This document shows positions 1 to 37,160 of a DNA stretch of 37,160 nt, piece by piece. The notes beneath the pieces are model-generated. The model saw only the letters and a list, made by a program, of their open reading frames with translations. It was not told the origin of the DNA and ran no database searches. Each line of letters opens with the position of its first letter. Positions within the stretch are counted from its first letter, which is position 1. The stretch is from positions 1 to 37,160 of the forward strand of contig SABV01000008.1 in the NCBI GenBank assembly GCA_009928855.1. Reading direction: 5' to 3'. Position numbers and translations under genes: made by a program. Source of the stretch: Erysipelotrichia bacterium (lineage in GTDB: Bacteria; Muiribacteriota; Ozemobacteria; Ozemobacterales; Ozemobacteraceae).

Positions 1-604
1 CAGAGGCTTTTTCTACTACATCAGATGTTACTGGCGCGGCTTCCAAGGAGACAATCTCTACTTCACCGCTGACCATTTCGACCTTGAGAGGCTTCTGAAA
101 CCAGTTCCATTCAGGGGGAATTTCAGTTGGCACTTTTTCGACAGCCTTTTTAGCCTTGCGGGCAGACTTTTTAGAAACCGCAGGCGTTTTTTTAGCTGAA
201 ACTTTTTTTACTTTTTCGACCTGAGCCGATTTTACTTCTGCCGGCTGGTGTTCAGCAAATTTCTCTGGCTTTGCAGCAGCTGCTGGCTCAGAGGCAACAA
301 GTTGGGCAGGTTCTACCTGAATCTTTGGCTGAGGCGCAACCGGAGGAGTTTTTGCCTTCGTTACCTCTGTAGATTCAGAAGCAACAACCTCTGTTTTTGT
401 AGAGATAGCAGGCGGCAACAATGGAGCCGCTGCTACAGCTGCCAGATCTGGCGGAGCAACAGGTGCTTCTAACGCTTCAACTGCACCGCGCCGAATTTCT
501 TTATCTGACCACAGCTGCACGGCCATAAAACTGGCCGACAGCATAAATCCAACCCCCAGGGTCATTAAAAATGGCAAACCCTGCCGTTTTTTTAGCAATT
601 TCAT
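1..604 (-). CDS. Membrane-anchored Ala/Pro/Lys-rich protein, C-terminus cut by window edge
   Basis: This reading frame is absent from the ORF track because it runs off the left edge. On the minus strand an ATG at 604-602 follows the strong ribosome binding site GGAGAG six bases upstream. About 201 codons stay open to base 1. The product starts with a short basic stretch (MKLLKKRQG) and one hydrophobic segment at about residues 10-32, so it is probably an inner-membrane anchor or uncleaved signal. A long low-complexity region rich in Ala, Pro, Val, Glu and Lys follows, with repeated KK and KKA patches around residues 130-155. A more ordered stretch begins near 'PPEWNWFQKP'. The composition resembles periplasm-spanning linkers of the TonB or SPOR kind, but no domain is visible in the part present. 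Function is unknown. Confidence 0.75.
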   Translation of the reverse strand, partial: MKLLKKRQGLPFLMTLGVGFMLSASFMAVQLWSDKEIRRGAVEALEAPVAPPDLAAVAAAPLLPPAISTKTEVVASESTEVTKAKTPPVAPQPKIQVEPAQLVASEPAAAAKPEKFAEHQPAEVKSAQVEKVKKVSAKKTPAVSKKSARKAKKAVEKVPTEIPPEWNWFQKPLKVEMVSGEVEIVSLEAAPVTSDVVEKAS

Positions 605-664
605 CGGGTTCTCTCCTCGAAACGATTCTAATGCACAACCACAAGGTAAAGAGATATATTCTAT

Positions 665-680
665 TTGTTATCAATAACAA
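665..680. promoter_or_regulatory. Inverted repeat TTGTTA-TCAA-TAACAA upstream of the left-edge gene
   Basis: A perfect 6-bp inverted repeat with a 4-nt spacer lies about 60 bp upstream of the minus-strand start codon at 604. On the minus strand its first half (TTGTTA) sits 16 bp before TATATC, a weak -35/-10 pair, so it could be a promoter element or operator. The assignment is tentative. Confidence 0.25.
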
Positions 681-770
681 GCAGAATTTTATTAAACCTC
701 GGAAGCTAACAGAGGAATCAGTCAGAAAAAGCAGAAAACAGCCAGATGACGGTTCGCCCTTAATCTTATA

Positions 771-1340
771 TCAAGACTTCTTCATTCGCTCCAGATAATC
801 ACCTGTGCGAGTATCAACTCTGATAACTTCACCAGCTTCAATAAACATTGGAACGGTACAAACGTGGCCGCCGGCACACACCACCGGTTTATTTGTACCG
901 CTGGCAGAATTACCTTTAACATTGGGTGGAGCCTCAATAACTTCAAGCTCTACGGACGGCGGCAATTCAACACCAATCGCTCTGCCTTCATAAGTCTTGA
1001 CATAGAGTTCCATCTGTTCTTTGAGAAATTTAGTCTGGTCACCAAGAATATCTAACTCCATTTCCATTTGTTCATAGGTCTGCATATCCATGAAATGAAG
1101 GAAGTTGTCAGAGGTGTACAGATATTGCATCAGCTTGGTCTCAACAGTAGCTTCATCAACTTTTTCGGTTGTCTGATAGCGCTGAATGAACGTTGCGCCG
1201 GTTTTAAGGCTTTTTAACTTGGCCTGAGCCATTGCTCGCCAGTTACCCGGACGGACGAACTCTATATCGACGATCTGACAAAGATCTCCGTTATAAAGTA
1301 TTACCATGCCTTTTCTCAAATCGTTTGCAGTAATTGCCAT
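771..1340 (-). CDS. efp: Translation elongation factor P (EF-P)
   Basis: EF-P binds near the ribosomal E site and relieves stalling at polyproline stretches. The 189-residue product has the usual family length and three-domain layout. It has an N-terminal KOW-like domain (ITANDLRKGMVI...), a central OB domain and a C-terminal OB domain ending GEVIRVDTRTGDYLERM, close to the family signature. The start ATG is preceded by AGGGAGA at good spacing. The odd part is the loop between strands 3 and 4 of domain I. It reads VRPGNWRAM, so the tip residue that is the modified Lys (beta-lysylation) or Arg (rhamnosylation) in well-studied EF-Ps is Asn33, followed by Trp34 and Arg35. No modification gene (epmA, epmB, earP) is in the window. 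Pro-rich proteins nearby, such as the left-edge gene, are plausible clients. Confidence 0.96.
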   Translation of the reverse strand: MAITANDLRKGMVILYNGDLCQIVDIEFVRPGNWRAMAQAKLKSLKTGATFIQRYQTTEKVDEATVETKLMQYLYTSDNFLHFMDMQTYEQMEMELDILGDQTKFLKEQMELYVKTYEGRAIGVELPPSVELEVIEAPPNVKGNSASGTNKPVVCAGGHVCTVPMFIEAGEVIRVDTRTGDYLERMKKS

Positions 1341-1372
1341 AGTATTCTCCCTGGCTGGAATTTTATCGGCAG

Positions 1373-1401
1373 ATTATAGCATATTTTATACCATATGGTA
1401 A
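1373..1401 (-). promoter_or_regulatory. efp promoter with overlapping perfect palindrome
   Basis: On the minus strand a perfect -10 TATAAT (1378-1373) lies 17 bp downstream of TTACCA (1401-1396), which matches the -35 consensus at four of six bases. The predicted start point is near 1366, giving a leader of about 26 nt that contains the AGGGAGA ribosome binding site. A perfect 12-bp palindrome, TACCATATGGTA (1389-1400), overlaps the -35 box and spacer, the usual place for a repressor operator. Confidence 0.6.
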
Positions 1402-1620
1402 AAAAAACATCAGAGACAGAACAAACATAAACAAACACATTTCACGTTTTTTTCAGCCGCAGCATTATTTATCATTTTACGCAAATTACACAAAACCTTT
1501 TTTCAGAATTCGACTGTTATCATTTTTAAAAAACAAAGAAACAGAGAAAAAGGAAACGCAGCTGCAAAAGATTTTTTTCACAAATACGCGGCTCTCGAAA
1601 ACCAATTATCAAAATATAGA

Positions 1621-1662
1621 CATGCAAGCAAATTTTTCAAAACCAGAAGTCATGCAAACAAA
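1621..1662. repeat. Direct repeat CATGCAARCAAA, two copies 30 bp apart
   Basis: CATGCAAGCAAA starts at 1621 and CATGCAAACAAA at 1651, one mismatch in 12 bases. The spacing of exactly 30 bp is close to three helical turns, which would put both copies on the same DNA face. Possible activator or repressor half-sites for either divergent gene; chance occurrence in AT-rich DNA is not excluded. Confidence 0.3.
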
Positions 1663-1688
1663 AAAACGGTCGGCAAAGACATAATCAA

Positions 1689-1721
1689 TAAATAGATAGC
1701 GATAAAATCGCCATCTATTTA
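1689..1721. promoter_or_regulatory. Long hairpin (15-bp stem, 3-nt loop) in the efp-uppP intergenic region
   Basis: TAAATAGATAGCGAT and ATCGCCATCTATTTA are inverted copies around an AAA loop. One pair is non-Watson-Crick in DNA and becomes a G-U wobble on only one RNA strand. It is not followed by a good T tract on the plus strand, and no gene ends here, so it does not look like a terminator. It could be an operator, an RNA structure in the uppP leader, or part of a small RNA. Confidence 0.4.
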
Positions 1722-1842
1722 AATAATGATAACAAATAAGAGGGTTTATTAATTCTTTTTATCTTTCTACTGTGAAAGAGGGAGTAAACACTAAGTCTTT
1801 TTTTTTGCCTACCGATAGATTCTATAGATACTACAGAGTCAA

Positions 1843-1898
1843 GTGCAAAAATTGTCGCTCAATAATGAGGTAAAAATTAAGCCGACAATTTTCAGCAC
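1843..1898 (+). promoter_or_regulatory. Structured RNA leader immediately upstream of uppP
   Basis: GTGC (1843-1846) pairs with GCAC (1895-1898), and AAAATTGTCG (1848-1857) pairs with CGACAATTTT (1883-1892). The two helices are separated by a small internal loop. The apical region holds a second small hairpin, CTCA-ATAA-TGAG (1858-1869). The structure ends nine bases before the uppP ribosome binding site AGGAGG (1907-1912). There is no following T tract, so it is not an intrinsic terminator. It does not match a riboswitch class I can recall. Confidence 0.45.
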
Positions 1899-1919
1899 AA
1901 GAATGCAGGAGGCAGACAG

Positions 1920-2726
1920 TTGTTAAGCAAAATCGTTCAAGGCATTATCCAGGGGTTAACTGAATTTCTTCCGGTTTCAAGCTCAGGTCACCTCACCCTT
2001 TTCCAATATTTTTCAGGAAACCATAACCTCGAAGAAAACATGCTAACCGACATTGCCCTGCACTTTGGCACTCTGATTGCCGTATTATTTTACTTTCGCA
2101 GCGACATAGTCCCCTATTTCACCCCCGCCGGCTGGAGAGATGCAGCAAGGCGAAGAATGGCATTTTTAATAATCACTGCCAGCATCCCGACTGCGGCAAT
2201 CGGCCTTATATTTAAAAAACAGTTTGAAGCTGCTTTTGCCGAACCGCGGCTTGTCTGCGTTGCTCTTTTTATAACGGGACTGGGTTTGATGCTTTCAGAA
2301 AAACTCAAAAACAGGTTTGCTCAAACTGAAATCGCTGAATTTTCGTATTCAAAGGCAATCGCGACAGGCATAGCCCAGGGATTGGCGATCACGCCGGGAA
2401 TATCAAGATCAGGCGCAACAATTGCTACAGGTCTGCTGCTCGGCCTTAAAGGCGAAGAAGCAGCCAGATTTTCATTTTTACTTATGATTCCGGCAGTTGG
2501 CGGTGCCACACTGTTGGAGGTTAAAGACATTGTTAAGACCGGGCTCCCTGGCGGCATAGAAATTTCTGCAACTCTAGCAGGCACTGTTGCTGCAGCCATA
2601 ACCGGTTTTCTCGCCCTCAAATTGCTCGTATATATAATTAAAGAACAAAAGCTGTCGTATTTTGCCTATTATCTCTTTTTGGTTTCGACAGTCAGTCTGA
2701 TTTTTATTCAATTCGCGGGGAAATAA
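1920..2726 (+). CDS. uppP: Undecaprenyl-diphosphatase (UppP/BacA)
   Basis: This integral membrane phosphatase converts undecaprenyl pyrophosphate to undecaprenyl phosphate, recycling the lipid carrier for peptidoglycan and other surface polymers. Both family signatures are present: QGLTEFLPVSSSGH at residues 11-24 (Glu15, Ser22, His24 in the active-site motif) and PGISRSGAT with Arg163. The 268-residue length is typical and several membrane spans are evident. The start is TTG, not ATG. It is fixed by a perfect AGGAGG seven bases upstream and by homology beginning right after it. A structured RNA leader precedes the gene. Only one base separates its stop from the ftsK start, so the two are surely cotranscribed. 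The pairing links lipid-carrier recycling with division and chromosome segregation. Confidence 0.96.
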   Translation: MLSKIVQGIIQGLTEFLPVSSSGHLTLFQYFSGNHNLEENMLTDIALHFGTLIAVLFYFRSDIVPYFTPAGWRDAARRRMAFLIITASIPTAAIGLIFKKQFEAAFAEPRLVCVALFITGLGLMLSEKLKNRFAQTEIAEFSYSKAIATGIAQGLAITPGISRSGATIATGLLLGLKGEEAARFSFLLMIPAVGGATLLEVKDIVKTGLPGGIEISATLAGTVAAAITGFLALKLLVYIIKEQKLSYFAYYLFLVSTVSLIFIQFAGK

Positions 2727-2727
2727 G

Positions 2728-5457
2728 ATGAGCACCAAAAAAATACTTTTACCAGAAACCAATGTAAAAGATCGCAGCAAACCCAGAAGAAGCAGAGCCG
2801 ACAGTCAGGAACGACGACCCAGAGTGGCTTCCCGCAGCAGCACCAGGTCGATGCCACTGGTCACCGACACCAGACAACGAAACGAAGCGATAGGACTGGT
2901 AATGGTTGGCACCAGCGCCTTTGCGCTTTCTCTGATTCATTATCTCAGCTCTTCAAAAATACCGGGTCTCATAAATGCAAGCATGGTGTATCTAGGTGTC
3001 GGCGTCTATATTCTGCCGATATTAGTTGGCTTGATGGGCATTCAAAGGTTTCTTGAGAGGCCATTCAAGAATTTTGCATGGCGCATTGCCGGTTGTCTCG
3101 GCGTTATGACTTTTGGGCTCGGCCTTCTGAGAATGGAAGGGGGCAAACTGGGCGTTCATGCATTTGACTTATTTGCGGGCATTTTTGGGCCAGTCCCGAG
3201 CAAGGTGCTTTTTGTATTTTTACTGATGTCCTCGATGATTTTTGCTCTCGACATACTTTATAAAGACCTGCTTGCCGCCTCTCTTGTTATCGCCAGTCTA
3301 ACGACCAGACTGATCATATTTACATGGGAAGTAACACTTGCAGTCCTGGCAATGGCAATCGGAGCGGTTAAAACCACCGGTGATCTTATTTTTGCAATAT
3401 CAGACCGTGTCAGACAAACTTTCAGCGAGCAGAACATTGATCCATCGGCTCAGCTGGGCAAGCTCCTTTCATTCAAACCACGGCAACAGGCAGATGAGCT
3501 GTGCGAAGAAATCATGGAACCCATACCGGCCACCAGCGGAATCAAAAATGTTTCAGCAGAAGAGGCTACGGTCATACCAGTTCCCCGCTGCTGGCAAAAC
3601 AGTGAGGAAATGAATCCAAACGCTTCGGTCACACCTCAGAATGACATGCCCTCAGTCGCAGGAATATCTTTACAGGTAACCCACATTGCTGCCGAATGCC
3701 TTATTACACCTCATTCAATCGCAGAGACCTCTCCCCTCCCCCACCTGAAAAACGAAGAACAAAACCCTGAAGATCTTCATGTGCTTGTAAGCTTTGAAGA
3801 TGAAGATGAAGACGAAAACAATGACGATTACAACCAGGAAGAGCATGAAGAAAATACAGACAATAAAACCTCTGGTTCTGAGAATGGCGTACAAACAGTT
3901 TCTCGTGAAACAGCGAATTCTGAAGAGCCTGTTTATCTTGAAGACAACCGCATTGACCATGAGATAAAAAATACCGCCTCAGAAAAACGCGTCACCGGGG
4001 TTAAACAATACACAGAAGCCCAGTTGCCGCCCCTGGAAATTTTTAAAATTCCGCCGCCACGCGACAATTCTGCAGTTCAGTCAGATTTAAGCCAACGCTC
4101 TGCATTTCTTTTGAAAACTCTCGAAGAATTCGGCATTAAAGCCACTGTCACCGATATCGTTGAGGGGCCAGCCGTTTCAAGATTTGAACTGAAGCCGGCT
4201 CCTGGCGTAAAAGTCGCCCGCATCACCTCTCTTGTCGATGATATCGCACTGGCTCTGGCCGCCCCGTCTATACGAATTGAAGCTCCAATACCTGGCAAGC
4301 CGGCGCTTGGCATCGAAATTCCAAACACAAACCCAACCCCTGTCTATTTTTATGACCTGCTGAAAAACGAAAAATTCAATAAAAACCAGATTCCGCTGAA
4401 CCTTGCCCTCGGAGTCACAATCAACGGGAAACCTGTTTTTGCGGATCTTTCTGAAATGCCACATCTTCTCATTGCCGGTTCTACAGGTTCTGGGAAATCT
4501 GTCTGCGTCAACACAATCATAGCGAGCATTCTATTTCAGGCACGCGCTGACCAGGTGAAGTTCGTAATGATAGACCCAAAAATGGTTGAATTATCCACAT
4601 ACAATGGCATTCCGCACCTCATCGCACCTGTAGTAACAGATCCGGCCAAGGCTTCGGCTGCACTGATGTGGGCAGTAGAAGAAATGACCCGCCGTTATGA
4701 AATACTTGCCGGTTGCGGCTGCAAGAAAATTTCGACTTATAATGAAGAACTTGAAAGATTGCGCAAAGATATTGATGCCGACCTTGAACCTATGCCATTC
4801 ATAGTCATAGTTATCGACGAACTTGCTGACCTGATGATGACGGCTTCGGTAGAAGTAGAAGGGTCGATCTGCCGCCTTGCTCAGATGGCCCGCGCAGTTG
4901 GCATGCACCTTATCATAGCCACGCAGCGCCCTTCCGTAAATGTATTGACCGGTTTAATCAAGGCAAATTTACCAACAAGAATTGCATTTTCGGTAACATC
5001 TGCGATAGACTCTAGAACTATCCTTGATGCCAAAGGTGCCGAACGACTTCTCGGAAAAGGTGACATGCTGTTCATCCCGAAGGGTCGTAACAAGCCCCTG
5101 AGGTTACAGGGTGCATTCGTCTCAGATCGCGAGCTCATGGATCTGGTGGAATTTGTCAAGGGTCAGGGCCAACCGGAATATATGGATATTGCGCCGACAC
5201 AGACAGAGGATGACGGAGACGATGATGATGGAGATTGCGATTCTGGAGACTCCGACTCTCCTCTTGTAGACCAGATTCTCAAGTATCTTGAAACTCAGGA
5301 AAAAACTTCTACAAGCATGCTTCAAAGAAAGTTCAGAATCGGTTATAATAGGGCGGCCAGAATTATGGATCAGCTTGAGGAAAAAGGTCTGGTAAGCCCC
5401 ATGGATGGCGCAAACAAACGCAGAGTTCTCATCGGAAGGAGTAACACTCAGGTATGA
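2728..5457 (+). CDS. ftsK: DNA translocase FtsK/SpoIIIE
   Basis: This hexameric ATP-driven DNA pump clears the chromosome terminus through the closing septum. The 909-residue product has a basic N-terminus and about four membrane spans in residues 53-215. An acidic linker (EDEDEDENNDD near 360) and an alpha domain follow. The RecA-like motor has Walker A GSTGSGKS near residue 585, Walker B VIVIDELADLMM near 695 and the conserved ATQRPSVNVLTGLIKANLPTR block. The C-terminal gamma winged helix (LQRKFRIGYNRAARIMDQLEEKGLV) normally reads KOPS and contacts XerD. A second acidic tract (DDGDDDDGDCDSGDSDS) separates motor and gamma domain. The gene starts one base after uppP, and its stop overlaps the next start by four bases (ATGA), so it is translationally coupled to a giant TPR gene. 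Confidence 0.96.
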   Translation: MSTKKILLPETNVKDRSKPRRSRADSQERRPRVASRSSTRSMPLVTDTRQRNEAIGLVMVGTSAFALSLIHYLSSSKIPGLINASMVYLGVGVYILPILVGLMGIQRFLERPFKNFAWRIAGCLGVMTFGLGLLRMEGGKLGVHAFDLFAGIFGPVPSKVLFVFLLMSSMIFALDILYKDLLAASLVIASLTTRLIIFTWEVTLAVLAMAIGAVKTTGDLIFAISDRVRQTFSEQNIDPSAQLGKLLSFKPRQQADELCEEIMEPIPATSGIKNVSAEEATVIPVPRCWQNSEEMNPNASVTPQNDMPSVAGISLQVTHIAAECLITPHSIAETSPLPHLKNEEQNPEDLHVLVSFEDEDEDENNDDYNQEEHEENTDNKTSGSENGVQTVSRETANSEEPVYLEDNRIDHEIKNTASEKRVTGVKQYTEAQLPPLEIFKIPPPRDNSAVQSDLSQRSAFLLKTLEEFGIKATVTDIVEGPAVSRFELKPAPGVKVARITSLVDDIALALAAPSIRIEAPIPGKPALGIEIPNTNPTPVYFYDLLKNEKFNKNQIPLNLALGVTINGKPVFADLSEMPHLLIAGSTGSGKSVCVNTIIASILFQARADQVKFVMIDPKMVELSTYNGIPHLIAPVVTDPAKASAALMWAVEEMTRRYEILAGCGCKKISTYNEELERLRKDIDADLEPMPFIVIVIDELADLMMTASVEVEGSICRLAQMARAVGMHLIIATQRPSVNVLTGLIKANLPTRIAFSVTSAIDSRTILDAKGAERLLGKGDMLFIPKGRNKPLRLQGAFVSDRELMDLVEFVKGQGQPEYMDIAPTQTEDDGDDDDGDCDSGDSDSPLVDQILKYLETQEKTSTSMLQRKFRIGYNRAARIMDQLEEKGLVSPMDGANKRRVLIGRSNTQV

Positions 5458-8400
5458 CCAAGGAAATATGCCCTTTTCTGAGCAGACTGAGAGAAGATAA
5501 CCAGCCTGGAGGAAGTTGCATCCAGGAGCAATGTATGTTCTACCACACCCAGGATTCAAGGTGCATTTTCCTTGAAATCGGCAGTGCTTCGCACGAATAT
5601 CTTGACTCGTTGAAGAGACTGGCAGAGCAAAATGAGCTTATGCTCATGAAAGACAGAGTCAGCGCTTTTTCGGCTGATGAAAAAAACGAACGTGTCAGGC
5701 TATACATGAATCAGGCCGGAGTTTACAAAAACAAAGGCAATTTTGCCAAAGCTCTGCTTGATTATAAGAAATCTCTCATTCTTGACCCCGAGAATCCTGC
5801 GATTCATAAAGCACTAGGCGATATTTACTCGGTTCAGGGCATTCTGGATGAATCGATATCATCTTACCGCCAGTCATTAAAAGGCCTTCCTGAAGATGGG
5901 GAAACCTGGATCCGGCTTATTCTGCAATATCGCGCGCTCTGGTCTAACCTTCCTGACACAGAACATCGCTATAAAGAAATTATTGCAAAACTTCGCGAGG
6001 AACTGCGCATTGTTGAGAGCGAATCAATAGCAAACTGCATTATCGGCAATGCTTATCTGATTCTGCACTCACAGGATTCCGACAAATTTATAGATCAACG
6101 CAAAGAAGCTCAGACCCTTCTCGAAAGAGCCGTTGAGATAAACCCGGCCAATCTCTGGGCCAATCTTGGTATAAAAGACATTAAGATCTACGATGCTGAT
6201 TTTGACGGCGCACTGGGGCAGTTGTTGAGCGCACTCAAACACATGCCTGAAGATCCGCGACTTAATTTTGAACTTGGCGAATGTTACCTGCTCTCTCAGG
6301 CTGAACACGCTATGATAGCAGGAGATGCGCTGACAAAAGCCTACGAAAGCTACCGCAAGGTTCTGGACCTGAGCCCCGGTTATGCCCCCGCCTACTTCCG
6401 CATGGGCTATATTGCCGAGCAGAAAGCGAACTACGACCAGGCCATCGACTATTACCAGCAAGGCATAAACATCAACCCGACCAATATTTTTGCACATTTC
6501 AGACTGGGCAAAATTCACCTGCTGATGGGCATGTATGAGCTTGCGGTGACCCGCTTTAAAGAAGTCATCGATTTGTCAAAAAATCGTGTTCATGACATTT
6601 ATCAGGAAGGCTATCTTTTCAACAAGCTGCGATTTTTTAAAGAAGCCAATGCTCTCGGAGCATGGATAGAGCTTGGCAAGATATATGTCAAACGCCGCCA
6701 GTATGATGAAGCGTTTGAAGCTTTCCAGAAGGCTCTCGACATAGACAAGTCCAGCCCGCTTGCGATCATGAACCAGATTGATCTTTACAAAATCAGAACA
6801 GCAGAAAGCAAAGACACAGAAACTCTTTACAACAAGTATATCGAGCAGTATAAAAATTCTGCGATGGTTGACTTCCAGAATCCGGTTTCTCACTTTGCCC
6901 TGGCTTACGCCTGCCAGATTTTGCCTTCAGTGCTTCCTGAAAAGCAGGAGGAGCGTCTGGAAGAAGCTCTCAATGGCTATCAGATGGCTATAAACCTTAC
7001 GCCTGATTTTAAATGGGCTTACTGGGGACTGAAAAACTCTTATCTTGCCGCCGTTGAAGATTCTGTTCCTCTCTTCGACCAGGCGTTGGAAGCATGTAAG
7101 CTGGTTACTGAGCTTGATCCTGAAGATCCCCGTGCATATTATGAGACGGGCGATGTCTATCGCAAAATGGGCAACCTTGCCATGGCTATGGACTGCTTCA
7201 TAAAAGCTGCCGAAAAAGACAAGACGTATATTCCGGCTTATCTTAACATGGCCGAAATCAAATTTACTGAGCAAAAAGCAGAAGAGGCCATCAAGCTCTA
7301 TCAAAAAGTAATTCGCATCAACCCGAATTTTGCGCAGGGTTATTACGAGCTTGGGCGCGTTTACAAAGAAACTCACGAAAACGAAAAAGCACTGGCCAAT
7401 TTGCGCAAAGCAATTGAACTTGACATTGATTACACCGAAGCACATTTCGCAATAGGGGAAATCTGCTTCGAAGAAAATCAGGATGAAATAGCAAGAATAA
7501 GGTTTACCAGGGTAGTTGAGCTTGCCAGATCTCACGCCAAAGCTCATTATTATCTTGGCCTTCTGCATTACCGAAATGGCAGATATCAGCAGGCTATCGA
7601 AGAATTCAACACAGCGATAGACCTTTCTCACCAGCCATCTCGCATTCAGTTTGATCTGGCGCGCCTGTATGCAGACGCCGGCAACTGGGCCGAAGCGAAA
7701 AAAATTCTCGAAATTGTTCTTGCCGCCGAACCCGGCTTTGTGAATGCTGCAATTCAGTATGCACAGACCCTTGAGCATCTTGATATGATCAAGGAGGCCG
7801 AAGAAGAATACCTGCGAGCACTTGAGCTTTCACCAGAGTGCCTGGCTGCGCACGAAAGCCTCGCCAAACTCTACGAATCAACGAGCCAGATCTACAAGGC
7901 AGAAGATGAACTGCGCAAGGTTGTGGTCATAAAACCAGATCATGTTGAAGCACAAATGTCGCTGGCCAAAATATACATTATTCGAGATCTTCACGACAAA
8001 GCTCTAGACGCACTTCACACTGTAGTAGACATAAAACCTGATATTTTTGAGGTCCATCTTGAACTTGGCCGCCTCTATCATCACAAGCACGCTTTGCCAA
8101 AGGCAGTAGAGTCTTACACAAGTGCCATAAGTATAAAGCCAGGTGCTCCTCAGGCCCACGTCGAACTTGCAGAAGTTTATCTTGACATGGACAAATCGGC
8201 GAATGCCATCAAGGAGTTCACACTCGCCCTGGAAATCGACCCATCTCTGGTCGAAGCTCTGGCAAACCTTGGCGATCTCTACAATATCTCTGAGCAGTAT
8301 GAACTTGCGGGAAATTGCTATCGCAGACTTGTAGAACTCGATCCACAGAATCACTCAGCACGATTCAGACTGGCCGAAACCTATTATCACTGCGGTCAGC

Positions 8401-10298
8401 TTGAAAAAGCGCTTGATGAATATCTCAAAGTAGCTGAAATCAATGAAGAGCGCACAGATGCTCTGGTAAGACTCGGCAAAATTTACAGTTCCCTCGAAAA
8501 ATGGGAAGATGCAGCACGCTTTTATAATCGCGTCTTTGAAACAGACCCGCGCAACTCAATCATCCACTTCGAACTTGGCAAGGTTTATGACCACCTTAAT
8601 CGTCTGACTGACGCCCTCAAAGAATTTGAAGCAGCCCTGGAAGGCGAGCCCAATAATCCCGAAATTCTTACGCATATTGGCTTGATTCATCGCAAACAGG
8701 GCAATCTGGATATGGCCATAGAGCGCTTTAACCGTGCTATTCAGATTGACGCAACCAATCCTCTGCCGCATCGAGAACTGGCAATGGCCTACATAAATAA
8801 GGGCCGTGTCGATAAAGCAATTGGAGAATTCAAAGAAGCACTGAATTACGAGCCTGGCAACATCACTGTCAATACAGAACTGGCAAAAGCTTATGCCAGC
8901 CAGGGAATCATCGACGAAGCAATAGAAGCCTATCGCAAAGTTATTTCCATTGATCCTCGCAATTCGGCAGCCCATTTTGAACTTGGCCTCATTTATTCGA
9001 CCCAGGGCCAGAATGACAGTGCCATAAGTGAATTCAAAACCGTAATTGGACTTGCACCGGAACACAGACGGGCACACCTTGAACTCGGGCGTCATCTGCG
9101 CGACACAGGCCGCACTGAAGAGGCAATCGACGAGTTCGAACAGGCAAGCCGCCTTGACCCTGAAAATGCAAGCATCTACTATGAACTCGGCGAGATCTAT
9201 TATCTTCGCGAAGAGCATCAGGATGCCATGAATATGTTCAATAAGGCGCTGAAGCTTCAGGGAGACTATGTTGAAGCATACCAGAAGCTTGGCAGCATAC
9301 ATGCGTCTCTCGAAGAATGGAGTGAGGCGCGGGGTTATCTTGAAAAAGCCGTAGCACTCGAAGCAGAGAACTATGTCGTATACAAGGAGCTTGGCGAAGT
9401 ATGCGAAAAGCTTGGTGATACACAGGGTGCGATCAGTTCGTTTGAAAAAGCTCTTGAATTCAAGCCGGGTGATTTAAACATCATTTATCGACTTGGCGCA
9501 CAATACAAACAGAACGGAAATTTTGATGGCATGGTCACTCTATACGGACATGCTGTAGAAGCCGCTCCCAAAAACGCCCTTTTCTACTTTGAACTTGGCG
9601 AAGCTTATTACGGCAGAGGTCAGCAAAACGAGGCCATCACGAATTTTGAGCAGGCACTTAGTCTCAATGAAAATCTTATCGAATGTATTTATGCTCTTGG
9701 CGGCATTTTCTGGGAAAACCAGAGCTTTGAAAAAATGGTAAGGCTCTACAAAAAAGCCATAAATCGTTATCCGACAAACAGCAAGGCCCACTTTGAGCTA
9801 GGAAAAGCTTATTATAAACTGCTCAAGATTGGTGAGGCCATTGATGAGTTCAAGAAAGTAATAAATCTCGACTCTAACCACCCGGAAGTCTATTTCGAAC
9901 TTGGGCGACTCTATTTCGACAATGGAATGCTTAAAGAAGCCGCTGAAATTCTAGAAAAAGCAGTGGCAATAACCCCTGAAAACGGCGAAGCTTTCTTTCT
10001 TCTGGGTAAAACCTACGAAGGACTCAATGAAAAACACAAGGCGACCGAAGCATTCAAGAGCGCCAAGGGCCAAATGGAAGAGAACTATGAAGTTCTGCTC
10101 AGGGTTGGGGCCGATTGTCTCGAAAAAGAAGCCTTTGCAGATGCATTGAAAGAGTTACAAAAGGCCTCTGAATTCGCCGAAGCCGGCTCAATGGTATATT
10201 TTCTGCTTGGAAAAGCCTATCGAGGGCTGGGACAGAATGAAGAAGCGGTAAAAGCGTTCGAAAAAGCTGATGAACTAATGGAAACCGAAGAAAAATGA
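5454..10298 (+). CDS. Giant TPR protein 1 with N-terminal four-Cys motif
   Basis: This 1614-residue protein is built almost entirely of tetratricopeptide repeats, roughly 35-45 units of 34 residues (for example 'IHFELGKVYDHLNRLTDALK'). It has no signal peptide or membrane span, so it is predicted cytoplasmic. TPR superhelices act as protein-binding scaffolds. The first 40 residues hold four cysteines (Cys6, Cys22, Cys27, Cys37), a CPFL...C-x4-C...C pattern that may bind a metal or Fe-S cluster. Residues about 470-565 form a less regular module with the string WAYWGLK, shared with the next gene. The start ATG overlaps the ftsK stop (ATGA), implying coupled translation. That context suggests a role in division, segregation or envelope assembly, but this is inference; the client is unknown. 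Confidence 0.93.
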   Translation: MTKEICPFLSRLREDNQPGGSCIQEQCMFYHTQDSRCIFLEIGSASHEYLDSLKRLAEQNELMLMKDRVSAFSADEKNERVRLYMNQAGVYKNKGNFAKALLDYKKSLILDPENPAIHKALGDIYSVQGILDESISSYRQSLKGLPEDGETWIRLILQYRALWSNLPDTEHRYKEIIAKLREELRIVESESIANCIIGNAYLILHSQDSDKFIDQRKEAQTLLERAVEINPANLWANLGIKDIKIYDADFDGALGQLLSALKHMPEDPRLNFELGECYLLSQAEHAMIAGDALTKAYESYRKVLDLSPGYAPAYFRMGYIAEQKANYDQAIDYYQQGININPTNIFAHFRLGKIHLLMGMYELAVTRFKEVIDLSKNRVHDIYQEGYLFNKLRFFKEANALGAWIELGKIYVKRRQYDEAFEAFQKALDIDKSSPLAIMNQIDLYKIRTAESKDTETLYNKYIEQYKNSAMVDFQNPVSHFALAYACQILPSVLPEKQEERLEEALNGYQMAINLTPDFKWAYWGLKNSYLAAVEDSVPLFDQALEACKLVTELDPEDPRAYYETGDVYRKMGNLAMAMDCFIKAAEKDKTYIPAYLNMAEIKFTEQKAEEAIKLYQKVIRINPNFAQGYYELGRVYKETHENEKALANLRKAIELDIDYTEAHFAIGEICFEENQDEIARIRFTRVVELARSHAKAHYYLGLLHYRNGRYQQAIEEFNTAIDLSHQPSRIQFDLARLYADAGNWAEAKKILEIVLAAEPGFVNAAIQYAQTLEHLDMIKEAEEEYLRALELSPECLAAHESLAKLYESTSQIYKAEDELRKVVVIKPDHVEAQMSLAKIYIIRDLHDKALDALHTVVDIKPDIFEVHLELGRLYHHKHALPKAVESYTSAISIKPGAPQAHVELAEVYLDMDKSANAIKEFTLALEIDPSLVEALANLGDLYNISEQYELAGNCYRRLVELDPQNHSARFRLAETYYHCGQLEKALDEYLKVAEINEERTDALVRLGKIYSSLEKWEDAARFYNRVFETDPRNSIIHFELGKVYDHLNRLTDALKEFEAALEGEPNNPEILTHIGLIHRKQGNLDMAIERFNRAIQIDATNPLPHRELAMAYINKGRVDKAIGEFKEALNYEPGNITVNTELAKAYASQGIIDEAIEAYRKVISIDPRNSAAHFELGLIYSTQGQNDSAISEFKTVIGLAPEHRRAHLELGRHLRDTGRTEEAIDEFEQASRLDPENASIYYELGEIYYLREEHQDAMNMFNKALKLQGDYVEAYQKLGSIHASLEEWSEARGYLEKAVALEAENYVVYKELGEVCEKLGDTQGAISSFEKALEFKPGDLNIIYRLGAQYKQNGNFDGMVTLYGHAVEAAPKNALFYFELGEAYYGRGQQNEAITNFEQALSLNENLIECIYALGGIFWENQSFEKMVRLYKKAINRYPTNSKAHFELGKAYYKLLKIGEAIDEFKKVINLDSNHPEVYFELGRLYFDNGMLKEAAEILEKAVAITPENGEAFFLLGKTYEGLNEKHKATEAFKSAKGQMEENYEVLLRVGADCLEKEAFADALKELQKASEFAEAGSMVYFLLGKAYRGLGQNEEAVKAFEKADELMETEEK

Positions 10299-10373
10299 CA
10301 AACAGCGCGAACAATTTGCGGCAGCACGACAATAAAACAAAGAAATTGCAACAGCAGGTAAGGAGACATCCGA

Positions 10374-13300
10374 ATGATTAACCGCTGGGAAATCCTTCTG
10401 GAAAAAGGGCAGACATATTATGATCTGCAAAACTATGAAAAGGCCAGCGCCACGCTTGATAAAGTTCTGCAGGAAAAACCCGACTTTGTGCCGGCAATCA
10501 AATTGCTTGCAGATTGTCAAAAGCTTTCCGGGAATAAAACAGAAGCTATCAGGGCGTTTGAAAAGGTTATTGAACTTTCGCCATCGGATGCGCCAGCTCT
10601 GAGCTCGCTGGGATCGCTGTTTCTTGAAACAGGTCAGACAGACAAAGCAATTGAAATATACAATAAAGCAATTTCGCTCGAACCCGATAACAAGCAGTTG
10701 TTATTCGACCTTGGGCAGCTTTATCTGCAGCGCAACACCATAGAGCAGGCTGAAAGGTTTTTTAATAAAGCGCTTGAGCTTGATCCGGATTTTTTTAGAG
10801 CAATAATTGAACTGGCTCGCCTCAAAATCACGGCTAATGATATCGATGGTGCGATCTCTCTGTATCAGAAAGCCATGGAACTAGACACAGATAACGCCTC
10901 TCTGCACGCCGAACTTGGTGAAGCTTATGAATTCAATGGTCAATATAATGATGCCGCCATGGAATACAAAAAAGCAGAATATCTTGACCCGAACAACCCG
11001 GCGATTCATTTTAAGCTGGGAAAAGACCTCGAATCACGCGGTAAATACGAGGAGGCGCTGGAAAAATACCAGGCGGTAAAAGAGCTGGACGCCAACAACG
11101 TAGAGCTTTACTACCGATGCGGGAAGCTTTATCAACGTCTGGACATGATCAACGACGCCCTCCGGGAATTCGAAGCAATTGCCAGAATGAAGCCGGACTG
11201 GCTTGAAATAAGGTTTGAACTTGCCAGTCTTTATGGTGAAAGAGGCGAGTATGATCTTCAGATAAAAGAATTTGAGGCCATTGCAGCTCACGACACCTCG
11301 TCGCCAGATGTCATGAAAAATCTCGCTGCTTCTTATGCAGCCAACGGAGAGCTTGACAAAGCAATCGATTGTTACAATCAAGCTCTGGCATCTATTCCAG
11401 GAGATTATGAAACGCTGGAACGGCTATATGAAGTTATACTTGCCGGCGGGGATGCCACAAACTGTCTTGAAGCACTTGAGGCTCTCAGCCTCAGCCGTTC
11501 AGATGATCCTGAGCTTGCTTTAATTATTGCGCGTGCCTATGGCGAAAAAGGAATGATAGAAGAAGCAAATGCCTTTTACATGAGGGTTCTGGAGCTGGAT
11601 CCAGACAGGCACGATATCAAGGGTGAACTTCGCCTTATTTACCGCAGTAAAGGCATGGTCAATGAAGAAATCGACGCCATCAACACCCTTCTTGAGTCAG
11701 ACTCTGCAAACATTGAATTATTGAAAGATCTTCAGGAACTTCAACTAAAAACGGGAAAAGAGCGCGAAGCCATCAACACCCTGCTGCGCCTGCATCAATT
11801 ATCCCCGTCTGCCAACTGGCTTTCAATGCTTGGCAAAATATATATAAAACTCGGATTTATAAATGAAGCCGTCACTTCATTGCAGCAAGCGCTGCAATTA
11901 AACCCTGAAGATACAACCCCTCATGAAACTCTTGCTGAAGTTTATAAACAGCGTGGCATGAACGAAGACGCCATACGCTCATACAACATTATTATTCAGC
12001 GCAATCCCGACAATCTAAAGGCCCACCTTGACCTTGGTGAACTCTACAAAGCGCTTGGAAGAACACATGACCAGATAGCCTCTCTTAAGCAAGCTATCGC
12101 ACTGGGCGTCACCGACCCAAGACTTCTGCTGGAACTCGGAAGTCTTTTGTTACAAGAAGGCGACAGCGAAAATGGCCTGGCCTACCTGGAACAAGCCAAA
12201 GACGCTTCACAAGGCTCAGACGCGATTATCAACAATCTGATAGACGTTTATCTATTACGCAACTTTCACCAGGAAGCTCTCAGCGAAATAGAAAACTTGC
12301 GTCAGCGCAATCCGGAAAACGTCGCTCTTTACCTCAAAATGGCGCGTATTTACCAGAGTCGCCAGATGTTTGAAGAAGCCCTTGAAATACTTAATCAAGC
12401 AAGAATGGTTGCGCCACAGGACATCTCGATAACGATAGAAATATCTCGACTGTATATGGCTGCCGGGGACTATCACCGCGTCATAGAAATTCTTCAGGAT
12501 GCCCGCCAGACTCAGCCAGGTAATAACGAAATAGGTTCGATAATTTCTGAGGCATATGCCCACTCTGGAGACCATGAAATGGCGATAATGGAACTCAAAA
12601 CCATTATAGCCAAAGATCCCGACAATGTAGATGCCCGCATACAGCTGGGCCGGGTTTATTCGATAAGCAATATGATCGACCAGGCCACGATGATGTTCAA
12701 AAGCATTATCACAGACCATGCAGACAATGCTCTCGCCAGAGTGGAACTAGGGCGCATATACCTGAACATGGGCAAGGCCTACAGCGACAACAATCTGCTT
12801 GAATCTGGCGTTGCAGAGCTCAAGGCAGCGCTGAAAATAGACAATAACTGCCTGAGTGCTCACTTCGAACTTGGGACTGCCTATAATGATTCAGACAGAG
12901 TCGATGAAGCCCTTGTCGAGTTCACAAAAGTGCTCGAGCTCGACCCGCTGCACATTGCCGGCAAAGAATATTACAATTCACTGATAAACATAAAACTGGA
13001 TTCTCAGACAAACGATGCCATCAAACAGGCTCGAATCTTTACAGAACGAGGCATGTTTAAAAATGCCATCGTCGAATACGAAAAAGCCATTGAAATTCAG
13101 CCACAGAACCATGTCGCATGGTATGAGCTTGGCAACCTGCATTTCGAAACAGAGTCATACCAGAAGGCACTCGAAGCTCTTCAGAAAGCCAAAGAAATAA
13201 ACCCGGAGCAACCGGAAATATATATTTCACTGGCACAGACTTTTATCAAAACCGACCAGCCCGACGAAGCGTCTATCGAGCTGCAAGAATTGCTGGGCAT

Positions 13301-14981
13301 GTTCCCTGATCATTTTAACGGCCTTTATATGCTCGGAAAAATATTTCAGGAAAAGGGCTGGGCAGACGAAGCCATCGAAAAATATGAAGCTGCCTATGCA
13401 ATCGTTCCTACCGAGATTGAGCCGATTCTGCAGCTCGGCATTCTGCGCAGGGATCGAAATGAATACGACGAAGCAAGAATGTGGTTTCAGAAGGTTATCG
13501 AGCTTGATGCCGGTAATAGCGTGGCATCCGACTTTTTCGCCAATCTATCAGCCTCTCAGCGAAGTCAGGAAATAGACGAAGCTTTTGCCAAGGCGGCGGA
13601 AGCAGAGAACTCAGGCGATGTCGATACCGCGATCATGCACTACGACAGCATAATAGATCTCGACAACCACAATCTGGATGCGAGATTCAAGCTCGGCACC
13701 CTGTATGAATCAAAAAACATGTTCGACGAAGCCGCCTTTGAATACGAACAGGCACTCGAAATAGACAAAACGGCCAGATACAAGGAGCTGCCTCTGCGAC
13801 TTGGCAACCTTCACGTTCGCAAAGGAAAAATTGTCGAAGCAGTGCAATCGCTGACAATCGCGAAAAAATACTTTCCAACCAATGTTGATATCCGCATAGA
13901 ACTGATTACTCAACTCAAATTCAAGGCACTAAACAATTTCGCTTCAGCCGAAGAACTCGAAGAAATCAATCAGACAATCAGGGCAGCAGTAGCAGATGGT
14001 CAGAACTTCTGCGACTGGATAGAGCTGGGGCTGTTCATTTCAAAAGGCCTGGACGCCTCTATTGATGAAGAAAGCGCCATTTCACAATCGATCGAATGTT
14101 TCCAGAAAGTTCTCGATATGGACCCGAACAATATTTTTGCCATGACAGAACTGGCAAAAGTTTATCATCGCCGCAACATGCTTAACGAAGTAGAAACCAT
14201 CTACAAACAGATTCTCGAAAAAGACCCAGAAAGCAGCTATGTTCACAAAAAGCTTGCTGATCTCTACCATGCGCTGAACAGATTTGCAGAAGCTCTGTCT
14301 GAGTTGCGACAGCTGCTTGAAATTGAGCCGCTCAACGGCGATTATCACATGAAAATTATCGATATCAGCAAAGAAATGCTTGCGAAGGCTCAAGACAGAG
14401 ATCGTCAACTTCTTGCACTCCTCAAAGAGTATCAGACGCGCGCCGAATCGAACCCCAAAGACACCATGTCAAATTTCAGTCTCGGCTATGCGTTTATAAC
14501 TCTTGGCTCAGGGTTTACTCCGACTGAAGAAGAGCAGCAAAAAGCTGTTTACTACTTCAAGCTTGCGAATAGCTGCGATCCGAACAATCTATGGCCATAC
14601 TGGGGTCTTAAAATTGTTTACAGCAAACAGTCGATCAGTGGTAAGCGCATGTATGACGAAGCAATTGCCATTTGTCGCAAGGCTCTTAAAGCGGACGAAA
14701 ATAGTCCCCGGGCTCACTATGAACTCGGTGAAGCCTACAACGAGAACTATGATGTCAATATGAAAAACGAAGCGATGCAGGAATACCGAAAGGCAATTCA
14801 GCTTGATCCCAACTATATCGAAGCCCACTTCAGACTCGCAAGCATTTACAGGGTAAAAAACATGTATGATCGAGCCAGCGAAGAATACAATAAAGTAATA
14901 GAACTTGATCCAACCGGATCACTGGCCAATGACGCCAAGCGCTCGCTCGTTCATATTGAGAGATCAAAGGGCGAAAGCTGA
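10374..14981 (+). CDS. Giant TPR protein 2, paralogue of the preceding gene
   Basis: This 1535-residue protein consists of TPR units from its first residues (WEILLEKGQTYYDLQNYEKA) to its end, with no signal peptide, membrane span or enzymatic domain visible. It is cytoplasmic by prediction and probably a long superhelical scaffold. It lacks the N-terminal four-Cys segment of its neighbour. Near the C-terminus (about 1361-1452) it carries the same irregular module as TPR protein 1, here with WPYWGLK and PRAHYELGEAY. The shared module and the 34-residue periodicity indicate duplication followed by rearrangement. The gap to the upstream gene is 75 bp with AGGAGA before the ATG, and an intrinsic terminator follows, so it ends the uppP-ftsK operon. 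Function unknown. Confidence 0.92.
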   Translation: MINRWEILLEKGQTYYDLQNYEKASATLDKVLQEKPDFVPAIKLLADCQKLSGNKTEAIRAFEKVIELSPSDAPALSSLGSLFLETGQTDKAIEIYNKAISLEPDNKQLLFDLGQLYLQRNTIEQAERFFNKALELDPDFFRAIIELARLKITANDIDGAISLYQKAMELDTDNASLHAELGEAYEFNGQYNDAAMEYKKAEYLDPNNPAIHFKLGKDLESRGKYEEALEKYQAVKELDANNVELYYRCGKLYQRLDMINDALREFEAIARMKPDWLEIRFELASLYGERGEYDLQIKEFEAIAAHDTSSPDVMKNLAASYAANGELDKAIDCYNQALASIPGDYETLERLYEVILAGGDATNCLEALEALSLSRSDDPELALIIARAYGEKGMIEEANAFYMRVLELDPDRHDIKGELRLIYRSKGMVNEEIDAINTLLESDSANIELLKDLQELQLKTGKEREAINTLLRLHQLSPSANWLSMLGKIYIKLGFINEAVTSLQQALQLNPEDTTPHETLAEVYKQRGMNEDAIRSYNIIIQRNPDNLKAHLDLGELYKALGRTHDQIASLKQAIALGVTDPRLLLELGSLLLQEGDSENGLAYLEQAKDASQGSDAIINNLIDVYLLRNFHQEALSEIENLRQRNPENVALYLKMARIYQSRQMFEEALEILNQARMVAPQDISITIEISRLYMAAGDYHRVIEILQDARQTQPGNNEIGSIISEAYAHSGDHEMAIMELKTIIAKDPDNVDARIQLGRVYSISNMIDQATMMFKSIITDHADNALARVELGRIYLNMGKAYSDNNLLESGVAELKAALKIDNNCLSAHFELGTAYNDSDRVDEALVEFTKVLELDPLHIAGKEYYNSLINIKLDSQTNDAIKQARIFTERGMFKNAIVEYEKAIEIQPQNHVAWYELGNLHFETESYQKALEALQKAKEINPEQPEIYISLAQTFIKTDQPDEASIELQELLGMFPDHFNGLYMLGKIFQEKGWADEAIEKYEAAYAIVPTEIEPILQLGILRRDRNEYDEARMWFQKVIELDAGNSVASDFFANLSASQRSQEIDEAFAKAAEAENSGDVDTAIMHYDSIIDLDNHNLDARFKLGTLYESKNMFDEAAFEYEQALEIDKTARYKELPLRLGNLHVRKGKIVEAVQSLTIAKKYFPTNVDIRIELITQLKFKALNNFASAEELEEINQTIRAAVADGQNFCDWIELGLFISKGLDASIDEESAISQSIECFQKVLDMDPNNIFAMTELAKVYHRRNMLNEVETIYKQILEKDPESSYVHKKLADLYHALNRFAEALSELRQLLEIEPLNGDYHMKIIDISKEMLAKAQDRDRQLLALLKEYQTRAESNPKDTMSNFSLGYAFITLGSGFTPTEEEQQKAVYYFKLANSCDPNNLWPYWGLKIVYSKQSISGKRMYDEAIAICRKALKADENSPRAHYELGEAYNENYDVNMKNEAMQEYRKAIQLDPNYIEAHFRLASIYRVKNMYDRASEEYNKVIELDPTGSLANDAKRSLVHIERSKGES

Positions 14982-15003
14982 CCCACAGCATCTTTACCAG
15001 AGC

Positions 15004-15045
15004 AAAACAACCCCTGATGAAAAATTCATTCAGGGGTTGTTTTTT
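15004..15045 (+). terminator. Intrinsic terminator of the uppP-ftsK-TPR operon
   Basis: CAACCCCTGATGAA (15008-15021) pairs with TTCATTCAGGGGTTG (15025-15039), with one bulged T, around a 3-nt loop. TTTTTT follows, and flanking A/T bases extend the stem. It starts about 25 bp after the stop codon of TPR protein 2. Confidence 0.9.
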
Positions 15046-15057
15046 ATCCCGACATTA

Positions 15058-15087
15058 TTGACTTTATACAACAAACCAGAGTATCCT
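15058..15087 (+). promoter_or_regulatory. Possible promoter of the small secreted-protein gene
   Basis: TTGACT (15058-15063) is followed after 18 bp by TATCCT (15082-15087). It lies between the terminator and the gene at 15146, where a promoter is needed. A second possible pair, TTGCCC (15087) and TATTTA (15111), overlaps downstream. Confidence 0.35.
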
Positions 15088-15145
15088 TGCCCGGAAAAAC
15101 AGGCTTAAACTATTTACGATCAATCATCAAAAAAGGAAACCCCTT

Positions 15146-15787
15146 ATGAAAACATACAGAAATCTTGCACGAAAATCAGGCGCCGGGCTGGTTATTGCGA
15201 TAATGTTCATGCTGTTGATCCCTTGCTTACTCACAGCAGAAACAGAGGGCAAATATAAAGTTCCGCAAAACTCTCTGAGCTATTTTTTGCAGGCTCCCGC
15301 AGCGGATGCCTCAAAGACCGAAGTCCCCGAAAGCACTGCAAAAGAGGTTGTTCAAACACAAACAGTCGCCGAAACCCAGACTAACAAAGAGCCTGCTGCA
15401 ATAGTCGAGCTTGGCAATTTCACAGAAGCCCCGCCGGTACAGCTGCCAGAAACTGCAATCATCGAATCAGCAGCCCCTGTTGCAGAAGGAACCACAGAAA
15501 TACCAACAATATCTTCACCCTTACCGGAAACAGAAACCCCGGCGAATGCTGCTCCAATTTCTATTGATGCGCCTCAACCTCTGTCTGTCGAAGCGTCTGT
15601 TGAGCAGAAAGATGTTGCACCACTATTTTCGATGGCACTGGCCAAGATGCAGCAAACAAAAGCACATCGTCAGGCTGAAGCAGAAAGACTTGGAATTGTA
15701 TTACCAAGCCAGGGCGGAGACATCGCAAGCGTATCGCCGGCCTTAAGCAAAATACAACAGACAATCAGAACTATAATAAACCGCTAG
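15146..15787 (+). CDS. Secreted Pro/Thr/Ala/Glu-rich protein of unknown function
   Basis: The 213-residue product begins with a classic Sec signal peptide: basic MKTYRNLARK, hydrophobic VIAIMFMLLIPCLL, likely cleavage after LLTA. The LIPC string is a poor lipobox, so it is probably not a lipoprotein. The centre is low-complexity, rich in Glu, Thr, Pro, Ala and Val, and probably disordered. The C-terminal 65 residues look more ordered and contain a short internal repeat, S-x-A-L-x-K-x-Q-Q-T (SMALAKMQQT and SPALSKIQQT). The start has AGGAAA upstream. The gene stands alone downstream of a terminator and converges on the SLBB gene with an 8-bp gap. I recognise no family. Confidence 0.75.
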   Translation: MKTYRNLARKSGAGLVIAIMFMLLIPCLLTAETEGKYKVPQNSLSYFLQAPAADASKTEVPESTAKEVVQTQTVAETQTNKEPAAIVELGNFTEAPPVQLPETAIIESAAPVAEGTTEIPTISSPLPETETPANAAPISIDAPQPLSVEASVEQKDVAPLFSMALAKMQQTKAHRQAEAERLGIVLPSQGGDIASVSPALSKIQQTIRTIINR

Positions 15788-15795
15788 GCTGAATC

Positions 15796-17109
15796 TCAGT
15801 CGCCATAACCGCCAACAAATAAACTGTCAAAAGGCTGTAACTTGATATTGTGGCGCGGATCGTCTTCCATGGCCAACTTAAGGTTTATTTCCATGTGACT
15901 GAATTTGAGCTGCCCATCGACGAGCTCACGCCTGAAAAGATCAGCTTCTGAAAAGCCATTGGCCTGAATCCCGCCGCATGCTTCAACGACAGACTTAACA
16001 GTCATATCAGGTTCAAACGACAGAGTAGAAGGCTTATCTACAAGACCTTCAACAGAAACTGGCGCGACTTTCTCTATCCATTCGCGTGCAAACAGAACCA
16101 CCCGGTCACCCGGCCTCAAAAAAATATCACGTTTTTTATCACCACCAAGAACCGCTGCCGGAGAAAAATTAAGCACATCATATTCACCGTTGGCCGAGCC
16201 TTCACGTAAAATCTCTGCATATTCCAGCGCGACCTTTTCATGGTCCGAAAACTCTTTCAGAACATCAGACAACTGCAACTCCCTGCTACAGACGAACCGC
16301 TGCGGGCTCCCCAGCCCCTCCAGGGTCACATAGCCCTGCCGATCGGCCTCCAGCTTTGTGACGTTTATTTCGTCATCAGCAAGAACAGGCAACTCAAGAA
16401 TTTTTTCATTAACACCCACCTCAGCGCCAAAAAATACGCGACGTGAGCCATTAACAAACCTCAGAATTTCGAGTTTATGAACAGCAGCAGGATCACTGAA
16501 ACCTCCGGCCATAGCAACGACCTGCCCCAGAGTCATTTCTTCGGGCCTGAACTCGTAAACGGCAGGATGACTGACCGCACCGGTAATTTTAGCGCGCGGC
16601 CCGGCAAGATGCACAAGAATCGATTCACCACCGTTAAAGACAAAATCATTACCAGGAGCCGTCTGACGAATAAAATCATACAAATCAAACTCTCCAAGCG
16701 ACTTGCCTCCGGCAAAGACTTCCACGCGCCTCATGCTTCCAGAAACCTTTGGCCCACCAGCTGCAAGAACAGCAGCAAGCAAATTCACCCGACCGCCAAG
16801 CTCAAATTCACCCGGACAGTTAACTTCGCCCATAACAACAAAGGCGGTGTTTTCTTCAGCAACCCGTGAATCAAGCAAAGCACTGGCAGCATCAGCCATT
16901 TCCGAAAATCCGTATACCTCGCTGGCAGAAAAGCTCAAGACGCTTTCGGTCTGCTTTTTAAGCAGAGCCGAGTCGTTTTTTACGATTTCATGCAATTCTT
17001 TTTTTTCAGCACTGGCAGCGCAAAGCACAGATGGCGAAGCCATCATAACGGCAACCAGAGACATGCTCAGCCTGCTACGCAAAAATCTGACAGCAAGATT
17101 TTTTTTCAT
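15796..17109 (-). CDS. Secreted protein with four SLBB domains, no polysaccharide-export domain
   Basis: A Sec signal peptide (MKKNLAVRFLRSRLSMSLVAVMMASPSVLCA) precedes about 400 residues with four SLBB-like beta-grasp units. They begin near residues 90 (VVMGEVNCPGEF), 172 (AKITGAVSHPAVYEF), 257 (YVTLEGLGSPQRF) and 345 (PVSVEGLVDKPSTL). Each follows the pattern V-x-G-x-V-x-x-P-G/S-x-x, then a hydrophobic helix and AGG or an equivalent. SLBB domains normally follow the Poly_export domain in Wza-like outer-membrane exporters and line the lumen. Here that domain and the lipobox are missing, so this is more likely a periplasmic accessory or glycan-binding protein. No export or glycosyltransferase genes are adjacent. 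GGGAGAG lies before the ATG, and an 11-bp inverted repeat sits in the leader. Confidence 0.85.
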   Translation of the reverse strand: MKKNLAVRFLRSRLSMSLVAVMMASPSVLCAASAEKKELHEIVKNDSALLKKQTESVLSFSASEVYGFSEMADAASALLDSRVAEENTAFVVMGEVNCPGEFELGGRVNLLAAVLAAGGPKVSGSMRRVEVFAGGKSLGEFDLYDFIRQTAPGNDFVFNGGESILVHLAGPRAKITGAVSHPAVYEFRPEEMTLGQVVAMAGGFSDPAAVHKLEILRFVNGSRRVFFGAEVGVNEKILELPVLADDEINVTKLEADRQGYVTLEGLGSPQRFVCSRELQLSDVLKEFSDHEKVALEYAEILREGSANGEYDVLNFSPAAVLGGDKKRDIFLRPGDRVVLFAREWIEKVAPVSVEGLVDKPSTLSFEPDMTVKSVVEACGGIQANGFSEADLFRRELVDGQLKFSHMEINLKLAMEDDPRHNIKLQPFDSLFVGGYGD

Positions 17110-17127
17110 AAGTATTTCTCTCCCACA

Positions 17128-17177
17128 ATAGAGTAAAAATCAGTTTTACTCTATAAGATTTCGGTTGATTCTCGCAA
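17128..17177 (-). promoter_or_regulatory. SLBB-gene promoter with overlapping 11-bp inverted repeat
   Basis: On the minus strand TTGCGA (17177-17172) is followed after 16 bp by TATAGA (17155-17150). The -10 merges into a perfect inverted repeat, ATAGAGTAAAA-(5)-TTTTACTCTAT (17128-17154), that ends about 18 bp before the start codon. This placement, from the -10 across the transcription start, is typical of a repressor operator. Alternatively it is a 5' RNA hairpin next to the ribosome binding site. Confidence 0.45.
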
Positions 17178-17239
17178 ATCATAAGCTTAAAAATCTCTCA
17201 AAAGAAACAGGCCATTTATATATCATATTTTAATTAAGT

Positions 17240-17262
17240 TAATCAACATAATGTTTTGATTA
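17240..17262. promoter_or_regulatory. Imperfect palindrome between the divergent SLBB and rimO genes
   Basis: TAATCAACAT and ATGTTTTGATTA are inverted copies apart from a 2-base insertion. They lie in an AT-rich stretch midway between the two divergent genes. It is a possible binding site for a dimeric regulator, but the AT-richness lowers confidence. Confidence 0.25.
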
Positions 17263-17327
17263 TCACAATTTAATTAAATAAATTTATATAAGTTTACTTT
17301 TTGCAAAGCCTGCTGTCGTTATCTTAC

Positions 17328-17356
17328 TTGCCTTTTATCAACGGGAATTGTATTCT
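17328..17356 (+). promoter_or_regulatory. Possible rimO promoter giving a near-leaderless transcript
   Basis: TTGCCT (17328-17333) and TATTCT (17351-17356) are 17 bp apart. Transcription would begin around 17363, right at the ATG at 17365. No good ribosome binding site lies upstream of that ATG, consistent with leaderless initiation but not proving it. Confidence 0.4.
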
Positions 17357-17364
17357 ATGTGCGT

Positions 17365-18657
17365 ATGAAATTTCATCTTATCTCTCTTGGGTGTTCAAAA
17401 AACACCGCTGATTCAGAAAAAATAGCCAATCGCTTTGTTGCAGCGGGATGGCAATGGGTCTCTGCGCCGGCATCGGCAAATCTTTTGCTGATAAACACCT
17501 GCGGATTCATTAACGATGCCAAAGAAGAGTCGCTGCGCACAATAATGGATGCCATTGCGCTTAAAAACACCGCCAACGCCATGAAAACAGCTGTCTTCGG
17601 CTGTCTCGTCAAGCGTTACCACGCTGAAATAGCCCAACAGATACCCGAGATAGACTATCTCTATGAGTTTTTAACAGACAGCGAGCTTGATTTTCTCATT
17701 GGATCAGGCAACACGGCAACCGCGACCCCAGATTACAGCCAAAGCTGGCGGTTTTTCACTCCGCCCCACACCGGCATACTCAAAATAGCCGAAGGTTGCA
17801 GCAACCGCTGCTCTTATTGTGCGATTCCTGGCATCAGAGGGGCGTTTTATTCTTTTCCAGAGAGCGAAATACTAGATGAAGCCAGGCGTCTTGCCGCTTC
17901 TGGAGCCCGCGAAATATCAGTAGTCGCTCAAGACATCACCCGATACGGCACAGACAATGGCGGAGCATGCACCCTACCGGGGCTTGTAACCCGACTGGCT
18001 GAAATTGATGGCATAGACTGGATCAGACTTCATTACATGCATCCACGCGGGCTTACAACTGCGCTGTTAGATAATCTTTACAGCATTAAAAAAGTATTGC
18101 CATATTTTGACATCCCCTTTCAGCACATATCAGATCGAATTCTTGGCGCAATGAACCGCCACACCTCGCCTGATCACATAAAAAAGCTCATTACACATAT
18201 CAGAAGCACTTACCCTGAAGCTGCTATTCGCACAACCTTCATAGTCGGATTTCCCGGTGAAAAGAAAAAAGACTTTGACGACCTCGTCGGTTTCATCGAA
18301 GAATACCCGCTCGATCGCGTCGGCGCGTTCATGTATTCCCCGGAAGAAGGCACCGAAGCTTCACTGATGCACCCGCAGGTTTCGAAAGCAACAAAACAGG
18401 CCCGCCTGGACCAGCTAATGACACTTCAACAACTGATACTGGAAGAACGCAACCTCAGACTCGTCGGGCAAACTCAACAGATAATCGTAGACGAGATAAT
18501 CGAAGGCAAAGCCCGCGGAAGAACGCAAGCAGACGCCTACGAAGTCGATAACACAACAACAATAGATAATCCGGGTAAAATCAGGCCCGGCGATATAGTC
18601 AAAGTAAAAATAACCGCTGCCGATGCTTATGACTTCAAAGCGGAGCTGATAAAATGA
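17365..18657 (+). CDS. rimO: Ribosomal protein S12 methylthiotransferase RimO
   Basis: RimO is a radical-SAM enzyme with two 4Fe-4S clusters that methylthiolates a conserved Asp of ribosomal protein S12. The N-terminal UPF0004 domain has the three cluster cysteines Cys10 (SLGCSKN), Cys46 (NTCGF) and Cys80 (VFGCLVK). The radical-SAM motif CSNRCSYC gives Cys145, Cys149 and Cys152. A C-terminal TRAM domain ends at the stop. RimO is favoured over MiaB by IPGIRGAFYSFP, DIPFQHISDRIL and YSPEEGTEA. I prefer ATG 17365 (MKFHLISLGCSKN) because family homology begins there; the ORF track's GTG at 17359 would add two residues. Neither start has a clear ribosome binding site. The stop overlaps the pgsA start by four bases (ATGA). 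Confidence 0.95.
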   Translation: MKFHLISLGCSKNTADSEKIANRFVAAGWQWVSAPASANLLLINTCGFINDAKEESLRTIMDAIALKNTANAMKTAVFGCLVKRYHAEIAQQIPEIDYLYEFLTDSELDFLIGSGNTATATPDYSQSWRFFTPPHTGILKIAEGCSNRCSYCAIPGIRGAFYSFPESEILDEARRLAASGAREISVVAQDITRYGTDNGGACTLPGLVTRLAEIDGIDWIRLHYMHPRGLTTALLDNLYSIKKVLPYFDIPFQHISDRILGAMNRHTSPDHIKKLITHIRSTYPEAAIRTTFIVGFPGEKKKDFDDLVGFIEEYPLDRVGAFMYSPEEGTEASLMHPQVSKATKQARLDQLMTLQQLILEERNLRLVGQTQQIIVDEIIEGKARGRTQADAYEVDNTTTIDNPGKIRPGDIVKVKITAADAYDFKAELIK

Positions 18658-19265
18658 CGCTGGCCACCAAACTGACATTGGCACGAGTGGCAGCTATACC
18701 GTTTTTTATGATGGCCTTTTTTTACCGTGCTCCCGGGGCCTCGCTTGACTCAGACTGGGGCAAAATTGTGGCCACGGTTATTTTTATAGCTGCAGCCATA
18801 ACTGATTATTATGATGGCTACCTTGCCCGCAGGTATCAAGAAGTCACCACTTTCGGAAAATTTATCGACCCGATTGCCGACAAGTTGCTTGTTTCAACAG
18901 CTCTGATAGCAATGGTCGAATATCGCGATATTAGCGGTACAACAGCCTGGGTAGCGATTATCATCATCGCAAGAGAGTTTGCCGTTACCGGGCTGAGGCT
19001 TATATGCGCTGAACAAGGGCAGGTAATTGACGCCAGCGGAGCCGGAAAACTGAAAACGACGGCGCAGCTCACTGCAATCATCACAGCGCTGTGTTTTCTT
19101 TCGATACGAATTCTTTTGCTCTCTTACGCGCAGCATGGCTATCTTGAGCTACTGATGCAATATTACGCTGTTATAATACAAGGTCTGATGATTATTGCAG
19201 CGTTGGCGACAATTTACTCAGGTTATGACTATTTCAAAAAGAATTGGCACTTCCTGGACGAATAG
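18654..19265 (+). CDS. pgsA: CDP-diacylglycerol-glycerol-3-phosphate 3-phosphatidyltransferase
   Basis: This membrane enzyme makes phosphatidylglycerophosphate from CDP-diacylglycerol and glycerol-3-phosphate, the first committed step to phosphatidylglycerol and cardiolipin. The CDP-alcohol phosphatidyltransferase signature D-x2-D-G-x2-A-R-x8-G-x3-D-x3-D is complete (Asp51, Asp54, Gly55, Ala58, Arg59, Gly68, Asp72, Asp76). The 203-residue length is close to that of characterised PgsA proteins, with about five or six membrane spans. Its ATG overlaps the rimO stop. The next gene, pgpA, encodes the following enzyme of the pathway, which supports PgsA over other members of this superfamily. Confidence 0.94.
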   Translation: MTLATKLTLARVAAIPFFMMAFFYRAPGASLDSDWGKIVATVIFIAAAITDYYDGYLARRYQEVTTFGKFIDPIADKLLVSTALIAMVEYRDISGTTAWVAIIIIAREFAVTGLRLICAEQGQVIDASGAGKLKTTAQLTAIITALCFLSIRILLLSYAQHGYLELLMQYYAVIIQGLMIIAALATIYSGYDYFKKNWHFLDE

Positions 19266-19728
19266 TTCAGCGAGTATAACAACTATAAGGCTTTTGGGCT
19301 CATGCTTTGGTCTGGGCTATTTTACGCGGGCCCCTGGAACGCTTGGCAGTCTGCCTGGCATTTTGCTCTTTCTGGCGACTCGCAACCTCAGCACATGGGC
19401 GCAAATTGGAATATTTTTTGCCTTCTGCCTGCTGGCAATAGGAATTTCTGAAAAGCTGGAAAAAATAGAACGCACAAAAGATCCAGAAGAAATTGTAATA
19501 GATGAGGCTGTCGGCATGTGGGTATCTTTACTTTTCATATGGGATGCAAGCTTTGCAACTATTCTCATCGGGTTTCTGATCTTTCGCTTTCTTGATATTT
19601 TTAAACCCTTCCCTGTCAATCTTTTTCAGACCTTTCGCGGTGGCACAGGCATCATAGCAGACGATATTGCTTCAGGCATGCTTACGAACTTCATATTGCG
19701 AATACTTCTGCTAAAAGGGATTCTTTAA
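19225..19728 (+). CDS. pgpA: Phosphatidylglycerophosphatase A
   Basis: PgpA removes the phosphate from phosphatidylglycerophosphate to give phosphatidylglycerol, completing the step begun by PgsA. Family motifs are clear: GYFTRAPGTLGSLPG near the start, DPEEIVIDEAVGMW in the middle, and DIFKPFPVNLFQ with GTGIIADDIASGM near the end. These supply the acidic metal-binding residues. Several membrane helices are present. The ORF track begins at a TTG (19195); I favour the in-frame ATG at 19225 (MTISKRIG, 167 residues), which has a weak CAGG upstream. It still overlaps pgsA by 41 bases, implying tight translational coupling. A TTG at 19294 is a further alternative start. Confidence 0.92.
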   Translation: MTISKRIGTSWTNSSASITTIRLLGSCFGLGYFTRAPGTLGSLPGILLFLATRNLSTWAQIGIFFAFCLLAIGISEKLEKIERTKDPEEIVIDEAVGMWVSLLFIWDASFATILIGFLIFRFLDIFKPFPVNLFQTFRGGTGIIADDIASGMLTNFILRILLLKGIL

Positions 19729-19793
19729 AACAATTTCGCGTTAAGCAAACAAGAGCAGCAAACGCGAGAACCGCCACCGGCAACTTTTTCCTC

Positions 19794-19817
19794 CCCTGCC
19801 CTGCCTGCCCTGCCCTG
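19794..19817. repeat. Short tandem repeat of CCCTG
   Basis: Five tandem copies of CCCTG, the third shortened to CCTG, lie in the non-coding gap between pgpA and the C25 protease gene. The motif is GC-rich against an AT-rich background. It is a simple-sequence tract that could vary in copy number; no function is apparent. Confidence 0.7.
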
Positions 19818-19939
19818 TTCTTGCAGAAACAAAGCAACTGATAAGCTGCGCCTCATGGTTAATTCAACTTATTTTCACGCGCCAACACACGATTTTCCTG
19901 TTAAAGTAATTTTTAACAAACTCAAAATTGTCCCATAAA

Positions 19940-19969
19940 AAAAGCAGCCACCCTGAGGTGGCTGCTTTT
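19940..19969. terminator. Bidirectional intrinsic terminator between pgpA and the C25 protease gene
   Basis: A perfect 13-bp stem, AAAAGCAGCCACC / GGTGGCTGCTTTT, with a CTGA loop separates the convergent genes. On the minus strand it is followed by a run of seven T, serving the protease gene that ends 14 bp away. On the plus strand it is followed by TTTTATCTAATTT, enough to stop rimO-pgsA-pgpA as well. Confidence 0.9.
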
Positions 19970-19983
19970 ATCTAATTTAATAA

Positions 19984-21933
19984 TTAGAAGGTAATGGGCT
20001 GATCGACAACCGGAACAATGTCGGCACCAATAACTGTTACATAGCCTTCAGTCATTTCTGCGGGCATAGTTACAACTGCTTCACCAGCATCGTTAGTGGT
20101 AGCAACGTGAACATTTTCAACACCATTGGTGTAAACGCTTACACGAGCATTGCTGACAGCCTTGCCTGCTTCGTCGAGAACATTAACTTTAACAGTTACG
20201 TTTTCGTCGTTGCGGGTAGCTCTTGATTCAGCAGCAACGGTAACCGGGGCTTTGAAACGAACATTCAAAGTGCCATCACCATAAAGGTGCCACTGTTCAA
20301 GCATCATTACGCCAGATTTATTGGGTTCAGCAGTGTAGAGTTCGAGGCCTTTGATGATACCATTGATAAAGATACCGCCAGTGGTTTTGTAAACTTCGTT
20401 GGCAATATAGTTCTTGTTGAATTCAGCCTGAACGTGAATCGGGGGAACCCATTCCATGTTAGTGGTTGAACCGGCATAGGATACGGCACCAGCTGGTTTT
20501 TCGATGTTGCCTGAGCGCATCCACGCTTCACCGAAACCGGTAAAGTTTACAAAACGACCATTAACACAAGCTACATCCCAGATTACGGGCATCTGCCAAC
20601 CGTTGGCAAGTTTGCCAGCATCAGTGTTGCTGAATCTGGTAGTGCCCCAGCTTGTTCCTGAACCATGGCCCAGGTAATTGATGAGGCTGACGCCTTCGTT
20701 AACAGCGGCATGAACCATAGCTGCACTTGCGCCTGGATCGTAAGCTTTTACGATGTCGGTGAACATTTTGCCAAGAAGAGTGGTGCGGATTTCTTCGATA
20801 TAAGCGTAATCTTTAGGATTACCTTCAGCCGAACCAATACCAAGACCTCTGGTATACCAGGCCTTGTTGGTGGTGGGGAAACGTTCGTAGTTTACGAACT
20901 TGGCAACCTGATAGGCAACTTCTTCTGGAGTATTGGCAGAGAGGCGGCTGATGATTGCATCCGGAACATGATCGTCACCGGCGAGTTTTACGTAGCAGGG
21001 GTCAGAGTCGGCGCGTTCTTTAACGCCCTTGTTAGTTGGGATCTGTTCAGCATCGCCAACGAGCATTACGTGAGTCATGCCACCCTGGTTAAATTCATCC
21101 TGAATGAAAGCTTTAACTTCAGTATTGGTTTTACCAACTTCAGTCATGGGCACCATTTTTACTTCAATGCCACATTTCTTTTTCCAGTCGATGAAAGGCT
21201 TCATAGAATCCATGAATGCATCATGGCAGAGGATCAGGAGGCGGCCATTTTCGTCAAGACGAGGAAGACGAGAGGTTGCCTGCTTGAAATTTACGAAAGT
21301 GTTTTTATAGATTGGTTCAAAAACTTTGCTGATCGGGCCGGATTTTGTTATTACATTTTTAGAAGCCTGATCGTCAGAAGCAAGAGAGATCTTAATTCTT
21401 TTGTGAATTCTGAGTTTGTTTTTGATCGGGTTATACTGAACGGGGTTAACGATCAGATTGACGCCACGAACTTCACGGAAAATAAAAGGTTCGCCCATTT
21501 TCACGAGGTCTGCATCTGCAGGATACCAGGTGTCGGCGCTGTAAACTTCGCCAAAATTATAGGGAACATCAGCAGGATTGATATTGCGGGTAAAGTTGCC
21601 TTTGCTGGGCACGATACGTGCGTCGATATCAATGATTTCTGATTCAAGGCTGTTAACTGTGAATACAGGACGACGAGCGGGGTCTACCATGACCATTGCA
21701 GTATATCTTGGAAGAGTCGGCGCATCTTTATCATACGAAATTGATGCTTCGGGTGCGGTGACTTCAAGGGCTTTAGCGCCAAGAACCTGAGTTTCGCTGA
21801 AATTGACTTCGGGACAATCAATTTCGAGAGTGGTTGCATAACCACGAGATTCACTTACGCTGACACCGGCGGCAAATGCCGCACCAGAACTCAGCATACA
21901 AAGAGCCAGGAACAAAGTATTAAAACGTTTCAA
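19984..21933 (-). CDS. Secreted C25 (gingipain-like) cysteine protease
   Basis: The 649-residue product carries a Sec signal peptide (MKRFNTLFLALCMLSSGAAFA), a gingipain-type propeptide (about 25-215) and a caspase-like C25 catalytic domain (about 225-520). Catalytic His423 lies in NYLGHGSG and Cys456 in WDVACVNGRF, as in gingipains. A C-terminal Ig-like domain (about 565-649, KVNVLDEAGKAVSNARVSVYTNG) ends the chain without a recognisable type IX sorting domain. The start is TTG, backed by a perfect AGGAGG six bases upstream; a TATAAT promoter lies behind it. Arg and Gly codons are mostly CGT and GGT near the start, unlike neighbours with many AGA and CGC, suggesting high expression. It is a single-gene unit with its own promoter and terminator. 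Probably an abundant extracellular or surface protease for protein degradation or maturation. Confidence 0.92.
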   Translation of the reverse strand: MKRFNTLFLALCMLSSGAAFAAGVSVSESRGYATTLEIDCPEVNFSETQVLGAKALEVTAPEASISYDKDAPTLPRYTAMVMVDPARRPVFTVNSLESEIIDIDARIVPSKGNFTRNINPADVPYNFGEVYSADTWYPADADLVKMGEPFIFREVRGVNLIVNPVQYNPIKNKLRIHKRIKISLASDDQASKNVITKSGPISKVFEPIYKNTFVNFKQATSRLPRLDENGRLLILCHDAFMDSMKPFIDWKKKCGIEVKMVPMTEVGKTNTEVKAFIQDEFNQGGMTHVMLVGDAEQIPTNKGVKERADSDPCYVKLAGDDHVPDAIISRLSANTPEEVAYQVAKFVNYERFPTTNKAWYTRGLGIGSAEGNPKDYAYIEEIRTTLLGKMFTDIVKAYDPGASAAMVHAAVNEGVSLINYLGHGSGTSWGTTRFSNTDAGKLANGWQMPVIWDVACVNGRFVNFTGFGEAWMRSGNIEKPAGAVSYAGSTTNMEWVPPIHVQAEFNKNYIANEVYKTTGGIFINGIIKGLELYTAEPNKSGVMMLEQWHLYGDGTLNVRFKAPVTVAAESRATRNDENVTVKVNVLDEAGKAVSNARVSVYTNGVENVHVATTNDAGEAVVTMPAEMTEGYVTVIGADIVPVVDQPITF

Positions 21934-21982
21934 GCTTTTCCTCCTAAATTACTTATGATACTTATCAAAGCTTCATTTTTTG

Positions 21983-22011
21983 ATTATACGGATTGGTACA
22001 CTCGAGCGCAA
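21983..22011 (-). promoter_or_regulatory. Promoter of the C25 protease gene
   Basis: On the minus strand a perfect -10 TATAAT (21988-21983) lies 17 bp from TTGCGC (22011-22006). Transcription would start near 21976, giving a leader of about 42 nt that ends with the AGGAGG ribosome binding site and TTG start. Confidence 0.6.
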
Positions 22012-22045
22012 TAGCCTGACAAAAAAAAATCCGCAAAATTCCGCA

Positions 22046-22082
22046 AAAAAAAACTTTTTCGGGTTCTGAAAAAGTTTTTTTT
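22046..22082 (-). terminator. Intrinsic terminator after the RNase D gene
   Basis: A perfect 15-bp stem (AAAAAAAACTTTTTC and its complement around a 7-nt loop) lies 25 bp after the minus-strand stop codon at 22107. On the minus strand the stem's own T run continues, followed by two more T-rich tracts (GCGGAATTTTGCGGATTTTTTTTT). It separates RNase D transcription from the protease promoter. Confidence 0.85.
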
Positions 22083-22106
22083 AAACACAGTGCCGCAAGC
22101 AGGTGG

Positions 22107-23339
22107 CTAAGAAACATCTCCCGGCCTTTTACGGCGGCGACGACGGGGTTTTTTGGTGTGTTGCGGGGGTTCCTGTTGAAGAAGAGGCAAAAAGTCTTCG
22201 GCAAGAATTCTGGCCTGCCAGTCGTGCAAAATTTCACTCTGAACAAGTGCGCCAAGGGTCTCGGGTCTACTTCTGGCAAGTTCGTATAAGGCATTTGTCG
22301 GCGCCAAAACTGATGCAGGGATCTGCATACGGTTTGCCATATCGTCACGAATTTCCCGCAAAGACTTGGCAAGTTCGCCTTCCCATGAATTCAATAATTC
22401 ACGCCTGTCTCTCGGTTTAAAAGGTTTTTCGAGACCACCAAGATCAGCCTCAAGACCGGCTCTTATCGCGGCCTGCAATTCTGTTCCGTGGCGGGCAAGA
22501 AATTCTCTGCCAATGCTTTTGATGACCATGAGCCCAGAAATGCTTCTTGGTGCCTGTCGTGCAATCTCGATCAATGCCTGGTTATTTAAAAGCATGAAAG
22601 CAGCACGATCCATTCGTTCTGCTATCTGCTCACGCAGGTTCCACACTTCTTTTAAAACAGCCAGAGATCTTGGCGACAGTCTAGACGAGCCTTTGATTCT
22701 GAAGGCAAAAGGATCACACACATGGGGTTGCGCTTCTCGAGCCTGCCTTGCAATAAATTCACATTCCTGCATCACCCAGTCATAACGACCAAGCTCTTTG
22801 AGTTCAGCCACAAGATTGTCATAGATTGGCACAAGACATACGGCGTCAAGAAGACCGTATTCTTTCATGGCCGTGGTCAGAGGTCGTCTGGACCAGTCAC
22901 AACGCTGCAGGCGCTTATCGAGAGTGAATCCCAGGTATTTTTCGGTCAGAGCTCTGAGCCCCAGCTCCTGCTGACCAATAAACTCGGCGCCTTTGCGAGT
23001 GTCGAACATGCGCGGAATGAATATTTCAAGATCACGGGCCAGCATCGAAATATCATAATCTCCGCCATGAAAAATCCACAGACAGTGGTTTTCGTTCGTA
23101 AATTTGCGAAAAGGCGAAAAATCCATGATTTTCTGGGGATCAATAATTGCCGCTTCTTTTCGCGTAGCGATCTGAATGAGGTTTACCCGTGAGTAATAGC
23201 GATAAAAACCTGCAGACTCAACATCTACGGCAACAATATCTTCTCTGGAAGCCCGGGTAAAAAAATTTGCAAGTTCTTCGGTAGTTTCAATGACCTTAGC
23301 GTTGTCTATAAAGGGTTTTGGGTCGAATTCAATTTTCAT
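22107..23339 (-). CDS. rnd: RNase D-type 3'-5' exonuclease with two HRDC domains
   Basis: The product resembles RNase D, which trims 3' ends of tRNA precursors and other small RNAs. The DEDDy exonuclease domain is complete: Exo I AVDVESAGF (Asp, Glu), Exo II HGGDYDISML (Asp), Exo III YGLLDAVCL (Tyr-x3-Asp). Two HRDC nucleic-acid-binding domains follow, as in bacterial RNase D. A strongly basic tail (KKPRRRRRKRPGD) is extra and may bind RNA. The ORF track starts at a TTG (23384) and an ATG lies at 23372. I favour the ATG at 23339 (MKIEFDPKPF, 410 residues), the only one with an SD-like CAGG upstream. A TATGAT at 23400-23395 could be its own -10. Asp-Glu spacing and Ser after Glu differ slightly from E. 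coli RNase D. Confidence 0.9.
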   Translation of the reverse strand: MKIEFDPKPFIDNAKVIETTEELANFFTRASREDIVAVDVESAGFYRYYSRVNLIQIATRKEAAIIDPQKIMDFSPFRKFTNENHCLWIFHGGDYDISMLARDLEIFIPRMFDTRKGAEFIGQQELGLRALTEKYLGFTLDKRLQRCDWSRRPLTTAMKEYGLLDAVCLVPIYDNLVAELKELGRYDWVMQECEFIARQAREAQPHVCDPFAFRIKGSSRLSPRSLAVLKEVWNLREQIAERMDRAAFMLLNNQALIEIARQAPRSISGLMVIKSIGREFLARHGTELQAAIRAGLEADLGGLEKPFKPRDRRELLNSWEGELAKSLREIRDDMANRMQIPASVLAPTNALYELARSRPETLGALVQSEILHDWQARILAEDFLPLLQQEPPQHTKKPRRRRRKRPGDVS

Positions 23340-23448
23340 CAGTGACCTGTCGAGTGATTCAAGTTTGACCATACAAGCGGTCAATCAAATAATTATCATA
23401 TTTCGAGTTATTTAAGCAGCTTTTTTTTTGCAAAACATACAATTTAAG

Positions 23449-26403
23449 TTATTTGTGGGTGAGAATATATCTTCCATCCCACCCTTCAGGTGGCGGAGCT
23501 TCCTTGTATTCCTGGCAGCGTTTGATATAGGTAGCGCTGGGGCCATCATTTGGCCAGCGACTCAAAATTTCTTCAAAAGTAGCGATCGCTTCATCCCATT
23601 TTCGCTCCAGATGTAGCTGAATAGCTCTGTCATAAAGTTCAGCAAGTTCAAACCAGCCAAAAGGTTCTTTGCCTTTTTCGCTCACCAGCTCAAAAACTTT
23701 TACCGGCTCTTTTTTACCTTTAACAGCAAGAAAATCTAGAAATCTTCCGGTTATTACATGTTTAACCCGCTGAAAAGTCGCGTCACTGACCATCATCATC
23801 GTGCCATATTCCTTGTTGGCCCCTTCCAGTCTTGACGCCAGATTTACACCATCGCCCATACAGGTAAAATTCATCTGTGCCTTATTTGAGCCCATATAGC
23901 CAACAACCACATTGGCAGTATTTACGCCAGCTCTGGCAGCAACTCGCGGCAGGCCTCTTTTCGCCCAGCCGATCTGCAATTCATTGATTTTACGCTGCAT
24001 GGCCAAGGCGCACAAGCAGGCTCTAACTGGGTGATCATCCTGCTGTTTCGGAAAGTTCCAGAATGCCATTACAGCATCTCCGATAAATTTGTCGAGGGTT
24101 CCACCGTATTCAAACAGCAGATCAGTCATTGCACCAAGATACTCGTTGAGAAGAATTACGAGTTCTTCGGGCGTAAGAGCTTCAGAGATAGAAGTAAAGC
24201 CGGCCACGTCAGAAAAGAAAATCGTCAATTCAACTTTGTCACCACCCGGTTTGACAAGTTCGGGGTTGTCTAGCATGTATTGAACGACATCTGCGGCGAC
24301 GAAACGCGAAAACATATCTTTGGTCGTCTGAGCACGGGCGCGCTGACGAATATAATTCGTCAACGTATCCAAGGCCCATATTAGCGGGTAAGCAACAACG
24401 AGAGATGAAAAATTAAAAAGCTGGCGACCCACATGATAAGATTCGAAAGCCTGCCAGAAAGCCCCGGCAACAAAAGCCAAAGTAAGAAACGCCCCTGTTA
24501 CCGGAGAAAGTATATCAAGCAGAAAACCCAGAAGGAGGCAGGAAAGAAAAAGCGCAAAAATGGTGTGCCAGGCATTCGGATGTTTTATATAGCGCTGTTC
24601 AACAATATTCAGAATGGCATTGGCATGAATCTCGACCCCCATCAGGGGATCTTTTTGAACCATGAACGGGGTATCCAGATTAAGGGGTGTGGGATAAAAG
24701 TCAAAATCGCTCAATTCAAAAGGCCCTGCGATCATAATCTTGCCACCCTTGTTGTTGCCGTAAGACAAAGTACGGTTATGAGCAAATGCGGCTTTTAACT
24801 TCTTATTGGGGTTCTGGGCATAAAAACTCTCAAGCGTTTTTTTATCGAGGCATTCAAATAAAGAAACTGATTCAATAGCCGGTTTGCCCATTTTGCCTTT
24901 AACCGTAGAGCCCGCGAAGTCAAGAATCATTCTTCCCTGTGCGTTAACGGGAATTTCAAGATCATTTATTTTTAAAGGGCCCTTAAAAGCTCCCCGCGCA
25001 AAATCGGGGTAAATTCTCTTCAGTTCATCCTGCATTGCCTTCTCGTAGTAGTTTTCATTCTTTTTTGCATCGAGAGCGAGCATGGCAACCAGCAGATTGA
25101 ATGATGGCATAAGACGTTTTTTGTCTTCATCAGCAACAAACAGTGGCACTTCTGTTACATAGCTTTTGTTGCCGGTGCTGATATCTATCATGGCAACTCT
25201 GGTGTTGCTCTTCACAAAATTGTTCAGAGGCAATATTTGACGAGTTCTGGTCTGCAATATTCCAGAACCAGAAACCTGGTGGGGCTGATAACCGCCAGTA
25301 TCAGAGCTCGCAGTGTCGCTGTCCTCGACGATATGCTCCTCTTCAATTTTGGTATGAGCCGCCAGAACTATTGCGCTGGAAGACGAAGCAATGACAGCCT
25401 CAAGGTTCTGGTCTACGGAGGGTTCTTTTTGCCCCTGCAGGACAAAGTCGAAGGCAATTACCCCGGCAGGCTCCACAAGATATTCTCTGGGCAGACCGGG
25501 AGTAGTCATAAGAAAAACAATCGACATCACCGTATTTTTTTTGGGGAAAAGGCTGATCTTGAGCGAAAAGTCTGCGGTGCCAAGCCCGGTTAGAATATTT
25601 TGCCAGCGTTCAAGCAGAACCCGCGGTGCTTGCTCATCAGACTTCGAAGCTGCAGAATCATCCTCTTCATCAATTGATTCATCAGGAAAAACCTGCTGAT
25701 AAACCTCTTCGCTCGTCCAGTCTGTCATCAAGGTGGGCAAAATCAAGGGGTTTCGCCCACCGGCGAGCACCTTAAAAGCGTTCTGCCCTTTTGGAAGCCA
25801 GAACTGGCCCTCTGCCTGCATCAACACGTTCAACCCCGGTCTTTCTGGGGCTGCTTTAAAACAGTCTCTGACCTGACGGCTCATCGAGCGCCACTTTTCT
25901 TGATTGAACGGGTCACTATCAGCCATTTTTAGGGTTTCTGTGCCATCAAGAAAACCCGACCATTCATTAAAAGAAGATCTTATTGGAAGATCTCTGACAT
26001 TCGAGAACAGGCCGATATCCAGACGAAAAATCTCAAGTTTTTGGGCTCTGACAGAAGTTGATCTCTCGGCAAGCTGTGGATTACCCAGCAATGAAAACAT
26101 CGATGCGAATTCTGTGCGATCCGGGTTTTTACCGATAAGTTCAGAGGTGGCCTGATCTTTTTTGACAATGACAATCTGATTATTGGTTTTGGGAAGCTGG
26201 TAACCAAACTGAAAAATAAGGGCATTCAGATAGTTGTCTAAACCGCGAAAAAAACCGCCGGCAGCCAGAAGAAACGAGACAAAAGCGCAACAAAAACCAA
26301 AAATCAAACCGGTGCGATATTTATCAGGGCTTTTTCCTGCAGTTTTGGCAATCGGCGAGAATCCCAGAAACGACTTCAACTTTTCCCGAAAACCAGCGCT
26401 CAT
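23449..26403 (-). CDS. CHASE2-domain class III adenylate/guanylate cyclase
   Basis: A receptor-type cyclase of 984 residues. An N-terminal membrane span (about 32-52) leads to a large extracytoplasmic CHASE2 sensor. Three spans (about 625-700) return the chain to the cytoplasm. The cyclase domain (about 720-905) has both metal-binding aspartates (FFSDVAGFT and FIGDAVMAFWN), a substrate-binding Lys in DKFIGDAV and the N-x3-R pair in GDGVNLASRLE, so it should be active. A final TPR-like tail (WDEAIATFEEIL) is common in this family. The sensor contains two acidic low-complexity inserts (DESIDEEDDS; EEEHIVEDSDTASSD). ATP is the likelier substrate, but residue evidence is not decisive. AGAGG precedes the ATG, and it lies 18 bp after the GH57 gene, suggesting cotranscription. 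Confidence 0.93.
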   Translation of the reverse strand: MSAGFREKLKSFLGFSPIAKTAGKSPDKYRTGLIFGFCCAFVSFLLAAGGFFRGLDNYLNALIFQFGYQLPKTNNQIVIVKKDQATSELIGKNPDRTEFASMFSLLGNPQLAERSTSVRAQKLEIFRLDIGLFSNVRDLPIRSSFNEWSGFLDGTETLKMADSDPFNQEKWRSMSRQVRDCFKAAPERPGLNVLMQAEGQFWLPKGQNAFKVLAGGRNPLILPTLMTDWTSEEVYQQVFPDESIDEEDDSAASKSDEQAPRVLLERWQNILTGLGTADFSLKISLFPKKNTVMSIVFLMTTPGLPREYLVEPAGVIAFDFVLQGQKEPSVDQNLEAVIASSSSAIVLAAHTKIEEEHIVEDSDTASSDTGGYQPHQVSGSGILQTRTRQILPLNNFVKSNTRVAMIDISTGNKSYVTEVPLFVADEDKKRLMPSFNLLVAMLALDAKKNENYYEKAMQDELKRIYPDFARGAFKGPLKINDLEIPVNAQGRMILDFAGSTVKGKMGKPAIESVSLFECLDKKTLESFYAQNPNKKLKAAFAHNRTLSYGNNKGGKIMIAGPFELSDFDFYPTPLNLDTPFMVQKDPLMGVEIHANAILNIVEQRYIKHPNAWHTIFALFLSCLLLGFLLDILSPVTGAFLTLAFVAGAFWQAFESYHVGRQLFNFSSLVVAYPLIWALDTLTNYIRQRARAQTTKDMFSRFVAADVVQYMLDNPELVKPGGDKVELTIFFSDVAGFTSISEALTPEELVILLNEYLGAMTDLLFEYGGTLDKFIGDAVMAFWNFPKQQDDHPVRACLCALAMQRKINELQIGWAKRGLPRVAARAGVNTANVVVGYMGSNKAQMNFTCMGDGVNLASRLEGANKEYGTMMMVSDATFQRVKHVITGRFLDFLAVKGKKEPVKVFELVSEKGKEPFGWFELAELYDRAIQLHLERKWDEAIATFEEILSRWPNDGPSATYIKRCQEYKEAPPPEGWDGRYILTHK

Positions 26404-26421
26404 ACGTAACCTCTCAAAAAC

Positions 26422-28008
26422 TCAGCTGCGATATATGCGGTAATCCATCTCAGGAAAAATATTATCACGACGTTCTACTTCTCGCAGCCACTTTTCGTTA
26501 ATTTTATCGCCAATAATATCTTCATAAAGTTTAGTGAATCGGAAAGTATGATCACGAGTGCGCTTATGCGCATACTCGACCGTGGTTCCCGTTTTCATTA
26601 TAAAAGCCCAGTCAGAGGCCTGCAACAGCATCAGCTCACGCGCGGCCTGGTTCAAAGCTCTGGCTGGCAGACCTGCAGCATCAGGGAACTTGTCGGCAAG
26701 CTCTATCATTCTTTGAGAAGCCTTGTGAATATGCGGATATATCCAGGCATTGCTTTCATCGAGCCAGAATTCGCTGTAGCCCTTATGGCCCCATGAAGAC
26801 AGCGATGGCGTTGCCTTCTGATTTTCAGGATATTCGCGAATATAATCAGAAGGGGTGGCAAGTTCGACCACAGAGCTTTCGAGAGCCGTTTTTCTGAGCA
26901 AAAAATGTATAAATTCGGGGCCCTCATACCACCAATGACCAAAAAGTTCGCAATCGTAAGGCGAAACAACTATGGGCATGCGGTCCATCGTCTCGCCAAG
27001 AAGCTTCACCTGGCGCTCTCTGGAACGGATAAAATGACCGGCGTGCACTGCAACCCTCGCCATCGCTTCCTGATAGTTATATGGCTGCTTTTCGGCGCCA
27101 TCCCTTGAGGTTATTCGATGGTATTTGATGCCCGTATTAAGCCTGTGACCAGACTCATGAATATAAGGACGAATATAATCAAACTCCAGATCATAGCCAA
27201 TATCCCGGTAAAATTCACGATAAACAGGATCTCCAGGGTATCCCTCGTGGGACGACCACACCTGACGGCTGCTTTCGACATCGCGACCAAAAGCAAGCAC
27301 TCCAGACGGACATTCAACCGGCGCGTACACACCAAATGCCGGCCTTGGGTCGGCAAAAAGAATACCATGCGTGTCAGTAAAAAAATACTTTATACCAAAT
27401 TCTTTGAGAATCTGGTCGTCGCCGGGGCTGTAGGCGCACTCAGCCAGCCAGATTCCATTGGGCTGGCAGTCAAAATGTCTCTGATAGTCGATTACGGCCA
27501 TCTCAATCTGAGCCCTGACAGCCGGTCTGAAGTCATTTATCAATGGCAGAAAAGCATGAGTTGCACAGCAAGTGATAATCTCAAGCACCCCGGCATCCTG
27601 AAAACGCTTAAAGGCAGAAACCAGATTTCCCTGGTAATACTCAAGAACGCTGCGGATGCGCCTGAATTTTTCGCGATAGATCAAAGCAGTAGGCTGAAAC
27701 TCAGGCTGCCAACGCGTTCTATCGACTTCCCGCTCAGAAAGTTCTTCAAGTCGGGCCAGATGAGCTGAATACCGGGTCATTAAAAGTTCGTCTGCCAGCA
27801 TATTCAGCAATGGCGGAGTTAACGACATGGTAATTCTGAAATGAACCCCGTCAGCAAGAAGTTTTTCGTAAACATCGAGTAATGGAATATAAGTTTCGGT
27901 GATAGCTTCAAAAAGCCACCGCTCTTCCATCATGTCGGGATATTCGGGATGTCGAACAAATGGAAGATGTGCGTGCAATACAATGGAAAGACAGCCATTT
28001 CTTTTCAT
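26422..28008 (-). CDS. GH57 1,4-alpha-glucan branching enzyme (DUF1957 type)
   Basis: GH57 branching enzymes cut an alpha-1,4 glucan and reattach the piece as an alpha-1,6 branch, as in glycogen synthesis. The 528-residue length fits the Thermus/Thermococcus branching enzymes. The substrate motif HAHLPFVRHPE opens the chain. The probable nucleophile is Glu190 in IWLAECAYSPG, and the probable acid/base is Asp352 in SPYDCELFGHWWYEGP; both positions are close to those of the characterised Thermococcus enzyme (Glu183, Asp354). The DUF1957 C-terminal helical domain (SSWGHKGYSEFWLDESNAWIYP) is present. It follows the DUF4912 gene by 31 bp and precedes the cyclase by 18 bp. No glycogen synthase lies in the window. 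Predicted cytoplasmic. Confidence 0.94.
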   Translation of the reverse strand: MKRNGCLSIVLHAHLPFVRHPEYPDMMEERWLFEAITETYIPLLDVYEKLLADGVHFRITMSLTPPLLNMLADELLMTRYSAHLARLEELSEREVDRTRWQPEFQPTALIYREKFRRIRSVLEYYQGNLVSAFKRFQDAGVLEIITCCATHAFLPLINDFRPAVRAQIEMAVIDYQRHFDCQPNGIWLAECAYSPGDDQILKEFGIKYFFTDTHGILFADPRPAFGVYAPVECPSGVLAFGRDVESSRQVWSSHEGYPGDPVYREFYRDIGYDLEFDYIRPYIHESGHRLNTGIKYHRITSRDGAEKQPYNYQEAMARVAVHAGHFIRSRERQVKLLGETMDRMPIVVSPYDCELFGHWWYEGPEFIHFLLRKTALESSVVELATPSDYIREYPENQKATPSLSSWGHKGYSEFWLDESNAWIYPHIHKASQRMIELADKFPDAAGLPARALNQAARELMLLQASDWAFIMKTGTTVEYAHKRTRDHTFRFTKLYEDIIGDKINEKWLREVERRDNIFPEMDYRIYRS

Positions 28009-28039
28009 ATGCTATGGTTTAAGTGTTTAAGCAACGGCT

Positions 28040-29845
28040 TCAGCTGTTGCCAAGATTTATTTTAGCCTTTATAACGCGGGTTTTACCGGTAAAGGGGTCG
28101 GTGGCGACCAGTTCAATCTCACGTTCAGCATTAAATGGTAAGGCAAGACGCAGACTATACGAACCATCAGGGCGCACATTTACCGGTTCTCCCATAAAGG
28201 TCAGAAGACTTCCTGCAGCAACCTTTCCATAAATTATTATGTCAGCAGCAGCGCAGATAAACAGGTTTTCAGTTTCTCCGAAGGGTTTTTCAGGGCTGCT
28301 GACAGATTGAGAAAAGGGCCGATCTGCAGACGTCGGGAGTGAGGACGATGGCATGAATGCTGCAGCAACATGCGATGCCGGCAGGTAAAGATGTTGAGAT
28401 GCCGGCAAACCGAAAGAAGAAACTTCAGCGATAGCGGGTCTATTAATTGCAGGTGGTGCCAGCTCAGGCTTTAAAGGATTTTGGCCAGCCAGCAGTTCAG
28501 ATGAACCTGATCTGGGCAATGGTTCTCCTGAGAGTGAAGAAGAATAAACGGCCTTTGGATCTGTAAGGCGAACAATGCCGGGTGTAGGAACAAACGGTGG
28601 CAACGAATTATCGCTTACTGGCGGGGTATCTTCTGCATGATCTTTTGTTTTTGGTGTGGGCAATACCGGGTCTGCCCATCTTTCGGCAACCTGGTCTGGC
28701 GGTGTCTGCACAAGATTTGAAAGAGCAATAAAAGTATAGCCTTCTGTGGGGCTGTGCATGCCCAGTTCTACCTGATACACGGTCTGGGCATCTTCGAGAT
28801 AAAGATACCAGTTGCGGGCGTGCTCAGAAAGCTTTATTTCCTGGGAATGACCATGAGAAACATCATGTAATCTTAAAACAAAATGGGAATGAGCGAATTC
28901 AAAAATACCGACTTCAAGCTCAAGGCGCTTCATTTCAATTTGCGGGAGCTCCCAGTAAGCATAGGCCCAATGGGGGTCGCGAATCTGCATAACAATTCTT
29001 TTTTCGCCGTATTCTACAGGCAGATCACCAGTGAGTTCATCTTCGCTCACCGGAATCGAAAAATCGTGTTCTGGCTGAGAAAAAATGGGTATCTCCATGG
29101 TCGTTTTTAACGACGCATGTTTTTTGCGACGGTCTTTTTCGATCTGCTCAGCCTTTTTTGAAGTTTTTTCGTTATCTGCAACGCCCAGCGGCTTGAAAGG
29201 AATCGCAACAGGCTGATCAATAACCTCTGCGCCTTTGCGGTTTCGGGGGGCAGGTACATTTTCGGTTTTTTTGCCAAACATGCGGTCGAGACGTTTCGCA
29301 CCGTTTTTTTTGCCCGAAGGCTCGACTGGAGCAGCTTGGGCGCTTTTACTTACAGATTCAGGCAACTGGGTCTTTATAGCGGGCAGATGAGGGGTTTCAA
29401 TTTTATTTGTCTTACTGACAGACTTTGCCACGGCCTTCTTTTTTGCGGCCTTTGGCTTTAACGACTCTTCGGCAGCTGCTTTTTCGGGTGCGGGTTTAGC
29501 GCTACGGGCCTTTTTTGCAACCGGGCTGACAGGGGGGTTCTCTTTCTTTGGTGGTTTAGAGGTCTTGGCAGGTTTAGCAGTCTTGGCGGGTTTATCTGTC
29601 GTCGCTATTTTTGGTGTTTTATTAGACTTCTTTGGGTCAGCGACTTTAGCAGGTTTTGCAATTTTCGGCGCTTTTGTTTCTGACTGGGGTTTTTTATCTG
29701 GAGTTGCGGCTGTTTTTGCGAGAACTTCAATCAACTGGTCTTTGGAAAGTTTGGATCGACCTTTGATATTAAGCTTTTGAGCAAGATCGTACAGTGACTG
29801 ACGGGTCAGTTGTTTAAGTTCATCCGCGGTAAAACCGGTATTCAT
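28040..29845 (-). CDS. Rho_N/SAP-like plus DUF4912 protein with Lys/Pro/Ala-rich linker
   Basis: The N-terminus (ELKQLTRQSLYDLAQKLNIKGRSKLSKDQLIEVL) is a Rho_N/SAP-like helical domain, known elsewhere to bind nucleic acid. A long basic Lys/Ala/Pro tract (about 45-230) follows. The DUF4912 domain (about 275-400) has the hallmark VMQIRDPHWAYAYWELP and resembles a carbohydrate-binding beta sandwich. A Pro-rich region and a C-terminal beta domain (IIIYGKVAAGSLLTFMGEPVNV...) complete the chain. DUF4912 genes are often next to DUF1957 GH57 genes, as here (31-bp gap), so a glucan-related role is likely. The ORF track begins at TTG 29857; ATG 29845 with GGAG six bases upstream is the better start (601 residues). 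Its combination of a putative DNA/RNA-binding head and a glucan-linked domain is unexplained. Confidence 0.88.
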   Translation of the reverse strand: MNTGFTADELKQLTRQSLYDLAQKLNIKGRSKLSKDQLIEVLAKTAATPDKKPQSETKAPKIAKPAKVADPKKSNKTPKIATTDKPAKTAKPAKTSKPPKKENPPVSPVAKKARSAKPAPEKAAAEESLKPKAAKKKAVAKSVSKTNKIETPHLPAIKTQLPESVSKSAQAAPVEPSGKKNGAKRLDRMFGKKTENVPAPRNRKGAEVIDQPVAIPFKPLGVADNEKTSKKAEQIEKDRRKKHASLKTTMEIPIFSQPEHDFSIPVSEDELTGDLPVEYGEKRIVMQIRDPHWAYAYWELPQIEMKRLELEVGIFEFAHSHFVLRLHDVSHGHSQEIKLSEHARNWYLYLEDAQTVYQVELGMHSPTEGYTFIALSNLVQTPPDQVAERWADPVLPTPKTKDHAEDTPPVSDNSLPPFVPTPGIVRLTDPKAVYSSSLSGEPLPRSGSSELLAGQNPLKPELAPPAINRPAIAEVSSFGLPASQHLYLPASHVAAAFMPSSSLPTSADRPFSQSVSSPEKPFGETENLFICAAADIIIYGKVAAGSLLTFMGEPVNVRPDGSYSLRLALPFNAEREIELVATDPFTGKTRVIKAKINLGNS

Positions 29846-29927
29846 TCCACTCTCCAACTCTCACAAAGGAAATATGTACACGAGCACCTGCAGACATGAT
29901 AACAGAAAATTAAAAATTATGCTCGGA

Positions 29928-30038
29928 CTAATTATCGTCAAGAAAACTGTCGATGAGAGCGGGCAAAAACACGAGAAACACATAATAATGAAGAGCCATA
30001 AACAGGCCAAACACGTAACCGAAAATCTGAAAAAACAT
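29928..30038 (-). CDS. Putative 36-residue hydrophobic membrane mini-protein
   Basis: This ORF is too short for the track. On the minus strand ATG 30038 is followed by 35 further codons and TAG. The product starts MFFQIFGYVFGLFMALHYYV, continues with a second hydrophobic stretch and ends in an acidic tail (LIDSFLDDN). Residues about 2-30 would form one membrane helix. A strong ribosome binding site, GAGGAG, lies eight bases upstream and overlaps the TGA stop of the secreted TPR gene, only 12 bp away, so translation would be coupled. The tail is acidic with no lysine, unlike type I toxins. Function unknown; possibly a regulator of an adjacent membrane protein. The Phe/Leu/Val/Tyr richness, the RBS and the spacing are the evidence; no homologue is claimed. 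Confidence 0.55.
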   Translation of the reverse strand: MFFQIFGYVFGLFMALHYYVFLVFLPALIDSFLDDN

Positions 30039-30050
30039 TTTTCTGACTCC

Positions 30051-31193
30051 TCAGTCTACAAGCCTTTCAATTTTCAGCTGCACCCTGATATTCGAAAAAA
30101 GAGTTACCGAACGGCGGCCGTCTCCATAAAGGTCCTGGATGTAGCCTGACGTCTGGTTGACTTCGGTAAAAACGAGCGAATATTTGACACCGGCAGTTGC
30201 GAAGCTGAGGTTTTTCTGATCAACCCCTTCTTCTGCGGTAAACATAAAATCACGTTGCTCGCTGCCACCACCAAGGGTGATCGAGAAAACCTCAAATCTG
30301 TCAGCCGGCACCCCGGGGCGCTCATTGATGGCTCGAAGCGTGAATGCTGCGCCATCAAGCTCTCTCGAGATCGTTCCGGCATTGCGAAATTCAAAGCTGT
30401 CGTCAAAAATCATAGTTTCTTCTGCCGGCAGCACTTCATCTAGAGCATTGGCAGCCTTTACCGGCTCAACATAAGAGGTTGAACGCTGAGCGAAAAGTTC
30501 AAGCTTGTCTTCTGCCTGATGCGCCTGGTCAGAATCAGGGTATATAATAATGATCTGCTGCAGCGTCTCGCGAGCTTTTTCGGTATCTCCCCGCAGCTCA
30601 AGCAAGGTAGCCAGCTTTAACAGTCGGTCGGGCTCGCGTTCTTTCGCCTCAGACAAAAACGTCAAATATTTTATGGCGTCCTCAATCAACCCGGCCTCAT
30701 CTTTAGCCATGAGCGATGGCATCAGACGAAGGCTGGCCAGATAATCATCGATAGCGGCCCTTATGTTACGGCGTTTATAAAGCACCATAGCCCGGTCAAA
30801 CAGCCTGGTGGCCTCTTCTGTCTGAGCAAGCTCAGGCAGGTGTTCAAGTTTCATTATAGCTCGACTGGCCAGCAGATCAGGCAATTTGCCTTTCATGGCC
30901 AGTTTGTAATGGTATGAGGCAAACTCAAAACGCCTGACGCCCTCGAGACACTCCCCCACCCTGAAATGAAGCCTGGCTTTTACTTCTTCGCTGGCTGTCA
31001 TAGCCATAGCTTCATAATAAAAAATCAACGCTTCGCGATAGTCGTTTCCCTTAAAAAGCTCTTCTGCCCGAGACAGGCATTTTTGCAGACTGTATGGAAC
31101 AGTAATGCCATTGTCTTCGCTGTTAACGGCAGCGTCTACTGTTCCGGAGACTGCGGCCGCCACCATGCAAAAAGCCAGAAAAGTCTTTTTCAT
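30051..31193 (-). CDS. Secreted TPR protein with C-terminal beta-rich domain
   Basis: The ORF track begins at 31250, but the sensible start is the internal ATG at 31193. It opens a Sec signal peptide (MKKTFLAFCMVAAAVSGTVDA) and leaves a 22-bp gap to the upstream gene. The 380-residue product has TPR-like helical repeats from about 40 to 240 (for example 'AEELFKGNDYREALIFYYEA' and 'GDTEKARETLQQIIIIYPDS'). A beta-rich domain of about 110 residues follows (DDSFEFRNAGTISREL ... SNIRVQLKIERLVD). It is predicted periplasmic or surface-exposed. The SD (GTGAG) is weak, which fits coupling to the upstream gene. It sits between the TIM-barrel gene and the 36-residue membrane ORF in the long minus-strand cluster. 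Function unknown; a scaffold for envelope complexes is plausible. Confidence 0.82.
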   Translation of the reverse strand: MKKTFLAFCMVAAAVSGTVDAAVNSEDNGITVPYSLQKCLSRAEELFKGNDYREALIFYYEAMAMTASEEVKARLHFRVGECLEGVRRFEFASYHYKLAMKGKLPDLLASRAIMKLEHLPELAQTEEATRLFDRAMVLYKRRNIRAAIDDYLASLRLMPSLMAKDEAGLIEDAIKYLTFLSEAKEREPDRLLKLATLLELRGDTEKARETLQQIIIIYPDSDQAHQAEDKLELFAQRSTSYVEPVKAANALDEVLPAEETMIFDDSFEFRNAGTISRELDGAAFTLRAINERPGVPADRFEVFSITLGGGSEQRDFMFTAEEGVDQKNLSFATAGVKYSLVFTEVNQTSGYIQDLYGDGRRSVTLFSNIRVQLKIERLVD

Positions 31194-31215
31194 CAGCAAC
31201 TCACATGAAGAGAGA

Positions 31216-32340
31216 TTAAAAGGACCCGGGGAAATTATCGGGCAAAACATAGCGAGCGATCAAATCGCTATTTTTAGTATTCGGAACCGTTTCTAGAAGG
31301 AAGAACTTCTCGTGCCCGGCTTCAAGATCTTTTCGCAATTCTTTGAGCAGGGGCACCAGGTTTAAGTCGCCATTTTGAAACAGACCCAGGTTAAAACAAG
31401 CATTGCGGCAAGACTCATAATAGTCATGCAAAGCCTTATTGAAGTTTTTCAGACAGCGCTCCTGCCAGGCTTCATCGTTATCAGAAAGACTCTGAGAATA
31501 TTCTTTTTTGGCACCCGCATAATTTTTGAGAGCCTGCTCCATATCGTCGCGGCGAGCGCCCCATTTATCGAGCCCCGGAAGCACCTGTTGCAGAATCACA
31601 ATTGAAATATTATCAGCAAATCTTCGATAGGTTTCAATAATGTCATCGCGTTCAAGATGCGCTACGCCAACGTTATAGGCCAAACCACAACCGAATTCTT
31701 TCGCCATTTTCTGAAAAACAGACGCGGAAATGCCGCCGTTTCTGAGGTGCAAGCGAATATTATTCACCTTTGCCACTTCGTTGATAGACTTAAGAGCTTT
31801 TTTAAACCTGTTTTCGGCCTGCGGATCAAGAAAGATTCCTGGTTCTGAAACAGGCACAATAATGTGGCCAACCTTAAATTTTGCGGCCATCTCAATTATT
31901 GGCAAGCAATCTTCAACGCTCAGCGTGTGGTATGCAGGGTTTCCCTCTATGGCGGCGGGCAAAGACAGGTAGCATGGTCTGAAATGCACAAGCCTGACGG
32001 GCTTTTTAACGGCAGTTTTTCGGACCGGAACTTTTTCTTCTGGTTTGTCTGATGCGGGTGGTTCAGGGGGGAGTTCATAATAATGCGGCACATACTCAGG
32101 CAAAGTTATGATGGTCTTGATGCCAAGAGTTTCGGTTTTTTGCAGCATGTCTTCAAAAGCTGCCGCATTTTTTTTCAGACCCGGGTCATTGACACGCAAA
32201 TTGATAAAATGCAATTTGCCACGCCATTTTGCAAGAGTGCCGTTTCTGCTGATTGATATAGGCGGCATAAGCGGGTCTTGCGAACCACCGATTCCCTGTT
32301 CTACATAGCCAAGAAAAAAAGGAGTGTCAGAGTTTTTCAT
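31216..32340 (-). CDS. Xylose-isomerase-like TIM-barrel protein, apparently degenerate
   Basis: The middle and end of this 374-residue protein follow the sugar-phosphate isomerase/AP-endonuclease-2 TIM-barrel pattern. Visible steps include TLSVEDCLPIIEMAAKFKVGHIIVPVSE, then RFKKALKSINEVAKVNNIRLHLRNGG, then FGCGLAYNVGVAHLERDDIIETYRRFADNISIVILQQ. In active members the strand ending 'LHLRNGG' normally carries a metal-binding Glu and the next a D-x-G-H motif. Here these read R/N and N-x-G-x-x-H, so metal binding and catalysis are doubtful. A Pro/Lys-rich insert (PPEPPASDKPEEKVPVRK) interrupts the N-terminal third. There is no signal peptide, so it is cytoplasmic. It begins 35 bp after the PhnD-like gene. 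Family assignment is moderate; function is unknown. Confidence 0.75.
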   Translation of the reverse strand: MKNSDTPFFLGYVEQGIGGSQDPLMPPISISRNGTLAKWRGKLHFINLRVNDPGLKKNAAAFEDMLQKTETLGIKTIITLPEYVPHYYELPPEPPASDKPEEKVPVRKTAVKKPVRLVHFRPCYLSLPAAIEGNPAYHTLSVEDCLPIIEMAAKFKVGHIIVPVSEPGIFLDPQAENRFKKALKSINEVAKVNNIRLHLRNGGISASVFQKMAKEFGCGLAYNVGVAHLERDDIIETYRRFADNISIVILQQVLPGLDKWGARRDDMEQALKNYAGAKKEYSQSLSDNDEAWQERCLKNFNKALHDYYESCRNACFNLGLFQNGDLNLVPLLKELRKDLEAGHEKFFLLETVPNTKNSDLIARYVLPDNFPGSF

Positions 32341-32375
32341 AATGCGCTATCCTACCACAAACCGCTACCTGCTGA

Positions 32376-33266
32376 CTAGTAGTTAATAGTCTGCGAGTCA
32401 GAAGCATTCGCCAAAGGTTTAAAAACAGAGCGCACTTCCTGTTCTGAAACAAATTTTTCTGTGCCACGCAATTCTTTAAGAATCTTCAGGTATTTTATTC
32501 CATCCGGGTCTTCGTGCATTAGCAGCATTGCAGATTCAATTTTTGTTTTAAGCACTGTCTCCAAATCTTCCCGGATAACGACAGGATCATTCGGAATAGG
32601 CCCGGTACGTGCTATTACACGCAAATTTTCGGCACTTTCACTTACCAGATTTGACGAGAACACAGCCGCCGCATCATAAGTGCCATCTAGAACCCCAAGA
32701 ATACTGCTGCGATGGCTCTGAGTAAAAACTACGCGGCTGAAAAATTCAAGGGGCTTAATGCCGTTTTGTGTCATAAACATATTTGGGAAATAGAAACCGG
32801 AGCCGGAATAGCGATCAACGTAGGCAAAAATGTGACCACGCAGGTCGTGAATTGTATTAAACTCACTTTTCTGGCGCACGACAATCTGGCCATCATAGAG
32901 AACGCTGCCGAATTGCACCGGTCGGCATATTACCCGCCAGTTATTTTCGGCTTTCAACTTTTCAAAAGATGCGTGCGAAAACCATGCCATATGAATTTTT
33001 TTCAATTCAAGAAGACGTGCCAGGCTTTCGTAGTCAGAGACGGCAACGAAATGAACAGGTCTTGCCAGCTTTTTTTCAAGATACAGGCAAACAGGCTGCA
33101 TTTGTTCACGAAGCTTGTCGGGCTGCAAAAAGGGTATAACTCCCATGAGAACAGGTGTGGCGCTATCAATTACGGGCTCCAGGGTCAATGGTGCCGGACC
33201 GCCTGCAATAAACCACCCGGCAACAATAAGCATCATCAAAACTACGGCAGAAAAAATAATTTTCAT
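32376..33266 (-). CDS. PhnD-like periplasmic substrate-binding protein
   Basis: The 296-residue protein has one N-terminal hydrophobic segment (IIFSAVVLMMLIVAGWFIAGG), which may be a signal peptide or an uncleaved anchor; there is no lipobox Cys. The body fits the phosphate/phosphonate-binding (PhnD/PstS-like type II) fold. It opens with VLMGVIPFLQPDKLREQMQPVCLYLEKKL, passes DYESLARLLELKKIHMAWFSHASF, carries a YVDRYSGSGFYFPNMFM loop, and ends with VLDGTYDAAAVFSSNL and IARTGPIPNDPVVI. Such proteins bind oxyanions or small organic ligands for ABC uptake or to feed sensors. No ABC permease or ATPase is present. Its ATG overlaps the stop of the MFS-HEAT gene by four bases, tying it to that transporter instead. 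Ligand unknown. Confidence 0.88.
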   Translation of the reverse strand: MKIIFSAVVLMMLIVAGWFIAGGPAPLTLEPVIDSATPVLMGVIPFLQPDKLREQMQPVCLYLEKKLARPVHFVAVSDYESLARLLELKKIHMAWFSHASFEKLKAENNWRVICRPVQFGSVLYDGQIVVRQKSEFNTIHDLRGHIFAYVDRYSGSGFYFPNMFMTQNGIKPLEFFSRVVFTQSHRSSILGVLDGTYDAAAVFSSNLVSESAENLRVIARTGPIPNDPVVIREDLETVLKTKIESAMLLMHEDPDGIKYLKILKELRGTEKFVSEQEVRSVFKPLANASDSQTINY

Positions 33267-36040
33267 ACTCGAACACTCTCATATATTTTCAAATTTGCGA
33301 GTCTTTGTTTCGCCTCGTCAACACTTGAGCAGTTAACATCAAGCATACGTTCTACCGCCATTTCTATTGTTTTTTGCGATGTCATCACTATTGAAGCATC
33401 GAGCAATGGCAGAATCTGCAATGCAAGTTTTCGCCCGGCACGCGCCTCAATATATTCAGCAGCCATAGCCTTTGCAAAGGCTTTTCCCAAAAAAAGCTCT
33501 TTCATGCTCTTAATCATTGTCGCCGGCTCTACAGACATGCAAGCCAGCATTTTAAGCGCCGCAAGAACCCGTTTTTGCCAAAGCTCACGGGTGTTACACG
33601 GCCAGTCGGAATCTATCAAAAAAGATAACTCGCACCAGAGAGCCGACAACATGGGGTTAAGAGCTGCAAAAAATTGCATATTTTCGGCAGGTTTTTCGAG
33701 AGCGCCACCGGCAAGGGCGTGTGCCAAAGGCGTCAGGTCAGGCAGGTTGTTTTCGTGCTCAATGATAACAGCATTTATTATTGGTGCCAGGTCAAGTTCA
33801 ACACTGTCGCCAGGCATCATTTTCACGCATAGTTTCATATATTCAATCGTTTTTCTATCTGCCGTTTCGAGTACAGCAACCAGATTTTTGCGTTTTTCAG
33901 GGCTGTCAACACAGAGTATGGCAGCCAATAAATCATGGCTTTCCTGGTGCCGGCCCGATCGCAGTTTAACAGATAATTTTCGGCGTTCGTCTGCAGTAAT
34001 ACCCGTAAGCAGGCGACTTATGCAACTGATGTTTTCGCGGGCACTCGCAGCAAGTAATTCTGAAGCTTTTACGGCGGTCTGAGCGTTAGGGTGAGCAAGC
34101 ATATTTTTTAATACCGACAATGCGGCAGGAGTATGAATTCTTGCCAGAGCCGTGGCCGCATTGCCAGCGACCGCAACATTGTTTTCGGCGGCTAACGAGC
34201 CAAGAGCCGGCACGAATAATGGCAGACCAAGTTCACCCATTACCGCTGCAGCAGACGCTCTCATCAACTCCCGACTATCGCGTGCCATTTCCACAAGTTT
34301 GCGCATGGCTGACTCAAGACTCTTCTGTTGCCGTGTCAATCTGACAATGGTTATAACCGCACTCGCACAAACCCGATGATGACCGTGCTCAAGAAAGCCA
34401 AGAAGATTTTCTTCACCGATCACGTTCAGGTGGGCTTTGCCCAGTGCCTCAATAATATCAGAACGCAAGCGATCGTCAGTGGTTTCACGGATGATTTTAA
34501 AAATATGACTGGCAGATGAATCAGGAGAAATTTGTATTAACGTGCGGGCAACAACAGTAAGACAACGGGAATCTGCCTCGTGCTCAAACATCGGTTCGAG
34601 CATGGGCACCGCATAGTTTGCGGGTAGAACCGCCGCAGCCTCGATTGCACTGGCTCGCACCCTGGGATTTTCATCGGCCAAAAGCTCTTTTAGTTGATCC
34701 AGGCGTTCTTGAATGTTCAGGAATCTGAGGGAAGCAACCTGATCATCTATCTGGCTCTCTTCTTTTCTTATAAAAGCCTTACGGAGAGTTGCAAGATAGG
34801 CCCGATCGAGCAGCACATGTATGCCGGCCATAACAAAATACGTTGCAGCAGCAATAACGAACAGAGAGTCATGGCCGACTCTGCCGCGCGCAATCAGCAG
34901 AAATCCGGCAACGACGGCACTTGATACAGAGCAGGCAATAGACATGTCACGACGGTAGTAAACCCTGTTTTTTTGTGGAATGGCACCCATAAGAATGGTG
35001 GTCGCCGGAACAGTAAAATTTTTACTGTTCAGCAGCACCAGAAACTGCACTGCGGCGATGACGGCAAATTTGAGACTAAACGAGGCGAGTATGCATAAAA
35101 GGGTCAGAATTATCGGCATAAAAGCCAAAACCCTGCCAATCGGAAATTTGGAAAAAACTCTATTCATGACAAAGGTTTGCAGGGCAATTACAGCAAAATC
35201 AGTAGCGGCACCAAAGACGCCCATAAAAGACGCAAGATCATTTGTAGAAGTAAAAAAGCTGCTGATCGAGGCTGCGAAAAGAAAATCAACGAGATATTTA
35301 TTGAAAATAATAAGAAATGAAGAAATAATAAGCAATCGCGCCAGCGGATGTTGCATGGAGCTTTCGTCTATCGCTTCAGATGCGGCGTCTTTGCTGGGAG
35401 AAGGGGTTTCTGATTCTGCAAGCCTGGCGTCTTCTGCCGGTTTAAGCATTCTCAGAATAACGGCAGCAAGAATTACCAGAAAACCATTGATAACAAAAAG
35501 GCCTTTCAGACCGAGAAAATCGAGAATAAACTTCAGCAACAGGCCACTGATAATAAAGCCAAGACTTCCGGCAGCATAAATTACCGGCAACAGGCGTTTC
35601 GACTCGCCAATACCGAGAAAATGATTCAGCATAGCTGTAAATGCCTGGTTGGTAGTCAAATCCACAATCATTGTTACAATAAAAAAACCAACGAGCAGCA
35701 TGACTGATTCTGTCGGAAACAACCAGGCGGCGCCAAATGACAGCAGAGCCGAGGGGAAACTCATCAACGAAAGCAGCCAATGACCTTCTTTGCCGACAAT
35801 TCTGGTCATGAACTGAAATTGAATGGCTATAAAAGCGGCATTAACAATCAGGTAAACCCACGGAAGTGATGTTGCACCAGCCTTTTCGAGAAAAATGGAC
35901 AAAACGGAGAGATAAAGAAGATTGTTAGCGGCTTTTAACAACAAAAAAAATACCGAAAGAAGATTCGCTATATTTTTTGGGGGCTGCAACACAAATGACG
36001 CGGAATCATTAGTAAAGCCCTCTGCAGAAACACCCGTCAT
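33263..36040 (-). CDS. MFS/ATP-ADP-translocase-like transporter fused to HEAT repeats
   Basis: Residues about 25-430 form 10-12 membrane spans resembling the major facilitator superfamily, especially the NTT/TlcC nucleotide-transporter branch (FFLLLKAANNLLYLSVLSIFLEKAG; GIGESKRLLPVIYAAGSLGFIISG; MGAIPQKNRVYYRRD). Residues about 470-920 are helical HEAT-like repeats (NPRVRASAIEAAAVLP; RELMRASAAAVMGELG; AVAGNAATALARIHTP), giving 925 in total. The HEAT part should lie in the cytoplasm and bind a partner or regulate gating. The ATG overlaps the stop of the HAMP gene by four bases; GAGG in that gene serves as its ribosome binding site. The downstream PhnD-like gene overlaps in the same way. The transported compound is unknown; MFS-like is surer than NTT. 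Confidence 0.85.
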   Translation of the reverse strand: MTGVSAEGFTNDSASFVLQPPKNIANLLSVFFLLLKAANNLLYLSVLSIFLEKAGATSLPWVYLIVNAAFIAIQFQFMTRIVGKEGHWLLSLMSFPSALLSFGAAWLFPTESVMLLVGFFIVTMIVDLTTNQAFTAMLNHFLGIGESKRLLPVIYAAGSLGFIISGLLLKFILDFLGLKGLFVINGFLVILAAVILRMLKPAEDARLAESETPSPSKDAASEAIDESSMQHPLARLLIISSFLIIFNKYLVDFLFAASISSFFTSTNDLASFMGVFGAATDFAVIALQTFVMNRVFSKFPIGRVLAFMPIILTLLCILASFSLKFAVIAAVQFLVLLNSKNFTVPATTILMGAIPQKNRVYYRRDMSIACSVSSAVVAGFLLIARGRVGHDSLFVIAAATYFVMAGIHVLLDRAYLATLRKAFIRKEESQIDDQVASLRFLNIQERLDQLKELLADENPRVRASAIEAAAVLPANYAVPMLEPMFEHEADSRCLTVVARTLIQISPDSSASHIFKIIRETTDDRLRSDIIEALGKAHLNVIGEENLLGFLEHGHHRVCASAVITIVRLTRQQKSLESAMRKLVEMARDSRELMRASAAAVMGELGLPLFVPALGSLAAENNVAVAGNAATALARIHTPAALSVLKNMLAHPNAQTAVKASELLAASARENISCISRLLTGITADERRKLSVKLRSGRHQESHDLLAAILCVDSPEKRKNLVAVLETADRKTIEYMKLCVKMMPGDSVELDLAPIINAVIIEHENNLPDLTPLAHALAGGALEKPAENMQFFAALNPMLSALWCELSFLIDSDWPCNTRELWQKRVLAALKMLACMSVEPATMIKSMKELFLGKAFAKAMAAEYIEARAGRKLALQILPLLDASIVMTSQKTIEMAVERMLDVNCSSVDEAKQRLANLKIYESVRV

Positions 36041-37160
36041 TTATCTTTTTCCTCTTTGTCGCAATCAAAGCCAGGCTTTTCCCATTCGCGGCTCCAGATG
36101 TCGTCCATCATCCGGTGCTTTTCGAGGGTGTTGAGCATTTCATTAAATGCCTTAGAAGCATCAGACAGCTCATCATCACCTCTTACTTCGAGTCTGTGAC
36201 TGACGATTCCGCTTGAGACATTTTTTATCGCTGCAACAAGAGCAGTAATAGAGTCAGCCAGAGGGCGTGACATAAAAAAGCCCAGTGCTACGGCAAGCGC
36301 GAAGGCAATAAGAAGCATAATCGCGAGGTCTAACAGCAGATGGTTAAGAAATTCAAGAACCAGCCCCTGCGGCCTGGCAACAAAAAGATAACCTTCAAAT
36401 TCAGGAACCGGCGCCAGCGTACCCAGATAGGTGACGTCAGCAAGGTTTATCAATGCACTCTCAGAAAATTTGCCAGACATTTCTGGCAGATGAATGCCTC
36501 GAAAACCTTCAGGCAGATTGCCCTGAGAAGAAATTAAACCACCGCCACGGTCAAGCAGCAACAGAATGTCGCTTTTTGCGATAGGAAAACCACCGATAAT
36601 TTCGTGAATACCCGGGCCAGCAACGCTGATAGAGCAGTTGATTACACCAACGACCCTGGCTTGGTCGACAAAATCAAAAACCGGAACCATCACAAAAAGC
36701 ATTTTTTGCTGATATTCAGCTGTCTCGTCAGCAACGAAAGCTGCCTTTCGGGTTGCAAGAACACGTAAAAAGCTCTGTGAAAAAACATCAGGAGATTTAA
36801 AATCTATATTTCGACTGCCAGAACCGGCCGATTCGTCTTTCTGGTTGCGAATAACCGTCAGCAGAGGTGCTCCATCGGAGGTATAGACAGTACAGCCAAA
36901 AAATATGCGCTGCTGTTCGAGGAACTCATTGATTACCGGAAGCTGCCGCAACCGGCTCATAGACTGTATTTCAGGGAGCTTAGCAATAGTATCGATCTGA
37001 CGGCGATAATTCTGAAACAATGAATCTATGCCATGCAAAAGACTGGCGGTGAGTGTTTTTTGTGAAGCGACAGTCTGCCTGAGCAGGTCAAGACGCACCT
37101 TTATCGCAACAGTCCCCCCGAGAAGAAGAAGCGGCAAAACTTGAATTATGCTATTTAAAA
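36037..37160 (-). CDS. HAMP-domain membrane sensor without output domain, N-terminus cut by window edge
   Basis: The reading frame stays open to the right edge, so the TTG used by the ORF track (37137) is not a trustworthy start; the true start lies outside. A membrane span (about IIQVLPLLLLGGTVAIKV) leads to an extracytoplasmic Cache-like sensor of about 230 residues (FFGCTVYTSDGAPLLTVIRN; VMVPVFDFVDQARVVGVINCSI). A second span (LLLDLAIMLLIAFALAVALGFF) and a HAMP linker (SRPLADSITALVAAIKNVSSG ... DDELSDASKAFNEML) follow. Only about 30 residues come after HAMP (MMDDIWSREWEKPGFDCDKEEKDK). No kinase, cyclase, GGDEF or methyl-accepting domain is present. Its stop overlaps the MFS-HEAT start. The signal may be passed by protein contact, for example to the HEAT domain next door; that is inference. 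Confidence 0.87.
   Translation of the reverse strand, partial: LNSIIQVLPLLLLGGTVAIKVRLDLLRQTVASQKTLTASLLHGIDSLFQNYRRQIDTIAKLPEIQSMSRLRQLPVINEFLEQQRIFFGCTVYTSDGAPLLTVIRNQKDESAGSGSRNIDFKSPDVFSQSFLRVLATRKAAFVADETAEYQQKMLFVMVPVFDFVDQARVVGVINCSISVAGPGIHEIIGGFPIAKSDILLLLDRGGGLISSQGNLPEGFRGIHLPEMSGKFSESALINLADVTYLGTLAPVPEFEGYLFVARPQGLVLEFLNHLLLDLAIMLLIAFALAVALGFFMSRPLADSITALVAAIKNVSSGIVSHRLEVRGDDELSDASKAFNEMLNTLEKHRMMDDIWSREWEKPGFDCDKEEKDK

Follow-up and report, generated by a model that had tools for sequence, protein, structure and literature searches.

A Cache-HAMP receptor lacking an output domain is paired with an NTT-HEAT-like predicted transporter, often with a PhnD-like binding protein, in Candidatus Riflebacteria

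A membrane receptor of the Cache-HAMP type that has no output domain (S), a putative transporter fused to a HEAT array (T) and a PhnD-like binding protein (P) are encoded together in a cassette that is real, conserved and apparently undescribed. Its core unit is the pair S-T, and P is an addition to it. The membrane half of T resembles the NTT (ADP/ATP carrier) transporters, and S seems to occupy the place that a cyclic-nucleotide-binding domain (cNBD) has in other NTT-HEAT genes. We lean slightly towards an explanation of the cassette in which a periplasmic ligand would act through P or S, the HAMP tail of S and the HEAT array upon the transporter.

Open reading frame (ORF) calls place S, T and P in tandem on the minus strand at the end of a 37,160-nt contig, the whole of which is the window analyzed here. 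The features of the locus are as follows.

36037 to 37160 (ORF 36037-37158, 5' open), minus strand: S, Cache-HAMP membrane receptor without an output domain (ORF and Pfam; complete homologues have about 385-435 amino acids)
36394 to 37062, minus strand: predicted periplasmic Cache-type ligand domain of S, residues ~33-255 (dCache_1, 1.2e-4, below cut-off)
36121 to 36276, minus strand: HAMP domain of S, residues 295-346 (PF00672, 1.8e-9)
36082 to 36120, minus strand: post-HAMP tail of S, the core of TLEKHRMMDDIWSREW, residues ~347-359, candidate output peptide (alignment, C-termini and identity)
36037 to 36040, minus strand: ATGA overlap of the S stop and the T start (sequence read directly)
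33263 to 36040, minus strand: T, predicted fusion of an NTT-like MFS transporter and a HEAT array, 925 amino acids, ATG start (ORF, Pfam and profile comparisons)
34766 to 35971, minus strand: NTT-like membrane domain of T, residues ~24-425 (match to NTT1 in the PDB; hhalign to the NTT family)
33281 to 34714, minus strand: predicted cytoplasmic HEAT-type helical array of T, residues ~443-920 (HEAT_2, 8.9e-17; predicted helix pairs)
33263 to 33266, minus strand: ATGA overlap of the T stop and the P start (sequence read directly)
32376 to 33266, minus strand: P, PhnD-like periplasmic binding protein, 296 amino acids, ATG start, with a predicted N-terminal membrane anchor at residues 1-29 (PF12974, 1.2e-56; hydrophobic N-terminal segment)

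Both ATGA junctions of the original prediction are borne out, while the range that it gave, 33263-37160, omits the P gene. It had also proposed extending the sequence past 37160; the window is the whole contig and the start of S falls outside the assembly, so that the missing N-terminus was estimated from relatives, at about 25-30 residues (the start of TM1). At 30 of 35 S-T junctions the S stop has an in-frame start no more than about 31 nt away, exact distances being biased because the script sought the start nearest to a 4-nt overlap. A plus-strand ORF of 456 residues that runs antisense to both T and P (32712-34082) appears to be a mechanical artefact. Downstream of P, at 26422-32340, are TIM-barrel, TPR, DUF4912/Rho_N and GH57 branching-enzyme genes, in an order that is kept within the genus and is not found behind the trio in the other genera examined; a gingipain-type peptidase C25 with its propeptide is encoded at 19984-21933.

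A search of 57 genomes with T gave homologues from most of the genera in its family and from further families, and tblastn and HMM searches of the T regions located S directly upstream of nearly all of them, with identities ranging between 66% and about 20%. S lies beside 37 T genes, upstream of 36 and downstream of one (L116), and these S-linked genes come from five families of Candidatus Riflebacteria and from one genome of another phylum. The latter (G227, one of two genomes sampled in that phylum) has S, T and P in the same order; a single-protein T search for related loci gave matches in Riflebacteria only. P follows T directly at about 21 loci, with overlapping T/P codons in many, and is absent from about 13 loci where sequence is available. 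S-T is therefore the core and P the addition. The trio is kept beyond close relatives, but the predicted unit of three has to be recast as a constant pair with P in only about two-thirds of cases. One T gene of the S-linked clade (L042:7157-9886) has neither S nor P adjacent, in a genome (G017) that holds several S-T pairs; comparison of T positions altered where S is lost showed three changes only, and no signal. The flanking genes vary by genus: in that of the window, FecR and hypothetical genes lie upstream, and elsewhere there are others. Neither a kinase nor an ABC permease, the upstream partners of S and P that would have refuted the original prediction, was identified when flanking genes of relatives were examined. 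A nucleoside-phosphorylase-like protein comes after P in one subclade (L044:3421-6306, L118:10760-13795 and L046:1-735), and in L044 and L118 it forms a fusion of about 1000 residues with a radical-SAM-like region. A nucleoside theme drawn from these PNP_UDP_1 genes was set aside, as they occur in one subclade only and two of the three are radical-SAM-like fusions.

Besides its HAMP domain, S has a weak dCache_1 match (22 bits), and S paralogues in related genomes exceed the dCache_1 cut-off at 49.3 and 45.1 bits. The stop codon of S lies 27 residues past HAMP (the prediction was about 30, with no output), homologues end similarly, and HAMP is followed by neither a kinase core nor an MCP signalling domain. 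The tail LEKxRxMDxIWxxxW, followed by the stop, is the best-conserved part of the protein: among 20 S sequences mean pairwise identity is 29% in the Cache domain, 44% in HAMP, 48% in the tail and 10% in the post-tail residues, and W355 is invariant in all 20 aligned sequences. A varying Cache domain joined to a kept HAMP and tail is the pattern of a variable input and a constant output. Because homologues stop at the same conserved tail, S is, judged by sequence, complete at its C-terminus and not truncated, and a cut or frameshifted kinase was rejected on that ground. All but one of the T-linked S proteins end about 5-25 residues past the hydrophobic-Trp pair that closes the post-HAMP helix; the exception, at L116, has Phe for the tail Trp. 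HAMP matches in unrelated genomes mostly end before an S-type tail, and the Trp is mostly absent from related Cache proteins of the same genus that are unlinked to T, and likewise from most of the S-like Cache proteins of L181:4710-7134 and its equivalents in L182-L186. Upstream of the S-like protein, L181 and L186 have a gene similar to calcineurin-type phosphoesterases. The AlphaFold prediction for S was poor (pLDDT 40), the input alignments for AlphaFold being of six close sequences.

The HEAT portion of T, predicted at about 450 residues, was confirmed as a HEAT-like array at residues ~443-920, where the AlphaFold model is usable (pLDDT ~75, with helix pairs at ~70-87 over most of it); the model of the membrane half has a pLDDT of about 35. 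The fusion named in the original prediction therefore stands, but its membrane half is better described as NTT-like than as generic MFS. In Pfam, MFS_1 is below cut-off. A profile of the membrane half found plant NTT1 as its only PDB match at E ≤ 1 (5.3e-7), and hhalign aligned the domain to NTT proteins of these genomes at 99.0% over 397 columns, in a comparison with no generic MFS control set; on these two results a generic MFS is the less likely identity. E-x-K and LAsFxGxF regions are common to T and NTT in the alignment, and the HEAT repeats stand C-terminal to the carrier, as in NTT-HEAT proteins. The T of the window and 15 homologues fall under the curated cut-off of TLC (PF03219) and match only MFS_1, and the alignment lacks the basic TM1 motif of NTT, K-P-x-R, in T. 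The S-linked T of L116 is over the TLC cut-off (27.3 vs 21 bits). Since its MFS half is closest to the NTT transporters, T may be regarded as an NTT-HEAT-like protein and a predicted transporter. A defence system was also considered and rejected, PADLOC giving only a weak HEAT match.

NTT-HEAT proteins are widespread and are found in Chlamydia among others. All loci of this study were searched with a cNMP-binding profile made from L090, and the domain was fused or encoded in the next gene for 20 of the 21 other intact NTT-HEAT genes examined, the single gene without it (L088) lying at a contig edge; Pfam confirmed the cNBD in all six cases tested. The same profile search found it in or next to none of the 37 S-linked T genes (at L041 a cNBD protein on the opposite strand, 973 nt away, is unrelated). 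It is because of this difference, 20 of 21 against none of 37, that S seems to take the place of the cNBD as regulatory input to an NTT-HEAT-like T, and it would appear that one HEAT-bearing carrier can have either of the two as its input. In an unrooted tree of 67 NTT-like domains the S-linked T proteins form one clade (support 100/98) beside the other NTT-HEAT proteins, the exceptions being L116, which is S-linked, long-branched and outside the clade, and L042, the clade member without S. At L116 the HAMP gene lies downstream of the TLC-positive NTT-HEAT gene, that is, in the usual position of the cNBD gene. The alternation amounts to one or two evolutionary switches only, and is therefore a strong pattern yet comprises few independent tests. 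The genome of the window holds both types, its second NTT-HEAT gene (L097:3636-7408, contig C242) being followed by a gene for a cNBD-GGDEF protein; the same pair is found in L123, which suggests that NTT-HEAT carriers are linked to c-di-GMP signalling. A CHASE2-adenylate/guanylate cyclase gene at window positions 23449-26403, about 6 kb from the trio, might supply cyclic nucleotide to the cNBD-type NTT-HEAT protein of this genome.

P belongs to the Phosphonate-bd family of Pfam, and the closest relatives with a solved structure are ArrX, a PhnD-like protein, PtxB, PhnD and AioX; that sensory PhnD-like proteins are among the closest relatives was missing from the earlier reading of P. In AioX and PhnD, tetrahedral oxyanions are held by Tyr, Tyr, Ser, Ser and His (PMC5908839), and the oxyanion ligand residues are present in P (Y79, Y124, S154, S156 and H185) and largely kept in its family. 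The predicted lack of an ABC partner is upheld, since PhnE was over cut-off in none of the 37 related genomes; on the same result we rejected the reading that P is an orphan whose ABC permease is encoded at a distance. P appears to be membrane-anchored through its N-terminal helix, which looks uncleaved, or through a lipobox, which is present in L044 and L046. That a membrane sensor can be driven by a PhnD-like protein has a precedent in AioX/AioS (PMC5908839). The sensory and PhnD relatives, the kept oxyanion residues and the lack of a phosphonate permease over cut-off in these genomes together make P fit a membrane-anchored co-receptor.

To the observed gene order, pair conservation, conserved tail, NTT relationship, cNBD alternation and orphan P we add a mechanism in which we infer the contact of S with T, the direction of signalling, the gating, the ligand and the substrate. 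S, T and P would form one membrane unit. P, tethered to the inner membrane on its outer side, would bind a periplasmic oxyanion or phosphate-bearing ligand and pass it on to S at the Cache domain; alternatively, S might bind a ligand itself. The signal would cross the membrane via the HAMP domain of S, whose short conserved post-HAMP helix would dock on the HEAT array and so switch the NTT-like transporter on or off; S would act on T from outside, as the cNBD presumably acts from inside on other NTT-HEAT transporters. Control of T by S gains from S-T pairing across the phylum, from the conserved HAMP tail and from the alternation with cNBD. These give strong comparative support to the originally proposed route from sensor through HAMP and HEAT to transporter, which needs revision in that S-T is a core with optional P and T is NTT-like and not a generic MFS. 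A further observation in favor of the S-T link is that an S-like Cache protein with the Trp tail, at L188:4068-6864, also adjoins a HEAT protein, one with C-terminal membrane helices and no MFS. Against the mechanism stand the S-T pairs without P, the L042 T gene without S, the missing KPxR and sub-cut-off TLC score of T, the small number of evolutionary switches behind the alternation, and the poor structure predictions for S and for the membrane half of T.

The main rival is that T is itself the sensor, a transceptor like UhpC, with occupancy of its MFS half causing the HEAT array to recruit a separate, unlinked cytoplasmic effector while S and P serve as tuning co-sensors. HEAT arrays are typical docking platforms, and the cNBD-GGDEF proteins beside non-S NTT-HEAT genes (L097, L123) raise the prospect that NTT-HEAT proteins feed a signalling enzyme; the S-T pairs, however, have no accompanying effector gene amid their varying neighbors, and S has no output of its own, so that the chain would require an unlinked partner. 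We regard this as unlikely, though a serious competitor. Somewhat less likely still is a binding-protein-dependent secondary importer, in which T receives its substrate from P, with S as a small membrane subunit or an assembly subunit, by analogy with TRAP and tripartite tricarboxylate systems. The position of P directly downstream of T, with codons overlapping in many loci, and its kept ligand site would suit such an importer, but P is missing from about a third of S-T loci, the constant pair is S-T and not T-P, S is by sequence a Cache-HAMP receptor, and we know of no PhnD-like protein that serves an MFS or NTT carrier. That the target of S is an unlinked kinase or some other partner, with S sitting by T for shared expression only, is very improbable: the usual targets of HAMP proteins are kinases, cyclases or phosphatases, and these genomes have many other HAMP proteins, but S carries no enzymatic or known docking domain, and neither its strict link to T nor the cNBD alternation is expected from co-expression alone.

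HAMP domains signal to kinases, cyclases, phosphatases and chemotaxis proteins, and direct control of a transporter by S would, if true, be a new kind of HAMP output. That HAMP receptor and cNBD alternate points to the HEAT arm as the regulatory port of NTT-HEAT proteins. Tentatively, and with rather less confidence than we place in the mechanism itself, S may stand for a class of receptors with a transporter as sole output, in which an NTT-type carrier has its HEAT arm driven by the 15-residue tail of a Cache-HAMP protein and an external ligand gates transport, with neither phosphorylation nor gene regulation involved. On that view the HEAT arm would be a general socket, fit for a cyclic-nucleotide sensor in the cytosol as well as for a transmembrane receptor.

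The original prediction knew of no named system of this makeup, and no paper combining the parts of S, T and P was found in the open-access literature (subscription journals lay outside this scope); T itself may be counted with a known class, as an NTT-HEAT-like protein. S-T-P is best placed as a variant of that class with a different regulatory partner, in an apparently undescribed combination. Among sensor-transporter pairs, UhpB-UhpC and DctA-DcuS are alike in that a transporter and a membrane sensor act as one unit, but there the transporter informs a kinase, whereas S, without output, would inform T. The phosphonate and phosphite ABC binding proteins PhnD and PtxB share the fold family and oxyanion ligands of P, which differs in having no PhnE partner over cut-off and in being apparently membrane-anchored. 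AioX-AioS and ArrX-ArrS likewise combine a PhnD-like binding protein that has no ABC transporter with a membrane sensor encoded beside it (PMC5908839), but S has no kinase, no response regulator is adjacent, and the neighbor is a transporter. NTT-HEAT fusions with or without a cNBD were described by Major, Embley and Williams in 2017, with their function left open (PMC5381601). They have in common with T an N-terminal NTT-like carrier, a C-terminal HEAT array and a regulatory partner that is fused or encoded in the next gene (PMC5381601); T differs in falling under the TLC cut-off without the basic TM1 motif, and in that its partner is not a cNBD but a transmembrane Cache-HAMP receptor, with or without the PhnD-like protein.
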